From: a virus | DNA length: 64,000 nt | Direction: 5' to 3' (one strand) | IMG/VR virus record: IMGVR_UViG_3300028874_000010 | Coordinates: 1 to 64,000 of that record | Shown: positions 1 through 64,000 of the stretch, piece by piece | Position numbering within the stretch: the first letter of the stretch is position 1 | How the letters are laid out: each line of letters opens with the position of its first letter | Notes under the pieces: generated by a model | The model's input: the letters and a program-made list of their open reading frames with translations, nothing else | The model's database searches: none | Told to the model about the DNA's origin: nothing | Program-made: the position numbers and the translations under genes

Positions 1-966
1 CATAATATCCAGTTTACTAGTCATTGATAGATGTTGCTGCATATCAAAAACCCGTTGATCTAAAGTATCAACAATTCGATCATCTGGATAGATCATTGGC
101 GGCGACGAATTCCTGATCCTAGGCAAAACCATTGGTCTATATGCCGCATCCGGGCTTCCGATACTTTTAATTTGATGTACAGTCAATGGTTTCTTTTCTG
201 GCAATTCTGGTTCAAATAATATAGCCGGTGGACTAGTATCAATCGCGATTGCAATTTCTTCTTTGGCATATGAATCCATTAGCCTTTTATATGAGGCTGG
301 CATATCTTCAAGTGTTCGTAGTGAAACATCTTCAACTACGACTTTCCATTTTGGAAATTTTTTAACTAGACGCGGTCGATGATTAGTCAATGAATGAATC
401 ATCTGGGAATTGGAGAATTTTCCCGATATAGTTAATTGTTTGTTTTCATAGTCATACCAAAATTCATCAGACACTACTAAACTATGGCCGTCAAAATGAA
501 CTTTACAAATACCAAAATCAAAATCCGTCTCAACAAATTCTGACGGGTTTGCTTCAATAAACATCAGATTGTAGAGTTCACCATTATATTTCAAATCATA
601 AATCAAAGTGATAAATGATTGGAGCAATGAATGTTGTCCATTAGGCTCTTGGTGAATATACGTTGGATCAACTTTAGTATATTTTACAGAAGCTCCAGCT
701 TTAATAGCTTTGAAATCTTGTTTGAGGATAATATAATCTCGATTCTCCGGAGGTTTATCACCTGCTACAACTTCAACTCCATATAACGCAGCAATCTTAT
801 TAATATCTGCACCTTCATCATCACGGATATAAATGTCGATATCTTTAACTAAGTTATCACAAATGATATCACGGAGAGCACCACCAGCAATAATAGCAGA
901 TGGATATAAAGTTTGCAATTCAGACAGAAACTTCTTCCATGGTGTTGGAATGATTGAATGATCCAT
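1..966 (-). CDS. Nucleotidyltransferase-like protein, 3' end outside window
   Basis: The frame is open from the ATG at 966 to the window edge (322 codons), so the C-terminus is missing. Near the N-terminus (residues about 23-48) it reads AGGALRD, then DIDIYI, the glycine-rich turn and paired aspartates of the DNA polymerase beta-type nucleotidyltransferase fold. This is the head shared by poly(A) polymerases, CCA enzymes and many small phage nucleotidyltransferases. The rest is not recognised and ends in a proline-rich stretch. The substrate is unknown. A complete CCA enzyme lies at 59427-60527, so this is a second, divergent member and not the tRNA enzyme. Confidence 0.6.
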   Translation of the reverse strand, partial: MDHSIIPTPWKKFLSELQTLYPSAIIAGGALRDIICDNLVKDIDIYIRDDEGADINKIAALYGVEVVAGDKPPENRDYIILKQDFKAIKAGASVKYTKVDPTYIHQEPNGQHSLLQSFITLIYDLKYNGELYNLMFIEANPSEFVETDFDFGICKVHFDGHSLVVSDEFWYDYENKQLTISGKFSNSQMIHSLTNHRPRLVKKFPKWKVVVEDVSLRTLEDMPASYKRLMDSYAKEEIAIAIDTSPPAILFEPELPEKKPLTVHQIKSIGSPDAAYRPMVLPRIRNSSPPMIYPDDRIVDTLDQRVFDMQQHLSMTSKLDIM

Positions 967-999
967 ATTTTCTTTTTTGTATTGGTATTACTAGAAATA

Positions 1000-1386
1000 T
1001 TATTCTGATACTTCTTTTTTATAAATCAGGCTTGTTGAAGTGTACACTTCATTTTCTTTTGGAGGTCTAGTGATTTGTCCACTCCGGTTATATCGAATAA
1101 TACCATCATATACATATTTAGTGCTAACACCATCCGCTGGATTTTTAATCATGATAAAAGCATGAATAGGTTTATCATCAAACACTCCTAGTAATTGTTC
1201 CGACTTGCTTTCGATCTTTAGCGCAACAATTTGATTGAGAATTTTTTGTTGGTCTGGAACCCTAATAGGAATCATGATTGGAAAACACAGTAATACTAAA
1301 ATGATTGCAGTGAGAATCGCATAAACGAGCCCAGCATTAATGAAAATCAGTGCCAGTAAAGCACCAATAAATAAATCGAAAGCCAT
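1000..1386 (-). CDS. Small membrane protein, unknown
   Basis: The 128-residue protein starts with two adjacent hydrophobic segments (about residues 4-40), followed by a soluble, mildly charged tail. This suggests an inner-membrane anchor with the tail on one side. No family is recognised. It lies 33 bases upstream of the nucleotidyltransferase gene in the same direction and diverges from the small plus-strand gene at 1415. Confidence 0.6.
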   Translation of the reverse strand: MAFDLFIGALLALIFINAGLVYAILTAIILVLLCFPIMIPIRVPDQQKILNQIVALKIESKSEQLLGVFDDKPIHAFIMIKNPADGVSTKYVYDGIIRYNRSGQITRPPKENEVYTSTSLIYKKEVSE

Positions 1387-1414
1387 GTGATGTTCTTATA
1401 AAAGGAAATTTAAA

Positions 1415-1597
1415 ATGGAAGAAGTTAAAGAAATAAAGCCAACTGAATGGGAAAATATGTCATTTGATCAATTGATGGCCCAGAAAACAATCATGTTGGA
1501 TAGATATGAATTTTTAATTCGGCGAGGCTATGAACAACAATCTAAATTTTTGATAGAGGGAATCACTAAATTAGACTCCCTCCTATTTGGTACTTAA
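1415..1597 (+). CDS. Hypothetical 60-residue protein
   Basis: One of very few plus-strand genes in the window. It has a convincing ribosome binding site (AAGGAAA, about 6 bases before ATG) and a helical, charged composition. It is divergent from the membrane protein on one side. On the other it converges with the ClpP-like gene, its stop touching that gene's stop. Function unknown. Confidence 0.55.
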   Translation: MEEVKEIKPTEWENMSFDQLMAQKTIMLDRYEFLIRRGYEQQSKFLIEGITKLDSLLFGT

Positions 1598-2328
1598 TTA
1601 GTAGCTTCAACAATCGTAGGCTGATCTTCCGGAGTTCCTTCGGAAGTAACAACTTTACCTTTGGTCTTTTTTTTGGTAACTGGTTTTACCTTTGGTTCTG
1701 GTAATTCTGGAATTACCACTTCCGCATCTTCGAGATCCTCATCAAGGTCTTCTTCATCGACCCACGGATCACGAATCTCATCGCAAATACCGTACTTCAA
1801 ACAATCTTCTGGTGTTAACCAAGTATCTGAGGGCCGAAGTAAAATAGTACGAATCTGTTTTTCAGTCATCTTAGTATGACGCAAGAAATGCTGAATGAAT
1901 TGCTTTTCCAAAGTATCATGGAATTTACGAGCCGCAATTAGTTCATGATGTTTTCCTGCTAACACTGATGAAAATTGATGTGTCATCACAGCAGTTCTAG
2001 GAGTCATAATTCGTAAGCCTTTTGTCCCGGCCACGAAAATAGAAACTGCCATTGAAGCAATACATCCCATAGCTACAGTCGAAATATTGACTCGACTTGC
2101 TTCCATAACATCAATGATCGCCCATCCATCTGTCACTGAACCACCGCCAGAATTAATAAACATGGTTAGAGTATCATCTGGGTCACAAATCAAATTAGCC
2201 TTTAAAAGATAATCACAACACCGTAATGCAGATTCTTCACATATTTCTTCAAAGAGCATGTACGCACCAAGGTTAGTCAGTGATACATTGTCAAGTAGAA
2301 TAAGTTCTTGTGGACTTGGTTGAGTCAT
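1594..2328 (-). CDS. ClpP-like ATP-dependent serine protease subunit
   Basis: ClpP/crotonase-fold peptidase of 244 residues. All three catalytic positions are visible: Ser92 in GCIASMA, His117 in VMTHQ, and an Asp near 168 in a RPSDTWLTPEDC context matching the ClpP DRD segment. The FINSGGGSV strand that lines the active site is also present. ClpP normally forms a tetradecamer fed by ClpX or ClpA. No ClpX is seen here, but a Clp-type AAA+ protein fused to another peptidase is encoded at 38812-40692. The C-terminal 50 residues are an acidic, then lysine/threonine-rich extension not found in host ClpP. In other phages ClpP-like proteins may act as prohead protease or as host-protease partners. 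Confidence 0.85.
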   Translation of the reverse strand: MTQPSPQELILLDNVSLTNLGAYMLFEEICEESALRCCDYLLKANLICDPDDTLTMFINSGGGSVTDGWAIIDVMEASRVNISTVAMGCIASMAVSIFVAGTKGLRIMTPRTAVMTHQFSSVLAGKHHELIAARKFHDTLEKQFIQHFLRHTKMTEKQIRTILLRPSDTWLTPEDCLKYGICDEIRDPWVDEEDLDEDLEDAEVVIPELPEPKVKPVTKKKTKGKVVTSEGTPEDQPTIVEATN

Positions 2329-2459
2329 CTATGCTTCCTTTATTATTATTTTTATATTCTTTACTACCAAATAAAACATACATACCAAATGCATATCTTA
2401 TTAGTATTTACATTTTAAAATAAACTCAAAGAATTTGATACAAATATTTCCGTTGACTC

Positions 2460-2465
2460 ATTATA
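2460..2465 (-). promoter_or_regulatory. Putative sigma70-like -10 box before the clpP-like gene
   Basis: The minus strand reads TTGTATAATGAG here, a perfect -10 hexamer about 130 bases before the ClpP-like start, inside the otherwise gene-free stretch 2329-2492. No strong -35 is visible, so the call rests on the hexamer and its position. Confidence 0.35.
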
Positions 2466-2492
2466 CAACAAACCGCATTTCCAAACTCTAGA

Positions 2493-3050
2493 TTATTTTT
2501 CTAAATAATCTTTAAGATATACTCTTTCAAATCTGTATCCGGGTTCTACCGCAACCATGAACAATGTTTTTGTATATTCGCCAGTCTGAAATTTCAATCT
2601 TATTTCACCTAGAGGTCCATCTTCCTGAGATAATGAAAATGGATTGCCTGCCATATCAGCATTCAATCTATCGGTTTGCTTCTTAAGAATCTTATGAGCC
2701 TCATCCATTAATTGCTTCTTGCAATCATTCTTAATGCTCTTTGAATAAGCACCACCAATCTTAATAGATGGATACACCGAACTCTTATTCCCAAATCTTC
2801 CAACATTCGTTTCTTTATCAGTAAATTCGACGTTATCAAAATATTTTGAATCAGAAAGATCATCAAAATCAGAAATATCTGCTGGAGAAAATGTATTGAC
2901 TATCTTAACCCAAGATTTTTCTAACTCGGATCGAATTTTCTTTGCAACGTCAACATGCTCATTTTGCTCGTAATCAAAGAAACGGAGAGTATGCTTAGCT
3001 CTTGCTGCTTCCGTTAAAACATAAGACTTAAAGGTTGGTTTCATATTCAT
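2493..3050 (-). CDS. Hypothetical protein with putative capsid-targeting N-terminus
   Basis: The 185-residue protein has no recognised domain. Its N-terminus (MKPTFKSYVLTEAAR, counting from the second Met) resembles the short capsid-targeting sequence of T4 internal head proteins (MKTYQEFIAE type), which the prohead protease cuts after an L/I-x-E motif. Here LTE is followed by Ala-Ala. Two other proteins in the window (47951-48892 and 48892-49329) start in a similar way. Packaging into the head is an inference. Either Met1 or Met3 could be the start, as no strong ribosome binding site is seen. Confidence 0.55.
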   Translation of the reverse strand: MNMKPTFKSYVLTEAARAKHTLRFFDYEQNEHVDVAKKIRSELEKSWVKIVNTFSPADISDFDDLSDSKYFDNVEFTDKETNVGRFGNKSSVYPSIKIGGAYSKSIKNDCKKQLMDEAHKILKKQTDRLNADMAGNPFSLSQEDGPLGEIRLKFQTGEYTKTLFMVAVEPGYRFERVYLKDYLEK

Positions 3051-3125
3051 GTGCTATTTTTATTATATTTATCGCACAAACCACAAACCCGCGCGTTGGT
3101 TAAGCAGCTATTTTGTAAATATTTT

Positions 3126-3154
3126 CATGTTTTTATAAATAGAAGAAAAACATG
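3126..3154 (+). promoter_or_regulatory. T4-type late promoter inside a hairpin before the GIY-YIG gene
   Basis: The arms CATGTTTTT (3126-3134) and AAAAACATG (3146-3154) pair perfectly. The perfect late box TATAAATA lies at 3134-3141, between the arms. The purine-rich likely ribosome binding site AGAAGAAAAA lies in the loop and downstream arm, 8 bases before the ATG at 3162. A late transcript would start after the box and lack the upstream arm, while a read-through transcript would fold. This is the logic known for T4 I-TevI. Confidence 0.6.
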
Positions 3155-3161
3155 ATTACAT

Positions 3162-3863
3162 ATGAAAGCTCTTCCATACGTTTACAAATTAGTACATAAA
3201 GAAACAGGCGAATTCTACATAGGTTTTAGATGTGCAAACAAAGTACCAGCAAATGAGGATTTGGGAATTAAATATTTTACTTCTTCAAAATTGGTTAAGA
3301 AAACATTTGAAAATTTTGAATGTTTTGTTTTAGGAGAATTTGAAGATAAAGATGCCGCATATACTTTTGAACAAAATCTTATCAAGGAGTGTTTTTCTAA
3401 TCCATTAATCCTAAACAAACATTGGCAAGATACTAAAACATATTCTATGCTAGGATTTAAGAGGCCAGATCTTGGAAAATTAAATTCTGAAATAAAAAGA
3501 AAACCAAAAGAATATAGAAATTATGATTGTGCTCAATGTGCTACGCCTTTGTCAAAATTAGAATTTATTCATCATAAGCCAAAGGAGCATTATTATTGCA
3601 ATGCTAAATGCCGAAATGAATTTAATAGAGGCCCATCAAAAAAAGGAATTAAGCTTCCGCATTTGTGGGGTAGGGCAGCTTGGAATAAAGGTTTGACTAA
3701 TCCAACTGCAGCAGAAAACGCAAGGAGAGGCGCAGAAAAACAACGCGAATTGGTAACCGGAAGAAAGAGACATTATATTTCAGAGACCGAATGGACCTGG
3801 AAATGTCAAGACAAAGATGGATGGTACATACGCCAAAACGGGGAACAAGTCCCCGTTTTGTGA
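3162..3863 (+). CDS. GIY-YIG homing endonuclease
   Basis: The N-terminal GIY-YIG nuclease domain reads YVYKLVHKETGEFYIGFR (the GIY position is YVY, the YIG motif is intact), followed by the usual Glu in the FEQNLI helix. A CxxC...CxxxC zinc-ribbon-like segment is centred near residue 130. A DNA-binding tail contains WNKGLT, typical of NUMOD3 modules. No interrupted gene flanks it, so it is a free-standing homing endonuclease. Its 3' end overlaps the terminator of the permuted tmRNA gene, which is transcribed towards it, suggesting insertion beside a conserved RNA gene. Expression is probably late and hairpin-controlled. Confidence 0.85.
   Translation: MKALPYVYKLVHKETGEFYIGFRCANKVPANEDLGIKYFTSSKLVKKTFENFECFVLGEFEDKDAAYTFEQNLIKECFSNPLILNKHWQDTKTYSMLGFKRPDLGKLNSEIKRKPKEYRNYDCAQCATPLSKLEFIHHKPKEHYYCNAKCRNEFNRGPSKKGIKLPHLWGRAAWNKGLTNPTAAENARRGAEKQRELVTGRKRHYISETEWTWKCQDKDGWYIRQNGEQVPVL
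3835..3859. terminator. Bidirectional terminator-like hairpin between homing endonuclease and tmRNA
   Basis: The arms AAAACGGGG and CCCCGTTTT form a 9-bp GC-rich stem with a 7-base loop. The T-runs at each side are short (four bases). It overlaps the last codons of the GIY-YIG gene and lies just past the 3' end of the tmRNA coding piece, so it can serve both convergent transcripts. Confidence 0.6.
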
Positions 3864-4299
3864 TCATTCTGTTTCTTGGCTGATCAGCCTCATGGGGATC
3901 ATGCCGCTAGGCGAGTCTCACCAAAGTAAGCATCATTTGCATTTGCTTTGTTTGCTTCATTTACGTCGATCGCCTGACGTGTTGTCTGCATCAATACTAA
4001 TCACCCAATCAAAACCTTGGCGAGCCCATCAGAAGAACCCAAACTCATATCGGTCGTTAGCTTGGTTTATTGCAATACCCGATCCATCTTAGCAAGACTT
4101 ACGTTATTGCACCAGTGAATATTCTAGAAATACTCACCTTAGGTTCTTCTGGTGGACTCGATGGGACTCGAACCCATGTCTTGAGCACCTTTCTATCAGC
4201 TTCATACAACAATAATAATGTTGACAGATTCTAATCGCGTATCTGTCTTGATTCACAAAGATATCGCGATTTAAGCTCTTTGTGAATCGCACTGCCAAC
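3862..4299 (-). ncRNA. ssrA: Circularly permuted (two-piece) tmRNA precursor
   Basis: The minus-strand transcript carries the acceptor piece first. A T-arm at 4161-4177 (stem ATGGG/CCCAT, loop TTCGAGT) is followed by CGAGTCC, discriminator A and CCA ending at 4150. After a spacer of about 122 bases (4028-4149) comes the coding piece, starting GGGCTCG at 4027. These two heptamers pair fully and place a G3-U70 wobble, the alanine-tRNA identity element, in the acceptor stem. The stem is prolonged by GAAGAACC/GGTTCTTC in the spacer, as expected for a precursor that is cut into two RNAs. The coding piece holds a resume GCA and an open tag ending Leu-Ala-Ala and TGA. tmRNA rescues stalled ribosomes and marks the nascent chain for proteolysis. 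The 5' and 3' ends are approximate. Permuted tmRNA is known from alphaproteobacteria, some betaproteobacteria and cyanobacteria. Confidence 0.88.
3899..3955 (-). CDS. tmRNA proteolysis-tag reading frame
   Basis: Starting from a GCA codon at 3955 the frame reads A-N-K-A-N-A-N-D-A-Y-F-G-E-T-R-L-A-A and stops at TGA (3899-3901). An AN(D)-type start and an LAA end are hallmarks of tmRNA tags. The exact resume codon is uncertain, because GCA occurs at tag positions 1, 4 and 6. The LAA terminus would normally be read by ClpXP-, ClpAP- or FtsH-type proteases. This frame has no independent start codon and is translated only by trans-translation. Confidence 0.8.
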   Translation of the reverse strand, partial: ANKANANDAYFGETRLAA

Positions 4300-4305
4300 A
4301 AATGA

Positions 4306-4311
4306 ATTATA
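4306..4311 (-). promoter_or_regulatory. Putative -10 box of the tmRNA gene
   Basis: The minus strand reads GTGTATAATTC. Start of transcription would be near 4299, so the RNA would open with a strong stem (arms GATTCACAAAG and CTTTGTGAATC, 11 bp, about 4249-4287) ahead of the acceptor piece. No good -35 is seen. Confidence 0.4.
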
Positions 4312-4334
4312 CACAGCCCTGAGGAAATGTATAC

Positions 4335-4406
4335 TTAATCTCCAAAAAATTCCAGTTTGAATTTGGAGCCTTTCTTAGTTTCAGGCAACAAATCTTTAAT
4401 TTTCAT
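4335..4406 (-). CDS. Very small hypothetical protein (23 residues)
   Basis: The frame starts at ATG 4406, 9 bases after the stop of the oxygenase-like gene, with AAAGAAAC as a plausible ribosome binding site, and ends at TAA 4335. The peptide is basic then aromatic (MKIKDLLPETKKG...). It sits between the oxygenase-like gene and the tmRNA promoter. Too short for family assignment; it could be a chance frame. Confidence 0.35.
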   Translation of the reverse strand: MKIKDLLPETKKGSKFKLEFFGD

Positions 4407-4415
4407 AATGTTTCT

Positions 4416-5099
4416 TTATTTATCGTACAAAGGCATTTTTACATCAATTAATTCTAGATCGATGTGTTCAATCTTTAGTTCTGCTATTTTATCATGGTTG
4501 ACTATCCCATCAAAGAATAGTACGCCTCTATAAAAATCGACTGGTGCTGCACCATGGCGTATTTCTATTTCATTTAAGGCGAAAGCAGAATTCCCAACAT
4601 CATACTTATAATTTTGTGTATTTTGGTGGATTAATGGCAACCCATTATTTCCTGGTATTTCGGTTAGCGGTAACTTAAAACCAAGATATTTATTCTGTTT
4701 GTGGATCTCTGGAAACTCATCACCATAATCGACATGTAAAGGAAGAGTTGTACCAGGAATCTGGAGTAAAATAAACATCCTAGTGAATTTATCAAAAACT
4801 TTCAATAATGGTTCAGCAATAGGTTTGATGATTTCTACTATCGGATCATCTTTCCATGTCCAATTAAAATTTGGATCCATCCGTTTAGTGAATGTTCGAT
4901 TTGTTTTTTTATCTACTATTTCACGGAGATGTTTAGTTAGCCAAAAATGCCCAAACTCTTCACCGTTATAGCCCCATCCAACAGGTTTAATTTTGCCAGT
5001 GTTAAGCTGATCTTTCATATGTTGAATAATCAGCTTTTGTTGTTCATTAGTAATGGTGATGTTTGGAATAGAAAATCCAAATTCTTTTGATAATTGCAT
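4416..5099 (-). CDS. Putative 2-oxoglutarate/Fe(II)-dependent oxygenase
   Basis: The 227-residue protein shows a double-stranded beta-helix metal signature: His122-x-Asp124 in LPLHVDYGD, then His182 in IRHGAAP and Arg191 in FYRGVLFF. These match the HxD...H...R pattern of 2OG-Fe(II) dioxygenases of the aspartyl/prolyl hydroxylase type. Substrate unknown; protein side chains or modified bases are both possible in phages. Another protein with the same pattern lies at 36991-37635, and a looser one at 32847-33356. Confidence 0.55.
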   Translation of the reverse strand: MQLSKEFGFSIPNITITNEQQKLIIQHMKDQLNTGKIKPVGWGYNGEEFGHFWLTKHLREIVDKKTNRTFTKRMDPNFNWTWKDDPIVEIIKPIAEPLLKVFDKFTRMFILLQIPGTTLPLHVDYGDEFPEIHKQNKYLGFKLPLTEIPGNNGLPLIHQNTQNYKYDVGNSAFALNEIEIRHGAAPVDFYRGVLFFDGIVNHDKIAELKIEHIDLELIDVKMPLYDK

Positions 5100-5100
5100 A

Positions 5101-5325
5101 TTACATATTCGCTAGTGCCTTGATTGCTTCTTCTAGTTTTGCAAATCGTTTACCACCTTTATAAACAACATTAAGCCCAGTATCAAGGTATGCTTTCATT
5201 GCTTGACCTTTTATTTCTATTTCAGTACCAGATTCAGCGCCGAGAATAGAGACTATCATATTAATGATTTGGCCTTCGGTAAATCCGTATTTTTTAAAAA
5301 CTGCTAGACATTCTTCTCGGGTCAT
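5101..5325 (-). CDS. Hypothetical 74-residue protein
   Basis: Starts at an ATGA overlap with the stop of the 164-residue gene upstream, so the two are translationally coupled. It is a small mixed alpha/beta protein with no recognised motif. Confidence 0.5.
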   Translation of the reverse strand: MTREECLAVFKKYGFTEGQIINMIVSILGAESGTEIEIKGQAMKAYLDTGLNVVYKGGKRFAKLEEAIKALANM

Positions 5326-5816
5326 GCCGAATGTCCAGTATAATCTTTGTAGTATTTCAGGAATTTTCTCCTATCGAAGTGTTCACTACCAGTATCTCTG
5401 TCAATATCCTGGACGTCAGGGAGCGTGTAGGTATTGTCATTAGTATCAACAATAGCCAAACCCTTAGAGAGCCCTATCGCTTTGTTATGGAGTTTTAGGT
5501 TTTTGACCTGAGCTGTTTCATCTGGCGAATCTTCTGGAGCACTCGGATTATCAATAGTGATTGTATCTTTAGGCTGAGGAAGATTATATTTTCGTTTGAT
5601 TATTCCTAGAGCTGTAAAGAGTTTTGACGTTTTATTGTATTCAACTTTAACACTATTGATTTCTTCAATATCTTGGAAATAGACAATTGGATTTTGTCCA
5701 TGGTCTACGTCGATATAAACAGCAGGTTCAACTTTATAGTTAGTATAAGAATCAACTGTAAATTCTTGGCCTTCTGTTGTGGTGATCTTGTCACCTTTAA
5801 TCGGAACAACTAACAT
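5322..5816 (-). CDS. Hypothetical 164-residue protein
   Basis: First gene after a perfect late-promoter box (5849-5856) and a terminator. The N-terminal half is beta-rich (VVPIKGDKITTTEGQEF...), suggestive of a small barrel, with a charged C-terminal part. No family recognised. Confidence 0.5.
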   Translation of the reverse strand: MLVVPIKGDKITTTEGQEFTVDSYTNYKVEPAVYIDVDHGQNPIVYFQDIEEINSVKVEYNKTSKLFTALGIIKRKYNLPQPKDTITIDNPSAPEDSPDETAQVKNLKLHNKAIGLSKGLAIVDTNDNTYTLPDVQDIDRDTGSEHFDRRKFLKYYKDYTGHSA

Positions 5817-5848
5817 GTTTCTGTGTATCCTATGGTATCATTTAACGA

Positions 5849-5856
5849 TATTTATA
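5849..5856 (-). promoter_or_regulatory. Late promoter box TATAAATA
   Basis: A perfect T4-type late box on the minus strand 33 bases before the ATG at 5816 and just downstream of the terminator at 5877-5902. It lies within a short palindrome (CGATAtaaATATCG). Confidence 0.6.
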
Positions 5857-5876
5857 TCGGATAGCAGAAACAAAAA

Positions 5877-5902
5877 AGGCTCCTAAGTTTTCTTAGGAGC
5901 CT
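5877..5902 (-). terminator. Rho-independent terminator
   Basis: The 11-bp perfect stem AGGCTCCTAAG/CTTAGGAGCCT with a 4-base loop is followed on the minus strand by six T. It ends the transcript of the gene at 6136-6726. Confidence 0.8.
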
Positions 5903-6135
5903 TTACAATTAGTGAGGAGGATAATCTTCATTAAAGAAGAGTCATTTAAACGAAAGTTCACATAAACAACTAAACATCTGAACAAAATGATATAAGAGCG
6001 GGACAGTTCAACATGCTTTGGCTAGCATAAACAATGCCTGATTCGTTAAGCGCTCTGACAAAATCATCCAGTTATTTTTAGGAAGTCGAATTAAATGTGC
6101 TTATCTAAAAATCCAACTATCTTCCTCGATAAACT
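5903..6135. other. Intergenic stretch without a convincing gene
   Basis: Part of a 319-base gap. A minus-strand frame after the TAA near 6080 reads LDDFVRALNESG and on for about 33 codons, but it starts with CTG and lacks a ribosome binding site. The arms AGAGCG/CGCTCT enclose a smaller ATGCT/AGCAT hairpin (about 5993-6057), so a small structured RNA is possible. Neither is strong enough to call as a gene. Confidence 0.3.
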
Positions 6136-6726
6136 TTATACTACTATATTCAATGTTTCTAAGTATACAAGATCATCATCGGCAACTTCAATAACCGAAG
6201 TTGAATTTATCACTGATGATTCATCCGCAATACGAAGAAGTTCTTTCTTCAAAAGCTTTTGTTCACCTTTCAAGAGATCTAAAGATCTCTTTGTCAGAAT
6301 AAAATGAACAGAAACTTGATCAGTAAGGCGACCATATGCGTCAGTCGATGTTTTATCTGACGTAACAATTGATGCATGTTTCTTTCGCGCAATTTCGTAT
6401 TCGGCGTCAGTAAATTCAGGCCCAATCGCATTTTCCAATATAGTCAGCTCAGCACGAACTTGGACTTCACGATTCATTAATTGATTTAGCCCAGATTCTT
6501 GATGCAATCCTTGGATAGCTAAACGAATCGCATACCGAATTTTATTTAACTTTTTAATCTCTAGAACAGCATCCAAAATCTTTTGTTGATGAAGATGAAC
6601 ACTCTGTTCAAATCCTTCGTACATAGAAATTGCTACATTTCGTGTATTAAGGTTGCCAGTAACAATACTGACTTGGGTTTCGATTTCGCGTTCCAACCGG
6701 CGAGCTTGACGTAGAGAAAGTTTCAT
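6136..6726 (-). CDS. Hypothetical helical protein
   Basis: The 196-residue protein is dominated by long charged helices (SLRQARRLEREIETQ, LLKGEQKLLKKELLR), suggesting a coiled-coil or helical-bundle protein. It is transcribed alone between a sigma70-like promoter (6780-6785) and a terminator (5877-5902). No family recognised. Confidence 0.6.
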   Translation of the reverse strand: MKLSLRQARRLEREIETQVSIVTGNLNTRNVAISMYEGFEQSVHLHQQKILDAVLEIKKLNKIRYAIRLAIQGLHQESGLNQLMNREVQVRAELTILENAIGPEFTDAEYEIARKKHASIVTSDKTSTDAYGRLTDQVSVHFILTKRSLDLLKGEQKLLKKELLRIADESSVINSTSVIEVADDDLVYLETLNIVV

Positions 6727-6779
6727 TTCAGTGTTTACCTTTTATTATAATTTTGGGCATGTGCATCTTGGAGAGAGGC

Positions 6780-6785
6780 ATTATA
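6780..6785 (-). promoter_or_regulatory. Extended -10 promoter before the 6136-6726 gene
   Basis: The minus strand reads TGATATAAT, a TG-n-TATAAT extended -10, with TTACAC 17 bases upstream as a possible -35. The box overlaps the 3' arm of a perfect 13-bp stem (6783-6795 with 6811-6823), so folding and promoter use may interact. Confidence 0.5.
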
Positions 6786-6825
6786 TCACCAATAGAATAA
6801 ATGTGTAATGCTATTGGTGATATTT

Positions 6826-7308
6826 TTATTTTAATTTTTTAATAAAGTCATCAAAATTAAACTTGCCGCTAAGGGCATATTCTTGACTTTCAAAAACTAA
6901 TTGATTGATTAATGAGCGGGAAATATACCAACAGTCATTGAATTCATCGGTGATAGTAATAGTTTGATCTTTTTCGAGGAGTTTAATATCATCAAGAATT
7001 TCTTCAGTGATAATAAACTTTCCGTCTTCACCACCAAAATCAATAGAAGCAGTTAAAGCTTCTTTATGGACTGTGCTGGTTGACATGGCAAGAATATCAG
7101 CAAACTCATCATCTACACCTTGGTCTTGATTTAATTCTCGAAGGTATTGTTTAAAATTAATCTTTTCGTGGCGTTGCTCTTGAATAGCTTCACTGATTTT
7201 TGGAGGAGCTTTAATGACTTTCTCAATCTTTGGTTTTGTTTCGAATTCTGGAAATTCACTGAATGTGTATTTTTTATTCATAATGGAACGGTGAGTGTTC
7301 CTCAGCAA
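6826..7308 (-). CDS. Hypothetical protein
   Basis: A 160-codon frame counting from a TTG at 7308. An internal ATG at 7281 (MNKKYTFSEFPEF...) is the more likely start, giving 151 residues. The protein is acidic with a lysine-rich N-terminal third. No family recognised. A GGAAC/GTTCC hairpin lies just before the ATG. Confidence 0.5.
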   Translation of the reverse strand: MLRNTHRSIMNKKYTFSEFPEFETKPKIEKVIKAPPKISEAIQEQRHEKINFKQYLRELNQDQGVDDEFADILAMSTSTVHKEALTASIDFGGEDGKFIITEEILDDIKLLEKDQTITITDEFNDCWYISRSLINQLVFESQEYALSGKFNFDDFIKKLK

Positions 7309-7339
7309 GTGTAATCATATTTATTGCTAAGAAATAATA

Positions 7340-7813
7340 TCACTCTAGAACCCAGAGGGTTTTTTCAATATCTGGCCCAAGAGCATAATCAATAATTTGA
7401 CTCACTACAGACCAATCCCCATTTGCTAATCCACAACCAATAAGTGGAAAGTGAACTCCTAACTGTTTGACTTTATCTTTTAGAACCCCAGTCGCCAACC
7501 CAATGAAAGCTCGTTCTAATGCATCATAATCAACATAGACGACATTAGGATCGCGCCCATAGTCACGCTGTGTGATGGCATTGATGATGTATTTGTCTTG
7601 GCTGACCTGAGCCCATGTGTACGTTCCTAGGCGATCTGCACATCCTGCGTCGATTGGCTTTTCAAAGTCATGTCGGTATGCCGCAAAAGCTTTGGGAAAT
7701 TGTGTTTTGACCTGTTTAGCAAAACCACTACCCATAACGCCATGCGCATTACATCCATGTACAATAACCCCAGATGTAATATCCAGAAGATTCCCAACAA
7801 TTTTAGTTATCAT
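7340..7813 (-). CDS. Macrodomain ADP-ribose-binding protein
   Basis: The 157-residue single-domain macro protein resembles the Poa1/ADP-ribose-1''-phosphate phosphatase group. IVGNLLDIT starts it, VHGCNAHGVMGSGFA forms the conserved ligand loop, and FPLIGCGLANGDW matches the second phosphate loop. Such proteins bind or hydrolyse ADP-ribose derivatives. With the sirtuin at 50193-50954 and the NAD block at 40-45 kb, it may clear ADP-ribose products or reverse ADP-ribosylation by host defence. The activity itself is not shown by the sequence. Confidence 0.85.
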   Translation of the reverse strand: MITKIVGNLLDITSGVIVHGCNAHGVMGSGFAKQVKTQFPKAFAAYRHDFEKPIDAGCADRLGTYTWAQVSQDKYIINAITQRDYGRDPNVVYVDYDALERAFIGLATGVLKDKVKQLGVHFPLIGCGLANGDWSVVSQIIDYALGPDIEKTLWVLE

Positions 7814-7875
7814 GTTTCTTTATTCAAACTTATTATTTTAATAAGAGGACTTTATAAAGTCCTCTTTAAACAAGA

Positions 7876-8460
7876 TTATGCAGCCAGTTTTTCTGGCAAA
7901 CCTGTCGGAAAAGGCCAAGCAGCATTTTGCTCTGTTACTCGGGTTGGCCATGGATCATCTTCGCTGGAATTATCTAATTCTTGAAGAAATTCTTCAGCAA
8001 TGCCGTTTTGTTTATCATACTTCTTCATACGACTATATAAGGTTTGAAGAAATTTATTTTTCTTGAGTTCACCAACTTGATGGGCCCATTCAAGTGCATT
8101 GAATACTTGATCGACCAATGGTGCATCAGCATCAAGTTTAATTTGAAATGCATGTACATCCGAAAGATGATAGTTCGGATCATTAGCGAGTCGAGCTAAA
8201 GCATCGCTACTTGCGCATCGGTCTGCATGATATATGCATTCTGCTCGACCTGCGGCATAATTGAAATTATCATCTTCGCGGGTAATCGCAGCGGCAAATG
8301 AAAGTATATTTGCCGGATAATTAATTTCAAACATGAAAGAAATTCCGCCAGTGGGATTTGGTTCACTAACGAGAATACCAAGTTTGTTTTGGATCACGCT
8401 GTGGCCACGGAAATACCTGAATGTACGAATAAAGCCTTGAGCAATACTACCTAGTTGCAT
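7876..8460 (-). CDS. Hypothetical 194-residue protein
   Basis: Mixed alpha/beta protein with an acidic C-terminus (ELDNSSEDDPW). No recognised motif. It follows the small gap after the 8481-9176 membrane protein gene and precedes the macrodomain gene in the same direction. Confidence 0.5.
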   Translation of the reverse strand: MQLGSIAQGFIRTFRYFRGHSVIQNKLGILVSEPNPTGGISFMFEINYPANILSFAAAITREDDNFNYAAGRAECIYHADRCASSDALARLANDPNYHLSDVHAFQIKLDADAPLVDQVFNALEWAHQVGELKKNKFLQTLYSRMKKYDKQNGIAEEFLQELDNSSEDDPWPTRVTEQNAAWPFPTGLPEKLAA

Positions 8461-8480
8461 ATCATCTCCGCGTGTCTAGT

Positions 8481-9176
8481 TTATTTAGTTGTATTCTTTT
8501 TGTTACGTGCTACTTGTAAAGCTTCTATCCTGCGATTCTTAGCAATAATCTCGATCTTCCGTTCATCCGAATATGCATCAATCCAACACATCTTTTGATT
8601 AGTTGAATAACTTTGAAGACATGCAAGGCGATCATAATCGTCATACTCATCCACAAATGTTACATACTTAGAAGATTCCGGAAACCTAAGTCTCTTATGT
8701 GAAGGACCTGAAATTTCATCAATCCCAAACCAAGCGTAAAAAGCTTTACGTGATTCATAACTTTTAAAATACAAGTCATACTCATCCATAAGATTCGTAA
8801 TACAAAGTTCGAGGCGAGCAATTTGTGCATCATCATTTGAACGAGATACAATTCGTTCTTCCTCTTGCTTTTGAATCTCATTAGAGCGTGTGAGTCTATT
8901 ATATCTAATTCGCAATAAAAGTGAGATCCCGAGAACGAAAAACAACACAATTCCAGGGATTCCACCTATACAAAAAAATACAGATAAAACCAACAACCCA
9001 ATAATCCACCGAACCGATGCCCAGAATATAGCTTTACCAAGACTGACAATATGGCTTGGTGTTATACCAAAGTAATAATTGATTATGCAGTAAAAGTTAT
9101 AGATGATACTCAGGAGAACACCAACCATAAGAAAATTGGTGAATGTTGAATTTTTACCAGAATCATTGTCTTTCAT
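8481..9176 (-). CDS. Membrane protein, unknown
   Basis: Start chosen at ATG 9176 (MKDNDSGKN), which has GGAG 7 bases upstream; an upstream ATG at 9194 has none. Three hydrophobic segments fill residues about 14-85, followed by a charged cytoplasmic helical tail of about 145 residues. No family recognised. A GTTTAC/TAAAAT promoter lies directly upstream. Confidence 0.6.
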   Translation of the reverse strand: MKDNDSGKNSTFTNFLMVGVLLSIIYNFYCIINYYFGITPSHIVSLGKAIFWASVRWIIGLLVLSVFFCIGGIPGIVLFFVLGISLLLRIRYNRLTRSNEIQKQEEERIVSRSNDDAQIARLELCITNLMDEYDLYFKSYESRKAFYAWFGIDEISGPSHKRLRFPESSKYVTFVDEYDDYDRLACLQSYSTNQKMCWIDAYSDERKIEIIAKNRRIEALQVARNKKNTTK

Positions 9177-9205
9177 GATAAACTCCATGTTCATTCCATG
9201 GTTTT

Positions 9206-9235
9206 ATTTTATCACAGAAATCTTGAATAGTAAAC
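9206..9235 (-). promoter_or_regulatory. Sigma70-like promoter (GTTTAC-18-TGATAAAAT)
   Basis: -35 element GTTTAC at 9230-9235, 18-base spacer, -10 TAAAAT at 9206-9211 preceded by an extended TG. The same arrangement recurs at 32830-32860, 52037-52065 and 58692-58721. It drives the membrane protein gene starting at 9176. Confidence 0.6.
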
Positions 9236-9237
9236 TG

Positions 9238-10206
9238 TTATTTTAAAGTTTCTTTATACCAAGCAATAAATTTCTTGACACCTTCTTCTGGTGATGTTTT
9301 AAGACGATTAAAATTAATATCTAATTCATATTTAGCCATACTCGCGTATGTTTGTCTAACATCACTTTCTGGTAATCCGACATGCTTAATAATAGCTTTC
9401 TTACCAAGTTCTTGTTCTAATAGCGTAATAAAATCTCTAACTAGAATAGGTGAGCCATGCCCGATATTAAATATTCTATGATTGCCGCCATACATAGAAA
9501 TGCTAGTTACATCAATCAACCCTTCAACGATATCATCAATATAAGTAAAATCTCTAGATAATTCTATTTCGCCATTAAGCCCGTCACGGAGTTCAATTTC
9601 TTGTCCATTCATAATCTTTTCAGCAAAGATAAATGGGGCCATATCTTTGCGGCCATACGGGCCGTACACAGTAAAAAACCGACAACATACTATATCGGTT
9701 TCTAAGAAATGATTGGACATCGATTTAGCCAAAGCTTCGCCAGCACGTTTTGTTCCGGCATAATAACTAACTTGGTCCGTTGTCGAATTACCTTCACTCA
9801 TCTCGTATGATTGATCCCCATAAACACTCGAGCTGCTTGAATAGATAAGCTTTGGAATCTTGTAGTCATGACATGCCATTAGCACATTATGGAAAGCTAA
9901 AACATTATTGTTGAAATATATCTCTGGACTATCTTTAGAAGCCTGAACACCAGTTGAGGCCGCCAAGTGATACACAATATCAAAGGGATCCCATCCTCCA
10001 GCTAGTGTTTTTCCTATAGAAAGATCATGATAAATCAATTTAAAATTTAGATTACGAGCAAGATTTAAATACTTTGTATGTTTATCTGGATCAGTAAATA
10101 CAGAATATCGCAAATCAATACCATATACCGTATGACCAGAACTTAAAAGTTTAGCACATAAATGATAACCAATGAAACCCAGTGCTCCAGTTACAAGTAT
10201 ATTCAT
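9238..10206 (-). CDS. NAD-dependent sugar epimerase/dehydratase (UDP-glucuronate 4-epimerase-like)
   Basis: Extended short-chain dehydrogenase of 322 residues. The Rossmann motif GALGFIG is at 7-13, the catalytic Tyr149-x3-Lys153 pair sits in SYYAGTK, and the RFFTVYGPYGRKDMA and RDFTYIDDIVEG blocks are characteristic of UDP-glucuronate/UDP-galactose 4-epimerases. It probably interconverts a nucleotide sugar. It could feed a glycosyltransferase such as the one at 27345-28487, or remodel host surface sugars. The substrate cannot be read from the sequence. Its start overlaps the stop of a 34-codon frame. Confidence 0.85.
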   Translation of the reverse strand: MNILVTGALGFIGYHLCAKLLSSGHTVYGIDLRYSVFTDPDKHTKYLNLARNLNFKLIYHDLSIGKTLAGGWDPFDIVYHLAASTGVQASKDSPEIYFNNNVLAFHNVLMACHDYKIPKLIYSSSSSVYGDQSYEMSEGNSTTDQVSYYAGTKRAGEALAKSMSNHFLETDIVCCRFFTVYGPYGRKDMAPFIFAEKIMNGQEIELRDGLNGEIELSRDFTYIDDIVEGLIDVTSISMYGGNHRIFNIGHGSPILVRDFITLLEQELGKKAIIKHVGLPESDVRQTYASMAKYELDINFNRLKTSPEEGVKKFIAWYKETLK

Positions 10207-10307
10207 GAGAAAGAAAAGATTTTGTTAATAAGCCAAGCCGAGTATTCACCAGGCTTCCAACCGTTGAGTACTAATTCTTGATCGAACGCCCGAATCTGTG
10301 CAGTCAT
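10203..10307 (-). CDS. Small hypothetical protein (34 residues)
   Basis: The frame from ATG 10307 to TGA 10203 overlaps the epimerase ATG by an ATGA junction, a pattern common among real genes in this genome. It is in the same frame as thyA, separated only by the thyA stop and six codons. The ribosome binding site is weak. Confidence 0.4.
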   Translation of the reverse strand: MTAQIRAFDQELVLNGWKPGEYSAWLINKIFSFS

Positions 10308-10322
10308 CAGACGAATATCAAT

Positions 10323-11192
10323 TTAAACAGCGACTGGGGCTTTGATAGCGTTGTGATAATAATAATTATCTAGCCGAATATCATCTAGTTTGAAATCATC
10401 TATATCTTTGATTTCTGGATTTAACCATAGCTTTGCCTGAGTAGTAATCGATTCACGAGATAACATTTCTTCTACTTGAGTAAAGTGATTTTGGTAAATA
10501 TGTGTATCCCCAGATGAAACAATTAATTCACCAACGCCAAAACCACAAGTTTGTGCAAGCATATAAGTTAACAAAGCATATGAGGCTATGTTGTAAGGCG
10601 CCCCCAAAAATAAATCCCAGGATCGTTGAGTTAGATGACACGATAACTTTCCATTTGCCACATAAAACTGAAAAAATGCATGACATGGTGGTAGAGCCAT
10701 GTTTGGAATATCACTAACATTCCAGGCCGAGACAATTAAGCGCCTATCATTAGGATTAGACTTAAGCTTGTTCACCAAATCTCGAATCTGATCAATTGAT
10801 TCAACACGAACTTTCGCATTTATTAATGTTTTTGGGCCATCCGAGTGATCAATAGGATAATCGCCCGGGTTCACAATTGTGTATTTTTGCCAATTACGCC
10901 ATTGCGCACCATAGACTGGTCCCAAGCCCCCGAACTCATCTGCCCACTCGTCCCAAATATGATTGTTGTTATCATGGAGATATTTGATATTAGTGTTACC
11001 TGATAGGAGCCAAAGTAGTTCTACGGCAATAAGGCGGAACGCGGTGAACTTGGCATGAACAATCGGAAATTCTTCTTGGAGATCGAATCGGATCTGCTGA
11101 CCAAATAAACTCCTAGTTCCGGTCCCAGTTCGATCTGTTTTATCTGTTCCGTTTGTATAGACATGACGGACTAAATCTAAATATTGTTGCAT
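10323..11192 (-). CDS. thyA: Thymidylate synthase
   Basis: A close match to bacterial ThyA (289 residues from the chosen start, versus 264 in E. coli). It shows DRTGTGT, the catalytic Cys170 in [39 protein letters not shown] and the C-terminal IKAPVAV. It methylates dUMP with methylene-tetrahydrofolate to give dTMP. The Asn in APYNIAS, which favours dUMP over dCMP, is present, in contrast to the hydroxymethylase at 29212-30144. The ATG at 11192 is chosen because it begins the ThyA homology (MQQYLDLV) and lies 5 bases after the upstream stop. Confidence 0.97.
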
Positions 11193-11197
11193 ATGTA

Positions 11198-11437
11198 TTA
11201 AATTGGTTTGAGGTGGTATTCTTGAAGAGTGATAGCTTTCCATTGCATACCAATGTATGGTTTATCTAAAAGAACAATATAAAAGTGAGTTAAGCCAAAT
11301 CTACCTGGTTTGGCTTCAAATCCAACTACGCTTCCTGTTTTACCATTAAGGTGTTCATTTAAGCCTGTTTCAACTTTAGGGTCAAACTCAATTCGGACAT
11401 TCTGATCGAGTTTGAGATTCTTATTCAATAGGCTCAT
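11198..11437 (-). CDS. Hypothetical 79-residue beta-rich protein
   Basis: Small protein whose middle ([28 protein letters not shown]) resembles an SH3-like barrel with a KOW-type turn. No specific family. It lies between the second DnaJ gene and thyA. Confidence 0.5.
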
Positions 11438-11449
11438 GATATAGTTCTC

Positions 11450-12307
11450 TTAAAAGTGTTTTGATTTTAACGTGATGTAAATATTTCCGTGCTCTCGTGT
11501 TTGTAAATCTGGTAAACCTACTCCGGTTAATCTAAGGATTGTTCCTTCTGGACTGCATGGAGGAACAGTCACAGTCAATTCCTTATTATTCAATCCCATA
11601 ACTTTAATAGAACCACCTTCTAATGAAGTTATTCTGTCAATAGAAGAGTTGGTATAAAGATCATTTCCTTTACGTAGGAAATTTACCCTATCTTCTACTT
11701 TAATTCTTATATTTTTGTATCTACGGTTGCCAGTTGGTCGTCTATTTTGATCAACGCATTGAAGTTTCAATATGACATTATCCCATACTCCTGGAGGTAT
11801 ATCAAAATAGCAATCAAAATCTATAATTTCTCCAGAACCTTTACAAGCTGGACATCGATTTAATTTCGAATCTTCTTCAGATGGTCTTGGAGTATATCCA
11901 CCGCCACCAAAGACTTGCCCAACTGTTCTAGAATGAGCTCCATATAAAGCCCCAGATCCATTGCATGTGGAACAAATAGTTTTCTTATTGGCTCTAGATA
12001 GGATTCCAGTTTCAACTTGATCTAATGATAGATAAACTGTTGCATCTGGAACAACATTAACTACTGTCGTTCTAGCATAATGTTTTGCTGCTTGTGGGAC
12101 TGAATCTTTTGCAACAGGAGGAATATATTTATACGATGGATCAGAAAGCTTTTCATAGGCTTGTTTGATCTCTTTAAATTTCTCTTCTGCATACTTGCTA
12201 TTGTTATTTCTATCCGGGTGCCATTTCATAGCGAGTTTTCTATAAGCACGAACAATCTCGTCAGTAGATGCACCCGGATCTAATTCCAATATTTTATAGT
12301 ATAGCAT
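11450..12307 (-). CDS. DnaJ-like co-chaperone, shorter paralogue
   Basis: A 285-residue J-protein: J domain with the HPD signature (WHPDRN), only two CxxCxGxG repeats (CSTCNGSG and CPACKGSG) instead of four, then a DnaJ-type C-terminal substrate-binding region. It would stimulate host DnaK. It lies downstream of a complete DnaJ gene, so this genome carries a pair of paralogues. The reduced zinc finger suggests a changed client range. A late box stands 34 bases upstream. Confidence 0.85.
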
Positions 12308-12313
12308 ATGTAT

Positions 12314-12350
12314 GGGTATAACTCTTTGTTATTATTCAAATATTTATACC
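12314..12350 (-). promoter_or_regulatory. Late promoter box with overlapping inverted repeat before the second dnaJ
   Basis: The minus strand has a perfect TATAAATA box (12341-12348). The arms GGTATAA and TTATACC (7 bp) enclose the spacer containing the likely ribosome binding site (AAAGAG). Transcripts starting at the box would lose the upstream arm, as at the homing endonuclease genes. Confidence 0.5.
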
Positions 12351-12366
12351 GATTTCAGGTGGGTCC

Positions 12367-13386
12367 CTATAGCTTAGCTTTTTCAAGCTCGTCAAATTTT
12401 TGAAGTAATGTTTTCTGTTCTGATGTTAAGTTCTTTGGATATACTACTTTAATAATCATATACAAATCACCCACGGCACCACTAAACTTTTTCATTCCTT
12501 GGCCTTTCATCCTGAGTTTTTTGCCATGTGATGTTCGTTCAGGAATAGAAAGTTCTAATACATCGCCATTCAAACTTTCAACGCTGGTTTTTCCACCAAG
12601 TAAAGAAGTAGCAATTGGTATTTCTAATTCCATAATCAGATCATCGTCAGATCGCTGAAACTTTTTATGATTAAGGATTATTATCCGAACAATCAAATCA
12701 CCTGGTGGTAATTCAGAATTTTCTTTATTCCCAAGACCGGACAATTTAAACAATGCTCCATCAGGAATGCCGGGCATAATCTTCAAATCGGTTTCTGTTT
12801 CTTCTAATACAATAGAACGTCCAGAACAAACTTTACATGGATCTTCAACTTTAGTCCCCGACCCAGCACAGGTAGGACAGGTTTGCGCCATTTTAAAATT
12901 TGGATTGATCGCTCTTAAGATTTGACCTTTCCCATTACATGTGGAACATTTAACTTTTACTTTAGAAATCGATCCAGTTCCATCACAAGCTTTACACCCA
13001 ACAACGTGTTTGTATTTGACTTTTTTAGTGACACCAGAATTAGCTTCTTCTAAAGTAATATCAATTTCTGATCGCTTATCAGAATTACCAGGCATAGCTT
13101 GTTGAGCATTAACATGCTTAAAGATATCAGCAAAATCAAAGCCAAAATCTTGGGGTGCTCTTTGGCCGGGCTGTTCATGACCGAATTGATCATAATGATT
13201 TCGCTTCTCTTGGTTTCCTAGGACTTCATTTGCCTCGTTAACTTCTTTGAACTGCTCTTCAGCACCAGAATCAGTATTCCGATCTGGGTGATATTTCATC
13301 GCTAGTTTACGATAAGCTTTTTTGATGTCATCTTCTGTAGCAGTTTTAGCTACACCAAGGACTTCATAGTAATCTCGTTTTGTCAT
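12367..13386 (-). CDS. dnaJ: Chaperone DnaJ
   Basis: Full type I DnaJ architecture in 339 residues: J domain with YHPDRN, a short Gly/Phe-poor linker, four zinc-binding repeats ([32 protein letters not shown]) and the C-terminal peptide-binding domains. The linker lacks a long G/F-rich region. It recruits host DnaK to clients; phage J-proteins probably assist folding or replication-complex remodelling. Its ATG overlaps the stop of the 81-residue gene upstream. Confidence 0.93.
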
Positions 13387-13628
13387 ACGTCGTTAAGAAA
13401 ATCTGCAATTGCTTGTTTAAGTTCGGGTTGTTGATCTACATCATGAAGAAATCCACACATGATATCGCCATCTAGATCGAGCTTTTCACCTTCATATTTC
13501 ATTTTACGAATCAGCATTGTTCCAATATCAAAATGGACATGCATAAATTCTTGAATGAAAATTTTATTGACATCTTCATTGGTTGTTTGTTTATCTGGGA
13601 TAAAATAGAAATGGGCGATTGATGGCAT
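13383..13628 (-). CDS. Hypothetical 81-residue protein
   Basis: Small acidic protein coupled to dnaJ by an ATGA overlap. No family recognised. A perfect 8-bp hairpin (AAGTGGAT/ATCCACTT, 13638-13668) lies in the gap before it. Confidence 0.5.
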
Positions 13629-13674
13629 AGTTTTGGTAAGTGGATGTCTTTATTGGAGATATCCACTTAGTTAA

Positions 13675-14088
13675 TTAGCGAGTGTATCGTGCGATAATTT
13701 CGGCGTGAGCCTGATCTGGCGATTTCCAGCCAAATGGCTTGATGACATCTAATGATGTGCCTCGTTTTGATTGGTCTGCTGATGTTGCTCTAACTTTAGA
13801 CATGTTTGCTTGTTGAACTGCATCCCACATTTCTTGCCACATAGCTGGAGAAACGCCCATCATCTGAGCAGTTCCATAGGCCACATAAACAAGATCAATA
13901 AGTGAATCTAAGGCTGTGGCTAGGTCATTGTTATAATGCGAATCTACATATTCTCGAAGTTCTTCTTGCATGAAACCAAGACGAAAATTATACGTATCGT
14001 CATCCAATAGCTTAGGTGTATCAGCTAAAGGAACTTGGAACTTGGAATGGAAATCGTTAACATCTTGGTAACCGGATTGCTGAATCAT
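13675..14088 (-). CDS. MazG-like/phosphoribosyl-ATP pyrophosphohydrolase-like protein
   Basis: All-helical 137-residue protein with the metal-binding pattern of the MazG/PRA-PH superfamily: QEELREYVD in one helix and ALDSLIDLVYVAYG (D-x3-D spacing) in the next, then NMSKVR. Family members hydrolyse nucleoside triphosphates to monophosphates. In phages they may clear aberrant dNTPs or adjust ppGpp levels. Nearby thyA supports a nucleotide role. Confidence 0.7.
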   Translation of the reverse strand: MIQQSGYQDVNDFHSKFQVPLADTPKLLDDDTYNFRLGFMQEELREYVDSHYNNDLATALDSLIDLVYVAYGTAQMMGVSPAMWQEMWDAVQQANMSKVRATSADQSKRGTSLDVIKPFGWKSPDQAHAEIIARYTR

Positions 14089-14115
14089 TGATAGTGCCTT
14101 ATACTTTTATTGAGA

Positions 14116-14805
14116 TTATTGCTTTGCTGCTTCAGTATCATACAAATCTTGCATATCAACAGCAGCACAAGCCGCTGCACCCATGCTACGATATGTAGTC
14201 GCTGCCGAATTTAATGCACTGTAAGTGTCCGCCATTCCTTTTGCTGATGCAGTAAAGGATGCAAATTTTCCGCCTTGGATATTAAGAGTAGTTGCCATTT
14301 TTTGTACATCGATATTTGCACCAAGAAATAGAACTTCCCAGTTATGTTCTTTTTCAACTTTGGATATCAATGAGGCGACAGTGGAACCAGAAAATTCTTT
14401 ACTTGAGTTTTCTTCACCGTCCGTGAGAATAGCTAGAATAGTCTTTGTGTCATCTGAGACCTTCTCTTCTAAGCATTTGGTAATTGTAACACCAATTGCA
14501 TCATAAAGTGCAGTCATTCCACGCGGTGTATACACTTCTTCAGTTAGAACAGGAACATGATTTAGACCGACCCGAGAATGAATGGTTTCAATGATATTAT
14601 CAAAGATCACCAATGTGATATCTGCTTCACCAGGAACCTTCTTTTGGCCATCAACAAAAGCGTTGAATCCACCAATAGCTTCGTTTTTAATATTGTTCAT
14701 AGACCCAGATCGATCCAAAACAAAGACCAAACGAGCTTTAGTTGGTGCAACTTGTGTTTCGACAACAGTGGTTGTTACAGTGGTTGTTGTAATAGTTTTT
14801 GACAT
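14116..14805 (-). CDS. von Willebrand factor A domain protein
   Basis: VWA fold with a complete MIDAS: DRSGSMN after the first strand, the TPRGMTALYDA threonine, and LTDGEENSS. It resembles TerY-type stand-alone VWA proteins of the tellurite/stress systems. The N-terminus carries a run of threonines and valines. Such proteins mediate metal-dependent protein-protein binding. A second, different VWA protein (YeaH-like) is at 53812-55119. Confidence 0.8.
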   Translation of the reverse strand: MSKTITTTTVTTTVVETQVAPTKARLVFVLDRSGSMNNIKNEAIGGFNAFVDGQKKVPGEADITLVIFDNIIETIHSRVGLNHVPVLTEEVYTPRGMTALYDAIGVTITKCLEEKVSDDTKTILAILTDGEENSSKEFSGSTVASLISKVEKEHNWEVLFLGANIDVQKMATTLNIQGGKFASFTASAKGMADTYSALNSAATTYRSMGAAACAAVDMQDLYDTEAAKQ

Positions 14806-15143
14806 GTTAATTTTTTAGTGTTATGGTTATGGTTATTTTGTACTACTGATGGATCATCCAACTTGATAGCTATTGAATGGGTATCTACTTTAACTCCGCC
14901 AGCATTATGATCAACAGAAACATAATAGTCATGGATAATATCTACAACAACCAGAGGACGATTATAACCAGCCATTTTATGTCGTGGATTATTTGGCGTG
15001 GCTGGGTTACCAAGTTGTGTAAAGTGAACGGTATCACCTATTGCTGGTATAGTAAGTTGGTGTGAGACATATGTCATTCCTTCAGGCCAAATGAATGTAA
15101 CAGAATGCCGTTGAACTTCAGGTTTCTTTATTTTGAAAAACAT
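14775..15143 (-). CDS. Hypothetical 122-residue protein
   Basis: Beta-rich protein with several His/Asn residues near the C-terminus. Its last 10 codons overlap the start of the VWA gene and its first codons overlap the stop of the 94-residue gene upstream, so all three form one tight operon. Function unknown. Confidence 0.5.
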   Translation of the reverse strand: MFFKIKKPEVQRHSVTFIWPEGMTYVSHQLTIPAIGDTVHFTQLGNPATPNNPRHKMAGYNRPLVVVDIIHDYYVSVDHNAGGVKVDTHSIAIKLDDPSVVQNNHNHNTKKLTCQKLLQQPL

Positions 15144-15412
15144 ATAGTCTCTTGTACATAATGAGCAGGAGTATGAGTCCCTTCAATAGTTTCTTTATGA
15201 ATCAGTTTACCATTTTCTATAGTATAAATTTCTTTATACACATAATCTGGAAATGGTTTTCCAGAAGCTTGATTTGCTTTACTTGGATATTGTCTAACGA
15301 TGATAACACTTTGTTTATCATCACTAATAGTCACTGAAACGATTTTGTGAGAACCATGAAGAGGAAGAGATTCTTTATGAATATCCGGAGTTACTATAGC
15401 GTGGTGTTTCAT
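15128..15412 (-). CDS. Hypothetical 94-residue protein
   Basis: Predicted beta-rich soluble protein, no motif recognised. It overlaps the next gene by 16 bases and follows the 15414-15806 gene by one base. Confidence 0.5.
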   Translation of the reverse strand: MKHHAIVTPDIHKESLPLHGSHKIVSVTISDDKQSVIIVRQYPSKANQASGKPFPDYVYKEIYTIENGKLIHKETIEGTHTPAHYVQETICFSK

Positions 15413-15413
15413 T

Positions 15414-15806
15414 TCAATCGTGCCAATTTAATCTAACAATTCCTTCATCAGACAAATCATAGATAGAGTGTTTTTCGACAATTGATTTAACAATTGATAA
15501 ATCAGTACCCCATCCGGAATGTAAAAACCGGACAAGCTGAGTAATAGCTTGAAGCCCTTGCTTATCTGAATTAGAAGGGCCTTCTTTAAAATACTTTCGT
15601 GAACGAGTTCTGATATAGTTATCAGTCTCTTCAAGAATTTTTGAAGACAATTGGTAAACACCGGTATCCGGACACCAACCAAAGATGTGTAGGTCTGTGA
15701 TATTTTGTTCTTCATCAGCAAATTCAACTGGGCGCTGGACTTCGATAATGACCCACTCATTAAGAGTTAGATCATCAGATCCGGCTAACATACGTGTAGG
15801 AATCAT
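15414..15806 (-). CDS. Hypothetical 130-residue protein
   Basis: Start taken as ATG 15806 (MIPTRML), which lies directly after the stop of the Cys-rich gene upstream (15808-15987). Acidic, with a central aromatic-rich segment. No family recognised. Confidence 0.5.
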   Translation of the reverse strand: MIPTRMLAGSDDLTLNEWVIIEVQRPVEFADEEQNITDLHIFGWCPDTGVYQLSSKILEETDNYIRTRSRKYFKEGPSNSDKQGLQAITQLVRFLHSGWGTDLSIVKSIVEKHSIYDLSDEGIVRLNWHD

Positions 15807-15807
15807 A

Positions 15808-15987
15808 TTATTTAAATAGTTCGAGTTGTTCAGGGAGAGGACAATCATAATGACATCCGTCTAGTGCTATAGAACGGCTCAAGGTGGCATCAGTGAGCTC
15901 ACAGTAATAGGTACCATACCCAGGTGGAGAATAGTCCCTGTCGCCATCCTCCCACTTCCTGTGTTCACATTGGTGACACAGGTTCAT
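15808..15987 (-). CDS. Small cysteine-rich, probably zinc-binding protein
   Basis: The 59-residue frame from ATG 15987 to TAA 15808 overlaps the stop of the lipoprotein gene (ATGA) and ends one base before the next start, so its place in the operon is convincing. It contains CHQC near the N-terminus, a single Cys in YYCEL and then CHYDC, five cysteines and three histidines consistent with one zinc knuckle. It is a short frame easily missed by length filters. Confidence 0.55.
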   Translation of the reverse strand: MNLCHQCEHRKWEDGDRDYSPPGYGTYYCELTDATLSRSIALDGCHYDCPLPEQLELFK

Positions 15988-16355
15988 TCTTCAACAATAG
16001 TAAGGAGCCATCTATCATCGAGATAGACAGTTTTTTCTGTTGTTGAATCAATAAAATGCCAAGAATTCATATCCGAATCATGAGTCACTGGCCCATCCGA
16101 AATATAAGTTCTGGTGTATAAACCATCAGGACTCATTTTCTCTACAATCCACTTTTCATTACCTGAAGTAGAAGAACTATCGGTTGATACGTCGGCATCG
16201 CTTGTAGCAACTGGTGCAATCGCTGAACTAGTTGGAGTGATAGATGTAGGACCATCATCATTACTACATGCACTAATGCTGCCAATTCCTAATCCAATTG
16301 CAAGGAGAACACCACAAAAGCTATAGTGGATTATACCTTTAATTTTTTCTTTCAT
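15984..16355 (-). CDS. Predicted lipoprotein
   Basis: N-terminal basic stretch, hydrophobic core, and a lipobox-like SISAC ending at Cys30. This is followed by a Ser/Thr/Asp-rich linker and a small C-terminal domain. It would be lipidated and anchored in the envelope. Phage lipoproteins often act in superinfection exclusion or lysis, but nothing here fixes the role. Its ATG overlaps the stop of the RNA ligase gene. Confidence 0.65.
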   Translation of the reverse strand: MKEKIKGIIHYSFCGVLLAIGLGIGSISACSNDDGPTSITPTSSAIAPVATSDADVSTDSSSTSGNEKWIVEKMSPDGLYTRTYISDGPVTHDSDMNSWHFIDSTTEKTVYLDDRWLLTIVEE

Positions 16356-17461
16356 ACTACCTCCAGAGAATACTCAGGTAAAAAATGTTTAATAAAAAAT
16401 TCTTTATAACGCGGCTCTTTATCATTATATTTTGCCATAACCAAACTAAAATAAGGATTATCTTTAATTCGGATAACAAATTCACGAGTCCTATCATTAC
16501 CTTCACCAATCAAAAATGGATCAGCAATATTTACTGAATACAGATTATCAACAGTAGTTCGAAGATGATTCAATGTGTTAACAACTTTAGCTTCAATAGT
16601 TTCGACCTTTAAATGACTTTCACCAATAGCAGTCAAATATGATTTGAAGTCATCAATTGATTCTTCGATCACCATACGAGCAATATCTCGTTCACGAGTG
16701 AACGTCACTGAATGATGAAGGTTGATGTACCAAGGAGTTTTCAATTTGACCATATCGCCGGTATCAAATTGAACAACATATCCTTCTTTATTAGTTTCCT
16801 CCTGACAAGCATTTACTAAATCATGAACATTAAATTCACTAGAGTTAACAATTCGCTGTTCATCAACTACAGGAATATTATAGTTTTTTGCAATATCAGA
16901 AATATCAAATAGATATGTTCCGATGAATTTCTCACGGATGTGAGTTAGTACCAATTCATCATAATCGTATTTTAACACAATACGATCGCCAGGTGAGGTC
17001 CATTCAAATGTAGGAGTAAAATTATTATCATCACACATCTCAACAAACTTTTGATAGTTGCTGCGTTCGGCAATATAAGCATTTGCTCTAGCTGCTTGAT
17101 CAGTGTCAAAGCTTTTCTTTGTTTTGCAAATGATCTTACCATCTAAGATAGTTGGTGTAATCATAGACCCATCACGCTTGTCCATAACCCGAACCACCTT
17201 ATGGTGAGCAATGTTATGAACTTGGGTTTCTTCTAATTCGCCTATATTAAAAAATTTATGCATCGGCCTAACCAAAATAAATCCCGATGGATCAAATGCA
17301 ATCCCTCGACATTCCCGAGCCCATTCATCATCAAAGGTGTTTTTGCCCCCAATCGAATAACACACAACAGTACATCCATTTGGATGCAGTTTAACAGTAA
17401 TTTCCGGTTTATGTTGAATATGCGGAAGTAAGTCATCAAGATGATGAATGGTTGGAAACAT
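16352..17461 (-). CDS. rnlA: T4 Rnl1-type RNA ligase
   Basis: 369 residues, close to T4 RNA ligase 1 (374). Nucleotidyl-transfer motif I is KRDGS with Lys95 as the adenylated residue. Also present are an upstream RG pair (CRGIAF), motif IIIa-like FEWTSPGDRIV, motif IV EGYVVQF and motif V VKLKTPWY. Rnl1 enzymes reseal tRNA anticodon loops cut by host defence nucleases such as PrrC. No Pnkp-like partner gene is in the window. Confidence 0.92.
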   Translation of the reverse strand: MFPTIHHLDDLLPHIQHKPEITVKLHPNGCTVVCYSIGGKNTFDDEWARECRGIAFDPSGFILVRPMHKFFNIGELEETQVHNIAHHKVVRVMDKRDGSMITPTILDGKIICKTKKSFDTDQAARANAYIAERSNYQKFVEMCDDNNFTPTFEWTSPGDRIVLKYDYDELVLTHIREKFIGTYLFDISDIAKNYNIPVVDEQRIVNSSEFNVHDLVNACQEETNKEGYVVQFDTGDMVKLKTPWYINLHHSVTFTRERDIARMVIEESIDDFKSYLTAIGESHLKVETIEAKVVNTLNHLRTTVDNLYSVNIADPFLIGEGNDRTREFVIRIKDNPYFSLVMAKYNDKEPRYKEFFIKHFLPEYSLEVV

Positions 17462-17495
17462 TTTTATGAACCTCTTTTAAAATACAGTAGACAGT

Positions 17496-17750
17496 TTATT
17501 CACAGAGTTTTACAGTAATCAAGATGATTACTGCCATCAGCCAGCCAATAGCGAGAATAGATATAATTCCTAAGATAATGCACCATCCTATATAGAACGG
17601 AAGCAACACAATCCACCATGACCAACTAGAAACAATACTAATACCAGAAACCTTAAGAGCGAATAAAACAACACCTAAGATAGTTAACCAATGTGGATTG
17701 ATTTGTTTTGTACTAACTGTTCCTTTCTTAATTTTTTTAATTAACTTCAT
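17496..17750 (-). CDS. Small membrane protein
   Basis: An 84-residue protein with a lysine-rich N-terminus and two to three hydrophobic segments covering residues about 20-80. Unknown function; sits between a 70-residue gene and the RNA ligase gene. Confidence 0.55.
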   Translation of the reverse strand: MKLIKKIKKGTVSTKQINPHWLTILGVVLFALKVSGISIVSSWSWWIVLLPFYIGWCIILGIISILAIGWLMAVIILITVKLCE

Positions 17751-17963
17751 TTAGTGCCTTTTAAAATACATGGTATCATAATCAAGTTCTATAAAATCAT
17801 CATTAGAAATTACAAAACTTGAAGGCCTAACTAGAATTTTTGAAGAATATAATTTAGATTTAACTCCAGTACAATCTTCAATACTATCGAGTTGAACACC
17901 AAGTTCTCGTGCTTCAATGGCAGTAATAACTCGGCCTTCTTCGGTATAGGATAAACTTTTCAT
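17751..17963 (-). CDS. Hypothetical 70-residue protein
   Basis: Start taken as ATG 17963 (MKSLSYTEEGRVI) because longer versions overlap the topoisomerase gene. It abuts the next gene by one base. No family recognised. Confidence 0.5.
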   Translation of the reverse strand: MKSLSYTEEGRVITAIEARELGVQLDSIEDCTGVKSKLYSSKILVRPSSFVISNDDFIELDYDTMYFKRH

Positions 17964-17973
17964 TTTTATAATG

Positions 17974-19296
17974 TTATTTAAATTTAAGTTCGTTAAGTTC
18001 TTTGACATACATATCCCAATCTGTAGTATGTTCAAGACTATTAATATCTGTTTCGATAGCAATGATATCAGTTTCGAGTTTTTCTATTTCGTCTCTGGTG
18101 AGGCTATAGATTCTGATTTGGAGAAGTTTTTCGATCTCTACGAATTTATTTTTCTCTAGTAATGCATAGAGATCAGCTTTACCTTTCTTAGCAAAATCGT
18201 TAGGGCTCTTTAAATAGAATTTAATGAACCGAAGTTTTTCATTTGCCCAGGATAAATCATTCTTAAGATTTTCAATTAGCTTGATTCGGCGTGCTTCGTA
18301 TTTATCCAATCGATATTCAACGAAATAGTTAATGATCTCTTGAGCGCTATTAAAAACTTTCATCTTTCCATCGTGACCCCAACATGTAAAATTCTCAGTG
18401 TCACGAGCAACAAGTTTGAATGTCTTCATCAACTCATCACGACCCATCTCAAAAATCGGTGTTCCGCTTGTTACTCGTGGAACTTTAATTTCAAAATCAA
18501 AACCATCTTCAGTAGAACTATCTATATATTCTTTGATGATGCCTTCATCTTCTAGTTTATTCAGATGTTCCTTATAATCATCCTGGTAGACTCCAATTGG
18601 GAGTTCAGTGATTCGTATGGTTGTACTATTAACAATCTCATAGGCGCCTTCTATGACGGTCTGTTTATCATTCCTATATACTTTGCCTTTGAATCCTTTG
18701 AACCAAGGTAATACTTCTTTTGGCTTCTTCTTTTGAAGAATCGCCAAAATATTGTTCTTGATATCTTCTGGGTTGTAAGAAAGAATTTGTGTCGCATATC
18801 CCGTCCCAGTTCCAGAGACACCATTTACCAAGATCATTGGAAGTGTAGGCAAATATCGAACTGGCTCAATCTGCAAACCATCACTAAGCCGAGTATCGAG
18901 AATTGCGTCATCATCTTTTTTAAAAATCATTCTAAAATTCTTAGAGAGTTCAGTCATGATGTAACGTCCGGCACCGGGTGCCGGATCTAAACGAGATCCG
19001 AATTGGCCATTAGGCATTAGCAAATTCAGATTGTTTGATCCAGCAAATGTTTGGGCCATCTTAGCAATAGTTCCAACTAAAGAAGTTGCACCATGATGAT
19101 AATCCGAAACACCAGCAATATAATTTGCTAATGTTTCAACTCGAGCTTCATCGGCATGTTCGCCGCGCTTAAGCATACCAAACATAACTTTACGTTGGCC
19201 CGGTTTAAAACCGTCGATCGCATCAGCAATAGATCGATGGTTGTCATATACACTGAATAACCTAAATTGGTCATCCATAAATGTTTTAATTTTCAT
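17974..19296 (-). CDS. DNA topoisomerase II subunit A (T4 gp52-like)
   Basis: The 440-residue breakage-reunion subunit equals the size of T4 gp52. The N-terminal winged-helix/tower region has the catalytic Tyr112 in GAGRYIMTELS, together with DGFKPGQRKV and LPTLPMILVNG...GTGTGYA, which are highly conserved in GyrA/ParC/gp52. A long coiled-coil segment follows (residues about 340-430). It lacks the GyrA C-terminal beta-pinwheel, so it would relax DNA rather than introduce supercoils. It works with the split gp39-like subunit encoded just upstream. Confidence 0.93.
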   Translation of the reverse strand: MKIKTFMDDQFRLFSVYDNHRSIADAIDGFKPGQRKVMFGMLKRGEHADEARVETLANYIAGVSDYHHGATSLVGTIAKMAQTFAGSNNLNLLMPNGQFGSRLDPAPGAGRYIMTELSKNFRMIFKKDDDAILDTRLSDGLQIEPVRYLPTLPMILVNGVSGTGTGYATQILSYNPEDIKNNILAILQKKKPKEVLPWFKGFKGKVYRNDKQTVIEGAYEIVNSTTIRITELPIGVYQDDYKEHLNKLEDEGIIKEYIDSSTEDGFDFEIKVPRVTSGTPIFEMGRDELMKTFKLVARDTENFTCWGHDGKMKVFNSAQEIINYFVEYRLDKYEARRIKLIENLKNDLSWANEKLRFIKFYLKSPNDFAKKGKADLYALLEKNKFVEIEKLLQIRIYSLTRDEIEKLETDIIAIETDINSLEHTTDWDMYVKELNELKFK

Positions 19297-19416
19297 ATAG
19301 TTTTATATTATTCAATTCTTGTAATTCTCATGTATCAGGTCTAAAGTGAGACAGCCCTTTACGTATTCCTAATTTCTATTCTTTTATTTGAGATTTGTAA
19401 AGTATTCAGCCTAGGA

Positions 19417-20184
19417 TCATTCTAAATTTAACCAAACTTTTCTTTTATCTGCTGATCCAGCACCTTTAGAAAAAGCTAAATCTATACTATCTGAATCCTC
19501 ATTTGATTCAATTGTAATTGGAATCAAATGGGTATCCATATCTTCTAGATATGATTTAAAGTCTTTTGCATCTGAAGTAGCCAAGCCTTTATACCATTTC
19601 TTTCTGTATTTTACTTCTTTATTCTTTACTTCCCATTCATCGAATTCATTTTCCGAATAGAAATTAATAATTTTTTTTGGTTTGTCAATGAATACACGAA
19701 CCAATGGTGTTCGAAACATATACACCATCCCAAGTTTAAATAGTTCTGGCCAGAATTTGTTGATCATATTAAATTCAAGACCGCGAATATGGAATCCATC
19801 TAAGTCTTGGTCTGACATGATAATTAACTTTCCAAATCTAAGATCTGAGACTGATTTGACTTCAACACCTAATCGGAGTCCCATTGCTCCCATGAAATTT
19901 TTAAACTCATCATTTTCGAGGAGACGTTTGACTGGAACATCATTAACGTTTAATGGTTTACCTTTGAGTGGGAATGATCCGATATACTTAGCATTCTTTT
20001 CGGTCTTAGCAGAAATAATAGCTTTAGCAGCAGAATTATGGGAGATCACACCCGATGAAAGAGTAAATGTGAAATCTTCATCTACTTCAATGTCAACGCC
20101 GTTTGTATGTTCGATATGTTCGATTGAGACAATATCAACGAGCTCAATAAGGCGCGGATCGAAATTATATTGTTGTGTTTGCAT
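19417..20184 (-). CDS. C-terminal half of topoisomerase II large subunit, led by a split-intein C-fragment
   Basis: Residues 1-50 are an intein C-fragment: a VDIVSIEHIEH strand, DIEVDEDFTF (block F) and GVISHN (block G, penultimate His and terminal Asn). The +1 residue is Ser51. The extein then continues SAAKAI...PLKGKPLNV and MSDQDLDGFHIRG, the second half of the Toprim domain with its DxD metal site. Joined to the N-half at EGD, it restores the EGD-SA motif of GyrB/gp39. Its ATG lies 20 bases inside the end of the nuclease gene upstream, so translation is coupled. Confidence 0.9.
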   Translation of the reverse strand: MQTQQYNFDPRLIELVDIVSIEHIEHTNGVDIEVDEDFTFTLSSGVISHNSAAKAIISAKTEKNAKYIGSFPLKGKPLNVNDVPVKRLLENDEFKNFMGAMGLRLGVEVKSVSDLRFGKLIIMSDQDLDGFHIRGLEFNMINKFWPELFKLGMVYMFRTPLVRVFIDKPKKIINFYSENEFDEWEVKNKEVKYRKKWYKGLATSDAKDFKSYLEDMDTHLIPITIESNEDSDSIDLAFSKGAGSADKRKVWLNLE

Positions 20185-21088
20185 TTAAAAGTTTTTCTTT
20201 GATTGTTAGTACTGTTTGCTCAAATTTTTTATAATCTTTACGACCGTGCAAAACCAAGCTTCCAAATTTTGATTTTTTCTCTTCGATTCTAACATTGTAC
20301 TTTTCATAGTTCATGCCAGCGATTTCTACATATTGATTAATTTTTGGAAAGTAGAAATCATACATCAATATACTACCTTCATAGAACCCGTTGGACTTTA
20401 CTTCCGAAGAAATGCCATACTTTTCCAGCAACGAATAGAAATATCGTTCGCCATTAGAATTCAATAGCATTCCGGTACTTGTTTCAGTAATGTATGAGTA
20501 TGCGGTTTTCTTTCCGTTTGCTGTTGTGCAATTTTTGAGTTTCGTCTGTGCAGCTCGTAACAAACCAGCTTGCACTTTATCTAAGCATCGTCCATAGAAT
20601 AAATTTGCTTGGTACTTTGTATAGTCTTCATAAGAATCATGGTTCTCGGCATAAAATGGGCTTGCGTTTCGTTCTCGTATAATTTTAAGTGTTTCTTCTT
20701 CTGACTCGATTGCTCTCGTCCTACTTACGAAGGCAACAGAATTTGGATTCAACTGCTTCCCATCACATTTATTCATGTGATTTGAGTAACAAAAGAAAAT
20801 AGGTTTCCTATATCCAACGCTGGTAACTGTTATTTCTTTTCCTTTTAACTCGTAGAGTGGAAACCATGTTGAGTTATGGTTTCCACAAAAACAGCAATCG
20901 ACTTTATCTGATCCAGTATTACTAAAGATATCAAACCGAGACTTTGTAATATGAAGCTTTAATGCCTGTTCAAAGCCTTTCTTGGTGTGGTGTGAAACCT
21001 TAATTACTTTATTTGTATTAGTCAGAAAAAATAATTTTTTGTTATTGAAAAAAGCAACAGAATCTTTTTTAATTATACGTGTAGCCAT
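20165..21088 (-). CDS. Vsr/DUF559-like homing endonuclease between the split-gene halves
   Basis: Start chosen at ATG 21088, which has GAAGGA 6 bases upstream; an upstream ATG at 21112 lies in a hairpin loop. The protein has a zinc-finger-like segment (CCFCGNH... with later Cys) near residue 55. The C-terminal nuclease domain reads GERYFYSLLEKYG, then MYDFYFP and QYVEIAG, the Asp and Glu of a Vsr-like PD-(D/E)xK core. It sits exactly between the two halves of a split-intein gene, as in the 'fractured gene' arrangement described from environmental phage DNA. It probably mobilises the split insertion. Confidence 0.75.
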   Translation of the reverse strand: MATRIIKKDSVAFFNNKKLFFLTNTNKVIKVSHHTKKGFEQALKLHITKSRFDIFSNTGSDKVDCCFCGNHNSTWFPLYELKGKEITVTSVGYRKPIFFCYSNHMNKCDGKQLNPNSVAFVSRTRAIESEEETLKIIRERNASPFYAENHDSYEDYTKYQANLFYGRCLDKVQAGLLRAAQTKLKNCTTANGKKTAYSYITETSTGMLLNSNGERYFYSLLEKYGISSEVKSNGFYEGSILMYDFYFPKINQYVEIAGMNYEKYNVRIEEKKSKFGSLVLHGRKDYKKFEQTVLTIKEKLLNANTTI

Positions 21089-21092
21089 CAGA

Positions 21093-21132
21093 GATCCTTC
21101 AGTGATAAACATCTATTTATCACTGAAGGATC
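21093..21132 (-). promoter_or_regulatory. Perfect 17-bp hairpin hiding the nuclease ribosome binding site, with a late box inside
   Basis: The arms at 21093-21109 and 21116-21132 are perfectly complementary with a 6-base loop. The downstream arm on the minus strand contains GAAGGA, the ribosome binding site of the ATG at 21088. The upstream arm and loop contain GATAAATA (21114-21121), a late-promoter variant. Read-through transcripts from the topoisomerase gene would be translationally silent, while late transcripts would lack the upstream arm and be translated. Confidence 0.65.
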
Positions 21133-21139
21133 AAACGAC

Positions 21140-22912
21140 TTAGAAAAGCACCAATGAATGTTTATCAGTATTCAAGTTCTCGCACGATACCAAACAAAAG
21201 GATCCGGTAGAGCGATCCCAGACATAGAACTTATGGTCCATCGTACTGTTGATAAGACCGATATATTCTATATCCAAGTGAAGATCATATTTTTCATCTT
21301 CAATCCGAGTTACTGATTTGATAGCACCAAGAGCAATAGTGTCTGCCAGACGATTTTTCACAAGCGCATGTACAGAACTATCCAAGTCCTTAGCACGCAC
21401 TTCTAGGAACGTTTTAGTCGTCTTATCGTAAGCAATCAAACGGTGTTCTGGGGATACAATATGTTCGATATCACCACACTTGATCTTCACTCCTTCGATC
21501 ACTTTTTTACTAATGCCGAGAATCTTCCTGAGGCGGTTATTATGCGTAAGAATTAAATCTCCAACATTTACGTCTTTAATTTTTACATCGAAGAATTGCT
21601 CATTTTCATAAACTATGATTTGTTCATCTTCGTGAATTGTGTCACCTTCTGTAATAAACAGCAAACATTTACTACGGTCTTTTTTTTCTGTTGCATCGCA
21701 GAACTTTGGAATCCGATTTGGATTCATCTTATCTGTTTCTTTATTTAGTTCTCGTTCTTTAGCTCGTTCAGCCGCTTCAACTTTCATTTCAACCCAATCT
21801 AACACCGATTGAATGATATCAGATTTTGTTAATTTGAGAACCATTTTATCGGTGACTTCAAATGAGGTCCCAAAATTTCTAATTTCTGTAATCAGTTCTT
21901 CTTTTGTTTGGGACGAATATCTGGGTTTGATAATTGTTGCATCAACAAATAGTTGAAGATGATTTAAAATTTCTGATGGCTTGACATCAATTTTATGTTT
22001 CTTATTGAAGTAAGCTCGAAGTTTTGTTGTGATCTGTTCTTGGAGGTATTTGATATGAACACCGCCAAGAGTTGTTTCAGTTGTATTTACGAACGAGACA
22101 TGTTTGAATCCATCTGACTTAGCAATACCAATACGCCAATGATCATTTTCTTCAAAGACATAATCCTGTGTGTAGAACTCAATGTAATCTTTAAATGACT
22201 TGATTTTGATTTGCTTTTTATTTAGGTAAATCTTTAGAGTTGGATTGCAACCAGCAATATCATAAACCCGTTTAATCAGCTTTTCATAATTTCCTTGATC
22301 TAATGAAGTCATACCAAGTTTTTGGTAATCAGGAAGATATGTAATTTTTGTGTATTTTTCTGTGCTTGTTTTAATCTTTGGTTCTGATCTAACCCGGGAA
22401 TTTTCTGTGTGTTTTTGTTCAAATTCCTTTTTGCCATCGCCTGTTTTAACAATGAAATATTGACTGAAAATATTTGTCAATGCCGCACCTTCGCCGTTTT
22501 GACCTGTCAATGTTGAGTCATCATCATCATCAAAATTACTTCCTGCTCGCAATTCAAAAATGTATTCAGGGATGTATTGGTCATATTCTGGGTTCTTGAT
22601 AACTGCAATACCACCATCATCAAGAACCGATATCTCTCCTGTTACTTGATTGATATCAACTTTAATAGTAGAGAGGTGTTGACCTTCTTTTGTTTTTGAG
22701 AAGTCTACTGAATTAGAAATAACTTCGTCAAACATTTTAATAAATCCGGGACACCAGGTCAATTCCTTTTCGGCCATACGTTGTTCTACTTCATCTACGT
22801 AATAGGTGGCCGCTGTGTGAGCCGTAATGCTTCCTAGGTATCTGCCTGGTCTGAGAAGGACATGGGAGATCTCGTCAAGCTTTTTGTGCTTGAATATTTG
22901 TTTTGTTGTCAT
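21140..22912 (-). CDS. N-terminal half of topoisomerase II large subunit (T4 gp39-like) with split-intein N-fragment
   Basis: Residues 1-424 hold the GHKL ATPase domain (DEVISNSVD, DDGG, GQNGEGAALTN), the transducer, and the start of Toprim ending CLLFITEGD, where Glu is catalytic. Residues 425-590 are an intein N-fragment beginning with Thr425 (TIHEDEQIIV), with block A-like VGDLIL and block B-like HIVSPEHRL, then a stop codon. Splicing with the 50-residue C-fragment at 19417-20184 would give a full gp39-like subunit. A Thr in intein position 1 is unusual, as Cys or Ser is the rule. Confidence 0.9.
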   Translation of the reverse strand: MTTKQIFKHKKLDEISHVLLRPGRYLGSITAHTAATYYVDEVEQRMAEKELTWCPGFIKMFDEVISNSVDFSKTKEGQHLSTIKVDINQVTGEISVLDDGGIAVIKNPEYDQYIPEYIFELRAGSNFDDDDDSTLTGQNGEGAALTNIFSQYFIVKTGDGKKEFEQKHTENSRVRSEPKIKTSTEKYTKITYLPDYQKLGMTSLDQGNYEKLIKRVYDIAGCNPTLKIYLNKKQIKIKSFKDYIEFYTQDYVFEENDHWRIGIAKSDGFKHVSFVNTTETTLGGVHIKYLQEQITTKLRAYFNKKHKIDVKPSEILNHLQLFVDATIIKPRYSSQTKEELITEIRNFGTSFEVTDKMVLKLTKSDIIQSVLDWVEMKVEAAERAKERELNKETDKMNPNRIPKFCDATEKKDRSKCLLFITEGDTIHEDEQIIVYENEQFFDVKIKDVNVGDLILTHNNRLRKILGISKKVIEGVKIKCGDIEHIVSPEHRLIAYDKTTKTFLEVRAKDLDSSVHALVKNRLADTIALGAIKSVTRIEDEKYDLHLDIEYIGLINSTMDHKFYVWDRSTGSFCLVSCENLNTDKHSLVLF

Positions 22913-23704
22913 TTGATTTCGAATTACTGTTATGACATATCCAAAAACGGATATGAATTTCTATTTATGGAGATATTGTACAATGAATATTTAGGTGTTG
23001 ACCTGGAAATAAAACAACAAAAGATTTTCCTGAATTCGTAATCGCCGCGCTTTTAGCGATTACAAATTCCTTGTATGGTGTCAACCATACAATATTGAGT
23101 GATAATTCTTCTATGGGATTTGTCTTTTTATTTACTACCAATTTTAATCACTACGCGTTGCTTCGTGCTTAAAAATATTAATTTAGGCGGTAAGCAAACG
23201 AGTTGCTTCTCCTAAATTAATATTTTTCGATCTCTTTTTCTTTTTTATTTAATTAAGAGACATATAGTATTAATTATGGATCCTCTTTTTCGATTCTCTG
23301 GATGCCCTGGCGCCTTTCGGCGCAACAACTATAACTTTGATGTAAAGCTACAGTAAGTTCACATTTCAGAGCGATGTTTTGCTCAACTCGTCCAGGTACT
23401 GCTTTACCGAGATTTATGTGGTCTGCATTCAGCGACGCTTACCCGCATTTGTTATTACTTACAATTCACAAATGCGCACAATTTTTAATTGTTCTGGAAA
23501 AATTTATAATTTAATATAAACCAAGCGATTAGTATACGGACATTTTACTAATTCTTCACGACGATGACTATCTATGCCTATCACGTACTTGTTGTTTAAA
23601 AAAGTACATCGGTATTACCCAATGCTGATCTTTTTAGAGTGTCTTTGCTAATGACTTCGCAGACCTCGGGCGCCTATATGGATATGCATATAGGCATGTA
23701 TTTT
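22913..23704. other. Structured non-coding region of about 790 bases
   Basis: No gene is convincing on either strand. It holds many inverted repeats: CATATCC/GGATATG (22936-22955), GTAATCGC/GCGATTAC (23038-23063), TTGTATGG/CCATACAA (23071-23092), a perfect 17-bp stem with a nested AAGCAA/TTGCTT pair (23171-23227), GCGCC/GGCGC (23310-23323), GTACTT/AAGTAC (23585-23607) and GCCTATATG/CATATAGGC (23672-23695). It lies between an HNH endonuclease gene and the topoisomerase gene, and could be a large structured RNA or the remains of an intron. Clear group I P7 or group II domain V sequences were not found. Confidence 0.5.
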
Positions 23705-24388
23705 TTAATTGAAAAAAGATTTAAAAAGTTCTTCTTTTGAAATTGAGCATTTTGTACTCTTCTTTAGATTTTCATATTTTGGAATCATTTCTAAATTACA
23801 TATATTACCTATAATATAGGCTGGAATCTTATTTTTAAATCCCTCATAAATTGAAAATCTATGATCTAGATGAAAAGCATCCCAATCATTCCCTCTTAAT
23901 TCTATATTGTTTAATTTTTGGACATCTGTAATGGACCAAACTATTTCACAATATTTTTTAAAATCCTTAAGATTATGAGCTTCTATTTTATTGCATTTTA
24001 TAATTTGATACGTATCATAACATGTTTTAGAACAAAAATCAGAATATCCTATTTTTATGTTTTTAAATTTTCTTGTTCTCTTAACACATTGACAGCATAT
24101 AAAATTTGATGGAGTAGTTTCAAATACATGATTGTATAATTTTTCTTCTTCAGTTTTACCAAGCTGTAAAGATTTAATATAAACAGAAAATTTTGGTATC
24201 TTCTTATAAAATTTATAGATATCTACTATATTATTATGGTTGCTTTTGATAAGATCTTTGATTGCGTCTTTTAATTTATTGCTATCAAATTCATTTTTAT
24301 TGATGTAATTTGCATACTCAACGTATTTTTTTAATTTATACTCTTTTTGTTTTATTTCTTCTATTTCAACTGTTTTTTTAGTTGACAT
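23705..24388 (-). CDS. HNH homing endonuclease
   Basis: The 227-residue protein is more AT-rich and lysine-rich than its neighbours. A zinc-ribbon CCQC...CSKTC lies at about residues 98-122. The HNH nuclease motif follows: FHLDHRFSIYEGF, then NICNLEMIPKYENLKK. It resembles free-standing phage HNH enzymes. The adjacent structured non-coding region suggests the two came as one mobile unit. No late-promoter hairpin is seen in front of it. Confidence 0.8.
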   Translation of the reverse strand: MSTKKTVEIEEIKQKEYKLKKYVEYANYINKNEFDSNKLKDAIKDLIKSNHNNIVDIYKFYKKIPKFSVYIKSLQLGKTEEEKLYNHVFETTPSNFICCQCVKRTRKFKNIKIGYSDFCSKTCYDTYQIIKCNKIEAHNLKDFKKYCEIVWSITDVQKLNNIELRGNDWDAFHLDHRFSIYEGFKNKIPAYIIGNICNLEMIPKYENLKKSTKCSISKEELFKSFFN

Positions 24389-24396
24389 AATAATTC

Positions 24397-24495
24397 TTAA
24401 AATATAACTAATACTAAAGCAACTACACTCGTGGTTACTAGTATGCCAATCATAAATCCTATATAACCAATCATGTATAGTTCATAAATGCTCAT
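24397..24495 (-). CDS. Single-pass membrane peptide (32 residues)
   Basis: The frame from ATG 24495 overlaps the dCMP-deaminase-like stop (ATGA) and ends at TAA 24397, 8 bases before the HNH gene. It is almost entirely one hydrophobic helix. The coupling supports a real gene. Function unknown. Confidence 0.45.
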   Translation of the reverse strand: MSIYELYMIGYIGFMIGILVTTSVVALVLVIF

Positions 24496-24905
24496 ATTAG
24501 TTCCAAATGATTATATCCATCTCTTGAAGTATAATAGATATGTTTGATACCTCGGTCTTTTATAGCTCTCATACATGCCCCACAAGGTTTTGAATCAGCT
24601 ATGGCTCCGGTCAAATCTTCTCTATACACATAGATAGAACTGCCGGTAAGGTCGGTTCTACCAGCTTTAATGATAGCATCCATTTCTGCGTGTGTCCGAC
24701 CTGCATCCGTTTCTACATCTCTAATGTTTATATATCGGTATTTTGAGTACCGTTTTTGTTTGGTGTGTGTCCGCCATCGATTGACACCAGTAGAAACGAG
24801 TTGGCGCCCAATGACTATTGTAGCACCTATATGTGTTCTTGGATATGTTGATGTTTTTGAAGCGACACTAGCCAAACGAAAGAATCGTTTGTTAGTTTTT
24901 GTCAT
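24492..24905 (-). CDS. Cytidine/deoxycytidylate deaminase-family protein
   Basis: The 137-residue zinc deaminase has the HAE motif (His72, catalytic Glu74) and PCGAC (Cys108 and Cys111) as zinc ligands. T4 dCMP deaminase supplies dUMP for thymidylate synthesis and balances dCTP. This protein is shorter and lacks the extra allosteric zinc site, so it could also act on another cytidine compound. It sits near the hydroxymethyl-dCMP genes, fitting a nucleotide-pool role. Confidence 0.8.
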   Translation of the reverse strand: MTKTNKRFFRLASVASKTSTYPRTHIGATIVIGRQLVSTGVNRWRTHTKQKRYSKYRYINIRDVETDAGRTHAEMDAIIKAGRTDLTGSSIYVYREDLTGAIADSKPCGACMRAIKDRGIKHIYYTSRDGYNHLELI

Positions 24906-24936
24906 ACCTTATACTACATTATTTTTATTATTTGGT

Positions 24937-24974
24937 ATGTCCTGATAGCAGTTAAACTATCAGGACATATTATA
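24937..24974 (-). promoter_or_regulatory. -10 box followed by a 5'-terminal hairpin (dCMP deaminase gene)
   Basis: The minus strand reads GTGTATAAT (24969-24974), directly followed by a perfect 12-bp stem (ATGTCCTGATAG/CTATCAGGACAT, 24937-24968). The transcript would begin at or inside the stem, which could protect its 5' end. The start codon is 32 bases further on. Confidence 0.5.
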
Positions 24975-25021
24975 CACTACTTCTGATCACACATGAACAG
25001 ATTATTTGGTATGTTTCCGGC

Positions 25022-25357
25022 TTAACACAAATCAGCTTTCTTCCACGGAAGTTTGATCCCGTCAAAAAATTGATTTAGGAGACTTGGTTGGAAAAATGCT
25101 ATGAAAGGGGCAATTGTACCAAGCAAAATAGCCCTTCCTAAAAGGATACCTTTGAAAACAGGATGTTCTTTAAACTGATATGATGTATCATCTGCCAAAA
25201 CATCATTATGAAATTTGTTAATTACGTAGGTCCAACGCATTACGATCAAACCATATGCACCTACAGCAATTCCTAACCCCGGACTAAAAGAAAACATGTG
25301 TACTCCAGCTGCCAAATGGTTTAAGAAACCGGCTATTATTTTTACAGTTAAGTTCAC
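25022..25357 (-). CDS. Membrane protein, unknown
   Basis: A 111-residue protein with two or three hydrophobic segments (about 5-20, 26-46, 72-95) and a short charged C-terminus. No family recognised. Transcribed from the promoter at 25446-25476. Confidence 0.55.
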   Translation of the reverse strand: MNLTVKIIAGFLNHLAAGVHMFSFSPGLGIAVGAYGLIVMRWTYVINKFHNDVLADDTSYQFKEHPVFKGILLGRAILLGTIAPFIAFFQPSLLNQFFDGIKLPWKKADLC

Positions 25358-25445
25358 TAACTGTTATCTAACTGTCGGGTACATTACACTCCTATAAGTA
25401 GTCATCCTCTGCCAAAGCATAGTCATTTCCCACTCATTGAAATTG

Positions 25446-25476
25446 ATTATACCAATTCTACAAAACAAGTTGTAAA
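25446..25476 (-). promoter_or_regulatory. Sigma70-like promoter with extended -10
   Basis: The minus strand has TGGTATAAT (-10 at 25446-25451) with TTTACA (25471-25476) 19 bases upstream. It points to the membrane protein gene starting at 25357. Confidence 0.5.
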
Positions 25477-25547
25477 AATTTTATTGCGGATAAGATTAAC
25501 GTTATCCCATAAGCTATTGTTTTTAAACGGTATTTTATTTCTTTAAA

Positions 25548-25577
25548 AATAAAGTGTCTTTTTAACGACACTTTATT
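25548..25577 (-). terminator. Terminator at the end of the hypermodification operon
   Basis: The arms AATAAAGTGTC/GACACTTTATT (11 bp, 8-base loop) are followed by a T-run on the minus strand. It closes the long operon ending with the gene at 25667. The remaining 25358-25666 gap holds only the promoter at 25446 and AT-rich sequence. Confidence 0.65.
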
Positions 25578-25666
25578 TGAACTATTTTTACAATCAGGTA
25601 TACAAAGTAGTATCACCATACCAATTCTATTTGTAATCTTTGTAATTATTAAAGATAATTATTTTA

Positions 25667-26341
25667 TTAAAGATATTTTTTTTGTTTTAATTGCATAAGA
25701 TACAAATAAAAATTTTTGGTGGAGGCACATTTTAATATTCTGTGATTGGCTTCAGGTGTAATATATACAAGTTTAGCTTCTTTGCAATCTTTGTATTGAT
25801 TGAAGGCAAACCCTATAGTTTTACTTCTGCCTGGTAAATCTCCATTAGGAAAACTATTCTCTAGCATCCTTTTAATATGATTTTTAAATGTCGGGTGATC
25901 AAATGGAAATTCAATGATAAACATTAATACCCCATTGATATAAGCACTGATCAGCATTTTGACTTCAACATCAAGATACCGTTGGTATGCTTTATATGTA
26001 AATAAACTAAAAATTCCTCGTCCATCGATTGGATTATCAATGAGCTCATTTTTTTTAATTATTTGACCTGTACAAACTTTATGTATTAATTCTTTATTGA
26101 TTATCTTTGATGAACTTTTTACTTCACAATATTTGTCCCTGACCTCGTCTCTCCCGTCAAACCCAAACCGGGCAGGCTCATGAATATATCCACTAGTAAT
26201 TACTGTATGAATTTCTGGCCATTCAAAATCTTTAATCGCGATCCTTTCAGTTTTCTTTTTATCTATGTCTACTAAATCGGGATCTGATAATATTGTGTGG
26301 AGTGAAAAATTATTCAGATAACTGAAAATTTCAAGCTCCAT
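25667..26341 (-). CDS. Hypothetical protein, possible PD-(D/E)xK nuclease
   Basis: A 224-residue protein. FGFDGRDEVRDKYCEVKSSS (Asp62, Glu73, Lys75) fits the D...ExK metal site of restriction-like nucleases. The N-terminal GYIHEPARFG and the later part match no known family. It ends the operon and has its own AT-rich leader. A nuclease role is an inference from one motif. Confidence 0.4.
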   Translation of the reverse strand: MELEIFSYLNNFSLHTILSDPDLVDIDKKKTERIAIKDFEWPEIHTVITSGYIHEPARFGFDGRDEVRDKYCEVKSSSKIINKELIHKVCTGQIIKKNELIDNPIDGRGIFSLFTYKAYQRYLDVEVKMLISAYINGVLMFIIEFPFDHPTFKNHIKRMLENSFPNGDLPGRSKTIGFAFNQYKDCKEAKLVYITPEANHRILKCASTKNFYLYLMQLKQKKYL

Positions 26342-26397
26342 CTATCTTCCTCTTTTGTAATTGTTATTATAGAGGTTATTATGTGACTTAATTGTTA

Positions 26398-26790
26398 TTA
26401 AAGAGTTATTCCTGGACTGAAAGTAGTCATAACTATATCTAACCCTTTCTTGCCAGCATATTCAATCATATGTCTTGTACCACGGCTTTGACTATCCCAA
26501 AACACTACTAGGATATCACCATAGTTTCCCATTTCTTGATTTCTTAAGAACCCTGCACTTTTGCCATAGGTATCCCAATCAGGAATAAATCTCTTAATAG
26601 CAATACTATTCTCTTTGGCATATCGTTCTCCTAGGCTGTCTGCACCTCTAGCTCCACCGGAGATGATTTCATCTGGCAGCCCGAAAGTCAGGATCAAGTT
26701 ATCCATTTGTTCTTGAAGCATTTTATAATGCCCTTCAGAACAGAAAGTTCTTGATCCTGCTATAATTATTTTTTTGAAATTATGTTCCAC
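26398..26790 (-). CDS. SLOG/DprA-like Rossmann protein (DUF2493 type)
   Basis: The 130-residue protein has IIAGSRTF at the first strand, ISGGARGAD, the phosphate-binding GG loop, and VFWDSQSRGTRHMIEYA. These match the YspA/DUF2493 branch of the SLOG superfamily, which binds nucleotides or nucleotide sugars. Its start overlaps the end of the dNMP kinase gene, so it probably acts with the nucleotide-modification genes or senses a nucleotide ligand. Confidence 0.7.
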   Translation of the reverse strand: MEHNFKKIIIAGSRTFCSEGHYKMLQEQMDNLILTFGLPDEIISGGARGADSLGERYAKENSIAIKRFIPDWDTYGKSAGFLRNQEMGNYGDILVVFWDSQSRGTRHMIEYAGKKGLDIVMTTFSPGITL

Positions 26791-27370
26791 TTGAGATCAT
26801 TTCATCTGAAAGTAAATCACGTCCGGTTTGAATGAAGTAGATAACCTCATCCATGACCTGCTTATAAATGGCCTCATCAACCCCAGAGATCACACCAGCG
26901 GCATTCTGGATCACTAACATATGGTTTTCTCCATACTGGTAGTACTCGCGGATGCAGGCGTTGAATGTGTCTTTAGGCATACTGATTTTGTCATCAACAA
27001 AATCATGATTGATTTCTGGCCTAGTGAATAAAACTTGCTTGACATTAAACCTGGATTTAAATTCATTCCAGTAATGGGTTGAGATCCCAGTTGTCTCACC
27101 ACGAAGAACCCGATCATAGACCAGATTAGATGTAATGAATCGGTCTAGGATATAAGTTTTACTTTGATCCAAGTAATCAAATGCGGCAAATAATAGCTCA
27201 AATGATTTTTCATCATTGATTCTAAGTAGATTGCCACTGATCGGAAGAATTTTAGGAAAATTAAGTTCAACTACTTCTTGACCGGGATGAAACGTTTGTT
27301 TGACTTTATCGATAAACGTGGATTTACCTACTGAATCCACACCATCAAAGATTAAGAATTTTGTGCGCAT
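26780..27370 (-). CDS. Deoxynucleoside monophosphate kinase (thymidylate kinase-like)
   Basis: The 196-residue P-loop kinase has GVDSVGKST (Walker A, residues 10-18), LDRFITSNLVYD as the DR(Y/F) base-binding motif of thymidylate kinases, and a lid region with arginine. In T4-like phages a dedicated dNMP kinase phosphorylates hydroxymethyl-dCMP. Its position behind the glycosyltransferase and hydroxymethylase genes suggests the same job. Its start overlaps the glycosyltransferase by 26 bases. Confidence 0.75.
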   Translation of the reverse strand: MRTKFLIFDGVDSVGKSTFIDKVKQTFHPGQEVVELNFPKILPISGNLLRINDEKSFELLFAAFDYLDQSKTYILDRFITSNLVYDRVLRGETTGISTHYWNEFKSRFNVKQVLFTRPEINHDFVDDKISMPKDTFNACIREYYQYGENHMLVIQNAAGVISGVDEAIYKQVMDEVIYFIQTGRDLLSDEMISSGT

Positions 27371-28487
27371 TTATATTATTTTTATTGTAGTGTTTGCTAA
27401 CTTCATCACCATAGTAGACAAAGTAATGGCAATAATGCTTGCCTCCTGGATAAGGATTATATACCACTTCTTCCAACATTTGCGGGATATCCTCCATTGA
27501 TTCAATCATAAATCGAGATGGAAGCAAATTACTTTTGAAAGTAATAACTTGACAAAAATAATGAAAAAATTCGATAGTACCAGGATGAAGAACCGTATCT
27601 ATGTCATCCAACATAATTACGATAGGATGTTCATTTAATTTTCTATAATATTCTTGTTTATTTAATTTAACCTTATTCACAAACGGATATTTCTTGGCCA
27701 TCTCACCCGTAAATGAATCATTTGGATCTGTAATAGTGACTTTGTATTTTGTATGCAAATTATTTTTAACTAATACATCCATTGCTTCCTGGAATTTATA
27801 AGCCGCATCCGAAATTCTAAATGGCCAAAAAATCTCAGTTGATTGATACAATGCCTCGCTTCTAAAAAAATCTAATTCGTTGTATACTTTATTAATAATC
27901 TCATCATAAAAATCCGGCATCAATTTATTATGAGCCACTTTATAATACGCATAAACTTTATCTTTTAGATGTGGCGCCACTTCAAGTACATAATCTCGCT
28001 GTCTTGGATTAATCACAGTAGTAAATAATGCTAATTCCATTGACTTAATATCTAGATCAAAAAACTGATCTATATAAGGCCTATTCAATTCTGGAAGTTT
28101 AGTGATATTAAAGTTATTGATATATGGAACACCGAATCTGTATAAGTCATATCCAGTAATGTCTGTGATTAATAAATCAAATTCTCTGAATAGTTCACTG
28201 TAAAAATAGTCTTGATTATCATTCCAGAAATTCTTACGAGTTTCAACTGCATTCTCACCATACTTAAGAAATCTGAATCGGATATTTTTTTCTTTAATCC
28301 AACTCCAGTTTTGATTAATGAACTGTTGATAATCTTCACAACGCAACGGGAGAGTGACTATGAGTTCATCAAAATCAGATGCTATGATACGAGCCATAGT
28401 CAATTGGAAGTTTCCATCCTTTAGAATAGAATACGTTCCGGTATCATATGACCGCATTGAGAATATTGGACACCATAAAACTTTCAT
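27345..28487 (-). CDS. Putative glycosyltransferase (GT-B-like), candidate DNA-base glycosyltransferase
   Basis: A 380-residue protein whose layout fits a GT-B enzyme. The Rossmann-like N-half starts VLWCPIFSMRSYDTG, a central SEALYQSTEIFWPFRISDAAYKF stretch may open the second domain, and HPGTIEFFHYFCQ near the end resembles the donor-binding acidic/His segment. No family was matched with certainty. Its place between the dCMP hydroxymethylase and dNMP kinase genes makes it the best candidate for glycosylating hydroxymethylcytosine. Confidence 0.5.
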   Translation of the reverse strand: MKVLWCPIFSMRSYDTGTYSILKDGNFQLTMARIIASDFDELIVTLPLRCEDYQQFINQNWSWIKEKNIRFRFLKYGENAVETRKNFWNDNQDYFYSELFREFDLLITDITGYDLYRFGVPYINNFNITKLPELNRPYIDQFFDLDIKSMELALFTTVINPRQRDYVLEVAPHLKDKVYAYYKVAHNKLMPDFYDEIINKVYNELDFFRSEALYQSTEIFWPFRISDAAYKFQEAMDVLVKNNLHTKYKVTITDPNDSFTGEMAKKYPFVNKVKLNKQEYYRKLNEHPIVIMLDDIDTVLHPGTIEFFHYFCQVITFKSNLLPSRFMIESMEDIPQMLEEVVYNPYPGGKHYCHYFVYYGDEVSKHYNKNNINAHKILNL

Positions 28488-28497
28488 AATTTAACCC

Positions 28498-29157
28498 TTA
28501 TTGTATTTTGATAGCATGGCCTTGTTCAATCATTTTATTTAGATCTATTTTATGGGTCAAATAGGATTCGCCATCTTCACATTTTTTATAAGCTTGAATA
28601 AACATATCAGAACGGATTATATACTTTGGTTTGACATCGAATCCACATATTTCTGTATTTTCTCTAATTCCAACAAGAACAAGAAAATCAGCAAGTAAGT
28701 GTCCTTTATTAATGAATGTAGTCAAATCTAATCCATTTTTATTTTCTGGATTATAATTGAAATAGAACACTGGGATATCGCCATCAAAATCTACTTTTTT
28801 AACTTCTAATCTATAATCATCAGTTTGTTCTATAGCATGTTGGGCTATTAAATTTTCGAATGTTGCATCAATATCATACCCATATGACAATACATCTTTT
28901 GGATTATGACGCCTTGGATTTCTTGTTGCTGATAAATTACCAGTAACAGTTTTTAATGCTGTAACTAAACCGGTTTCTGATATTACGCCATCCCAACAAT
29001 TTTTTTCAATTTGTTTATATGGCCTAGAGCTTCTCAGTTGGAGTTGTTCTGCTTGGAGTTTAACACTATCGTATAATGCTAATAATTCTTCTGCATTGAC
29101 TTGATAAATGCTAGATATATCTCTAGCTATAGTTTTTAATATTTCTACTATCGTCAT
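28498..29157 (-). CDS. Hypothetical 219-residue protein of the hypermodification operon
   Basis: Helical N-terminus, then RRHNPKDVLSYGYDIDATFENL and a beta-rich region ending with a hydrophobic helix. LEVKKVDFDGD might be part of a nuclease-like core, but the evidence is thin. It lies directly between the hydroxymethylase and glycosyltransferase genes. Confidence 0.5.
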   Translation of the reverse strand: MTIVEILKTIARDISSIYQVNAEELLALYDSVKLQAEQLQLRSSRPYKQIEKNCWDGVISETGLVTALKTVTGNLSATRNPRRHNPKDVLSYGYDIDATFENLIAQHAIEQTDDYRLEVKKVDFDGDIPVFYFNYNPENKNGLDLTTFINKGHLLADFLVLVGIRENTEICGFDVKPKYIIRSDMFIQAYKKCEDGESYLTHKIDLNKMIEQGHAIKIQ

Positions 29158-29211
29158 TTATTTTTATTTTTATTATATGAATAAGGGAACTTAACTAAGC
29201 TCCCTTTGATA

Positions 29212-30144
29212 TTACTTTTTCTTTTGTGACATATGAACTTCTTTACAATCTAAAATTTGATCGACTAGTGTTTGTTCACGATCAAAGTAATGGGCCGATA
29301 CGATGTTCTGATAGTAAGTACCAAGTGCTAATCCCGAAAAATCACCAGAATTCTTAAGTGTATTAAATAACCATTCATGCAACATGGTAAAATTGAATAC
29401 ATCATATACCAAAGTTAACACCATATTATTACTTCTCATATGAGTATACATATTCAGCTTGTTATCTCTGATTAAGAAAGTAATAGAATCAGTACATGGA
29501 TACTCTTCTTTGGTCTCTGTGCCAAGCATATTTAAATCATCTTCATTGAGAATATGAATAACGCACCGACGAGAATCTGGATCTCTTTTTAATTCTTCAA
29601 TGATATACGGCATTTGCTTATTGATACGAGGACCATATGCTGTTGAGAAATTGCTAGGCATTGCCTTAGTATCATCTTTAGGAGCATCGATAAAATCTTT
29701 TGCTTTTGGATTAGACCCAGCAACATATGAGAAATCAGTATCACCATTAATCATCCACAAGAAAAATTTCATTGCAAATTCATAATTTGTATCTCGCGCT
29801 TTATTCCAAACTAGCCGATCTCTGGGATCATAAAGCTCAAATGAAAGATTAGTAATCTCTCGAGCTCCAATTCCTCTAGGTGAAGGAGCAAATTCTGGAT
29901 TTCTTTTCAACTCTCGGAGAATGTCAATATAGATATCCTCAAAGCTATCTCCAGAGAATAGTTTCCTTTTCTGTGGTGCTGGTGTGGTTATTTTTCCGGT
30001 GCTGTAGCACATCTGACCAGACAACTTATCAACCGCGACGGCTAAGCCAGCCAATCCATCTGCACTAAATGGAATAAACGAGTTTGGAACTACTTGCGAA
30101 TAATTTGCTACTTTTTCGTAGTCTTTTATTTGTGTTTCAATCAT
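29212..30144 (-). CDS. dCMP hydroxymethylase (T4 gp42-like, thymidylate synthase superfamily)
   Basis: 310 residues, against 246 in T4 gp42. Shared blocks are DPDSRR (188-193), Cys217 in YPCTDS, FLIRDNKLN and MRSNN. Asp248 lies 31 residues after the catalytic Cys, the same spacing as Cys148 to Asp179 of gp42. In thymidylate synthase this position is Asn, and Asp is linked to dCMP preference. The enzyme would make 5-hydroxymethyl-dCMP. The N-terminal 150 residues are longer than in T4. This gene implies that the phage DNA contains modified cytosine. Confidence 0.85.
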   Translation of the reverse strand: MIETQIKDYEKVANYSQVVPNSFIPFSADGLAGLAVAVDKLSGQMCYSTGKITTPAPQKRKLFSGDSFEDIYIDILRELKRNPEFAPSPRGIGAREITNLSFELYDPRDRLVWNKARDTNYEFAMKFFLWMINGDTDFSYVAGSNPKAKDFIDAPKDDTKAMPSNFSTAYGPRINKQMPYIIEELKRDPDSRRCVIHILNEDDLNMLGTETKEEYPCTDSITFLIRDNKLNMYTHMRSNNMVLTLVYDVFNFTMLHEWLFNTLKNSGDFSGLALGTYYQNIVSAHYFDREQTLVDQILDCKEVHMSQKKK

Positions 30145-30154
30145 ATTATAATTA

Positions 30155-30694
30155 TTATGGATTTTGTTGTTTGATATACTCTGATAATTCCTGTTCTACA
30201 TCAACCCCAAAATGCGAAAAAATAGCAAATAGAATATCAGTAAAAGCATTTTTTCCACCTTCATACAGAGAAACATAATCTGCATGTTTTAATACTATTG
30301 CTGGAGCATTTGATACGGTACATCCTAATGCACATTCTTGAAAAATGGCAAAGTCATAAATATCATCGCCAATATATACCACCTTTGACATATCATAATT
30401 GTCTCGGATGTAACCGTACTTATTGATATTTTTGCATGAAATAAAACCAAGACTGAGTTGAGCCAATCGTTGCTTTGTTACTTCTAATCCGGGTCCTTGA
30501 TCGCCCGTCAAAGCAATAATATCAAAACGATCACGTAGGCAATCCCTATAAAAATCCATTGCTAATGAATCATTAACGGAAAAATGTTTTTGGCGTTTAC
30601 CTTCGGCAGTATATGTGATATTAGCCGAGGTCATGATTCCATCTACGTCAGTAATGATTTGAATCTTGTCTGTGTTATGCTGGATTTTTTTCAT
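30155..30694 (-). CDS. HAD phosphatase, KdsC-like
   Basis: The 179-residue C0-type HAD protein has the same length as KdsC. It shows ITDVDGIMT (nucleophile Asp16 and Asp18), ALTGD as motif II, and YIGDDIYD as the metal motif. KdsC removes phosphate from KDO-8-phosphate, but the C0 group also handles other sugar phosphates. It is coupled by ATGA to the fused kinase-nucleotidyltransferase gene. A KdsD-like isomerase is 5 kb upstream, suggesting arabinose-5-phosphate as substrate. Confidence 0.8.
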   Translation of the reverse strand: MKKIQHNTDKIQIITDVDGIMTSANITYTAEGKRQKHFSVNDSLAMDFYRDCLRDRFDIIALTGDQGPGLEVTKQRLAQLSLGFISCKNINKYGYIRDNYDMSKVVYIGDDIYDFAIFQECALGCTVSNAPAIVLKHADYVSLYEGGKNAFTDILFAIFSHFGVDVEQELSEYIKQQNP

Positions 30695-32292
30695 AATGTG
30701 AAATCTTTATTTACGAATTTGGTTGCTAGATATAAACCATGATAATGGGCTGCTAAGGATTTAACAGGGCTGTTCTTAATATATTGTGCTAGACCTAGCC
30801 AAATCACGGCCAGCCAATAATAATGAACCGGTTTAAAATGTTTGAGATGTGTACCTAAATCACCACCACCTAAAATATTAGGAATATCAAATTCTATTTC
30901 GGTCTCAGTGATATTTTTAATAAAGAAATTTTGTGAGTAGTTAAAATTATCATAGCCTGATAAACTATATAAAACCTTGGCATAGTCATAATCTGGCAAG
31001 CCATAGAGTTCTGTGTTTCCGAAATAGCCTCTTGGGTCAATCAATGTAACTTCTAATAGTTCATTATCAACCATCGTATTTGATAATTGTGAATCGCCAT
31101 GAATTAAATGGTATGTGTTATTTTCTGATAATGCATAATGTCCAATCAATTCATCTCTAAGTGATTTGATAATACGACGAGGATCTGGATCAATAGTATC
31201 AATTGGTAAACCATTTACTACTCTGATGTTTTTACCAAACGATTGGATCACATGTTCTATTTCGGAATATCTATCAAGAAGTTTATCATATGCTTCTTTT
31301 TTAACATCCCCGACTATTTGTGCCAGTGGAATATTTTTCTTGGTAATGCTATGGAGATTCTTAAGATTTTTAAAAAGTGAATCTAGAATAATATCTCGCT
31401 CAACGAGAAACATATCAGGAAATACTTTAAAAACTGCACATCCTTTAACCCTTTCCATGAGCATCTCGTCATTATTCAATGATGGATAAACCATAGGAAC
31501 AGAAACATGTTTATGTAACTCTGCTTCATAATGGACTTCATTATACCAGGCAATCTCGCGTTTGATAAGCTTCTTACCTTGTTCATTGAGTGCCTTCTTA
31601 TGAACAAACTTTTCGCCAATCTCTATGGAATTAAATTCTCGGCCTTCGTCTGTATTTTTCAATACCTCGAATAGTTTTTCTTTATCGCCAAAGTCAATAA
31701 TCGAATCAACTTGGTAATTTGAAAGATTTCCTTTACGAGCTAACACATCAGCAAAATCTTCACCTTCAGCATATTCATTATAAAAATTTTGAAAATTCGG
31801 AACATAATAAATTCCAAACACATCGCCGGTTGCATCATCTACTTTGACCAATGTATTATGTACGAATTTATATCTGTTTTTTTGATTGTTGACTGTGAAA
31901 ATGACCGGAGCATTATACAGGTTATTAAAAGCAGCACTGGGATCATCTAGGGTTGTGCTAGGGATTACATCACACCAAGTGAATAGAATATCATCTCCGT
32001 TGTGATCATTCCCAAGGGACGTTTCTATAGTGTGCGCAGTACCAAGAGCGGTATCAATAGTGATAATATTAAGTGTTGTTTCTTTGTCAAAATATAAATC
32101 GAAATATGCTCTAACTAATTCTTCATATTTTGGATGGATGATGATAGTGAAATCATCAGAGTAAGTTTTCCAGTATCGGATCAATTCAACAAACCCAGTT
32201 TGTTTTCCAATATTGATTAAGAATTTTGGGATGTAATTAGTGAGAGGTTGTAGCCGAGTAGCCAACCCAGCTGCAACAATGCAGATTTTCAT
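30691..32292 (-). CDS. Fused sugar nucleotidyltransferase and aminoglycoside-phosphotransferase-fold kinase
   Basis: A 533-residue bifunctional protein. Residues 1 to about 220 are a sugar-phosphate nucleotidyltransferase (AAGLATRLQPLTNYIPKFLI, the G-x-G-T-R-x9-K pattern; later WCDVIPS). Residues about 240-533 are an APH/choline-kinase-like domain with HGD (398-400), Asn405 and the DPRG metal motif (419-422). The fusion would phosphorylate a free sugar at C1 and turn it into an NDP-sugar. Similar HGD...DPRG proteins occur in capsule loci. With the phosphatase and isomerase genes it suggests an NDP-arabinose route. Confidence 0.75.
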   Translation of the reverse strand: MKICIVAAGLATRLQPLTNYIPKFLINIGKQTGFVELIRYWKTYSDDFTIIIHPKYEELVRAYFDLYFDKETTLNIITIDTALGTAHTIETSLGNDHNGDDILFTWCDVIPSTTLDDPSAAFNNLYNAPVIFTVNNQKNRYKFVHNTLVKVDDATGDVFGIYYVPNFQNFYNEYAEGEDFADVLARKGNLSNYQVDSIIDFGDKEKLFEVLKNTDEGREFNSIEIGEKFVHKKALNEQGKKLIKREIAWYNEVHYEAELHKHVSVPMVYPSLNNDEMLMERVKGCAVFKVFPDMFLVERDIILDSLFKNLKNLHSITKKNIPLAQIVGDVKKEAYDKLLDRYSEIEHVIQSFGKNIRVVNGLPIDTIDPDPRRIIKSLRDELIGHYALSENNTYHLIHGDSQLSNTMVDNELLEVTLIDPRGYFGNTELYGLPDYDYAKVLYSLSGYDNFNYSQNFFIKNITETEIEFDIPNILGGGDLGTHLKHFKPVHYYWLAVIWLGLAQYIKNSPVKSLAAHYHGLYLATKFVNKDFTL

Positions 32293-32331
32293 GTATTGCC
32301 TTTCTTATTATTTTTATTTTATATGAAGCAG

Positions 32332-32395
32332 AAACGAACATTCTCCACTTGGATATTTTAACACAAGTGGAGAATGTTCGTTTGAGTTATTTATT
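32332..32395 (-). promoter_or_regulatory. Late-box variant followed by a perfect 19-bp 5' hairpin
   Basis: AATAAATA at 32388-32395 (minus strand) is followed within a few bases by a perfect 19-bp stem (32332-32350 with 32365-32383, 14-base loop). No T-run follows, so it is not a normal terminator. It then runs through an AT-rich spacer and AAGAAAGG into the kinase-nucleotidyltransferase start. A 5'-protective stem or a processing site is likely. Confidence 0.5.
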
Positions 32396-32396
32396 A

Positions 32397-32804
32397 TTAC
32401 GAAAGACCCATGAGATCTTTTAATTTATCAATAACTTGTGTAGTCATATTGCATCGTAGTGTGACCAATGTGACTTCAGTTTCGATAATTCTACGAACCA
32501 AGCTGCGTGGTTCGAATTCGGCATGATCAACTATAACAGCCGCAGCTGTGTTCAGTATATCAATACCTTGAATAACTTCATATGTTGTGTCTTGATGTTC
32601 CAACAGATAAATTGCTGGCATTGGCAATTCAAGCAACAGCATTTTCAAAATCTTTTCATTGATTTTGGGAACCAAACCACTAATCTCTCCCGAAACCATA
32701 TTATGATTTCGTATGATTGAGGCAAGTGTAGCAGGCCTTGACCTTACATCAATAAAGTCATTTTGTATAGTGTCCTGTAGTATTTCTCGAAGATTGGTTG
32801 TCAT
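32397..32804 (-). CDS. DUF262/ParB-like fold fragment protein
   Basis: The start at ATG 32804 has a strong GGAGGA ribosome binding site. The 135-residue protein reads LLLELPMPAIYLLEHQDTTYEVIQGIDIL, the pattern of the DUF262 (GmrS/BrxU-type) N-terminal domain. The usual DGQQR motif is replaced by QGIDI, and the C-terminal nuclease part is missing. It may be a catalytically dead or decoy version acting on host modification-dependent defence. Confidence 0.45.
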   Translation of the reverse strand: MTTNLREILQDTIQNDFIDVRSRPATLASIIRNHNMVSGEISGLVPKINEKILKMLLLELPMPAIYLLEHQDTTYEVIQGIDILNTAAAVIVDHAEFEPRSLVRRIIETEVTLVTLRCNMTTQVIDKLKDLMGLS

Positions 32805-32829
32805 ATATCCTCCAGTGATCATGAAATCC

Positions 32830-32860
32830 ATTCTATCACAGAACTTTTAACTATGTAAAC
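32830..32860 (-). promoter_or_regulatory. Sigma70-like promoter (GTTTAC-19-TGATAGAAT)
   Basis: -35 GTTTAC at 32855-32860 and -10 TAGAAT at 32830-32835 with an extended TG. It lies directly before the DUF262-like gene. Confidence 0.5.
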
Positions 32861-33356
32861 TTGTTTTTAGTCTGGCACAAAAACTTGTCAGCCAGATTGT
32901 AGGATTTTCTTGAGGCTCAACATAATGAGGCAGTTTTACATTAAGTAAAATGTTATTATGTCCTGTTAAATCAAATGATACATTATCTACTACCACACCG
33001 TTGATAGTGTTACCTGGAGACAACCCAATTACCGGCTGATAATGGTTCTCTAGATTATTATCAGACTTATGGACATGTCGCAGAACCGGGACTCCAGGCT
33101 CTACACAAAACACGATCATAAATTTAATGTAATCTATATTCATTGCTTCTACTGCACGAGCAACTAAATCATTTTTTAGTTCGCTGATATGATAAACATC
33201 CCGAGCCCTAACACCTGCATCTCGGTCTTCATCATCAAAATTTACGATCGTGATGTATGATTGATTAGAAGGACTTCTAGTATTCCTCAAACCCTTGAAA
33301 TATTCATAATCTCCATAATCAAATTCTAATGGTGCATTATTTCTTATCAAAAGCAT
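32847..33356 (-). CDS. Hypothetical protein, possibly cupin/2OG-oxygenase fold
   Basis: A 169-residue beta-rich protein. MIVFCVEPGVPVLRHVHKSDN with later FDLTGHNNI and KLPHYVEP could be a degenerate double-stranded beta-helix, but a clear HxD pair is missing. Neighbour of ATP-grasp and oxygenase-like genes. Its start overlaps the 94-residue gene upstream. Confidence 0.4.
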   Translation of the reverse strand: MLLIRNNAPLEFDYGDYEYFKGLRNTRSPSNQSYITIVNFDDEDRDAGVRARDVYHISELKNDLVARAVEAMNIDYIKFMIVFCVEPGVPVLRHVHKSDNNLENHYQPVIGLSPGNTINGVVVDNVSFDLTGHNNILLNVKLPHYVEPQENPTIWLTSFCARLKTSLHS

Positions 33357-33621
33357 TTTCTATGTTCCATGTCGCTGTAATATTTCTTTTTGCTAATGTT
33401 TCACGTTTCATCAAATCTTCCCAAGCTTGTTCCAATCCATCCAAATCTTCATCTTTACAGATTTCGACGATATACATAACTTTTCCGTCATCATGAAATG
33501 ATACCGACCTATTTACATGATGTTGTTCTAAGAACTCATTGTACGTGTGCCACTGATACGACCTAAAATACATGAAGCCAGTTGTTTGTGGGTTGGTTAA
33601 TGTTCTAGTAATTAATTTCAT
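33337..33621 (-). CDS. Hypothetical 94-residue protein
   Basis: Small protein rich in Tyr/His at the N-terminal half (MYFRSYQWHTYNEFLEQHH), predicted alpha/beta. It overlaps both neighbours (20 bases and 4 bases), so it is clearly part of the operon. Confidence 0.5.
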   Translation of the reverse strand: MKLITRTLTNPQTTGFMYFRSYQWHTYNEFLEQHHVNRSVSFHDDGKVMYIVEICKDEDLDGLEQAWEDLMKRETLAKRNITATWNIENAFDKK

Positions 33622-34616
33622 TTCATTGTAATATTGTAAAAACCATTTGTTCCAGATGTCGGAAAATCTTCTATCTGGATTCTCAATCCGCTACTTTCAG
33701 ATTGTTCTGGCTCCATGACGAATTCATCACATTGCCAGTTATATCTTTGTTCTGATTTATTTAATAGCCTATCAAAATACGCATCAAAGAAATTTGGACA
33801 GATATATTCATGGAGAATATTCCAATACGCACTAGACCTCACATTGAAATCAAAAATTAGAGGATTTGCTTTAGTTGGAAATGCCTGAAAGCTTCCGAGT
33901 GTTCCGAATGTTAGATTGTGCGCAAAATCATAATTATCAACATCAGTGATTTTGAAATATGTTTTTGATGTTGCGCGCGGAATCATACATTTTGTTTCCA
34001 TCCAATGTCTAGAAGTTCCATCATTTAAATAATGGTGATAGATCGAATGATCTGATTCTATGTATTGTTGGAATATATAAGTCCCAAGTGTCCCTGGATT
34101 TTTCTGCGCATAATAAAATCTAGCTAGACCTTCATCGACATCCCGCATCAGATAATTTGTAAAATCATCAATCGAATTATATGTTTCATACGCCCATGGG
34201 TCGCCGCCTTTACTACCAGATCCATAGACAGATTTGACGATAATTGGCATGTTTTTTGGAACATCTTCAATAGTTCGCCAAGACGGAATTCCATCTAATT
34301 TAGGACTGAGAGAACCTAAATATGATTTGTGTACCGCATTAAGAGGAATTGTTTCATAATCTAACAAAGAGTTTAGAATCGAAATAGCATTACCGAGATT
34401 ATCATTACAGCCAATAAAGAAATCGCAGTTTGATTGGGATCCGAGTTCTACAAGTCTTTCAATATTATTTGAATATAACGCTGTTGAATCTGGGAAATAT
34501 AAAGGACCTCGAGAAAAGATTTGTGGTGTATGGCCCACTCGTTCTATTGCATTAGAAAACAATGATGCTTTTCTCTGAGCGCTTCTTGCTGTCCCACATA
34601 AGATACCTATTTTCAT
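33618..34616 (-). CDS. ATP-grasp-like ligase
   Basis: The 332-residue protein starts KIGILCGTARSAQRKA with a Rossmann-like strand. It has PIIVKSVYGSGSKG, the ATP-grasp lysine and glycine-rich loop, then YIFQQYIES and PLIFDFNVRSS, which match the adenine- and magnesium-binding strands. Such enzymes join a carboxylate to an amine. The neighbours (amidoligase-like, 2OG oxygenase-like and RimK-like genes) hint at peptide or base decoration. The substrate is unknown. Confidence 0.6.
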   Translation of the reverse strand: MKIGILCGTARSAQRKASLFSNAIERVGHTPQIFSRGPLYFPDSTALYSNNIERLVELGSQSNCDFFIGCNDNLGNAISILNSLLDYETIPLNAVHKSYLGSLSPKLDGIPSWRTIEDVPKNMPIIVKSVYGSGSKGGDPWAYETYNSIDDFTNYLMRDVDEGLARFYYAQKNPGTLGTYIFQQYIESDHSIYHHYLNDGTSRHWMETKCMIPRATSKTYFKITDVDNYDFAHNLTFGTLGSFQAFPTKANPLIFDFNVRSSAYWNILHEYICPNFFDAYFDRLLNKSEQRYNWQCDEFVMEPEQSESSGLRIQIEDFPTSGTNGFYNITMK

Positions 34617-34622
34617 ATTGAT

Positions 34623-34901
34623 CTATATAAATTGAGCGACAACATTAATCGCATCTTGTTGTTTTCTATCTTCAATCAACTGTAGAAGAGTTTTGATTTT
34701 TGATTGGTATGGCGCAACATGGTATTCTAACTCACTGAACGGGATTTTTCCTTTACTATTTAATCTGATCAAATTATCTATATCATATTGACATGACGCG
34801 ATCAAAAAATTTAGTTCTGGTATAGTACGAAATTCACACTTGTTATATGACTTATTTCCAGTACAAATAACTATTCCAGAATCAGCGAGTTCTTTATCCA
34901 T
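34623..34901 (-). CDS. Hypothetical 92-residue protein
   Basis: Starts in a TAATG junction with the 53-residue gene upstream. Mixed protein with a helical C-terminus. No family recognised. Confidence 0.5.
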   Translation of the reverse strand: MDKELADSGIVICTGNKSYNKCEFRTIPELNFLIASCQYDIDNLIRLNSKGKIPFSELEYHVAPYQSKIKTLLQLIEDRKQQDAINVVAQFI

Positions 34902-35062
34902 TACCTTTCCTTTTCCATGTGTTCAGCACGTCCGATTTGTGTAAATATTGTATCATCGATTGATTCTAAAAGATGCCATTCTTCAGTACCGAGTTCATAT
35001 TTTGATTGGATCATCGCATTAAATTCTTCAATCAATTTTAGATCATTTAGAATATTATCCAT
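34901..35062 (-). CDS. Small hypothetical helical protein (53 residues)
   Basis: The ATG at 35062 overlaps the stop of the SIS isomerase gene by eight bases, and its stop at 34901 overlaps the next start. Acidic amphipathic helices (MDNILNDLKLIEEFNAM...). Its tight fit between overlapping neighbours supports a real gene. Confidence 0.5.
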   Translation of the reverse strand: MDNILNDLKLIEEFNAMIQSKYELGTEEWHLLESIDDTIFTQIGRAEHMEKER

Positions 35063-35675
35063 TTGCTTTCTCTGCTGCAAGCATTGACCCGAGTGCCCCA
35101 GCCGGATGATACTTAAGGAAGTCCATTCTCGTAAATCCTTTTAGATCACTCAAAGTTACTGAAATACAATCAAGAATACAAAGTAATGCAGTAGTACTCG
35201 ATGTTGGTGCTAGACCTTCTTTATCACCTTCGATTACTGTCCCTATAAACAACTCATAATCCGCATTGCTTTTTGGTTTATCTTTTTTACAATGAATCAG
35301 AATTTGTTTCACATTAGGGCGAATAATTTTAACATAATTAATAACATCAAGCATTTCTTGTGTTTGCCCACTACGAGAAATGTGAATGATACAATCATCT
35401 GGGGAAATATATCCAAAATCCCCATGGCCACAATGGGTAATATTCAAAGGCATAGTTGATAAGCCTAATGATGCCATTGTTTCTGAGATCTTAGTAGCTA
35501 TGTTTGCATTCTTGCCAACACCAGCAATAATGATTCTTCTTGAATAATCGGTGAAGGTAGAAAGAAAATCAATAATCTGTTTATATTCTTCTGTATGAAT
35601 TACACTATACAAATTCTCTAATGCGCTAATTTGTTTATCAATACAATGTTCTGCTAAAGTTCTTGGTTGATCCAT
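35055..35675 (-). CDS. SIS-domain sugar-phosphate isomerase, KdsD/GutQ-like (arabinose-5-phosphate isomerase)
   Basis: 206 residues, the SIS domain only; host KdsD adds two CBS domains. It shows GVGKNANIA, HISRSGQTQEM (SIS phosphosugar loop) and the KYHPAGALG block that is a hallmark of arabinose-5-phosphate isomerases. The reaction would be ribulose-5-phosphate to D-arabinose-5-phosphate. With the KdsC-like phosphatase and the kinase-nucleotidyltransferase it fits a route to NDP-D-arabinose for DNA glycosylation; KDO synthesis is less likely because KdsA and KdsB are absent here. Confidence 0.82.
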   Translation of the reverse strand: MDQPRTLAEHCIDKQISALENLYSVIHTEEYKQIIDFLSTFTDYSRRIIIAGVGKNANIATKISETMASLGLSTMPLNITHCGHGDFGYISPDDCIIHISRSGQTQEMLDVINYVKIIRPNVKQILIHCKKDKPKSNADYELFIGTVIEGDKEGLAPTSSTTALLCILDCISVTLSDLKGFTRMDFLKYHPAGALGSMLAAEKANG

Positions 35676-35704
35676 ATTAATTGTCTCACTATATTTTTAT
35701 TATT

Positions 35705-36256
35705 TTATGTTTCTATTTTAAACTGAATTAATCCTGCTTGGTACGCCGAACTTTTATAAGTATTTACCTGATGTTCTGGCATATCGGGTCCAACACCTTG
35801 AGCGATAACAGTATGCCAATAATCATGATGCAATCCTACATATCCTAATGCTTCTATTAGATATGTCAGATTAGGGTTTTTAGTTTGACCCATAGTGATA
35901 ATCAAACTGATTGGTAGATTTAAAATAGGAGTTTTAGTTACTCCATCGTGCGTATAGGCAAAACCATTTACTAAGATTTTTTGCATGAATGCCACTAATG
36001 GATATGGCGGCATTTCACACCATAATGGAAATGAAAAACAGATTGCATCACACTCAAGAATGTGCTCTTTGTATGCCTCAATCAGCATTTCATTTCTATC
36101 ATTGCTTTGAGTATAACCGGTATGAAAATGATTCTCAAATAAATCTAACTTACCAATATCATGCCCTGCATCTTTAACACCTTGGATAAATTGATTGGTA
36201 AGTTCCGCGCCGAATCCGCTCTTATTGGGATTTGCAGTAATAACAAGGCTCTTCAT
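35705..36256 (-). CDS. NAD(P)H-quinone oxidoreductase, flavodoxin fold
   Basis: The 183-residue protein of the KefF/MdaB type has TANPNKSGFGAEL for FMN phosphate binding, CFSFPLWCEMPP and LIITMGQTK. It would reduce quinones or other acceptors with NAD(P)H. Its phage role is unclear; redox supply for neighbouring oxygenases or protection from quinone stress is possible. Ends 3 bases before nothing else in frame and follows the UDG-like gene by one base. Confidence 0.75.
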   Translation of the reverse strand: MKSLVITANPNKSGFGAELTNQFIQGVKDAGHDIGKLDLFENHFHTGYTQSNDRNEMLIEAYKEHILECDAICFSFPLWCEMPPYPLVAFMQKILVNGFAYTHDGVTKTPILNLPISLIITMGQTKNPNLTYLIEALGYVGLHHDYWHTVIAQGVGPDMPEHQVNTYKSSAYQAGLIQFKIET

Positions 36257-36257
36257 A

Positions 36258-36986
36258 TTATTTTAATAGTTTTAGTAATGGATATTCTTCAGCACTGCGA
36301 AACCGCAACCAATATTGTGGATGTCTACATGATTGGACATTATATCTGTTTGCTAAACACTTTGTCCACTTTGCAGCTTCATTGCCGAGTGTTATAATTT
36401 TTTTGGGTTTTAGGTTATCTAGAAATGTTTGTTCTGTTTCAACACCAAATCCATCTTTAGCATTGATCCAATAATATTTATCTTCCGGGATATTAGCATC
36501 TTCTAATTTTTTTAGGAGCCAACGCCCGGACCCAGATCCAACAAATGGAGTATTGTACCCTAATGCTTTAGCCCCAGGGCAATCGCCAACTAAAAGAATA
36601 TTTCCAACACGAAAGTTTCCAATTCCACTGCCTTTTTCATCTCTGTTTAATGATTGGATCGTCGTGGCAATAGATGTAAGACGAAGACTATTAGCTTCTA
36701 TTGAAACTAAAAATCTAGTTTGTTGACGCTCGATATAAAATTCAATTGCGTTATTGCCTAGAGCAATTCTTTCCAGGCCTCTACGCTCGTACGGTTGTAA
36801 ATATCGGCACCCATTAGAGAAAAAATTCCAGAGGAAATGAATCTGGTCTGGGTATTTTGCGCGCTCGGCTAAAGTGATAATAGCTTGATTAAATGAAAGT
36901 GGTTCATCGAATCCGACTATAGATGTATACACCCCATCCAAATTAATAGTCGGCAATTCTTTAAGTCCTTCATAGAAGACAAACAT
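36258..36986 (-). CDS. Uracil-DNA glycosylase-superfamily protein
   Basis: The C-terminal 120 residues carry ILLVGDCPGAKALGYNTPFVGSGSGRWL and CRHPQYWLRF, the family 4/5-like UDG pattern (GxxPGxxE...PFVGxxG and the HPxxx(R) loop). The water-activating acidic residue after the PG is replaced, and no iron-sulfur cysteines are seen. The N-terminal half is unrecognised. It may excise or bind an unusual base. Its place in a base-modification region is notable. Confidence 0.6.
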   Translation of the reverse strand: MFVFYEGLKELPTINLDGVYTSIVGFDEPLSFNQAIITLAERAKYPDQIHFLWNFFSNGCRYLQPYERRGLERIALGNNAIEFYIERQQTRFLVSIEANSLRLTSIATTIQSLNRDEKGSGIGNFRVGNILLVGDCPGAKALGYNTPFVGSGSGRWLLKKLEDANIPEDKYYWINAKDGFGVETEQTFLDNLKPKKIITLGNEAAKWTKCLANRYNVQSCRHPQYWLRFRSAEEYPLLKLLK

Positions 36987-36990
36987 GATT

Positions 36991-37635
36991 TTACCATCCT
37001 TCTGTCGGGTGTTCTAGATAGACTTGAACTTGTCTACGAATCTCATTCGTGATTTTATTTTGGCGACCGGTATTTCTTGATAACCTAATAAACCACCGCC
37101 ATCCATTGTCTATTGCTTTGACTCCAGAATGAAATGATTCACCATTGAACTGGATGTATTCACCAGATTTAACTTGATATTTTTCCAAGTGTGACATGGT
37201 TTCTATCTCATCATGCCACCTATTGTATATCCTTGTATTGATATCAGGTTCGGAAACTTCTACTGGCCCAATAATAAATGTGGTAGGACAAATCTCAGCA
37301 TTAACAAGACCTGATAAATGTTCAGCTCTATATTCTGGCGTCAAGTAATTTGGTTGTCCTGTTGATGTAGACCGAGGGATATCATCATGATGCCAACCTG
37401 GAATACACGGATACCAATTCTTCATGAGCATATGAACTCTCGAATCCAAAACCAGATTACTGCTGGTCCACCAATCATGCGGAAGCTTTAGAATAAATTC
37501 CTTAGTGATTGGTCCGCCATGCTGATATGCATAATCAAGATTACAATTAAAAAACATTGGTTCATTTTTAATATCTTCAATGTTCCAATCTGCCTTGAAT
37601 GATCCACGATTTTGGATTTGAGAATTGAATTTCAT
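36991..37635 (-). CDS. Putative 2OG/Fe(II) oxygenase-like protein
   Basis: The start at ATG 37635 has AAAGGG six bases upstream. The 214-residue protein reads CIPGWHHDDIPR (an HxD pair at about 82-85), and then FNGESFHSGVKAIDNGWRWFIRLSR with the distal His and an Arg. These fit a cupin-type dioxygenase of the phytanoyl/prolyl hydroxylase kind. It lies in the ATP-grasp/UDG neighbourhood. The substrate is unknown. Confidence 0.5.
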   Translation of the reverse strand: MKFNSQIQNRGSFKADWNIEDIKNEPMFFNCNLDYAYQHGGPITKEFILKLPHDWWTSSNLVLDSRVHMLMKNWYPCIPGWHHDDIPRSTSTGQPNYLTPEYRAEHLSGLVNAEICPTTFIIGPVEVSEPDINTRIYNRWHDEIETMSHLEKYQVKSGEYIQFNGESFHSGVKAIDNGWRWFIRLSRNTGRQNKITNEIRRQVQVYLEHPTEGW

Positions 37636-37645
37636 TTGATACCCT

Positions 37646-37870
37646 TTACATATTATCGAAACATATAAATTTTTCACTGATAGGATCCAGAAATCCTACA
37701 GAGTCATGCCCAAACTTTGCACTTTCTATAACCATAATATTTCCGATACTATTTGAACCTATCAAATAGTCATCAGGAAAATTAAATGTTTCTAACATTT
37801 CTTTAATACACTTGATGGTGACACATCTAAATGCAGGCATTCCATTTGAATCATTGAGTATCATATTCAT
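37646..37870 (-). CDS. Hypothetical 74-residue protein
   Basis: Overlaps the end of the amidoligase-like gene by 20 bases and ends 10 bases before the oxygenase-like gene. No motif recognised. Confidence 0.45.
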   Translation of the reverse strand: MNMILNDSNGMPAFRCVTIKCIKEMLETFNFPDDYLIGSNSIGNIMVIESAKFGHDSVGFLDPISEKFICFDNM

Positions 37871-38801
37871 CTACCAGTTTAGGAATTCCGTTGATTAAAC
37901 GGAATAGATTTGTTTTATCAAACTTTGGTAAAGCTTCAGCAAAAGCTTTCCAAATATCCTGGTTCTCATTAGTTCGACCCCAGTTTTTAGTAATATCTAA
38001 ATTCTGAGATTTTGCCATCACCTCTAGTTCTTCACAAATCAATTCCCAATGCTCAATGAACTTTGGTGTATTAGAAGTAGCACAATGAGCCAAGAAAAAA
38101 GCTGTCGCGAATAAAACCACTGAAGCCATTTCATTTATAGGCAGCTCTAGGGTCCGGAGTTCGATTCCTATGACCTTACCAAGTTGAAGAGGTATAACAT
38201 CATCAGACCATCGTTCGCGCAATCCGGCGCGCCCCTTACGTCCCCAGGACATAACTTTTTTAGAGTTTAATACTTCACTAATTCGTCTAGGAGAAGTAAA
38301 TCCAATGACTTCTAGAGCCATGAGAATCATCCCGGCTTTTTTGCCAAGCCCAAGACCGCCAAGTGTGATATGAAGCGAATGCTTATGATTCGTTGGAATA
38401 GCACCAATTCGGCGAAGTAGTTCGACTTCATACGCGAGGACCGCGGGGTTGTAGCATGGTTCAAACGCAAACTCGTAGTACTTGTCCTTGCCTTTTGGGA
38501 TTCCGCATTGCTCAGTAAGCTTCAAACGTGGAGTTAAATGCTCCTCTTCCCTAGAACAATGGTTCGTCAAAAGCTGTTTTGATCTATCCGATAGTTCAGA
38601 GTAAGGAGTATTCTTCAAATAGACTTCATACAAATGTGGAAAATAATGACGCCACCGAACTTCAACCTCTGCACCAATAGTGACACAATCACTTTCAGTA
38701 TAGAGGTCTTCGATGTATTGCATTTGGGTAATATTCTGTTCTGGAATTTCACCAAGCTCTGGAAAGGCATTGAACAGGTTGCGAATCGCGTCAGTTCTCA
38801 T
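37851..38801 (-). CDS. Possible amidoligase (glutamine-synthetase/GCS-like fold)
   Basis: Start taken as ATG 38801 (MRTDAIRN), just after the upstream gene's stop region, giving 316 residues. TIGAEVEVRW, HSLHITLGG and GIELRTLELP match the GxExE, HxH and ExR pattern of COOH-NH2 ligases of the amidoligase/gamma-GCS group. These are often found with ATP-grasp genes, as here. The match is by pattern only and the function is unproven. Confidence 0.4.
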   Translation of the reverse strand: MRTDAIRNLFNAFPELGEIPEQNITQMQYIEDLYTESDCVTIGAEVEVRWRHYFPHLYEVYLKNTPYSELSDRSKQLLTNHCSREEEHLTPRLKLTEQCGIPKGKDKYYEFAFEPCYNPAVLAYEVELLRRIGAIPTNHKHSLHITLGGLGLGKKAGMILMALEVIGFTSPRRISEVLNSKKVMSWGRKGRAGLRERWSDDVIPLQLGKVIGIELRTLELPINEMASVVLFATAFFLAHCATSNTPKFIEHWELICEELEVMAKSQNLDITKNWGRTNENQDIWKAFAEALPKFDKTNLFRLINGIPKLVDEYDTQ

Positions 38802-38811
38802 TATATATGTT

Positions 38812-40692
38812 CTAGTCGAAGATGAAATCTTCCCATTGTTTAAGGAATGGATATGATTGTTTTGAAGTGCCAAGCTTGATATACTCAACAGACAGTTCAA
38901 TGAATTCCTTCTGCGTTGCAGAATTTGTTTTGATAAGCATGTTTACAACATGACCAAAATATGTAGAATTATCACTGAGCAGTTTTTTAGCTCTTGCTAA
39001 TTCACGAGTTATGATATTGGTGATAGCAATATCCGATTCTTGGATTGATGTCACCCAATTAATAGGGAGTCCAGCCGATCCGTCAATTAAAACCGGAACA
39101 TTATTTTCAAATCCAAATCGTCTAACATAATTGCTGGATAGATTTGTTGCTTGGACAATATCCGATTGTGCCCCACTTGTTATATTTTCTTTGCCATAGA
39201 TTAATTCTTCCGCAGCTCGACCAGCTAACATAATACAAATAGAATCAAGGCATTGTAATTTAGTTTCTGCTTCATCTGAAGGCGCATCAAGAATATACCC
39301 ACCTTTAAATTGAGATGTATTAACCTTTACTTCGAAAGGTGCCGATTTAGTCAATAGAGAATATATCACAGCATGTCCACTTTCATGAACAGCAACTAGA
39401 GCTTTGAAATCAGCTGAAGTTTTTTTCTTGTTCTCATTCATTTCCAATTCGACTGGAAATGATGCCGAAGAATTAAAACCATTAACTACTATATGTTTTT
39501 CATCATCATGCATGAAAAGAGATAAACTCTTTTCATCATTCTCTATAGCCCAAAATGTTGCGTTAACCAGCAGATTACTGAAAATTTTGTGGATAGATGA
39601 AAATACTGGCCGAGTTCCTTGTGTCGGGAAGACCGCATTGTTATAAATCTCATCTAATATTTTTTGATCTAATGTAAAGGATATATCCGACACTTTAGAC
39701 ATTTCATCAGTGTACTTAAGACATGTTGCTTTGATCAGCTTTTGATACGACGATTTACTCATAGACGGGTAGATAATATGATTATTGCCCATGCGAGAAA
39801 TCTGTTCTGGACGAAACCGTTCTTCTAGATTTGCCTTGATTTCATTGGATGTAATATTTTTGGTAACTTCATGATAATAATCAGCATCAGTATCAGAATC
39901 ATCTGTACTTGTCGCCCCAATAAAAGCAGTATCCAGATTACCAGAAATAAAGATAACTAATTTAGAATAATCAATTTCCCAAGTAGTTCGTGAGTCACAA
40001 AATTCATGGAACACTTTTGCTATTTTTGAGGTAGACCAAGACAGAATTTCACTAATTGGTTCCTGTAGGCGCAGAAGTTTCTTTAGATTTTTTGCTTCAT
40101 ACGGATATAGCGATGTTTTTTTCTTTGGTTTGCTATCCTCATCTTCATCAGACTCATTAAGAAATTTGCCATCATCATAATCTTGCTGTGCAATCAGCAT
40201 TTCAATTTCATCAAAAACTGATGAATCAGATGAAAACTTACCATCACTTAAAAGAGTCCAGACATCTTGGTATCGTTCAACCGCAACATCTGCATCATTA
40301 TCATCAACAGTCCGGTAACGTTGGATTTCATCTAACAACAAAATACCTGGTGTGCCTTCATCAATAGATGATTGCAAAAGAACAGATGAAATCGTAGTAG
40401 GTCCATATGCTTTAATAGACCCACCATCCATTTGTATTTCTACAAACTTGGTATTAAAATCCAGTAGTGATACGATACGCCGGACTAATTGGGTTTTGCC
40501 AACACCAGTCATACCCCAAAGATTAATGATCACTGGGCGAGTAATAATTTCTGGGAAAATATACCAAGCTGAAAGAGAGTCAACAATCTTTTCAATGATT
40601 TCATCCAAACCAAAAAATTCTGTTTTCAGCTGAATTTTAACTCGGTCTAAAACTTCACGCTTTGCGGTGATTAAACTTTTATCTAACGGCAT
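38812..40692 (-). CDS. Clp-type AAA+ ATPase fused to an FtsH-type (M41) zinc peptidase
   Basis: A 626-residue protein with no membrane segment. The AAA+ module has GMTGVGKT (Walker A), ILLLDEIQ (Walker B), and ERFRPEQISRM plus GTRPVF, which are features of the ClpB-D2/ClpX clade rather than FtsH. An acidic insert (DESDEDEDSKPKKK) interrupts it. The peptidase part has HESGHAV (HExxH), AGRAAEELIYG, and GAQSDIVQATNL, whose Asp is the third zinc ligand in FtsH. A Clp-style motor fused to an M41 chamber is unusual. It could degrade tmRNA-tagged or host regulatory proteins. Confidence 0.85.
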   Translation of the reverse strand: MPLDKSLITAKREVLDRVKIQLKTEFFGLDEIIEKIVDSLSAWYIFPEIITRPVIINLWGMTGVGKTQLVRRIVSLLDFNTKFVEIQMDGGSIKAYGPTTISSVLLQSSIDEGTPGILLLDEIQRYRTVDDNDADVAVERYQDVWTLLSDGKFSSDSSVFDEIEMLIAQQDYDDGKFLNESDEDEDSKPKKKTSLYPYEAKNLKKLLRLQEPISEILSWSTSKIAKVFHEFCDSRTTWEIDYSKLVIFISGNLDTAFIGATSTDDSDTDADYYHEVTKNITSNEIKANLEERFRPEQISRMGNNHIIYPSMSKSSYQKLIKATCLKYTDEMSKVSDISFTLDQKILDEIYNNAVFPTQGTRPVFSSIHKIFSNLLVNATFWAIENDEKSLSLFMHDDEKHIVVNGFNSSASFPVELEMNENKKKTSADFKALVAVHESGHAVIYSLLTKSAPFEVKVNTSQFKGGYILDAPSDEAETKLQCLDSICIMLAGRAAEELIYGKENITSGAQSDIVQATNLSSNYVRRFGFENNVPVLIDGSAGLPINWVTSIQESDIAITNIITRELARAKKLLSDNSTYFGHVVNMLIKTNSATQKEFIELSVEYIKLGTSKQSYPFLKQWEDFIFD

Positions 40693-40730
40693 CAAATATC
40701 TCGGTTGAGGCGTTTCATTAGTCCAGCCAT
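40692..40730 (-). CDS. 12-codon leader frame coupled to the AAA-M41 gene
   Basis: ATG 40730 has an excellent ribosome binding site (AAGGAAAACTAAAATG) and encodes MAGLMKRLNRDI. Its TGA overlaps the ATG of the protease gene (TGATG), and that gene itself lacks a good ribosome binding site. This is a likely translational-coupling leader rather than a functional peptide. Confidence 0.4.
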   Translation of the reverse strand: MAGLMKRLNRDI

Positions 40731-40778
40731 TTTAGTTTTCCTTCTATTTGAAGATAAGTGTATCGTTATACGTATTGC

Positions 40779-40943
40779 TCATATGACTTCCAAATTCTTG
40801 ATTATATGATTCATAGCCCATGAGATTTTGCAAATCGCATCGTAATAAATGCCTTGACGGATCAAAGCATTTACGAAATCCTTTTTCTTTTCTTCGATGA
40901 ACTTCAATTGATCTTTCGTTACAATATTCTTAGGCGTAGTCAT
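40779..40943 (-). CDS. Small hypothetical protein (54 residues)
   Basis: The ATG at 40943 overlaps the NAD kinase stop (ATGA) and the frame ends at TGA 40779. Lysine-rich helical N-terminus, hydrophobic/aromatic C-terminal half. Real by context; function unknown. Confidence 0.5.
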   Translation of the reverse strand: MTTPKNIVTKDQLKFIEEKKKDFVNALIRQGIYYDAICKISWAMNHIIKNLEVI

Positions 40944-41812
40944 TTATTCCACCCTAACTTCAGAGAAAGTTTCTCGAAGTAATTCCAATCAGCATAGTGG
41001 AGTAAAGTAACTTTCTTTTCATGTCTGGTAATAGTGATTCGTGTATCATCACCTCTCAACCTAGCAATCTCTTGTCCATCTGCTTTACATGAGACCTCAC
41101 GTCCTTTCTTGTTATGGACATCAATTGTAATTGCACTTTTACCAGATACGATAATCGGACGTGATGCCATAGTCAATGGAGCAACTGGAACAATTTCCAT
41201 GACATCTAGATCTGGCTCAATAATACTACCTCCAACCATCAGGGCGTAGGCAGTGGACCCGGTAGGTGTCGCCACTATGACACTATTAGCCTTATGTTTA
41301 CCGGCTGCTGAGGCCCCTATTTGCAAGTCATAATTTATAATTGAGTCGGAATATAAATCAGAAATAACGAAATCATTTAGTGCAAGATATTCATTACCGT
41401 TGAACTCAACGCTGAGCAATGTCCTATAATCTTTTTTAAATATTTCTTCTTGTTGAACACTGCTGGTGTAGATGAACAGTGAGTCAAACAAAATATCTAA
41501 TGTTTCTTCGGTTGCTGTCAAGTCAGTTAAAAATCCAACCTGGCCTAAGTTAACACCCAAAATAGGTAGGTTTAATTCTAGAGCTGATTTTGCCGCATAG
41601 AGAACAGTCCCATCTCCACCAACAGGAACAACAAGAGTTCTATCATCGGCTTCTTCATATGATTCAATGATTTTAATTTCTAACCATTCTGATCCAAACT
41701 GCGGATTATTTTGACGTAAAGCTAAATGCTTTTTAGCAAATGCTATAAGGCAATTTGCTAAACCGACGTTCGCTCCACCGATCTTCGGAATAAACAGAAT
41801 CTTGTTGTACAT
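40940..41812 (-). CDS. nadK: NAD kinase
   Basis: 290 residues, like bacterial NadK. It carries GGDGT (65-69), LGVNLGQVGFLTDL, LNDFVI, and TPTGSTAYALMVGGSII, all family hallmarks. It makes NADP from NAD and ATP (or polyphosphate). It is rare in phages. Next to NAMPT and NadM it suggests the phage not only rebuilds NAD but directs part to NADPH for reductive dNTP and thioredoxin chemistry. Confidence 0.93.
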   Translation of the reverse strand: MYNKILFIPKIGGANVGLANCLIAFAKKHLALRQNNPQFGSEWLEIKIIESYEEADDRTLVVPVGGDGTVLYAAKSALELNLPILGVNLGQVGFLTDLTATEETLDILFDSLFIYTSSVQQEEIFKKDYRTLLSVEFNGNEYLALNDFVISDLYSDSIINYDLQIGASAAGKHKANSVIVATPTGSTAYALMVGGSIIEPDLDVMEIVPVAPLTMASRPIIVSGKSAITIDVHNKKGREVSCKADGQEIARLRGDDTRITITRHEKKVTLLHYADWNYFEKLSLKLGWNK

Positions 41813-41815
41813 TAC

Positions 41816-42139
41816 TTAACCTTTGTATTCTGTGATCAACTTAATAAGCTGGCCTTTGGATTGACCGCCAATTGCTCTATTGACAACTTGTCCAGCCCGG
41901 AAAAAAAGTAGAGTTGGGACAGCACGAACCTGATACTCACTAGCTAATTCAAAATCCTCATCAATATCAAGCTTGACTACGAGCATAGTACTGATATTTT
42001 CTGTTGCAACCTGTTCAAGTGTTGGGGCCATTGACTTACATGGCCCACACCAAGGAGCAGAAAAGTTAACCAATACGAACTCATTCATTTTGAGAATTTC
42101 TGCTAATTCACTACCTTTGATTTGTGTAACAGCTGACAT
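41816..42139 (-). CDS. trxA: Thioredoxin
   Basis: A canonical 107-residue thioredoxin: NFSAPWCGPCKSMAP with the redox cysteines at 31 and 34, a cis-proline segment (VRAVPTLLFF) and a C-terminal helix. It would donate electrons to ribonucleotide reductase or maintain protein thiols. It lies between NAMPT and NAD kinase genes, tying NADPH supply to reduction. Confidence 0.95.
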   Translation of the reverse strand: MSAVTQIKGSELAEILKMNEFVLVNFSAPWCGPCKSMAPTLEQVATENISTMLVVKLDIDEDFELASEYQVRAVPTLLFFRAGQVVNRAIGGQSKGQLIKLITEYKG

Positions 42140-42205
42140 TTAAAAGTTTCCTTATTATTTTTTATTGTGGCTTATAAAACATTATCAAAAATGCCACTCA
42201 CCGGA

Positions 42206-42240
42206 CGCCAGCCGACAAGTGGTAAATGTGTTGGCTGGCG
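42206..42240 (-). repeat. GC-rich hairpin between NAMPT and thioredoxin genes
   Basis: CGCCAGCCGACA pairs with TGTTGGCTGGCG (12 bp with one G-U) around an 11-base loop, starting 12 bases after the NAMPT stop. There is no T-run directly after it, so it may be an attenuator or mRNA-stabilising stem rather than a full terminator. Confidence 0.45.
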
Positions 42241-42251
42241 CGCTTATAAGC

Positions 42252-43778
42252 TTACTGATTTGCCCGAATTCGAATGTCAGCAAGATTATAATCAACCAAG
42301 TTCTGTCCATTGACCCATACAGTTTCCAAAGCCTCAGTATGGTTTTCGTCAAGGTCTTCGATTCGGATGGTTTGATATTCACCTAAAAGATTCTTAGCAA
42401 CGGTCAAACGTCCTTTCTTACTTCTTTTCCCTTGATCAGTGATTGGATCCTTAAACACATCGACATACACACCGTTGATCTTTGCTGCACATGTCTTCAT
42501 TGCGAATTTCAAATCATCGCGGTTGACCATCTGAAGCAATCCACCACCTTGACCGAAGACAAGATTTTCAACGCTGTATCCAGCTTCCATCACTGCAATC
42601 AGGATACGTTCGAAGTCTTCAGAAGTAGCAAGTCCATCACCTTGAAGAATACGAACCACGTTAAGAACCTTGAAGCCCTTGTTATTGATCACAACGCCAT
42701 AATGTTCTGCGAACATATCAAGCAACGTCAGGATCACCGAAACTGGATCACCAGAATCAGGACGAACAACAAGATTGATTCCTGAATCAAGGATTTCCTG
42801 CTTCAACGTCGTGCAATAATGCATTGCAAGTTCGAAGATGTTATACCCGTCTGACACGATCGAGACGATGGTGCCTGGCGCTTTATTGTACGTACGAATC
42901 AAGTCACGTACGGTTTGCAATTCACCAGATTTGCCGCGCATCGTCATGATGCTGTGTTCTGTCGCAAAGACACTGAAAGCGGCCATCGCTTCGTTGTAAT
43001 ACACATTAGCATACAACACGCCGGTGATCGTATCCGATCCCATTGCACCAGTAGCCAAGTGAGCAAAGTCACCGATCCCAGCACTTTCTCGGCTTGACAC
43101 ACCGCGAGCACCGAAATCGTGATACATGAAAGCGATTGCTGATTCGATATCAAGATCGCTAGTCAAAGCCAAATACTTCTTGATGATGTTCCGGTTCTTC
43201 ATGCTACGAGTCGCGACAGTTACTGGATACCAAATCGCACGAAGCAAAGTGGTTTCGAAGTACGCTGCCATCCACGCAAGTTCTGGGTCCGTGCATTCGA
43301 TGGTGACTAGTGCGTTTTGAGAAGGAATCACTGTGCCCTCTGGGAGCGCCCTGATGATCAGAGGAGGATATCCTCCATAGACATTGACAACCTTTTCCCA
43401 ATCAGCACGCGGAAACATTTCACGACCACCAACGATATGAGCAGCGAAGAATTCTTCGGCTTGATCAATCATTGCATGAGTGATAGGCTTGAAACGCTTG
43501 CGCCAAAGTTGAAGACCGACGAAGAGAATCTTTTCGCCTTCAATGCGTGGTTCGATATAGGAAAATGCTGAAGTCACACCGAGAACTTTGTACATCGCTT
43601 GGTGACAAAGCTTATACGAATCTGTATCAAGGATTTCGTTATCTTCTGGGCGAGCAATGGTCCGAGGATCACCAAGTAGTTCCAGTTCTGCCCAAAGAGC
43701 AGCACGACGAAGAGCGATTGATTCGAAAGTCAGAGTGGTAGCATCAGCCACTTGATTAGTGTTAGGATACATATCCAT
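42252..43778 (-). CDS. nadV: Nicotinamide phosphoribosyltransferase (NAMPT/NadV)
   Basis: The 508-residue type II phosphoribosyltransferase is close in length to NAMPT. Motifs are DTDSYKLCHQAMY, TSAFSYIEPR, FHDFGARG-like MYHDFGARGVSSRES, ATEHS with the catalytic His, SDGYNIFE, RPDSGDP and GQGGGLLQ. It makes NMN from nicotinamide and PRPP. With the next gene upstream (NMN adenylyltransferase) it forms a two-step NAD+ salvage route, known in KVP40-like phages and as NARP2 in anti-defence work. Codon use here is more GC-rich than in its neighbours. Confidence 0.95.
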   Translation of the reverse strand: MDMYPNTNQVADATTLTFESIALRRAALWAELELLGDPRTIARPEDNEILDTDSYKLCHQAMYKVLGVTSAFSYIEPRIEGEKILFVGLQLWRKRFKPITHAMIDQAEEFFAAHIVGGREMFPRADWEKVVNVYGGYPPLIIRALPEGTVIPSQNALVTIECTDPELAWMAAYFETTLLRAIWYPVTVATRSMKNRNIIKKYLALTSDLDIESAIAFMYHDFGARGVSSRESAGIGDFAHLATGAMGSDTITGVLYANVYYNEAMAAFSVFATEHSIMTMRGKSGELQTVRDLIRTYNKAPGTIVSIVSDGYNIFELAMHYCTTLKQEILDSGINLVVRPDSGDPVSVILTLLDMFAEHYGVVINNKGFKVLNVVRILQGDGLATSEDFERILIAVMEAGYSVENLVFGQGGGLLQMVNRDDLKFAMKTCAAKINGVYVDVFKDPITDQGKRSKKGRLTVAKNLLGEYQTIRIEDLDENHTEALETVWVNGQNLVDYNLADIRIRANQ

Positions 43779-43846
43779 TTTAAATCACCTTTAATATTAG
43801 ATTATTTTAGTTGAAGCATGGTCAACCCATGCCGATTTGCTACTAT

Positions 43847-44905
43847 TTAGAAATTGCCACGATCAATAAAATATGTCGCGATATGGAAATGATCGGCAAA
43901 CATGATCATTTCCATCTTACGAAATTCTGCAAAAGTGAACCATCGTGCTTGTCTAGCGTCATCCATTCCTTTGACCTTTGGCAATCCTTTGCCATGTTGC
44001 TCGAGAGGGATATAGGCTGCTTCTGTAATATATCGACCACGAAGATCTCGATCTGGATGCATAAAGATTTTCTGCTCTTTAACTCGAGCACGAAGAACTG
44101 ATTCCATTATATCAAGTTGCGTTTCTTCTACCAATTCACGAATCCCGCAATCCAGAAATGTCATATCAATCTTGATATTTTTTGCAGGGTTTGCTTTAAG
44201 ATTCATATGACCACCCGGTAAAGCCCATAGATCCATCCCTGGCGCTTTATCACGTTGAATCAAAAGAATATGTCCAGACTGGGTGACAACAGTGTCGCCT
44301 GCGACGAATGGGACATCATAGGGAGCAAATGCCCAATCTCGTGCATGGCTGTCAAGATATTTTTGTTCATTGAGTACATAGGCATATCCTTCACTGGACT
44401 CGAACTCTTTTAGATATTGGAAAACATTTTGCGGGACATATAAAGGTGCACCGGCCATGAAGTGCCGCTTGAAATAAGCTTCACGTAGATCAGTTGCATT
44501 GATTGTTTCTTTTGCCGGAGATTCAATGTGGCCAAATTGAGGAAACTTATTCAGATAGTACGAAGTATGATCTTTCGTATACCCAATTAACGAAACTCGT
44601 TTGGCACCATTCCGGTTCTTGTTGATAGCACGTTGAACACCTTCGATCCAACCATCTTCATTGTAAGGCCTATCACGAAGAGGTTCGAACGAAACACGAT
44701 CTAATTCTTCTCGTGTGAGCGAGCCCTGAATCATCTGGATCCGTTCTTGATAAGACCATGGATTTTTAGGTGTACGTGGTTGATTGGCACTACCGATGAG
44801 AATGACAAGCCGTTCTGCTAGTTTAAGTGCTTCTTTGATAGTCAGTTCATGGCCAAGATGATATGGCTGAAACCGCCCGATATATGATAATAAATCGTAT
44901 TGCAT
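43847..44905 (-). CDS. nadM: Bifunctional NMN adenylyltransferase / Nudix hydrolase (NadM-Nudix)
   Basis: Start chosen at ATG 44905 (MQYDLLSYIGRFQPYHLGH), which has AGGG nine bases upstream; ATG 44914 sits too near it. The N-terminal nucleotidylyltransferase domain has GRFQPYHLGH (10-19). The C-terminal Nudix domain has PGGHMNLK followed after an insert by CGIRELVEET. It converts NMN to NAD; the Nudix part may hydrolyse ADP-ribose. KVP40-type phages carry the same fusion. A late box lies about 80 bases upstream. Confidence 0.92.
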   Translation of the reverse strand: MQYDLLSYIGRFQPYHLGHELTIKEALKLAERLVILIGSANQPRTPKNPWSYQERIQMIQGSLTREELDRVSFEPLRDRPYNEDGWIEGVQRAINKNRNGAKRVSLIGYTKDHTSYYLNKFPQFGHIESPAKETINATDLREAYFKRHFMAGAPLYVPQNVFQYLKEFESSEGYAYVLNEQKYLDSHARDWAFAPYDVPFVAGDTVVTQSGHILLIQRDKAPGMDLWALPGGHMNLKANPAKNIKIDMTFLDCGIRELVEETQLDIMESVLRARVKEQKIFMHPDRDLRGRYITEAAYIPLEQHGKGLPKVKGMDDARQARWFTFAEFRKMEMIMFADHFHIATYFIDRGNF

Positions 44906-44981
44906 ATAGGACATCCCTATTATTTTTATGTTGATGAAAGTTGTTGAGACGAAATCCACTTTCGTCTTTTTGCTACAAAAG

Positions 44982-44989
44982 TATTTATA
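44982..44989 (-). promoter_or_regulatory. Late promoter box TATAAATA before nadM
   Basis: A perfect late box on the minus strand, 77 bases before the chosen nadM start and downstream of the terminator at 45046-45075. A GACGAAA/TTTCGTC hairpin lies in the leader. Confidence 0.55.
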
Positions 44990-45045
44990 TGAGAATTATA
45001 TCGGATTGTTTACTACGCGTACCTAGAATTATTATATTTGCACGC

Positions 45046-45102
45046 AAAAAAAGATCCCATATAGGGATCTTTTTTATTTGGAGTAGGACTTTGTCCTACT
45101 CC
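45046..45102 (-). terminator. Tandem hairpins forming a terminator
   Basis: The first stem is GGAGTAGGAC/GTCCTACTCC (45080-45102, 3-base loop). It is followed by AAAAAAGATCCC/GGGATCTTTTTT (45047-45075), whose minus-strand end is a T-run. It terminates the gene at 45122-45757. Confidence 0.8.
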
Positions 45103-45121
45103 ATTGCCGCCGGTGTTGAAA

Positions 45122-45757
45122 TTATGCAGTGACCATGCGGTTCTTGAACTCGTCGGCTGGAACATTGCGAATTTCTTCGGTGCCGACATTTTGCAAGACC
45201 ACATCATGAGCACGTCCTTTCAGGCCGAGAACTTTGAATGAACCGGTTTCGCCGGCCAATTGGACTTCCTTGTTCAACAGACTTTGCTTGATCCCGACGA
45301 GCTTATGGAACTGAGCAAACCGCGCTGCTTCACGAGTTGCACCAGCAGCGCCACGGATCGCCTTAGCAACACCAGCTACGGTCCCGGAAATATGGAAACT
45401 CAGGCCGGAACCTTGGCGGGTGACTCGCGGCGTAACCGCGTCGAAGTTCAGGTCATTCTTGGCGCCGAGTTCTTTCATGAACGCAGTGATTTCACGTTGG
45501 ACACGCTTCGTCACGGATTCCTTTATCGTCGGCAACGGGACCTTCGGAGTCCGAATGTTTGTATTCGACTCGATCTGTTCTTGACGGGCCTTGGCAAGAG
45601 CGATCTTTTCGGATGCCGTCTTGAGTTGAGCTTCAAGGCGTTCCTTACGGAGCTGAGCCTTGGCGGCCAATTTTTGTTGGCGTTCAAGACGAGTGGCCTT
45701 CACTTCTTCAGACGTACGACGGACCGTGGTACCTTCGTTGACATTGACATTCGACAT
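45122..45757 (-). CDS. Hypothetical abundant-looking protein
   Basis: The start at ATG 45757 has a perfect AAGGAG. The 211-residue protein has a long Ala/Lys/Arg/Gln-rich coiled-coil region (residues about 15-70) and a compact C-terminal part. It is clearly richer in G and C than its neighbours, with strong Shine-Dalgarno and its own terminator, all signs of high expression. It could be a DNA-associated or virion protein; no family recognised. Confidence 0.6.
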   Translation of the reverse strand: MSNVNVNEGTTVRRTSEEVKATRLERQQKLAAKAQLRKERLEAQLKTASEKIALAKARQEQIESNTNIRTPKVPLPTIKESVTKRVQREITAFMKELGAKNDLNFDAVTPRVTRQGSGLSFHISGTVAGVAKAIRGAAGATREAARFAQFHKLVGIKQSLLNKEVQLAGETGSFKVLGLKGRAHDVVLQNVGTEEIRNVPADEFKNRMVTA

Positions 45758-46010
45758 GATAAATCTCCTTGTAATTAACAATAAAGACTTTTAAAGGTCT
45801 TCCTTAACAAGCCGTGGAATCTCCAGACATACTGTCCTCGGTTTCAGATTCGTTCCAGCATGATAAGAATAGTAAAACAAAAAAACGCCCTTGTAAATAA
45901 ATATTTGCGATATTTCAAAACAAATATCCACAAAAATTCATCTAGAAGAGCTAAGCTATTGATTTTAAACGACTTTTTTAATAATCTTTAATTGTTATAT
46001 TAAAGCGGAG

Positions 46011-46439
46011 TTAGTCTAAATCTTCTTCTTTCCTAATGACTTGGTCTGCTAACTGGACGATTTCTGCATGAAGTTCGCGGCCAAACTTGATGAATTCATC
46101 GCAAGTGAACCATGTTACTTCTGATGTTTCAAAGTGTGGTTCATCAAACGAAACACGGTCTTTGACTTTTGCTACATAGACTGTTGTTCGTCCTAGGAAG
46201 TTTCCTAGTTCTGTTAAGGACAGCATATTACTTTGACGGAGACCAAGCTCTTCTGCACTCTCTCTTAATACAGCTGTCCGGTGGTCTTCACCTTCTTCAA
46301 TGACACCTTTACATAATTGAAATTTATCGCCGCCATACATTGTATCAGATGGTTTCATAAACATCATGTATACTTCACCATTTTCTACAATGTACGGAAT
46401 CATTCCGGCCCGGTATTGAATATTTCTACCTTTGTACAT
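46011..46439 (-). CDS. Nudix hydrolase
   Basis: The 142-residue single-domain protein has a full Nudix box (GVIEEGEDHRTAVLRESAEELGL fits G-x5-E-x7-REUxEExGU). Substrates in this family include dNTPs, ADP-ribose, NADH and capped RNA. The 45782-46010 gap upstream of the 45122 gene holds nothing recognisable. Confidence 0.85.
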   Translation of the reverse strand: MYKGRNIQYRAGMIPYIVENGEVYMMFMKPSDTMYGGDKFQLCKGVIEEGEDHRTAVLRESAEELGLRQSNMLSLTELGNFLGRTTVYVAKVKDRVSFDEPHFETSEVTWFTCDEFIKFGRELHAEIVQLADQVIRKEEDLD

Positions 46440-46457
46440 TATTTAAGTCCTTGTTTA

Positions 46458-46760
46458 TTACGTATTATCCATAGAGTCTATTGTCATTATGACTGTAGCT
46501 TTCTTTAATCGTGTTGCCTCATCTGTGCCACCAGCTCCAAAATGTAATTCAAAGCTGATATCTTGTAACGGGATGCTAGTATTGGCTAATCCCGTCGTCT
46601 TGAATTTCTGCTGAACATAATGGGATATTATTTCTTTAACTTGTAAATCCTAATATTGATTTGACCATCATATTTTTCTATTACTTTAATTGTTGGAAAC
46701 CTTCTAAGCCAATTAGACTTAGAAGGTTTTATTACTTCACTGAGATCAGATACCTGCAAA
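46458..46760 (-). pseudogene. Frameshifted small gene (or -1 frameshift candidate)
   Basis: Two minus-strand frames join into one protein-like sequence. The first runs from a TTG near 46760 through KVIEKYDGQINIRIYKLKK to TAA. The second, one base back, continues from IISHYVQQKF to DSMDNT and TAA at 46458, but has no start codon of its own. The join is at AAGTTAAAGAAATAA. This fits a single gene with a -1 shift through mutation, sequencing error or programmed slippage. It overlaps the end of the 46746 gene by about 15 bases. A hairpin (AAACCTTCTAAG/CTTAGAAGGTTT) lies within it. Confidence 0.4.
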
Positions 46761-47555
46761 CATGCTATCTGACATACGTTGGAACAAGTTCTTGATTCGT
46801 GAGAAGATATAATTCACGATTTTGCGAACTGGATCATTGATCATAGTCCAGACAAACGAGATTGGCCAGAATGCAATCCATTCAGTAATACTCGTCTTAT
46901 GTTTCGAAGCCATTGGCTTGATCGATTGACCAATCAACGAAGGATCAGCTAATGTATCATTTAAATTTAACTTATTATAACAACGAAGACCACTATTGCT
47001 TACGGCATAAATAAAATCAGTAAGCTTTCTAGCTACCTGTTCAAACTTAGCTAGTTCTTCATCATACAAAGCTTTAGCCTTATGATATTCGGAAGTTAGA
47101 GCACTATAATTTGGATCATCACGATCTGGCCGTACCGGCGGAACTGGAGCAATCATAGGCGCAGAAATATCGCTCAGCGATAATTTATTTTTATTCAAAT
47201 GGTTGGCTTTAAACTCTGTGAAGATTGTCCGAACATTGTTCAAATGAAAATACCACTTTGCAAATGACCATACAACACCAACAACAAAATATCCGCCAAT
47301 CGAAATGGCAGTTAGAACAAGATTTGCCTTCAGCGAAGAGAACTCAATCCCAAAGTGGATGATCCCAAGCGAGACAAGAATCACCGAACCAAGCGTAGCG
47401 AAGAACCAATTGCCACTATCATGAGCATTATTCAGATCAGTATCAATACTGAAAACAACAATGATAAGTGCAATGATCAGTGCTGCATAAAACACAAACG
47501 GAATGGCTAGAATTACATCTAGCCATAGAGCAAACGGAGTCAATAAAGAGAACAT
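46746..47555 (-). CDS. Multi-pass membrane protein
   Basis: A 269-residue protein with three to four N-terminal hydrophobic segments (about 8-35, 49-68, 78-104), a soluble helical middle with a proline-rich stretch (PVPPVRPDRDDP), and a C-terminal amphipathic/hydrophobic segment. No family recognised. Confidence 0.6.
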   Translation of the reverse strand: MFSLLTPFALWLDVILAIPFVFYAALIIALIIVVFSIDTDLNNAHDSGNWFFATLGSVILVSLGIIHFGIEFSSLKANLVLTAISIGGYFVVGVVWSFAKWYFHLNNVRTIFTEFKANHLNKNKLSLSDISAPMIAPVPPVRPDRDDPNYSALTSEYHKAKALYDEELAKFEQVARKLTDFIYAVSNSGLRCYNKLNLNDTLADPSLIGQSIKPMASKHKTSITEWIAFWPISFVWTMINDPVRKIVNYIFSRIKNLFQRMSDSMFAGI

Positions 47556-47577
47556 ATGTTTTCCTACTGGAGTGGAA

Positions 47578-47877
47578 TTAAAAACGGATATCTAAATCCG
47601 GCCTAACAGTTCTAAGAATTTGAAGTGCATATACTTCAGCATTTCTAATATCAATACCATCAGACAACATAAAAATAAAAGTCCCAACAGATTCTCTCAT
47701 TTTAGCCAAATGAACTACATTATCAAAAAATGACCCAATCAATATCTCAATATCGGATATTTCTTCAGCCATCTTAATAATATTCATATGACACTTAGAA
47801 TGAACCAAGACATGTTTTTTACCATCAGACCATGATCGTAAAATCTGACTTAACTCATGCGGATTTTGTAGGGACAT
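47578..47877 (-). CDS. Hypothetical 99-residue protein
   Basis: Small alpha/beta protein with hydrophobic strands (VLVHSKCHMNII, VGTFIFML). No recognised family. Confidence 0.5.
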   Translation of the reverse strand: MSLQNPHELSQILRSWSDGKKHVLVHSKCHMNIIKMAEEISDIEILIGSFFDNVVHLAKMRESVGTFIFMLSDGIDIRNAEVYALQILRTVRPDLDIRF

Positions 47878-47950
47878 ATTATATTTAATATCGTGTGTGT
47901 TTGATAATTATATGATGTCTCATACAACAAGTGTATTTTTTCTTCTGGAT

Positions 47951-48892
47951 TTATACTTCCTTAGCTAACTCCGGAGGAACAGGATACCCCTTACGAACAA
48001 TTCCTTTTTTCACTATCTCTAAAATATCTTTAAGTTTATCTTTAAGAATGAAATCATTGGAATGAATAACTTTCCAAACTTGTTCCCATGTTAGTACTTC
48101 ATTTGGTTTAAATTTAGGTCCGAAAAATTTATCGACTATTTTTTGCGGGTCTGTAGTAATAACTTTCTTATCGGTTGTTTTTGCACCTTTGATTAATTTC
48201 TTTTTACCTTTAATGGTTTGAGTCCCAGACATTAATCCTCTGCCTAAATCAAAGAATAAACGATCCCATGTTGCTGGGACTTCCTCACCGGCATCATTAG
48301 TTCCTGTTTCTTTAACTTTGGTGTCTGCATAGCGTGCACAAGCATAATAGACTTCTTTTGGATACAATGCTTTATACTTACTCTCATCATACGATGGACT
48401 ATAAAATGACCATGCTGCATATTTAAGATCATCAACTGGCATTAAATCAAGTTGAACAATTTTGTCTTCTTGTTTGCCATCAGAGTTTGAAATAGGATAG
48501 GCTACACTGACGACATCAAGGCCAGGAAATGCTTTGACATCAGAGTAATCTTTTCCTATCTTGGTTAAGAATTCAAAGACCTCGGCTTTGTCCTTGAGAT
48601 TATTAGCTTTCATTAAAGCCTTCATTGATATCCCGAAATCAATATCCCCAGAGGATCCTTGTTCTGTTCCATTTTTTTCTGGGTTTCTTTTACCAGTGGA
48701 CCCGAGTAAAACAGTATCAGATTTCTTGAGGCCAAGTTTTGGAAGAAGTTCTGAATAGATAGAGGCTAATGTATCTTTAACATTAAGCTGATTAATCCTA
48801 GAAGAAGTCTTTATTGCGGCACCGCCCTCTAAAAGTTGGCGTCTGGTTGGAGTCTTTACTGACTCTTCTAGGTATTGTTTAAATGTCTTCAT
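47951..48892 (-). CDS. Nucleotidyltransferase-like protein with putative capsid-targeting N-terminus
   Basis: A 313-residue protein. After an N-terminal MKTFKQYLEES tag-like segment it has LLGSTGKR and GSSGDIDFGISM, the GS...DxD core of pol-beta-type nucleotidyltransferases, then a second acidic strand (VQLDLMPVDD). The N-terminus strongly resembles the T4 capsid-targeting sequence with an LEE cut site, so this enzyme may be packed into the head and injected. Its stop overlaps nothing, but its ATG overlaps the end of the metalloprotease gene. Confidence 0.65.
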   Translation of the reverse strand: MKTFKQYLEESVKTPTRRQLLEGGAAIKTSSRINQLNVKDTLASIYSELLPKLGLKKSDTVLLGSTGKRNPEKNGTEQGSSGDIDFGISMKALMKANNLKDKAEVFEFLTKIGKDYSDVKAFPGLDVVSVAYPISNSDGKQEDKIVQLDLMPVDDLKYAAWSFYSPSYDESKYKALYPKEVYYACARYADTKVKETGTNDAGEEVPATWDRLFFDLGRGLMSGTQTIKGKKKLIKGAKTTDKKVITTDPQKIVDKFFGPKFKPNEVLTWEQVWKVIHSNDFILKDKLKDILEIVKKGIVRKGYPVPPELAKEV

Positions 48893-49329
48893 TAGTCAAG
48901 CGTTTTTGATAGGGTTATTTTTGGTTCGAAATCTTTATACGCATTTTGATACGATTTGAACTTAGGCCCATGACCAACTTTAAGCATCTCTTCATACCCA
49001 GATCGTTCAGCAATGGCTTCATGAACCATCTCATGACCAACGGTTTGCCAGAGATCAAATTTAGAATTAATGTGCTTAGAGAAGCGCAGAACTATTTTGC
49101 CACCTTCATAATCACAGAACCCGAGGATCTGTGCAGCTGGATTCTTTTCAAGATACTCGGTGTCGCTAGGAAAAGCCTTGTGATTTAAGCTATCTTCGAT
49201 GACAAACGTTGGCTCTTCAAGTTCGCCATCATACACGCCTTTGTTGATCGCATGCCAGATGGCTTCGATATCATGTACAGATGGTGTGTACATCTGTTGT
49301 TCTTTCATAAATCCTTTAAAGCTGAGCAT
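48892..49329 (-). CDS. SprT-like zinc metalloprotease with putative capsid-targeting N-terminus
   Basis: 145 residues. VGHEMVHEAIAERSG is an HExxH zinc site, and GHGPKFK supplies the third His in the place expected for SprT/Spartan peptidases. These degrade proteins crosslinked to DNA. The N-terminus MLSFKGFMKEQQ resembles a capsid-targeting sequence (MKE cut site). If packaged, it would enter the cell with the DNA. Confidence 0.65.
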   Translation of the reverse strand: MLSFKGFMKEQQMYTPSVHDIEAIWHAINKGVYDGELEEPTFVIEDSLNHKAFPSDTEYLEKNPAAQILGFCDYEGGKIVLRFSKHINSKFDLWQTVGHEMVHEAIAERSGYEEMLKVGHGPKFKSYQNAYKDFEPKITLSKTLD

Positions 49330-49347
49330 AATTTGTCCGGATGCGAT

Positions 49348-49383
49348 GATGGACGACCATTGCGTCGTCCATCTGTATTTATC
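49348..49383 (-). promoter_or_regulatory. Late-box variant and 5' hairpin before the SprT-like gene
   Basis: GATAAATA at 49376-49383 (minus strand) is followed two bases later by a perfect 10-bp stem GATGGACGAC/GTCGTCCATC (49348-49373). The same box-then-stem order occurs at 32332-32395. Confidence 0.5.
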
Positions 49384-49392
49384 ATCGAGTAC

Positions 49393-49722
49393 CTAATGCT
49401 TATGTTTTGTCAGTAATATGGAAGCTTGTCCTGCTTTGAATGCTTTTTTGATCGAACTGATCGGATACGTAGCATGTTCACATGAAGCGATCGATCCGAG
49501 ATGTTTAGCTCGATATTGAGCGAACGTCATGGCCGGTTCGCCTGCGATCATGACACACGGGAGTGCTGCATCAACCAGATCAAGGTCTTCTTGACGGATA
49601 GTGACTTGGAACTCGGTATCACCAGCCATCTTTCCTGCACGCCGATGGATTTCTTCCATGATAGGGTTCCAAGCGATTGGAACAAGCATATAACCTTCAG
49701 GGATTTTTATAGTTATGTTCAT
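49393..49722 (-). CDS. Hypothetical 109-residue protein
   Basis: Start taken as ATG 49722 (MNITIKIPEGY), four bases after the upstream stop. Contains a beta-rich N-terminus and a basic C-terminus. No family recognised. Confidence 0.5.
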   Translation of the reverse strand: MNITIKIPEGYMLVPIAWNPIMEEIHRRAGKMAGDTEFQVTIRQEDLDLVDAALPCVMIAGEPAMTFAQYRAKHLGSIASCEHATYPISSIKKAFKAGQASILLTKHKH

Positions 49723-49726
49723 TGGG

Positions 49727-50143
49727 TTACTTTGTGTTAGATGTATACTTTGCAAGACTTATGATTGCATCGACTGTGAACCGATATGTCTTGCCATCAT
49801 TAGCAGACTTAGCCAAGACTGGTGTTTTCCACGCTTTTGCATTCCAGCCAACGATCATGATATCACCAAGAGTCCGATGCTTAAGAGGCTTCTTGATATC
49901 AATATCTTTGAGATAGATTGCTGCATAATCTTCAAGAGCATCAGTGGTTCGTTGTTGACGAACCGTACCTGTTCCGGCGATGGTAACTTCCAGCTTCAAA
50001 GTGCAGGCGGTATCCGTTGCCAATTTACCGCCGTTTATGCGGAGAGCAATTCCGTATTTCTCTCCAATAGCTTTCAGATCTTCATTAAGCAAACTGGTCA
50101 AATTCATCGTCGAAGTACGATCGAGAGAAGTAATCTTGGTCAT
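49727..50143 (-). CDS. Hypothetical 138-residue protein
   Basis: Good ribosome binding site (AGGAAAC before ATG). Beta-rich middle with a basic C-terminus (IMIVGWNAKAWKTPVL). Its base composition is more GC-rich than average. Unknown function; possibly a structural or DNA-associated protein. Confidence 0.5.
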   Translation of the reverse strand: MTKITSLDRTSTMNLTSLLNEDLKAIGEKYGIALRINGGKLATDTACTLKLEVTIAGTGTVRQQRTTDALEDYAAIYLKDIDIKKPLKHRTLGDIMIVGWNAKAWKTPVLAKSANDGKTYRFTVDAIISLAKYTSNTK

Positions 50144-50192
50144 GATTTTGTTTCCTAGCTGGTTGACGTTAGAATCATTTTAACCCAATCTT

Positions 50193-50954
50193 TTAAGTTT
50201 GTACACTATTTTCTTTAAGATTGGCATTATTTATTCTTTCGACCATTTCTTGGATTCGGTCTATTGCTTCAGAGGCTGGTTTAAACATACACACATCAAA
50301 TAATCTAGTATCAATATGACCGCCTCGGTCATATTCTTTATTATTTAAGATAGTGTATGATTTGTTTGGTGAATATCTATTTCCGGCAATATACTTCAAT
50401 GGAACAACTTCACCTGATGTTCCAATTACTATAATGATATCATTTCTGGATTTGCCGAAAGTTGAAAACATTTCTGCATACTTAGGCGCGGGTTCACCGA
50501 AGAATACTACACCCGGTTTCACATCTTCTAGAGAACCGCACCTCAGGCAGGGCATATTTAGTTCATATGGCGAATACCCTACATCCCAAGTATGCTCGCA
50601 GTTTAGACAAGTCATATCTGTAAATTTACCATGGACATGAACTACGTCTTCGCATCCAGCCCGTTCTAGAAAATCGTCAATGTTCTGGGTATAAATCTTG
50701 ACATTGTCTTTACCATATTTCTTTTGGATCTCAGCTATCCCTAAGTGGGCCTTATTAGGACTTAAACTAGGTAACCCTATCCGACGTTCATTATAGAAAT
50801 CAAATACCAAATTCCTATTTTTCTTGAATACATGGATATTACAAACTATGTCTGGATTATATTTCGTCCAAAGCCCATCTTCATTATCACGAAATGTAGA
50901 AATACCAGATTCAGCTGAAAGTCCAGCACCAGTAAAAATAAGAATTTTATTCAT
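50193..50954 (-). CDS. Sirtuin (CobB/SIRT5-like class III NAD-dependent deacylase)
   Basis: A 253-residue Sir2 protein: GAGLSAESGISTFRD, TQNIDDF, the catalytic His in VHVHG, two zinc CxxC pairs (CLNC and CLRC), and GTSGEVVP. FYNERR matches the Tyr-x2-Arg of desuccinylases such as CobB. It removes acyl groups from lysines at the cost of NAD. In a phage it may reset host protein acylation, or conversely consume NAD; its full catalytic set differs from the NADase-type defence SIR2 proteins. Confidence 0.92.
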   Translation of the reverse strand: MNKILIFTGAGLSAESGISTFRDNEDGLWTKYNPDIVCNIHVFKKNRNLVFDFYNERRIGLPSLSPNKAHLGIAEIQKKYGKDNVKIYTQNIDDFLERAGCEDVVHVHGKFTDMTCLNCEHTWDVGYSPYELNMPCLRCGSLEDVKPGVVFFGEPAPKYAEMFSTFGKSRNDIIIVIGTSGEVVPLKYIAGNRYSPNKSYTILNNKEYDRGGHIDTRLFDVCMFKPASEAIDRIQEMVERINNANLKENSVQT

Positions 50955-50965
50955 TATGTTTTAAG

Positions 50966-51157
50966 TTATCCAAACAGAACCTGGGCGCCGCCTGGCGTCT
51001 TAGGGATGATTAGTGGAGGTGTATCACCCTCACTGAGTGGCATGGTCGCTGCGGAGATCCTAGCTTGTTCTGCCGACCCATATGGGCCAATTTCTTGGCC
51101 GCTTGATAACCTAACGAAGAATTGAACTGCTGCTTGATCTGAATTTGTGAGTAACAT
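50966..51157 (-). CDS. Hypothetical 63-residue protein
   Basis: Its ATG lies inside the downstream arm of a 14-bp hairpin (see 51151-51194), while AGGAA is in the loop. Small, neutral protein. Unknown function. Confidence 0.5.
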   Translation of the reverse strand: MLLTNSDQAAVQFFVRLSSGQEIGPYGSAEQARISAATMPLSEGDTPPLIIPKTPGGAQVLFG

Positions 51158-51194
51158 AAATATATTCCTGTTGATTTAAATATATTTATGTTAC
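51151..51194 (-). promoter_or_regulatory. 14-bp hairpin covering the start codon, with a late box in the upstream arm
   Basis: GTAACATAAATATA (51151-51164) and TATATTTATGTTAC (51181-51194) pair perfectly. On the minus strand CATAAATA (51183-51190) is a late-box variant in the upstream arm. The ribosome binding site AGGAA is in the loop and the ATG at 51157 is in the downstream arm. Late transcripts would escape the fold. Confidence 0.55.
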
Positions 51195-51228
51195 AAAAAA
51201 GGCCTCTTTAGATTAGAGGCCTTTTTTT
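51195..51228. terminator. Bidirectional terminator
   Basis: AAAAAAGGCCTCT/AGAGGCCTTTTTT with a 7-base loop; T-runs at both ends. It closes the gene at 51231-51887 just before the hairpin promoter of the next gene. Confidence 0.85.
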
Positions 51229-51230
51229 GT

Positions 51231-51887
51231 TTATTGCGGGTTTTGGATTTCGGTTGGGGTGTAGACGAAAGTTCCAGTATCTTTATCCTTTGTGATCGGC
51301 ATAACAAATCGATCTTTTGGATTTCGGAGTATCGACAAGTAAACATGAACGATACGTTCAGATAGCTCCGAATTTTCTTTACTGCAGGTTTCCATGAGTT
51401 CCTTGACGGTCCACGGTTTGTAGTTCCCATTGGCATCTTTAACACGGAAAGCTGCCGCCATCCGTTGGAGCTTCGAGTCGCGAACTTTCCGGACTTTGGG
51501 GCCTGCGACTACTGGAGGAACTTGGTCAACCGCAGGTTGGATTTCGGCAGATGCAGCAATTTCTTGCTTATCGATCTCCAGAGCGGCTTCTTCGATTTTG
51601 GCTTCTTCAATCTTGTCCAATTGAACAAGAGCTGAAAGATCGAGTGCTTCGAGAGCCGACCAAACTTTCTGCATTGATTCTGTTTTGGAGGTCTTGAACA
51701 AATTCCGGGTTTCGCCGGTGATGGCGTTATATATTGATGTCAATTCGGCGCTCGAAAAATCATAGGCGGCCAAAGTATCAAGCGAAGAAACACAAAAATC
51801 TTTTGGATATTTCTCAGCGGCGATTGTCTGATCTTGGACATACCCGATGACCTTAGTCATATCTGCATCAATAATAAACAATGACAT
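51231..51887 (-). CDS. Hypothetical protein with possible C-terminal winged helix
   Basis: The start at ATG 51887 has GGAG. The 218-residue protein has a central acidic/Ala-rich linker (residues about 90-125). The C-terminal stretch of about 75 residues, with RVKDANGNYKPWTVKELM and ERIVHVYLSILRNP, looks like a helix-turn-helix DNA-binding domain. It has its own promoter and terminator. GC-richer than its neighbours. Confidence 0.55.
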   Translation of the reverse strand: MSLFIIDADMTKVIGYVQDQTIAAEKYPKDFCVSSLDTLAAYDFSSAELTSIYNAITGETRNLFKTSKTESMQKVWSALEALDLSALVQLDKIEEAKIEEAALEIDKQEIAASAEIQPAVDQVPPVVAGPKVRKVRDSKLQRMAAAFRVKDANGNYKPWTVKELMETCSKENSELSERIVHVYLSILRNPKDRFVMPITKDKDTGTFVYTPTEIQNPQ

Positions 51888-52036
51888 TGCAACATCTCCT
51901 GAATAGGTAATCATATTGAACTTAACTCTCACCAAAACTTGGCAGCGACTAAATCCATCCAGTATTTTGAATCATGCCAGTTTATTTAAGTAGGCATGAT
52001 TCTATATTGTTCTTGACTTCACAAGACCATGAGAAC

Positions 52037-52065
52037 ATTATACCAAGATCCTGATAATAGTAAAC
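52037..52065 (-). promoter_or_regulatory. Sigma70-like promoter (GTTTAC-17-TGGTATAAT)
   Basis: -35 GTTTAC at 52060-52065, 17-base spacer, extended -10 TGGTATAAT (TATAAT at 52037-52042). The best promoter of its class in the window; it drives the gene starting at 51887. Confidence 0.7.
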
Positions 52066-52088
52066 AGTTTTAACCAAATAGACCAAAT

Positions 52089-53612
52089 TTAGTTATTTTT
52101 GGTCCCGTTGGCAATGTATTCAGTATCCATTTCACCAATGATTGTACTGGGTGACTCGATGACTACATCAAATTCCCAGAGATTAGCAAGATGACCGATA
52201 GTCTCTTTAACCGAGTCATCATCAAGTGGCCTATTCAAATACGGAGTATGAACGATGGTTAGAGTTCGGTCACCAAGAATATCTACATTATCAACTTGAA
52301 GATCCGGAACCCAGTTTGCTCGGTTATAACTTTCAGAAAGTGAATTCCGGACTTTGATATAACCATCATCATTATGGATTGCAGAAATCTCGACAAAATT
52401 CTCTTCTTGAATATCCGTAATAGAAAAGAATTTAAAATCACGAATTACTTTTGGAGACAAAAACTGTGCTATGAATGAATCATCTTTATAATTCTCCATT
52501 GCATCTTTAACAACAGGAAGCCATGGTGTCCCAGCAAACTTTGGAAACCAATGACGGTCTTCTTCTGTAGGGTTTTCACAGATTCGTTTGATATCCATGA
52601 AGATAGCAAACCCGAGTGCATACGGATTAATTCCGCTGAACCAGCGCTTATCAAATTCTGGTTGATACACCACATTGGTATGTGATGCTAAAAATTCTAT
52701 ATATGACCCAGATGAAACAAGACCTTTTTCATATAGCCGTGTCATAATGAAGTAATGCGTGAATGTTGCAAATCCTTCATTTAAGACTTTGGTTGATCCT
52801 TGTGGATAAAAGTACTGAGAGACTTTACGAACAATGCGGATGATTTCACGTTTCCAAGATGGTAAATCTGGTGCATATTTTTCAATGAAGTACAAGATAT
52901 TATCTTCCCGATCTGCTGGGAATTTTTCATCTTTGGCGTTTTCTAACGTGTTATTTTTCGGGACTGTTTTATCCCAGATAGGATTGAAATCAATACGGGC
53001 TTGTTCAAGCCGTTCCATCGCCCGCTTTTCTTCATCACTTGCACTGATAGATGGAGGGCGCTTATATCGATCAATCCCATAATTCATTAATGCATGGCAA
53101 CTATCTAAAAAGGCTTCAACTTCAGCAACCCCATATTTTTCTTCACACTTTGCAATATAGTTCTTGGCAAACAACAAATAATCAATAATTGCTGAAGCAT
53201 CAGTAAATTGTTTGAACATGAAATTGTTCTTGAACACTGCTGAATGTCCAGCCGATGCGTGAGCCATGACCAAACATTGCATAGTCATGTTGTTTTCTTC
53301 CATGAGATATGCGATACATGGATCTGAATTAATCACGATTTCATACGCTAGACCCATTTGGCCATGTTGGTATGATTTATAATTCTTCAGGAATTCTTTT
53401 CCAAACGACCAATGCTTATACATGATTGGAAGACCAGTTGATGCATAGGCATCAATCATTTGCTCGGCTGAAATGACTTCCATTTGAGGCCGATAATAAT
53501 CAAGCTGAAGTTCTTCCTTAGCGATCTTTTCGATTTCAATCCAAGTCTTTTCAAGAAGATCAAAAGACCAATCTTGACCTGGCCCAAACAGCGGTTTATT
53601 TTTCTTAGCCAT
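52089..53612 (-). CDS. SpoVR family protein
   Basis: A 507-residue protein matching SpoVR/YcgB in length and character: YRPQMEVISAEQMIDAYASTGLPIMYKHWSFGK, a conserved HASAGHSAVFKNN segment, PQGSTKVLNEGFATFTHYF and SGINPYALGFAIF. The biochemical role is unknown. In bacteria it is encoded with PrkA and YeaH and is linked to starvation and sporulation. All three genes are here in the same order. The start at ATG 53612 has GGAAAG. Confidence 0.92.
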   Translation of the reverse strand: MAKKNKPLFGPGQDWSFDLLEKTWIEIEKIAKEELQLDYYRPQMEVISAEQMIDAYASTGLPIMYKHWSFGKEFLKNYKSYQHGQMGLAYEIVINSDPCIAYLMEENNMTMQCLVMAHASAGHSAVFKNNFMFKQFTDASAIIDYLLFAKNYIAKCEEKYGVAEVEAFLDSCHALMNYGIDRYKRPPSISASDEEKRAMERLEQARIDFNPIWDKTVPKNNTLENAKDEKFPADREDNILYFIEKYAPDLPSWKREIIRIVRKVSQYFYPQGSTKVLNEGFATFTHYFIMTRLYEKGLVSSGSYIEFLASHTNVVYQPEFDKRWFSGINPYALGFAIFMDIKRICENPTEEDRHWFPKFAGTPWLPVVKDAMENYKDDSFIAQFLSPKVIRDFKFFSITDIQEENFVEISAIHNDDGYIKVRNSLSESYNRANWVPDLQVDNVDILGDRTLTIVHTPYLNRPLDDDSVKETIGHLANLWEFDVVIESPSTIIGEMDTEYIANGTKNN

Positions 53613-53624
53613 TATTCTTTCCAA

Positions 53625-53861
53625 TTAACGTGCAAATTTTATTGCACTATCTACTTCATCACCAAAGGCCACTTTATCACAATCCGGATAAAACCACGCG
53701 ATACACCCAGTAGGTAGTTCGATTTTGAATTCATCTATTTTATCAGCTATGAATTCATAACGAGCTAGAATTATTTCTAACTCTTCCTGAGTATATTTTG
53801 TGCTAAGCCTGTCATTTAGTTTTCTTTTCAAACAATTTTTTGAACACTGGATAGATCTCAG
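53625..53861 (-). CDS. Hypothetical small protein between SpoVR and YeaH genes
   Basis: The C-terminal about 60 residues (KYTQEELEIILARYEFIADKIDEFKIELPTG...) look protein-like. The start is uncertain because the only Met codons lie inside the YeaH-like gene; ATG 53861 is used here. It ends 12 bases before the SpoVR start. Confidence 0.45.
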   Translation of the reverse strand: MRSIQCSKNCLKRKLNDRLSTKYTQEELEIILARYEFIADKIDEFKIELPTGCIAWFYPDCDKVAFGDEVDSAIKFAR

Positions 53862-55119
53862 CATCTTCATAGACATTAGCCATTTGAAAATTCTCAAAAT
53901 CTTTCTTTACATTTTCATAGGTCGTCCAAATATCACTTTGATATCCTGGTGTTGTTCCAACTTGGATGTACCCAAAATATTGGACATAAGGCATAATATC
54001 ATCGCAGAGCAATTCATAGCACGTGCCATTGTCGGTGTCCCAATTATCACCGTCCGAACATTGGCAAATATACACGTTTGTTGAATTATCAGAATAATCA
54101 TCCTTGATAATCTTAGATGCCAAATCCAATGCAGACGAAACCATTGTCCCGCCACTATCTCGAGTATTAAAGAATGTATCTTCATCAACTTCAAAAGCTT
54201 CAGTGGTATGGTAAATAAACCTAAGTGAAACCTTTTCATACTTACGAACTAAAAACATATACAACAAAGCAAAGAATTTTCTAGACAATGTCTTTTCATG
54301 AGGGCCCATAGATCCAGAATTGTCCATAATGCAGATCATCACAGCATTTATTGCTGGGTGTTCAACTGCAACAGTTGAATGATACCTAAGATCCAATGGA
54401 TCAAGAAATGGAACATTTTCCATCTTCACTTTATACCCAGTAATCTTCTTCTGAAGTTCTACTTTACGATTCTGTAATTCTTGATCTTCTTCGGCAGATC
54501 TAACAACAGCTTGAATCAATATAGCTTCAATTTGATTCAATTCATCTTGCGCGGCCTTCAATCGTTTCTTATAAGGGGCACGCTGTGAGATCCTACGTGA
54601 ATGTGAATTTCGGAGTGATTTACTCCGATCCAATTTTGCTGGCGTCCCATTTGTAGTGTGTCCAGCATTATGATGTTTAATTTCAATAACTTCTTTTAGA
54701 CCTTCCTTAACAAGATCTGGAAGCTCCAAATCTTCAAAGAAATATTCCAGAAATTCATCACGTGTAATTTCTACTACAAAGTCATCTTCACCAGACCCAT
54801 CAGGCGAACCCTTCTTGCCAAAGCCACCTCCAGTCTTTGGCGGCTTTCTGAATTTATCACCGGCATTAAAATCTTGGTTACCAGGTCTAACGGCTTCATA
54901 TGTCCCGCCTTCACCATGCCTAAAATTTGGTTCGCTGATACTTTTTTGTGGGATATGGATTACTCCACCATCAGAATCAATATCTTCAATTTTACGAGAA
55001 TTGATAATATCCGGCAAAGATTTTTTAACAGATTCACGAATTCGTTTTAGAAACTTTTGACGGTTATCTAATGACTTTCCCTTACCGTTTGGGCGCCGAT
55101 CTACAATAGAGAAGCTCAT
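53812..55119 (-). CDS. YeaH/YhbH family protein (DUF444, VWA-like)
   Basis: A 435-residue protein. It has the N-terminal DRRPNGKGKSLDNRQKFLKR, a central charged region with RISQRAPYKKRLK, and the VWA-like domain with MDNSGSMG as MIDAS and SGGTMVSSAL. It matches bacterial YeaH, the partner of kinase PrkA (YeaG) in stress and nitrogen-starvation responses. A phage copy in a trio with PrkA and SpoVR is unusual. Confidence 0.92.
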   Translation of the reverse strand: MSFSIVDRRPNGKGKSLDNRQKFLKRIRESVKKSLPDIINSRKIEDIDSDGGVIHIPQKSISEPNFRHGEGGTYEAVRPGNQDFNAGDKFRKPPKTGGGFGKKGSPDGSGEDDFVVEITRDEFLEYFFEDLELPDLVKEGLKEVIEIKHHNAGHTTNGTPAKLDRSKSLRNSHSRRISQRAPYKKRLKAAQDELNQIEAILIQAVVRSAEEDQELQNRKVELQKKITGYKVKMENVPFLDPLDLRYHSTVAVEHPAINAVMICIMDNSGSMGPHEKTLSRKFFALLYMFLVRKYEKVSLRFIYHTTEAFEVDEDTFFNTRDSGGTMVSSALDLASKIIKDDYSDNSTNVYICQCSDGDNWDTDNGTCYELLCDDIMPYVQYFGYIQVGTTPGYQSDIWTTYENVKKDFENFQMANVYEDAEIYPVFKKLFEKKTK

Positions 55120-55120
55120 A

Positions 55121-55345
55121 TTATTCTTTTCCTGAAGTAGGAGTTATTTTAATTCTACAAGCAAATAACTGATTGGTGACGTTAGCTGATGGCCCATTAT
55201 TTTCCAAGAGCACAGCTTGTTCACATGTCTGAGCATGAGCTATTGCATCATTTGCTTTGACATTGTAACTCCAAATGAAGAAACCAAGCCCAAGAATAAC
55301 ACTTGCAACCGCTATCCAAAATGCGCACCAAACATTATCTCTCAT
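55121..55345 (-). CDS. Small membrane-anchored protein
   Basis: A 74-residue protein with one N-terminal transmembrane helix (about residues 6-28) and a short outer domain with two Cys. It sits between the PrkA and YeaH genes, one base before the latter. Confidence 0.5.
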   Translation of the reverse strand: MRDNVWCAFWIAVASVILGLGFFIWSYNVKANDAIAHAQTCEQAVLLENNGPSANVTNQLFACRIKITPTSGKE

Positions 55346-55452
55346 AATACTTTCTCATTATCAAATTATATGCGATCTCTAGAAATTAATCTAGAGGCCT
55401 CTTCTCTCTACTTATATTAAATTTTAGGAAAATCTTTATAACATATATCTAA

Positions 55453-55483
55453 GAAGGTTACTCCGTAATATGGAGTAACCTTC
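55453..55483 (-). terminator. Hairpin after the PrkA gene
   Basis: A 12-bp perfect stem GAAGGTTACTCC/GGAGTAACCTTC with a 7-base loop, 20 bases downstream of the PrkA stop. It lacks a clear T-run, so it could attenuate rather than end transcription. Confidence 0.5.
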
Positions 55484-55503
55484 CTCAAATTCTATTGCGA
55501 GAA

Positions 55504-57444
55504 TTACTGATTTTTACGGATACGTAGCCACCATTCAACAAGTAGACGGGTTTGGCGTTGCGTATAACCCTTATCGGCCATCCGCTTGACAAATGATTCA
55601 TGAGCTTCTTGATCCTTCTTTGATCCTTTAGAAGTGAAGCTGATCACTGGTAGAATTTCTTCTGTCCCAGCGAACATTTTCTTTTCAATAACTTGGCGCA
55701 TCTTTTCAAAGTCGTTCCAGGCAGGCATATTGCCTTTATGGCCGGCTTTATGGCGAAGCACAAAGTTAACAACTTCATTCCGGAAATCTTTCGGGTTCAC
55801 AATACCTGCAGGCTTTTCAACTTTTTCTAGCTCAGCATTCAATGTCGAGCGATCAAATTGTTCGCCAGTATCAGCATCACGGAAATCTTCATCGCGGATC
55901 CAGAAATCTGCATATTGGACATATCGATCAAAAATGGTTTGGCCATAATCGCTGTATGAATCCATAAAGGCAATCCGGATTTCCTTTTCAACGAACTCAG
56001 CATACTTGTCGCCAAGTTGGTGCTTAATCAAATTGATCAGGTGTTCTTCACGATCTGATGGAAATTGTTCCTTGACGATTTCATTTTCCAAGACATACAT
56101 CAAGTGAACCGGGTTAGCACCGATTTCTTCAGTATCAAAGTTAAATACCTTTGATAGGATCTTGAATGCAAATCGGGTCGAGATTCCGTCCATGCCTTCA
56201 TTGACACCAGCAACATCCTTATATTCTTGGAGCGGCTTAGCACGTGGATCAACATCTTTGATATTTTCGCCATCATAGACGCGCATCTTGGAATATAGAT
56301 TCGAATTGGCTGGTTCAACCAACCGGGACATGACTGCAAACTTGGCAAGCATTTCAAGAGTTTCTGGTGCAAATGGAGACTTGGCCAATTTACTTTTCGC
56401 CAACATCTTTTTATAGATGCCGACTTCTTCACTAGCACGTAGGCAATATGGAATCTTGACAATGTTAACACGATCCAAGAACGCTTCATTGTTCTTGTTG
56501 TTACGGAAGGTCTTCCATTCACTTTCATTGGAGTGAGCAAGAACAATGCCATCGAAAGGAATACTGGAAATAGAATCTGTTCCGTTGTAATTCTTTTCTT
56601 GAGTTGCTGTCAAGAGTGGATGAAGCATCTTGATTGGGGCTTTGAACATTTCGACAAAGTCCAAGATCCCTTGATTAGCATTACATAGACCACCGGAGAA
56701 GCTATATGAATACGGGTTATCTGCAGCGTATTCTTCTAACATCCGGATATCAGTTTTACCAACCAGTGTCGTAATGTCTTGGTTGTTTTCATCACCAGGT
56801 TCTACTTTAGCAATCGCAATATTATTCAGAATGGAAGGATATTGCTTGATTACAGTCAATGACGAATGATCACCTTTCAGGTCTTCAAGCTTTTGCGCCA
56901 GCCAAGGAGACATTTTGACTCGAAATGCACTTGCCGGAATATCATATTCTTCTTCAAGGGCAGCACTGTGAAGATCGACATCAAAGATGGAAAGAGGATT
57001 ATCATGAATTGGAGAACCTTTGATGAAATAGATTGGTTCCTTTTCCATCAGTTCTTTCAACTTTTCGGCGATCGACGATTTACCACCACCGACGGGTCCG
57101 AGTAGATAAAGAATTTGTTTACTTTCTTCAAGGCCTTGAGCACTATGCCGGAAGTAAGAAACAATTGATTCGATTGCATCTTCCATGCCAAAGAAATCTT
57201 TGAAGGCTGGATAGATTTTGATGATGCGATTTGAAAAAATGCGGCTGAGGCGAGCATCAGTTTTTGTATCAACGAATTCCGGTTCGCCGATTGCCTTGAG
57301 CATACGCTCGGCTGGCGAAGCATAAACCGAAGGATCACTTTTGCAAAGATTCAAATATTCTTGAATCGACATTTCTTCCTGGGTGTTACGCTTAGCGTAA
57401 TCATTGGAAAATCTCGCCAGTACGCCCGAGTGTGCTTTGGACAT
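55504..57444 (-). CDS. PrkA-type serine protein kinase/AAA+ ATPase
   Basis: 646 residues, full length for PrkA (YeaG). Start ATG 57444 with GGAG. It has an AAA+ module with LLGPVGGGKSS (Walker A), FDGIVLAHSNESEW as the family motif after Walker B, and VKIPYCLRASEE; a C-terminal kinase-like part follows. PrkA proteins are stress-linked kinases or AAA+ regulators that work with YeaH and SpoVR. The three-gene set may push infected cells into a stress-tolerant or translation-adjusted state. Confidence 0.93.
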   Translation of the reverse strand: MSKAHSGVLARFSNDYAKRNTQEEMSIQEYLNLCKSDPSVYASPAERMLKAIGEPEFVDTKTDARLSRIFSNRIIKIYPAFKDFFGMEDAIESIVSYFRHSAQGLEESKQILYLLGPVGGGKSSIAEKLKELMEKEPIYFIKGSPIHDNPLSIFDVDLHSAALEEEYDIPASAFRVKMSPWLAQKLEDLKGDHSSLTVIKQYPSILNNIAIAKVEPGDENNQDITTLVGKTDIRMLEEYAADNPYSYSFSGGLCNANQGILDFVEMFKAPIKMLHPLLTATQEKNYNGTDSISSIPFDGIVLAHSNESEWKTFRNNKNNEAFLDRVNIVKIPYCLRASEEVGIYKKMLAKSKLAKSPFAPETLEMLAKFAVMSRLVEPANSNLYSKMRVYDGENIKDVDPRAKPLQEYKDVAGVNEGMDGISTRFAFKILSKVFNFDTEEIGANPVHLMYVLENEIVKEQFPSDREEHLINLIKHQLGDKYAEFVEKEIRIAFMDSYSDYGQTIFDRYVQYADFWIRDEDFRDADTGEQFDRSTLNAELEKVEKPAGIVNPKDFRNEVVNFVLRHKAGHKGNMPAWNDFEKMRQVIEKKMFAGTEEILPVISFTSKGSKKDQEAHESFVKRMADKGYTQRQTRLLVEWWLRIRKNQ

Positions 57445-57591
57445 TAACAACTCCTATTATTTTCAAAGTTTTGATTGAGAGAAACTACTGGTGAATCTAC
57501 TACTATTATTTTGTGGTTCAGCATAAATACGATTTTTACACACAAGTTTTTTATTGTAAATCAAATTAGACTTGTTATTATGCTTTGCAGC

Positions 57592-58239
57592 TTATTGCAT
57601 ATAATCAAACTTCGATTTTTCTGTATTAAACATTTCCAAAAATCTTTCATACACTATCGAAGAATTCAATGGCATCTCAAATTCTTGTAATTTCAATATT
57701 GAAACTTCTGGCGAATTAGACCAATTTTGTCCTCGCGAGACCATAAAATTATAAGCCTCTATTCTCTGTGCTAATACATCCGCAGCCTTAACAATTTGTT
57801 CTTCTATGTCATTAAGAGGAAGAAGTCCCAATGCTTCTAATATTGCATCTTGAATTTTCTTTTCTATTGTCTTAATGATAGGCCTGAACTCAGGAATCTT
57901 CTTTAGAGGCCCTGAAACATCCCCAGTGTACGCCTCACTGGCATCGTGAGTTAACCCTATTAGTTTCCATCTCGCGACTTCAGGCGGCGTTAGAACGTAT
58001 CCTTGAAACTGGTCTTGGTAATATTTGGCGGCTAGGTTAGCCGATTCATTGGCAACAACAATTGAATGTTGTGCTACGCTATATGGGATGGTGTTGATTG
58101 TATGGCCATTGAATCTAGCTAGGCGGGATAATGACCAAGCGATATCAATAAGGCAAATGTCGCTTGGGTTTGGATCAACCAGGTTGATAAACCGACCTGT
58201 GATGGTTTCTAGTGTTGTTTGGTTATTTGGGCTTGCCAT
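57592..58239 (-). CDS. HD-domain phosphohydrolase, YfbR-like
   Basis: 215 residues with YSVAQHSIVVA (first His), THDASEAYTGDVSGPLK (HD pair) and KAADVLAQR (final Asp). This matches the YfbR-type 5'-deoxynucleotidases that cleave dNMPs. Such a phage enzyme may prune unmodified dCMP or host nucleotides. Its start overlaps the end of the bactofilin gene by 17 bases. Confidence 0.75.
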   Translation of the reverse strand: MASPNNQTTLETITGRFINLVDPNPSDICLIDIAWSLSRLARFNGHTINTIPYSVAQHSIVVANESANLAAKYYQDQFQGYVLTPPEVARWKLIGLTHDASEAYTGDVSGPLKKIPEFRPIIKTIEKKIQDAILEALGLLPLNDIEEQIVKAADVLAQRIEAYNFMVSRGQNWSNSPEVSILKLQEFEMPLNSSIVYERFLEMFNTEKSKFDYMQ

Positions 58240-58648
58240 TTTCTAGAGGAATTGGTGTTGTTGTGGTTTTACGTTTAACTAGGTGGCCATGAACTGTTGC
58301 ACCTGGTTCGATCTTGAGAATATCATATGTGATAGTACAGCCTTCACTGAGTTCAGCATTACCAGAAATACAAACCGATTTAGCTGAAATGTTTCCATTC
58401 ACTGTCCCACTGATTATCACGTTATCAGCTTCGATGTTGCCGGTCACACCACCCGGAAATTCAATGTCGACTGTAGTCGGTGAATTTTTATCGATATCTT
58501 TACCGGTAATATCACCAATAACGGATCCAGAAATTTTCAATGAACCAGAAAAATCGATTGGGCCAAATACACTGGTCTTAGTTGCAATCAACGAATCGAA
58601 ATGGTTGATTGTAGAAACCAATTTAACTTTCTTGTCAAAAATGCCCAT
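58223..58648 (-). CDS. Bactofilin-like cytoskeletal protein
   Basis: The start at ATG 58648 has AGGA. The 141-residue protein has a flexible N-terminus, then the repeating beta-helix pattern typical of bactofilins (KISGSVIGDITG, VTGNIEADNVIISGTVNGNISAKSV, a G-x-(V/I)-x-G rhythm), and a basic tail. Bactofilins polymerise without nucleotide and organise cell shape or DNA. A viral one might build a scaffold in the infected cell, or interfere with the host filament. Confidence 0.8.
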   Translation of the reverse strand: MGIFDKKVKLVSTINHFDSLIATKTSVFGPIDFSGSLKISGSVIGDITGKDIDKNSPTTVDIEFPGGVTGNIEADNVIISGTVNGNISAKSVCISGNAELSEGCTITYDILKIEPGATVHGHLVKRKTTTTPIPLENGKPK

Positions 58649-58691
58649 GATGAAATCCTGAATGATTTGAGTGGATAAATAAACAGATTGA

Positions 58692-58738
58692 ATCATACCA
58701 AACAAACCGATTTTTGTAAACAAACATTGTGGTATAAT
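58692..58738. promoter_or_regulatory. Divergent overlapping sigma70-like promoters
   Basis: Minus strand: GTTTAC (58716-58721), 18 bases, TGGTATGAT (-10 at 58692-58697), for the bactofilin gene. Plus strand: extended -10 TGGTATAAT with TATAAT at 58733-58738, for the HNH gene at 58808. Their -35 regions overlap in the same AT-rich segment, so the two may exclude each other. Confidence 0.6.
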
Positions 58739-58807
58739 TTACTCCATGCGTGAAGTAGCAGAATCGCACTCACTCAAAAATAAAAATAATAAAGAAGAGG
58801 AAATAAA

Positions 58808-59392
58808 ATGGAACGCCCATTTTCAAAAGTATTAGCACTAGATCCGGGCGGAACTCCAAAAGACTGGATCTCATACAGACAAGCAATTCTTTATGCTGTC
58901 ACTGATTCAATTTCTTGGGTACCCCCAACAGCACAAAAAGTCACGGTTTATGGTGGAACAAATTCCAAAACCGGAGAACTCTCATCAGTTGAAATCGCCT
59001 CAATGGTTGCGATCCATGGTCCTATGGCGGCCAAAATTGCTAATGGAGGGTATCGAACACCACGAGTCTCCAATAAAGCATTGTTTGCTAGAGACTTTCA
59101 TAGATGTGCATATTGTGGAGAATATTTTGATATCGAATATTTAACCAAAGATCATATTCTTCCTAAGAAATTGAAAGGTAAAAACACTTGGCTAAATTTA
59201 ATCACCTCGTGTAAACCATGTAACGGAAGGAAAGCTGATAGAACACCAGAAAAAGCAGGGATGAAACTAAAGTATCAACCCTATGTTCCATCAAGGATCG
59301 AATATCTTTGTTTTGCTAATAGAAAAATTTCAGATGACCAACTAGATTATATAGAAGCATTCACTACAAAAAGTGCTAAACGGAAAGCTTAA
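58808..59392 (+). CDS. HNH endonuclease (McrA-like)
   Basis: 194 residues with a strong ribosome binding site (AGAGGAAA). The C-terminal half has CAYCGEYF, LTKDHILPKK (catalytic His), NTWLNLITSCKPCNGRKADRTP: a classical zinc-bound HNH fold with two CxxC pairs. The N-terminal half is unrecognised. It may be a host-DNA-degrading or homing enzyme. It is one of the rare plus-strand genes, with its own promoter and terminator, so it behaves as a separate cassette. Confidence 0.85.
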   Translation: MERPFSKVLALDPGGTPKDWISYRQAILYAVTDSISWVPPTAQKVTVYGGTNSKTGELSSVEIASMVAIHGPMAAKIANGGYRTPRVSNKALFARDFHRCAYCGEYFDIEYLTKDHILPKKLKGKNTWLNLITSCKPCNGRKADRTPEKAGMKLKYQPYVPSRIEYLCFANRKISDDQLDYIEAFTTKSAKRKA

Positions 59393-59393
59393 T

Positions 59394-59428
59394 AAAAAAA
59401 AGGAGACTCATTGCGAGTCTCCTTTTTT
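59394..59428. terminator. Bidirectional terminator
   Basis: AAAAAAAGGAGACTC/GAGTCTCCTTTTTT with a 5-base loop separates the convergent HNH and CCA-enzyme genes and can serve both. Confidence 0.85.
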
Positions 59429-60527
59429 ATAGTGCATTAATTCTGGCATTAAAGATTAAATCTTTAATTTTTGTTTTATCTTCTGTTGATAACGCAATCT
59501 CGGCAACATCGACATTCAAAATCTTATCAATATCACTATAAATTAATTCATGCGGCATCAGCCCAACTCCTTTAACATGTTCGCCGATATATCGACAAGC
59601 AGTTAGAACAACTTTGAATCTTTCAGGTCTCCTGAATAAATCAACTCTATTAAACAATTGGACCCGTTCTCTCTTACTTAATATTTGATATTTAGCAAGA
59701 GCCCCGCATTCGTTATTTACCAATGTAGAGACTTGTTCACAATCAACTGAGATAGTCCAACGTTTGTAATCTTCTTTATTTTTAAATCCATTTGCTATGA
59801 TAGCAAATCGAACTTCAAGCGGAGCATTATTCTGAGCTGCTTCATTTAATGAGTGTAGCCCACTGTCACGAAGCCACTGACCTGTTGTACGAGTTCCGCC
59901 CCCAAACCATTCATTTAAATGATGATTAGCGCCAACATACGACAGTATTACAAACATCGCTGAAGGTCTTGCTTCCATCAGACCTTTCTTAAATTCCATC
60001 CAAACTCGTTCCGGGGTTAATGACTTGAATTCGCCAGAATCTACTATTTGACGCATAAGTTCTATAGTATCTTCGTGGATAGTGAACTCGGTATATCTTG
60101 CAGCAAATCTGGCGATTCTGAGAACCCGAACCGGATCTTCAGCAAAGGCTTCTGATGTGTGTCGAAGAATTTTATTCTTTAAATCTTCTTGGCCACCATA
60201 CGGGTCAATGACGTTATTGTTTTCATCCATCGCCATCGAGTTGATTGTTAAGTCGCGCCGAAAAAGATCTTGCGCTAATGTAACAGTCGGATCAAAGTCA
60301 ACTTTAAACCCGTTGTACCCAGGAGAAACCTTACGTTCATTTCTGGCTAATGCATATTCTTCACCAGTGATTGGATGGAGGAAGACCGGAAAGTCTGCAC
60401 CAACTTGCTGGAAATTAAGTTCCAACATGGCTTCAGTTGTGGCGCCAGTTACCACATAATCTCGATCTCTGGATTCTATTCCGAGCAGCCGATCCCTAAC
60501 TGCGCCACCAACTAAATATGTTTTCAT
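59427..60527 (-). CDS. cca: CCA-adding tRNA nucleotidyltransferase
   Basis: The 366-residue class II enzyme closely follows E. coli Cca over the first 200 residues: LVGGAVRD (5-12), Asp21/Asp23 in [51 protein letters not shown] and LTPERVW. The C-terminal HD phosphohydrolase domain of E. coli Cca is absent. It adds or repairs 3'-CCA on tRNA, useful with the phage tRNA and tmRNA and after host tRNA damage. Confidence 0.95.
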
Positions 60528-60537
60528 TATATCCCCT

Positions 60538-60720
60538 TTAATTTATTAATTCTTTAAATCCTGTAATTGGACCCCAAATACCGACCATTCGGTGATTAAA
60601 GCTAATGGCAGTTTCAAACCCTTTATCTTTTGAATATTGGATGGCTAGATCAATGGTATCGAATTCTTGATCGGCCCAATACCGCATGTTAGTATAATAC
60701 ACTCGGTATTTGTTAGACAT
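60538..60720 (-). CDS. Hypothetical 60-residue protein
   Basis: Mixed alpha/beta mini-protein with aromatic residues ([17 protein letters not shown]). It precedes the CCA enzyme gene by 10 bases, so is probably co-transcribed. A GTATAAT -10-like box lies about 32 bases upstream. Confidence 0.5.
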
Positions 60721-60790
60721 GATTTTATCCTAGTTCGTTGCCATTGACCCTATTATACTATAACTTTTTAGAAATATGAAATACTATATT

Positions 60791-61282
60791 TCAAGAATAA
60801 TAAAGAACTTGGCCACGCACCATCTCAATTTGATCGCCATCTGGCAAGATCAAAAGCAAAGAATTTTTTCGGATGATTGGTTTGATCTGTGTTGGAATAA
60901 ACTTTGATGTACAAACATGGCTATTCCATTCAACACATGGATAGAATAAAGTTTGGATTCCGCGAGGGAGAGTATGACTGTCGATGATAGTATCGATAGA
61001 AATTTCTTTAACTTGACTGGCTAAAAGCTGGAAAGCTTTTTCTGATTCTGGATCAACCAAGTTAAAGAATTTACCTTTGTCTCGGATGAAACAAAAAGCT
61101 TGATACGCAGCAAGAATGCTGGTCTTAGTAATGCGGAAGGTGTGGGTCATGATATTAGTCAATGCTAATTCAATTGGGCCTTCATAGAGTGTAAACCCTT
61201 GGCCAGGTTCTCCGATCTCCATATTCTTTACTTCGCAATGGAGATGTCCACCGATTTCCTTTACGCATGACAATTCTAGCAT
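60791..61282 (-). CDS. Hypothetical 163-residue protein
   Basis: Mixed protein with a CVEWNSHVC pair and a beta-rich C-terminus (LLLILPDGDQIEMV). No family recognised. Confidence 0.5.
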   Translation of the reverse strand: MLELSCVKEIGGHLHCEVKNMEIGEPGQGFTLYEGPIELALTNIMTHTFRITKTSILAAYQAFCFIRDKGKFFNLVDPESEKAFQLLASQVKEISIDTIIDSHTLPRGIQTLFYPCVEWNSHVCTSKFIPTQIKPIIRKNSLLLILPDGDQIEMVRGQVLYYS

Positions 61283-61361
61283 ATGGCACCTTTCAAGTTG
61301 TTACAACGTTGAAAATCCCATCTGCACTTATCCTATCTCAAAAATGGCAATAAAGAAACAA

Positions 61362-62219
61362 TTATTTTGTGGTCTTTATTAATGAAACCAATTCAGCCAT
61401 TACTTGTTTAAATTCTGGACCAACAAACTGTGGTGCTGCATTAATCTCCATAACATACCACTTACCAGTTTTGCTGTGCTGGATCAAATCAACACCAGTA
61501 ATCCCAAACCCCATAGCCTTACAAGCTTTGTTAGCTAATGATTCAGCCTCTTTAGATAGGTCAATAAATTCTTGAGATCCACCGAGCGAAACATTATTTC
61601 TAAATTCGCTCTTACTTGCAGTAATACGTTTAATTGAATAGATCAATTTATCTTTTAAGTAAAAAGTTCTGAAGTCACCATCATTAGGAATAAATTCCTG
61701 AAAGATAAAAGATTCATCTTTATTCTTGTTTAAGAAAGCAGATAAACTATCTTTGGTATCATGTTTGACGATCCCTTTACCTTGAGACCCATTTACAATC
61801 TTTGAAACAATCGGAAGATTCAAAGCTTTAATAAGTTCGGAACAAGAAACTTTTCCTGCATGACCAATGATTGTTTTTATTTGTGAGACCCCTTCCATTT
61901 TCATGATAACACTCTGAACTAATTTATTTTCTAGTTCATGAGGAGTTCCATATGAAAGAAATCCAATCTTGTATTTGTTAATGTATTTTATGACGCATGA
62001 ATACATATCAGTATTATCATGAATTGCACCTGCCATGATAAATTTGAATTTGGATATAGGAATATTTTTAGCAAAGACTTCACCATCTTCAATAACTAAC
62101 TCATTCCATGAAACAAAATATGGCCTATCAAGTTCTTTTTCTAGGAAAGCTTGTTTGCCTTCAGCTGCAAATCCTATGAATAGATATTTGAGACTGATTT
62201 CTTCTAAGAACATTGACAT
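61362..62219 (-). CDS. RimK-like ATP-grasp ligase
   Basis: Start chosen at ATG 62219 (MSMFLEEI), because longer frames run into the tRNA. 285 residues: PIVSKIVNGSQGKGI (ATP-grasp glycine loop), FIFQEFIPNDGDFRTFYL, and GITGVDLI...WYVMEINAAPQF (magnesium ligands), close to RimK and related glutamate ligases. RimK adds glutamates to ribosomal protein S6; other members build short peptides. A phage version might modify a ribosomal protein or one of the phage's own products. Confidence 0.8.
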   Translation of the reverse strand: MSMFLEEISLKYLFIGFAAEGKQAFLEKELDRPYFVSWNELVIEDGEVFAKNIPISKFKFIMAGAIHDNTDMYSCVIKYINKYKIGFLSYGTPHELENKLVQSVIMKMEGVSQIKTIIGHAGKVSCSELIKALNLPIVSKIVNGSQGKGIVKHDTKDSLSAFLNKNKDESFIFQEFIPNDGDFRTFYLKDKLIYSIKRITASKSEFRNNVSLGGSQEFIDLSKEAESLANKACKAMGFGITGVDLIQHSKTGKWYVMEINAAPQFVGPEFKQVMAELVSLIKTTK

Positions 62220-62237
62220 TGTATTTTCTTTTAGATT

Positions 62238-62332
62238 TGGAGGAAGAAACGGGATTCGAACCCGTGGACCTAGGGTTTGCCTAGATCTATAGCTTTCCAA
62301 GCTATCGCAATCGGCCGCTCTGCCACTCTTCC
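62238..62332 (-). tRNA. tRNA-Ser (anticodon GGA)
   Basis: Minus strand. Acceptor GGAAGAG pairs with TTCTTCC (one G-U). The anticodon loop TTGGAAA is closed by ATAGC/GCTAT and reads GGA (codons UCC/UCU). A long variable arm built on CTAGG/CCTAG marks a class II tRNA. The T-arm is ACGGG-TTCGAAT-CCCGT. CCA is encoded. The discriminator base is T, whereas bacterial tRNA-Ser usually has G. Confidence 0.93.
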
Positions 62333-62344
62333 ATTTGTTATTTA

Positions 62345-62515
62345 TTAATCTAAAAACCTTTTATAAAATGATTCGAATAATTTATCAAGGTCGAGTTCAA
62401 CTCTTTGATATTCATCAGGTTTACCTTTCAAGGATTTCCGTCTAACCCGAATTGCTTCATATTCAACTAGCATCTTTTTATAGAATGTTTCATCGAAGAA
62501 ATCTCTATTCTTCAT
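62345..62515 (-). CDS. Small hypothetical protein (56 residues)
   Basis: The ATG at 62515 overlaps the stop of the 2H phosphoesterase gene (ATGA). Charged helical protein (KNRDFFDETFYKKMLVEYEAI...). It ends 13 bases before the tRNA. Confidence 0.55.
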   Translation of the reverse strand: MKNRDFFDETFYKKMLVEYEAIRVRRKSLKGKPDEYQRVELDLDKLFESFYKRFLD

Positions 62516-62907
62516 TCCATTCTTCCAATAGTAATATGAAAATTTTTATTAGTAGGCAAACCTAGTTCCTGCCTAATTTCTTTTAATCTTTTACTTTCTA
62601 CTGGCAATACCCAAAACTTCCAATGCTGTTCAATCTCATTGTTATATTCAAAATGTATTCTTTCGTGTTGATGCTTATTCCATAAAGCCATTTGTTCTTT
62701 AGATAATGGCGTTTTACCATCGAACACCGTTATATGCGGAAGCCATGCAGTATTTTGTAGCTTTAAATGAAGTTGTTTATCGACCCACCAACGATAATAT
62801 TTCGCAATATTGGGATCAACATCTGCAACGATCAATGAACCAGGACGAATCTTGCGGAGACCAGGACGATATGGATCGTACAGCACCTTAGCTGTAGATT
62901 TAAACAT
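62512..62907 (-). CDS. 2H phosphoesterase, candidate anti-CBASS protein (Acb1-like)
   Basis: 131 residues with the two HxT motifs of the 2H superfamily: His58-x-Thr60 in WLPHITVF and His124-x-Thr126 in FHITIGR, 66 residues apart. T4 Acb1 has the same pair at a similar spacing and destroys cyclic nucleotide signals of CBASS defence. LigT-type RNA phosphodiesterases are the alternative. Pattern-based inference only. Confidence 0.7.
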   Translation of the reverse strand: MFKSTAKVLYDPYRPGLRKIRPGSLIVADVDPNIAKYYRWWVDKQLHLKLQNTAWLPHITVFDGKTPLSKEQMALWNKHQHERIHFEYNNEIEQHWKFWVLPVESKRLKEIRQELGLPTNKNFHITIGRME

Positions 62908-62981
62908 AATATTTTTATTTTTTGTATACTTTACAAATATGGATACAGAGAATTCTCTATATCCATATTATACTTTAGATA

Positions 62982-63272
62982 TTACGCGAGTTGCGTATAA
63001 GTGTTAGTAATTCCAGCAGCATTCCGACGTGCTGTTTCGTTAGCTAAAGCTGTTGCATATGTAATACCGAGTGCATCAATTGTAGGCTGAACTGAATCAT
63101 CATAAGTCAATGTTCGTGTACGAGTCAATCCATCAGCTGAAACTGTTGTCACTGCCGACATGCCTGGGATATTAGTAAATGCTGTTCCGTATGCACCCAG
63201 ACCAACACCATCAACGAAATTAAGACCAACTGAAGGCAAAACTGTAACCATTTGGTATGAAACTGTAGTCAT
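62982..63272 (-). CDS. Hypothetical 96-residue protein
   Basis: Thr/Ala/Gly-rich beta protein (VTVLPSVGLNFVDGVGLGAYG). It could be a small structural or decoration protein, but nothing specific is recognised. Confidence 0.5.
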   Translation of the reverse strand: MTTVSYQMVTVLPSVGLNFVDGVGLGAYGTAFTNIPGMSAVTTVSADGLTRTRTLTYDDSVQPTIDALGITYATALANETARRNAAGITNTYTQLA

Positions 63273-63300
63273 GATAAAAATCCTTTATTGTTTTGTTTAT

Positions 63301-63924
63301 TTATAATTCTGTAAATGCTTCATGTGTTTCATATTCTACACAATCTTGTAAACCTAATTTATTGAACGCCCACCATCTTTCTCTACATGCGAAACATAGA
63401 CCACAGTGACTATCTATTTTTTCTGTGCATGTATGAGTTAGTTTAAGCAAATCAAATAATTGTTCTTGGTAATATAGATCAACTATATTTGTCTTTAAAG
63501 AAGTACCAAATGGCATATGCATATTTTTCCATTCAGTCTTGATATATCGATAAGGCTTTTGACCTTCCGGGATTTTATCGGCCCATTCTGGATTCATTGT
63601 TGTTCCAGTATAGAAGTAATCGACTTCATCCAAAGCTTTGGTAAATATTGGAGACAATACACCATTTGGATTCTTTGGATTATTAATTAATCTAACTTCA
63701 CATATAACATTCAATTCATCCAAGATCCTATTGACATATTCATAACTGTTTCCTAAATCAACCGTATACACTACAACTTTTTTATGATCGATTTCTTTAA
63801 GTAGATAATATGCAAGTAATGTACTATCCATTCCTCCGCTCATTGCAATTCCGATCTTGTTATATTTGATCGGAATATGGATATGAAGAATTTTGTCTAA
63901 CAGATGTAAATCAAGAGTTGTCAT
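63301..63924 (-). CDS. PP-loop ATP pyrophosphatase, QueC-like
   Basis: 207 residues. AMSGGMDSTLLAYYL (residues 27-41) is the PP-loop. The C-terminal HCGLCFACRERWWAF with an upstream Cys in HTCTEK matches the zinc site of QueC, the 7-cyano-7-deazaguanine synthase. Several phages use preQ0-pathway genes to modify DNA guanine. The middle differs from canonical QueC, so other alpha-hydrolase roles (thiolation or amidation of a nucleotide or base) are possible. No QueD/QueE is seen in the window. Confidence 0.65.
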   Translation of the reverse strand: MTTLDLHLLDKILHIHIPIKYNKIGIAMSGGMDSTLLAYYLLKEIDHKKVVVYTVDLGNSYEYVNRILDELNVICEVRLINNPKNPNGVLSPIFTKALDEVDYFYTGTTMNPEWADKIPEGQKPYRYIKTEWKNMHMPFGTSLKTNIVDLYYQEQLFDLLKLTHTCTEKIDSHCGLCFACRERWWAFNKLGLQDCVEYETHEAFTEL

Positions 63925-64000
63925 TTGAATAGTAATCCTCTTTTCAATAAATCAAATGGTTGAATTCCAAAGAATTCATTTTTACTAAATTCTTCTCCAA
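63921..64000 (-). CDS. 3' end of a gene that starts beyond the window
   Basis: The frame ending in TGA at 63921 overlaps the ATG of the QueC-like gene and reads ...FFGIQPFDLLKRGLLFK back to the window edge. The overlap style supports a real gene. Too short to identify. Confidence 0.5.
   Translation of the reverse strand, partial: GEEFSKNEFFGIQPFDLLKRGLLFK

Follow-up and report, generated by a model that had tools for sequence, protein, structure and literature searches.

A two-piece tmRNA gene of the beta type in a large T4-like phage, a phage class of degradation tags, and probable exchange of tags between related phages

Circularly permuted tmRNA genes have been described mainly from alphaproteobacteria, betaproteobacteria and cyanobacteria (PMC11915505). 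When such a gene is carried by a phage, the question arises whether it serves ribosome recycling alone, or whether the phage imposes a choice of its own on the stalled proteins to be degraded and on the protease involved. Phage genes of this kind are already known: two-piece ssrA genes were reported for the Methylophilales phage Melnitz and other aquatic phages (Buchholz et al. 2022, PMC9004378), and the current tmRNA database holds 79 phage tmRNA sequences (PMC11915505). A preliminary description of the locus studied here had considered a permuted tmRNA in a phage unusual, a view already overtaken by the published count of 53 permuted forms among 133 distinct phage structures (PMC9004378). 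The single gene therefore adds to a known, little-studied set, and the comparison around it matters more. What is new is a phage tag class and, probably, modular tag exchange.

The DNA analyzed here (the window) is a stretch of 64,000 nucleotides belonging to a 112,368-base IMG/VR virus record classed as linear, which encodes a T4-like topoisomerase II, an RNA ligase, a tRNA nucleotidyltransferase, NAMPT and a thymidylate synthase. Judged from its sequence, the locus is very probably a functional two-piece tmRNA gene of the beta type, carried by a large T4-like phage and dependent on host SmpB. On the minus strand, the acceptor half is followed by the spacer and then by the coding half, with the following features:

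3899-4211, minus strand: circularly permuted tmRNA gene (RF04321, RF01850, ARAGORN)
4150..4211, minus strand: predicted acceptor piece, comprising the T-arm, the 3' acceptor strand and the encoded CCA (RF04321/RF01850 alignments, ARAGORN)
4161..4177, minus strand: T-arm ATGGG-TTCGAGT-CCCAT (covariance-model alignment)
4154..4160, minus strand: 3' acceptor strand CGAGTCC, partner of 4021-4027, with G3.U70 (sequence and homologues)
4153-4150, minus strand: A-CCA directly after the 3' acceptor strand (sequence)
4028..4149, minus strand: intervening spacer of 122 nt, presumably removed by processing (sequence)
4149-4142 and 4039-4032, minus strand: spacer-end helix GAAGAACC/GGTTCTTC, with the linker TGAT (fold, covariation in homologues)
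4021..4027, minus strand: 5' acceptor strand GGGCTCG, predicted 5' end of the coding piece (covariance-model alignment, sequence)
3862..4027, minus strand: coding piece (covariance model; 3' limit inferred from the downstream hairpin)
3980..3985, minus strand: ACAACA, which pairs with TGTTGT at 4211-4206 (covariance-model alignment)
4211-4206 and 3980-3985, minus strand: TGTTGT/ACAACA, second helix joining the two pieces
3902..3940, minus strand: tag template ANDAYFGETRLAA, 13 codons, resume codon GCA at 3940 (comparison within the class, AAAT)
3899..3901, minus strand: tag stop codon TGA (sequence, covariance-model alignment)

The RF04321 tmRNA_permuted model matched the locus with 108.1 bits (E 4e-20, Rfam cut-off 47) and the RF01850 beta_tmRNA model with 97.3 bits (Rfam cut-off 84), the latter being the only tmRNA model of its clan that was retained in comparison with the alpha and cyano models. 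Both curated cut-offs are thus passed, ARAGORN also called a permuted tmRNA (tmRNA*), and the phage-encoded permuted tmRNA of the preliminary description is borne out. The matching acceptor heptamers named there, GGGCTCG/CGAGTCC, form seven pairs, G3.U70 among them, and the T-arm (4177-4161) and the CCA (in the A-CCA at 4153-4150) are present. The precursor fold is more stable than those of dinucleotide shuffles (z = -6.6), and the D-loop reads TTTTGAT where TTTCGAC is usual.

Both halves were located in 131 permuted tmRNAs, which came from an acceptor-domain scan, a tag scan and isolates, and the sets used for covariation were deduplicated to 53 tag-class and 54 other sequences. The homologue search demanded a paired acceptor stem (G.U allowed), so that constant acceptor pairing partly reflects the search itself; neither the invariant G3.U70 nor the variety at other acceptor positions was imposed by it, and the spacer helix was not among its requirements. 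The G3.U70 pair was found in all 131 located homologues, across 21 different 5' acceptor strands, and acceptor positions 4-6 covary, with two to five pair types in the 53 tag-class and 54 other sequences. For the spacer helix, the longest run averages 9.4 bp in the tag class compared with 5.5 for shuffled partners (at most 6.2 in 200 shuffles), and 8.9 compared with 4.0 in the other permuted tmRNAs. Ten positions of this helix are paired in 35-44 of 44 tag-class sequences, compensatory changes included. The pairing of the acceptor halves recurs in homologues, the helix extending into the spacer, proposed earlier for this one locus, is real, and both covary across about 107 distinct homologues.

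The reading frame was another point of the preliminary description, which gave a tag of 18 codons ending in Leu-Ala-Ala. The ending stands; the tag most likely has 13 codons, ANDAYFGETRLAA. In 75 of 79 distinct relatives, AAAT occupies positions -4 to -1 before the homologous GCA, and the window gene has AAAT at the same positions before the 13-codon start, a frame that combines A at -4 with an LAA end and an in-frame stop. E. coli tmRNA takes its frame from the A at -4, A86 (PMC2481249). The 13-codon tag is preferred because of this conserved context and the role of A86, whereas the 18-codon alternative, an in-frame extension, would start with U at -4. The 19-codon tag called by ARAGORN is likewise an in-frame extension; its start does have A at -4, but the upstream stretch aligns with the conserved non-tag CGTAAAT-AAGCAAA of relatives, and both extensions were rejected.

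The predicted tag belongs to a phage class of 13-14 codons that we define here as ANDA(F/Y)(F/Y)G(E/D)xRLAA. Viral contigs were scanned with the pattern ANDA(F/Y)(F/Y)G(E/D), positions 9-13 being left free, and at least 120 stretches matched; all but one among the matches listed (about 120) read as short tmRNA tags, closed by an in-frame stop after a final Ala-Ala. A stricter pattern with R-L-A gave no matches when 84,980 species genomes of bacteria and archaea were scanned, in a run without a positive control. Because Arg-10 is encoded by CGC in 60 of 60 distinct tag-class cases and Leu-11 mostly by CTA, while the codons of the two final Ala vary, the R-L step of the tag is probably also constrained as RNA. 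Pairing of tag codons 7-8 with the bases that follow the stop has a class mean of 3.96 Watson-Crick pairs (3.32 in shuffles); in the window gene this helix, present in most relatives, is not formed (2 pairs). The class is rare in a body-motif search without tag bias, accounting for 3 of 113 distinct sequences; most of that set have a 10-codon ANDxxxALAA tag, and 15 of the 103 sequences with a readable tag exceed 20 codons. Very long tags (23-31 codons) were seen in the viral permuted tmRNAs L064, L357, L294, L323, L282, L287, L319, L330, L293 and L342; several of them share the motif FTGNTV (e.g., ANANTFDFSAMSFTGNTVRGAANESRFALAA), and most are preceded by an ordinary resume context.

The gene is conserved at the same place in a related phage, with another tag. 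In this relative (G017, locus L270), the closest shared genes around the tmRNA have 64-79% protein identity, and the permuted tmRNA sits between homologues of the window ORFs 2493-3050 and 5101-5325 (64-68% protein identity); its tag, ANDNSFRVAA, differs from that of the window. A tree was built with FastTree on the tag-free RNA body (134 nt, 115 sequences), a short alignment for which local support values are given, and in it the window gene clusters with G017 (0.87) and L051 (0.97). Members of the tag class are spread over this tree (27 changes versus 34.6 when labels are shuffled), 15 of its 31 small, well-supported clades combine them with other tags, and 95 pairs of sequences differ at no more than 2 of 55 body bases while one member is in the tag class and the other outside it. 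The clearest pair comes from syntenic phages, L156 (ANDAFYGEDRLAA) and L365 (ANDETFALAA). In the upstream stretch covered in both, thirteen 40-nt segments show 92-100% identity. Identity falls to 53% in the cassette, taken as the tag and its stop codon with 12 nt on either side, and returns to 100% and 95% in the two 40-nt segments that follow. The same contrast is found between L113 and both L130 and L123, less cleanly, as the body also differs near the tag. The exchanged piece takes in the post-stop strand able to pair with the tag end.

This cassette difference is most simply read as recombination. An assembly chimera may produce such differences in single contigs, but several contigs agree. 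We consider it probable, with moderate confidence, that RNA body and tag evolve as separate modules, and that recombination between otherwise near-identical genes moves cassettes of about 60 nt, made up of the tag, its stop and the adjoining strand, and lets phages switch tags. No report of modular tag exchange in phage tmRNA was found in the open-licence literature. If the genes are modular in this way, phages could switch among the host-like 10-codon ANDETFALAA, the phage-only 13-codon class and tags of up to 31 codons, and the tag would be under selection of its own, for example by host adaptors, proteases or defence. Exchangeable degradation tags, including a class absent from the bacterial genomes scanned, would make the phage's purpose testable.

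The immediate surroundings of the gene contain the following features:

3162..3863, plus strand: GIY-YIG-type homing endonuclease ORF, convergent, adjoining the tmRNA gene (phrog_314 E 1e-7, YVYKLVHKETGEFYIG motif)
3835..3859, minus strand: terminator-like hairpin AAAACGGGGA..TCCCCGTTTT (fold, -17.8 kcal/mol)
4216..4299, minus strand: 5' leader with two stem-loops, GATTCACAAAG/CTTTGTGAATC and GACAGAT/ATCTGTC (fold)
4306..4333, minus strand: sigma70-like promoter match TATACA-16-TATAAT (weak consensus match)

The gene had also been credited with its own promoter and terminator. A strong hairpin does lie just beyond 3862-4299; it is near-symmetric, falls within the 3' end of the convergent ORF and was not picked up by a terminator scan. 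The promoter did not hold up in the same way, being a match at 10 of 12 consensus positions in a region where 6 such sites were found and 3.2 expected. The two leader stem-loops, of 11 and 7 bp, have a fold z of -3.5. At its tmRNA locus, the relative G017 has no match to the GIY-YIG ORF or to the ORF at 4416-5099. ORFs similar to the GIY-YIG one adjoin the tmRNA or the tag in L133, L146, L191 and L231. A motif scan found GIY-YIG-like ORFs in 3 of 464 cases within 300 nt of a tmRNA and in 3 of 1928 more than 1500 nt away; a homing endonuclease as the driver of cassette exchange was not retained, as these numbers are too few.

Two phage proteases had been mentioned together with the tmRNA, and the M41 protease is confirmed. 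The ClpP-like ORF 1594-2328 matches Pfam CLP_protease and also head-maturation protease families, so that it may be a prohead protease. The FtsH-like protein encoded at 38812-40695 has the M41 peptidase domain (E 3e-24), whereas its AAA match is weak and the protein is far below the FtsH equivalog cut-off. This phage M41 protease is a candidate for degrading the tagged products.

The permuted form had further been taken to point to the host lineage. That conclusion does not follow, since the beta type also occurs in phages of gammaproteobacteria and of Synechococcus. Permuted tmRNAs above the Rfam cut-offs were found in complete phages of Stenotrophomonas (DLP_6, Marzo), Xanthomonas (XacN1, X1), Pseudomonas aeruginosa (UF_RH6, SM1), Acinetobacter (BUCT628) and Synechococcus elongatus (BUCT-ZZ01), and the seven compared with the beta model, DLP_6, Marzo, XacN1, UF_RH6, SM1, BUCT628 and BUCT-ZZ01, also pass its cut-off. 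Gammaproteobacterial hosts are described with one-piece tmRNA. The acceptor-domain scan of viral contigs placed the permuted share at more than half of the tmRNA-bearing loci, and permuted tmRNAs, numerous in viral contigs, occur in phages whose hosts' lineages are described with one-piece tmRNA. The exact acceptor-domain scan of bacterial genomes gave no match, and the whole-genome comparison no close isolate for the window phage, the best isolate relatives being Xanthomonas phage X1 (43% for the topoisomerase) and T4-like phages of Vibrio and Pseudomonas. The Pandoraea oxalativorans plasmid pPO70-1 (L250) carries a permuted tmRNA above both cut-offs, for which ARAGORN gave the odd tag GKNDAFYYEAA.

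We infer processing, charging, SmpB use, tagging and benefit as follows. One transcript would contain the acceptor half, the spacer and the coding half, and the spacer helix would draw the two halves together. Host tRNA-processing enzymes would excise the spacer, and the two resulting RNAs would stay joined through the acceptor stem and the TGTTGT/ACAACA helix. Host alanyl-tRNA synthetase would charge the tmRNA via G3.U70, and host SmpB and EF-Tu would bring it to stalled ribosomes. The ribosome would resume at GCA (3940), append ANDAYFGETRLAA to the stalled protein and terminate, and the tagged proteins (...GETRLAA) would be degraded by host ClpXP-type proteases. The phage would most likely gain ribosome recycling during the destruction of host mRNA, and its own tag would decide which proteases and adaptors see the products.

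A search for SmpB covered 12 large viral records (the window contig and 11 tag-class carriers) and 7 complete isolate phages that carry a permuted tmRNA, and found none, against 10 of 14 positive-control genomes that scored; for the window phage the result is provisional, since the 112-kb contig represents part of a larger genome. As the search returned no SmpB for this phage or for the 18 related carriers, use of the host protein is most likely. The adaptor SspB was found in none of the tmRNA carriers tested; phage pf16 alone has one, and pf16 is reported to be without tmRNA (PMC5587285).

That the phage brings no SmpB would also suit an RNA acting as a competitor or inhibitor, which would occupy host SmpB or ribosomes and dampen host trans-translation, and such a role has been proposed for the tag-less tmRNA-like RNA of mycobacteriophage DS6A (PMC4131195, PMC11915505). 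We regard it as unlikely here: a decoy needs neither tag frame nor resume signal, stop or LAA end, yet all of these are intact and conserved over many phages. The gene could instead be a recent capture from a host, kept by chance and now decaying, as might be suggested by a 122-nt spacer that is among the longest seen, the lost post-stop helix, the deviating D-loop and the adjoining homing endonuclease. However, a phage with flanking proteins of only 64-68% identity has a tmRNA between the same neighbours, all tRNA-like features are kept, and the tag occurs in no bacterial genome by the strict pattern, which makes a chance capture very improbable.

A further alternative is a copy left by integration, a piece of a host tmRNA gene in a temperate phage. 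Although bacterial tmRNA genes are frequent integration sites (PMC11915505), this origin is scarcely credible for a complete gene in the interior of a large T4-like genome that encodes topoisomerase II and RNA ligase, and no integrase was found among the part of the proteins searched. A functional phage tmRNA working with host SmpB is the reading we retain.

This gene shares with the permuted tmRNAs of RF04321/RF01850 the gene order, G3.U70, the T-arm, the CCA, the second connecting helix, the resume motif and an LAA-ended tag, and differs from them in being phage-encoded and in its 13-codon tag of the phage class. A permuted tmRNA of a Cupriavidus plasmid has a 10-codon tag, ANDEKFALAA, unlike the 13 codons of the window. 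Melnitz resembles the window in having a permuted tmRNA in a T4-like myophage; however, its ssrA groups with alphaproteobacterial tmRNA and was reported with a glutamine riboswitch (PMC9004378), whereas the window gene is of the beta type and no riboswitch above Rfam cut-offs was found within the window. As in the window, permuted tmRNA occurs in complete isolates of Menderavirus (Stenotrophomonas phages Marzo and IME-SM1), and likewise in Samunavirus (Pseudomonas phages SM1 and UF_RH6) and in Xanthomonas phages XacN1 and X1. These tmRNAs are of the beta type in most, and their tags (ANDDSYTVRIAA, ANDTSFDVRLAA, ANANTFDYALAA, ANDADYSVARYA) differ from that of the window. Bxz1-type mycobacteriophage tmRNAs are one-piece. 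The tmRNA of Bxz1 and its relatives is phage-encoded like the window gene (PMC4131195), and the DS6A RNA is without a tag, whereas the window gene is permuted and has one.

Other genes of the window touch on RNA maintenance and stress. A tRNA nucleotidyltransferase (CCA-adding enzyme) is encoded at 59427-60527 and a tRNA-Ser(GGA) at 62238-62332, and the CCA-adding enzyme could be relevant to the 3' repair of tRNA and tmRNA. Genes for a PrkA kinase, a DUF444 protein and SpoVR stand in a row at 52089-57450, in the manner of a yeaG-yeaH-ycgB type stress operon; PrkA is also present in uncultured phages of 634-642 kb, with about 58-60% identity, and in a more distant form in Thermus phages.

Follow-up and report, generated by a model that had tools for sequence, protein, structure and literature searches.

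In 2009, Dassa et al. reportedly described fractured genes of environmental phages that contain split inteins (gp41-1, NrdJ-1 and IMPDH-1). In Pseudomonas phage MIJ3, the gene hit by a split intein with an accompanying HNH ORF is that of DNA polymerase B (PMC6892783). In phage T4, genes 39 and 60 are split by mobA/60.1; the halves assemble unspliced, and gene 60 relies on bypassing (PMC3014915). In homing endonucleases of the EDxHD/Vsr type, CapR-like DNA-binding modules at the N-terminus precede an EDxHD/Vsr-like nuclease (PMC12350094). It has been shown for the T4 genes I-TevI, segB, and mobE that a hairpin sequesters the ribosome-binding site and that a late promoter lies inside the hairpin; I-TevI additionally has a homing-site-like operator (PMC2988022).

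In this study, a fractured gp39 gene (topoisomerase II large subunit) was analysed in the window, the whole stretch of 64,000 nucleotides examined here, which is part of a 112,368-base IMG/VR virus record (IMGVR_UViG_3300028874_000010). The reading order on the minus strand is a 590-aa ORF, a 315-aa ORF, a 255-aa ORF, and gp52. By its anatomy, as read from the sequence, the element is to be grouped with the fractured-gene split inteins of phages: the gene lies in two ORFs, an intein fragment is predicted in each, and a putative homing endonuclease ORF is located between them. The element of phage MIJ3 has the same two gene halves, intein fragments, and intervening nuclease gene, but another gene (DNA polymerase B) is hit and the nuclease is of the HNH kind. 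The T4 39/60 split affects the same enzyme subunit, also through a homing-endonuclease insertion; in contrast, T4 has no intein, its halves remain unspliced, and ribosome bypassing operates in gene 60. What sets the present element apart from the other fractured-gene split inteins is the target (gp39, at the Toprim EGD|S motif), a Thr at intein residue 1 in the window, an N-fragment that a duplicated half-Hint segment lengthens by about 70 residues, and the occurrence of three nuclease types at one site. This kind of arrangement is already known; as far as our literature searches go, gp39 has not been reported as a target. Searches combining intein, topoisomerase II large subunit, and phage returned nothing, the targets of Dassa 2009 standing outside the comparison. 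With gp39, the fractured-gene class would gain an enzyme of DNA topology that is interrupted at a catalytic motif. The features of the locus are as follows.

17974-19296, minus strand: gp52, topoisomerase II medium subunit, intact in the window (PF00521, E 2.6e-87)
19417-20184, minus strand: ORF of the gp39 C-half, 255 aa
19417-20034, minus strand: C-extein of gp39, with Ser+1, the remaining Toprim with DQDLDG, and the C-terminal domain (phrog_543; TOPRIM_C 2e-23)
20035-20184, minus strand: predicted 50-aa C-fragment of the intein, which has an ATG of its own and contains blocks F (VDIEV) and G (GVISHN) (alignment of 14 C-fragments)
20165-21112, minus strand: homing-endonuclease-like ORF, 315 aa, with a Cys-rich NPNS...SPFY module and a C-terminal nuclease-like domain (YDFYFP...VEIAGM) (family alignment A4)
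21093-21132, minus strand: 17-bp perfect hairpin over the AAGGA upstream of nuclease Met9, holding GATAAATA on the coding strand (inverted repeat; folding)
21140-22912, minus strand: ORF of the gp39 N-half, 590 aa
21143-21640, minus strand: predicted intein N-fragment, 166 aa, residue 1 Thr (alignment with relatives; gp41-1 profile match; AF2 pLDDT 83.9)
21143-21349, minus strand: extension, about residues 98-166, in which the half-Hint segment of blocks B/N4 occurs a second time in diverged form (hhalign; AF2)
21350-21640, minus strand: canonical part of the N-intein, spanning about residues 1-97 with blocks A, N2, B, and N4 (structure comparison over 1-102)
21638-21640, minus strand: codon ACA for intein residue 1, Thr (alignment with relatives)
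21641-22912, minus strand: N-extein of gp39 with ATPase, transducer, and the start of Toprim, ending ...LFITEGD (phrog_543; empty site in L009)

The profile of PHROG 543 (topoisomerase II large subunit) matched residues 8-424 of the N-half at profile positions 27-445 (E 1e-104) and residues 51-253 of the C-half at positions 446-637 (E 1e-46). Since the coverage abuts at 445|446 with zero positions lost, both ORFs represent one gp39 cut in two. Between the halves lie 166 + 50 intein residues and the nuclease ORF. An intact gp39 was identified in contig L009 (IMGVR_UViG_3300028585_000513), with 58% identity overall and 70% in the C-half; at the junction it reads ...LFITEGDSAAKAI... (also given as KKDRSKCMLFITEGDSAAKAIISAKTEKNAKFIG; longer stretch KKDRSKCMLFITEGDSAAKAIISAKTEKNAKFIGSFPLKGKPLNV). 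The window is nearly identical to L009 up to LFITEGD, after which 166 residues lead to the stop. The window junction is ...KCLLFITEGD, then the intein, then SAAKAIISAKTEKNAKYIG; the third ORF begins with 50 residues ending GVISHN, followed by SAAKAIISAKTEKNAKYIGSF. Because L009 is sealed at EGD|SAAKAI, the insertion lies within the Toprim EGD|S motif, after D and before S. The initial annotation had placed an intein N-fragment after EGD and a 50-residue C-fragment ending GVISHN before SAAKAI, and had joined the halves at the Toprim EGD-SA; the C-fragment reads as claimed, and the abutting phrog_543 coverage together with the sealed L009 junction bears out the joining point.

The same fractured gp39 was detected by tblastn in the 462-kb phage LR756500.1. 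Scans of viral contigs with single proteins yielded little; the search succeeded with a degenerate pattern, at the DNA level, of the junction from block G to the extein (…G-x-I-S-H-N-S-A). The pattern was found in 21 stretches of viral contigs, 14 of which are IMG/VR gp39 contigs carrying the C-fragment at the EGD|S site (L012, L013, L014, L015, L018, L019, L020, L021, L022, L024, L025, L026, L027, and L029, with L018/L026 and L019/L027 as near-identical pairs). With LR756500.1, the element is present in at least 15 other phage records, and the fractured-gene layout with a split intein in gp39, proposed from the window alone, recurs there. One exact pattern was run on bacterial and archaeal genomes, which is less than a full survey, and gave no intein.

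The assignment of the fragments to inteins was examined with the window sequence and with the family. Matches of the window to the Pfam/NCBIfam intein models were weak and below the curated cut-offs (Hint_2, 0.0082; Intein_splicing, 0.0087), as was that of its C-fragment to intein_Cterm (0.065, below cut-off), and phmmer with the window N-fragment alone gave zero matches in the PDB. The profile of the N-fragment family, which places the intein blocks A, N2, B, and N4 of the Hint fold in the N-fragment (the window alone being below the curated cut-off), matched the gp41-1 split intein (6riz, E 5.6e-7; 6qaz, 1.1e-6). Pfam Intein_splicing was matched in 9 of 11 family members (best 6e-8). An N-fragment after EGD is supported through the family profile; the check with intein models that the initial annotation had suggested succeeds for the family and falls short for the window. 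In the C-fragment, VDIEV...GVISHN|S provides blocks F and G, the His-Asn end, and Ser at +1. AF2 modelling of the N-fragment gave a pLDDT of 35.6 from the single sequence, and of 83.9 (pTM 0.53) from 10 sequences. Residues 1-102 of the model superpose on gp41-1, NrdJ-1, DnaE, and hedgehog Hint structures with Z about 5-6; since Z values under 8 can come from a common arrangement, the structural match is supporting evidence, and the argument is carried by the sequence profile. Foldseek alone found no match at E 0.001. These analyses support the reading that gp39 is interrupted at EGD|S by a split intein, in the fractured-gene layout.

The residue that follows EG[D/L/N] is Cys in all relatives with a readable N-half (14/14, 12 of them distinct), and Thr in the window. 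Position by position, the codon ACA has no base in common with either Cys codon; one misread base therefore does not account for Thr1. The remaining catalytic positions are kept: the block-B S-x-x-H, the block-F Asp31, the block-G His-Asn (Asn50), and Ser+1. Class 1 inteins have been defined as having Ser1, Thr1, or Cys1 (PMC5222942); elsewhere, residue 1 of this class is limited to Cys or Ser (PMC7664689). Trans-splicing with Thr1 is plausible, though unproved. Thr1 was the main omission of the initial annotation, which also lacked the duplicated segment of the N-fragment and the hairpin at 21093-21132.

In our view, gp39 is probably restored by trans-splicing, through a mobile split-intein element that interrupts EGD|S between D and S. 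The two half-proteins would be translated separately, and the 166-aa N-fragment and 50-aa C-fragment would associate into the Hint fold. In an N-to-O acyl shift, Thr1 would then activate the peptide bond that follows EGD, the N-extein would be transferred to Ser+1, and cyclisation of Asn50 would release intact gp39 with EGDSA. The nuclease gene between the halves would spread the whole cassette into gp39 genes that have no intein. If it does splice, this intein would allow first nucleophiles beyond Cys and Ser to be tested, and could be of use where cysteine chemistry is unwanted.

Splicing is not strictly needed for function, as T4 gp39 and gp60 are active as an unspliced pair (PMC3014915). 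For this reason we retain, as unlikely but worth weighing, the view that the first nucleophile has been lost, that Thr1 blocks splicing or nearly so, and that the two parts of gp39 function without a covalent bond, the paired intein fragments keeping them together. The uniqueness of Thr1 against the 14 readable relatives agrees with such a loss, as does the working split large subunit of T4 (PMC3014915; PMC2988022). However, all other catalytic positions are kept, a conservation unlikely to last in a dead intein; leftover intein residues beside EGD and S would break the Toprim motif; and Thr is a chemically possible nucleophile, listed for class 1 (PMC5222942). A nucleophile other than Thr1, either Ser+1 in a direct, class 2-like attack or an internal Cys as in class 3, is very improbable. 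Class 2 inteins use Cys+1 and the window has Ser at +1; the WCT signature of class 3 (Trp B:12, Cys F:4) is missing, these positions being Leu and Asp31; and the readable relatives all have Cys1, like class 1 inteins. A transcript-level joining of the ORFs through an intron, or their recoding into one, would recall the bypassing of T4 gene 60 in the same enzyme and could draw on the strong hairpin between the ORFs, but it is hardly credible given open coding sequence with intein motifs in each fragment, a C-half with its own start, and the same protein motifs flanking the junction in 15 other records, conserved coding fragments that contradict it.

The N-fragment is unusual in its length. An extra 65-85 residues follow the canonical part (about 97 residues) in 12 of 13 listed N-fragments; that of L021 has no extension and stops at 101 residues. 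Comparison of alignment columns 35-100 with 101-176 by hhalign gave a probability of 98.0 and a score of 64.2, the maximum among 150 column shuffles being 16.1; narrower segments gave 98.3. The strand order is repeated in the extension of the AF2 model. A TxxH-like motif in the second copy is retained in some members (TMDH in the window) and gone in others. The extension may have a structural role at the split point. No report of a duplicated half-Hint segment in split inteins was found in the literature.

Judged by their N-terminal part, which contains four Cys and NPNS...NKSPFY, the intervening ORFs belong to one family (alignment A4); Cys73, Cys76, Cys108, and Cys116 and the NPNS...SPFY of the window ORF are conserved. 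The C-terminal nuclease domains are of three types that cannot be aligned with one another: an EYNGxxWHP type (L012, L013, L014, L018, L020, L021, and L025), an EIAGM type (the window, L015, and L022, with L024 as a variant), and an HNH type (L001, L019, and L027). Several relatives at the gp39 locus, with a Cys-rich module and an EYNGxxWHP nuclease, are like the EDxHD/Vsr-type homing endonucleases. The window ORF has the Cys-rich N-terminal module of these relatives (the likeness to CapR being one of description), but its C-terminal domain carries VEIAGMNYEKYN, with EIAGM and without WHP, and is unalignable with theirs (hhalign 1.9%). Matches of the window ORF to resolvase/endonuclease PHROGs were weak (0.0035 and 0.0063), as were PvuRts1I-like matches of its C-terminal domain. 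Because that domain has these weak matches alone, the name Vsr-like given to this nuclease is unestablished; what stands is the N-terminal module in common with the EYNGxxWHP relatives. The ORF is a putative homing endonuclease gene of this nuclease family, with homing as its likely activity. We offer tentatively the combined picture of a split intein that splices with Thr1, a gp39-specific family with a half-Hint segment duplicated at the split point, and homing endonucleases that kept their N-terminal module and insertion site but exchanged the catalytic domain, three folds having been used in all.

The hairpin at 21093-21132 folds at -33.5 kcal/mol (z -7.0). The AAGGA preceding Met9 (21088) lies inside it, which makes Met9 the likely start of the nuclease and suggests that its ribosome-binding site is sequestered. 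Hairpins of equal strength were identified at the same place in L014 (z -6.3) and L015 (z -6.8), and are absent in most other relatives. An intrinsic terminator was rejected, as no U-run follows the hairpin. A stable hairpin over the nuclease ribosome-binding site with a late-promoter-like sequence inside (GATAAATA) resembles the arrangement of I-TevI, segB, and mobE, except that it lies here within a split intein rather than in an intron or a free-standing gene, and that the T4-type late promoter motif TATAAATA is not enriched across the window (6 found, 8 expected). The nuclease may be expressed late. As with I-TevI, the region upstream of the nuclease ORF resembles the homing site, in the window only (p about 0.005, chosen post hoc); the similarity was unsupported in nine relatives (Fisher p 0.68), and an upstream mimic of the homing site is only a lead.

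The distribution of the element is patchy. Split and intact genes are mixed on the extein tree, with four changes, at least three of which are forced by well-supported branches: the intact L009 is sister to the split L015 at 100/100, and the intact L005 adjoins the split L025/L029. This mixing fits repeated gain or loss. The intein tree is weakly supported and poorly resolved, and too weak to address co-transfer with the exteins. In L029, about 190 bases separate the halves, with no full nuclease ORF, and the intein stays. The gap looks like a nuclease remnant: by eye, in one frame, FWVNPNNKEITASEAYLKQELK...FILEIWSDEDNKVDKVLNFIKNNI resembles the end of the L025 nuclease. The relatives would thereby cover the life cycle of a split intein, from the intact site to the full cassette and the cassette with a decayed nuclease gene. 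In other phages of the set (L001 and L051), gp52 is fractured at the active site, so that either topoisomerase subunit can be struck.

Further nuclease-like genes were found in the window, beyond the nuclease gene lying between the halves of gp39 (topoisomerase II large subunit):

23705-24388, minus strand, HNH-matching ORF directly upstream of gp39
3162-3863, plus strand, GIY-YIG homing-endonuclease-like gene with neighbours on the opposite strand

The C-terminus of the ORF at 23705-24388 was 41% identical over 68 aa to the HNH domain of the gp39 nuclease of L019, one of the viral stretches compared with the window (L-numbers). Judged from sequence, this ORF is likely a free-standing HNH gene that has its HNH cassette in common with the L019 gp39 nuclease. 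About 20 bases upstream of the GIY-YIG gene, TATAAATA was detected within a modest hairpin (z -2.6).

At 21088-21132, the DNA upstream of the nuclease ORF between the window gp39 halves is similar to the homing site (post hoc p about 0.005). The ORF itself begins with MFITEGS, an echo of the extein LFITEGD. In L029, the gap between the gp39 halves (between 4707 and 4899) reads like what is left of the C-terminal end of a nuclease gene on by-eye comparison with L025.

The gp39 C-halves of L014, L013, and L015 are cut a further time, more downstream; in L014 the Toprim DAD motif is followed by a second intein N-fragment. The N-extein of L001, L019, L020, and L046 ends in EGL instead of EGD before the intein, so the Toprim motif of any spliced product would be EGLSA.

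The GyrA-like subunit gp52 (topoisomerase II medium subunit) is also split, in L001 (8658-11380; phage LR756500.1) and L051 (same record as L020), at the active-site YHHGD|S and by a split intein different from that of gp39; a nuclease ORF lies between the L001 halves. Thus, one phage can have split inteins in both topoisomerase subunits. In clamp-loader-like (gp44-type) genes, N-fragments of split inteins follow DE|C in L032 (LR756500.1), L054 (record of L013), and L007, the last of which appears to have one such gene with two split inteins and nuclease ORFs.

Follow-up and report, generated by a model that had tools for sequence, protein, structure and literature searches.

To our knowledge, the M41 zinc peptidase is known only behind the membrane-bound classical AAA motor of FtsH. 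A gene in the window analysed here, a stretch of 64,000 nucleotides, raises the question of which motor drives such a peptidase and whether its product is still an FtsH. The window comes from a virus record of 112,368 bases, whose large-phage genes include those for topoisomerase II of the T4 type and for nicotinamide phosphoribosyltransferase. The gene in question occupies positions 38812..40692 on the minus strand, to which all window coordinates below refer, and encodes a Clp-D2-type AAA+ module fused to an M41 peptidase in 626 amino acids. Its start is the ATG at 40692, with a TTG one codon upstream as a further possibility, and its stop is a TAG (38812-38814).

Profile and fold matches delimit an HSP100/Clp D2-type AAA+ module with large and small subdomains (residues 1-412; 39457..40692), followed by an M41 zinc peptidase domain (residues 414-626; 38815..39453) that was identified by PF01434, the FtsH protease profile and superposition on 2di4. 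In Pfam, Peptidase_M41 matches the C-terminal third above the curated cut-off (E 3.2e-24), and the AAA matches upstream of it are weak. Among the NCBIfam models, ClpB (9.2e-10) and ClpA (2.4e-8) match residues up to about 390, and the FtsH family model matches the protease part only (model positions 406-597 of 598), as it does in the other family members scanned. The PHROGs split the protein in the same way, assigning the C-terminus to a phage FtsH family and the ATPase to a Clp-type 'ATP-dependent protease', and neither they nor Pfam or NCBIfam contain a model for the whole Clp-motor/M41 architecture. Full-length homologues with 37-56% identity occur in many phages and bacteria and, together with the near-invariance of the active-site residues described below, place this architecture far beyond chance. 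The M41 half is the more variable one (29-41% identity to the window protein, versus 42-64% for the AAA+ half).

The type of motor was inferred from the ATPase half alone. When compared with PDB sequences, an ATPase-only profile of 16 members retrieved ClpC (1.3e-10) and then ClpB, ClpE, ClpA and Hsp104, and a profile of 69 members retrieved ClpE (4.3e-21) followed by ClpC, Hsp104, ClpB and ClpA, with FtsH not among the matches listed for the latter (best 60). The AlphaFold2 model of this half (pLDDT 91.4, pTM 0.89) led to the same group of proteins. All of the best 50 Foldseek matches listed were ClpA, ClpB or ClpC, and in VIA-align the best match was Skd3, a human single-ring HSP100 (Z 22.9, 3.0 A, 298 residues), with Z of 20-23 to Skd3, ClpC, ClpB, ClpA and ClpX and nothing other than HSP100 proteins or ClpX in the best 50; FtsH was absent from the best 50 matches listed in both fold searches. 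The protein carries a Walker A motif GMTGVGKT (residues 60-67; 40492..40515), a Walker B motif ILLLDE (residues 117-122; 40327..40344) and a sensor-1 asparagine, Asn252 (39937..39939). It also meets the core features of the HSP100 D2 type, namely a finger of the FRPEFxNR type and a GxRP sensor 2: RFRPEQISR (residues 292-300; 39793..39819), with R300 as candidate arginine finger, aligns with FRPEFINR of ClpC, and GTRP (residues 359-362; 39607..39618) aligns with GARP of the same protein. These two motifs had been claimed as HSP100/Clp features in a preliminary description of the locus, which would have been refuted by domain HMMs placing the ATPase in the FtsH clade. That outcome did not occur, and structure prediction, also proposed there as a check, bears the description out. 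By profile and predicted fold the ATPase groups with ClpB, ClpC, ClpA, Skd3 and ClpX, outside the FtsH clade, and it does not qualify as a classical AAA domain with a second region of homology. An FtsH-clade ATPase is ruled out by the ATPase-only profiles and fold searches, both of which point to HSP100/Clp D2.

Some parts of the motor are less clear. Pore loop 1 could not be located, as residues 93-99 are gappy in the alignment and coincide with a drop in model confidence, and no IGF/IGL-like tripeptide of a ClpP-docking loop is apparent in the ATPase sequence of the window protein. An insertion in the large subdomain contains an acidic and then lysine-rich stretch (about residues 178-196; 40105..40161), which is variable in the family alignment, has low pLDDT at residues 179-193 and is probably flexible.

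One could still suppose that the protein is an ordinary FtsH that has diverged and lost its anchor, its motor being a classical AAA module whose Clp-like motifs arose by convergence. The M41 half is clearly FtsH-like, and Foldseek puts FtsH first when the full-length model is used, because two domains then match; the pTM of that model is 0.57 and its relative domain placement is unreliable. However, the ATPase on its own is of the HSP100 D2 type in both sequence and predicted fold, with FtsH outside the matches listed, neither the Arg-Pro of sensor 2 nor the finger arginine varies among the members, and the FtsH family model is reached through the protease part only. An explanation by divergence from FtsH is thus scarcely tenable.

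FtsH is a membrane-anchored enzyme with one or more N-terminal transmembrane segments and a second region of homology (PMC9020784). In the window protein the AAA+ module is not preceded by an N-terminal extension, and a hydropathy scan found no transmembrane segment in the chain, the maximum over 19 residues being 1.21 as compared with 3.21 in the canonical FtsH of phage PA5oct. The absence of an anchor is in line with the preliminary description, as is the contention that the combination is unlike FtsH, of which the family model fits the protease half only. Mitochondrial AAA+ proteases without their transmembrane span do not form hexamers, and YME1L required an added coiled coil (PMC5095350); a self-assembling HSP100 motor, by inference, would make a membrane anchor unnecessary. 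Like FtsH, YME1L and AFG3L2, the window protein has the M41 domain C-terminal to the AAA+ module on one chain, an HExxH motif with a distal Asp, and the TSGAxxD and AEE motifs. Those enzymes, however, combine a classical AAA motor with a membrane anchor, and the window protein has an HSP100/Clp D2 motor and no membrane segment. M41 proteases of large phages are not new as such, since the Pseudomonas jumbo phages MIJ3 and PA5oct, which are close relatives, encode FtsH (PMC6892783). The annotated FtsH of PA5oct was considered as a family member and rejected: unlike the window protein it is a canonical FtsH, containing a membrane-spanning segment and driven by a classical AAA motor. A fragment in MT836215 is also FtsH-like, as judged by reading its sequence only.

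The peptidase contains the zinc-binding and catalytic motif HESGH (residues 436-440; 39373..39387), with H436, E437 and H440, and an expected third zinc ligand, D511 (39160..39162), within TSGAQSD, which aligns with TTGAENDLQRAT of FtsH. An M41-only profile retrieved FtsH protease domains (1.8e-30) and aligned HEAGH with HEAGH and TSGAxxD with the same FtsH segment. In the full-length model, the M41 half can be superposed on 2di4, a protease domain of FtsH (VIA Z 18.8, 2.8 A, 163 residues). Two phage proteins (L138 and L170) carry HEAGH on inspection, and no S16 Ser-Lys peptidase was found in the window protein among the Pfam matches to E 1. Conservation was counted over 155 non-redundant members, some of which do not cover every position. 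H436, E437, H440, R300, N252, R361 and P362 are present in all 155, K66, D121 and D511 in all 154 that cover the respective position, and E495 in every member covering it; T67, E122 (kept in 153 of 154), Q297 and N303 deviate in one sequence each. Judging from this alignment, selection maintains both motor and peptidase in nearly all of the lineages identified. The full set of M41 zinc residues claimed earlier is therefore present, and inactive peptidase residues, the other finding that would have spoken against the preliminary description, are ruled out by their retention across the family; activity itself is inferred.

Conserved residues alone do not specify what the enzyme does with its substrates. 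It might act mainly in unfolding or disaggregation, as ClpB and Skd3 do, with the zinc peptidase kept for a non-proteolytic purpose. Skd3, the best match by fold, is a disaggregase, and DnaK-like and DnaJ-like genes lie just downstream of the protease gene in one group of five phages (L160, L167, L169, L175, L178), a neighbourhood that also fits a role in proteostasis. However, only 3 of 19 large phages tested have DnaK and most lack it, and the HExxH motif and the third-ligand Asp are kept in all 155 and all 154 members, respectively, in contrast to the FtsHi pseudo-proteases, from which zinc-binding motifs are missing. A purely non-proteolytic role is thus improbable. The window itself contains a DnaJ-like gene (12367-13386, minus strand; phrog_14336) in which a J domain and CXXCXGXG repeats can be read, and a search for DnaK across the 112 kb record that includes the window found none.

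Very probably, the protein is a soluble, cytosolic and presumably hexameric ATP-dependent zinc protease with an HSP100 motor and an M41 peptidase on one chain, where activity, oligomeric state and substrates are inferred in the absence of biochemical data. Six chains would form a ring through their HSP100/Clp D2-type AAA+ modules, working as a HCLR-clade motor with a trans arginine finger and a sensor-2 arginine. Substrate would be drawn through the pore of this ring and straight into a second ring formed by the M41 domains of the same chains, so that motor and chamber would share a single polypeptide, an arrangement also found in FtsH and Lon. A self-compartmentalised protease, as suggested in the preliminary description, would follow naturally by inference. 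The classical AAA module of FtsH would thereby be replaced by an HSP100 motor, which would permit assembly without a membrane tether. With ClpB, ClpC, the D2 of ClpA, Skd3 and ClpX the protein shares the predicted ATPase fold, the Walker motifs, the FRPEFxNR-like finger and the GxRP sensor 2. In contrast to the window protein, these have no peptidase on the chain and act alone or with ClpP, and the window protein has neither an N-domain nor a D1 ring. Lon is likewise a single-chain AAA+ protease with a HCLR-clade motor, a single ring and a C-terminal peptidase, but its peptidase is the Ser-Lys type S16 and not zinc-dependent M41. Thus, the window protein belongs neither to FtsH, as it has no anchor and a different motor, nor to Clp, as its peptidase is fused. 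The open literature yielded no account of M41 joined to a Clp-type motor; since the search was limited mainly to open papers, an earlier report cannot be excluded. A natural and conserved family of this kind shows that motor and peptidase are exchangeable in evolution, and would supply a soluble zinc AAA+ protease amenable to detergent-free study.

The family extends to bacterial chromosomes, beyond what a single sequence could show. Searches of viral contigs with a widening profile yielded 2, then 9 and then about 79 loci, many on contigs of 200-550 kb; a terminase match above the cut-off was present in 11 of 21 viral records tested, the window's own record being counted and lacking one. Bacterial genomes contributed at least 80 loci, and those named belong to Comamonadaceae, Sphaerotilaceae, other Burkholderiales or unclassified Pseudomonadota. 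Of 250 genomes in the family to which one Variovorax genome belongs, 28 carried the gene (one or two of these copies being partial), as did 4 of 397 genomes in a phylum sample. A second, distant bacterial clade with 30% identity to the window protein was represented in another order, by 13 of its 63 genomes analysed, and no match to the protease family was found among PLSDB plasmids. In a tree of 83 members, which was rooted at the midpoint and has several long branches, each of the two bacterial clades is a single group inside the phage diversity, and the phages split around both. The viral locus L114 joins the Burkholderiales clade with a support of 100. This topology, together with the placement of L114, suggests an old phage family that entered bacteria on at least one occasion and probably on two, and the Burkholderiales gene appears to be of phage origin, the direction of transfer being inferred from a midpoint root. 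Alternatively, the split of the phages could stem from multiple transfers from bacteria to phages.

Roughly half of the Burkholderiales loci have the protease gene near hrpA and argA, a recurrent chromosomal position. Directly upstream of the protease gene, 57 of 80 Burkholderiales loci encode a conserved basic protein that is only about 80 residues long, and in the four Sphaerotilaceae loci inspected the stop of this small gene and the start of the protease gene overlap as ATGAATGA or ATGAGTGA. The pair is not confined to a single chromosomal site. In the 250-genome sample the small gene was adjacent in 22 of the 28 protease-positive genomes and gave a strong match in 3 of the 222 protease-negative ones (Fisher p 4e-23, with the reservation that relatedness makes the genomes non-independent). 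Of the regions fetched around these three exceptions, two (L187, L188) show an argA-like reading frame, so that there the small gene seemingly stays at its usual place without its partner. The small protein matched no family in Pfam or NCBIfam, and no homologue of its gene was found in the window or the phage loci. Its role is inferred: it may be an adaptor, a regulator or a privileged substrate of the protease, and the gene pair offers a directly testable candidate adaptor. Whether these proteins form a separate soluble HCLR/HSP100-M41 protease class that diversified in large phages, was captured by bacteria at least twice and there gained a dedicated upstream adaptor or regulator is, in our estimate, evenly balanced. 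In five loci of the second clade (L103, L104, L106, L107, L108) the protease gene is located between hisF and the hisE-tat genes, with one extra ORF after hisF in L106; in some other loci of this clade it is found elsewhere.

In phages, the neighbours of the protease gene vary between loci, and the enzyme most likely would serve targeted or quality-control proteolysis within the infected cell. The family as a whole suggests a phage-encoded proteolysis system with a possible part in host takeover. Large phages process head proteins, and instead of degrading proteins generally the enzyme could be dedicated to processing one or a few substrates, for instance structural proteins of the phage. Such a function would agree with L114, where virion genes are found within about 3 kb of the protease gene, among them that for a major head protein about 3 kb downstream. 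Most phages, however, have no conserved structural gene next to the protease, and bacterial chromosomes retain the gene beside housekeeping genes, so that a dedicated processing role is unlikely. L114 (1114-8934) is a smaller phage or prophage contig on which an IHF-like gene can also be read.

Other genes of the window deserve mention. Genes for SpoVR (PF04293, 1.5e-155), a DUF444/YeaH protein (5.6e-148) and a PrkA/YeaG kinase (1.1e-158) are clustered at 52089-57450 (minus strand), a group that resembles the bacterial YeaG-YeaH-SpoVR stress cluster. The large subunit of topoisomerase II (21140-22912, minus strand) matches its own PHROG over residues 8-424 of 590 only, and the remainder after FITEG looks intein-like. 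A cluster for NAD metabolism (40940-44959, minus strand) adjoins the protease gene and comprises NAD kinase, nicotinamide phosphoribosyltransferase and an apparent fusion of NMN adenylyltransferase with a Nudix domain, with a thioredoxin-like gene in between.
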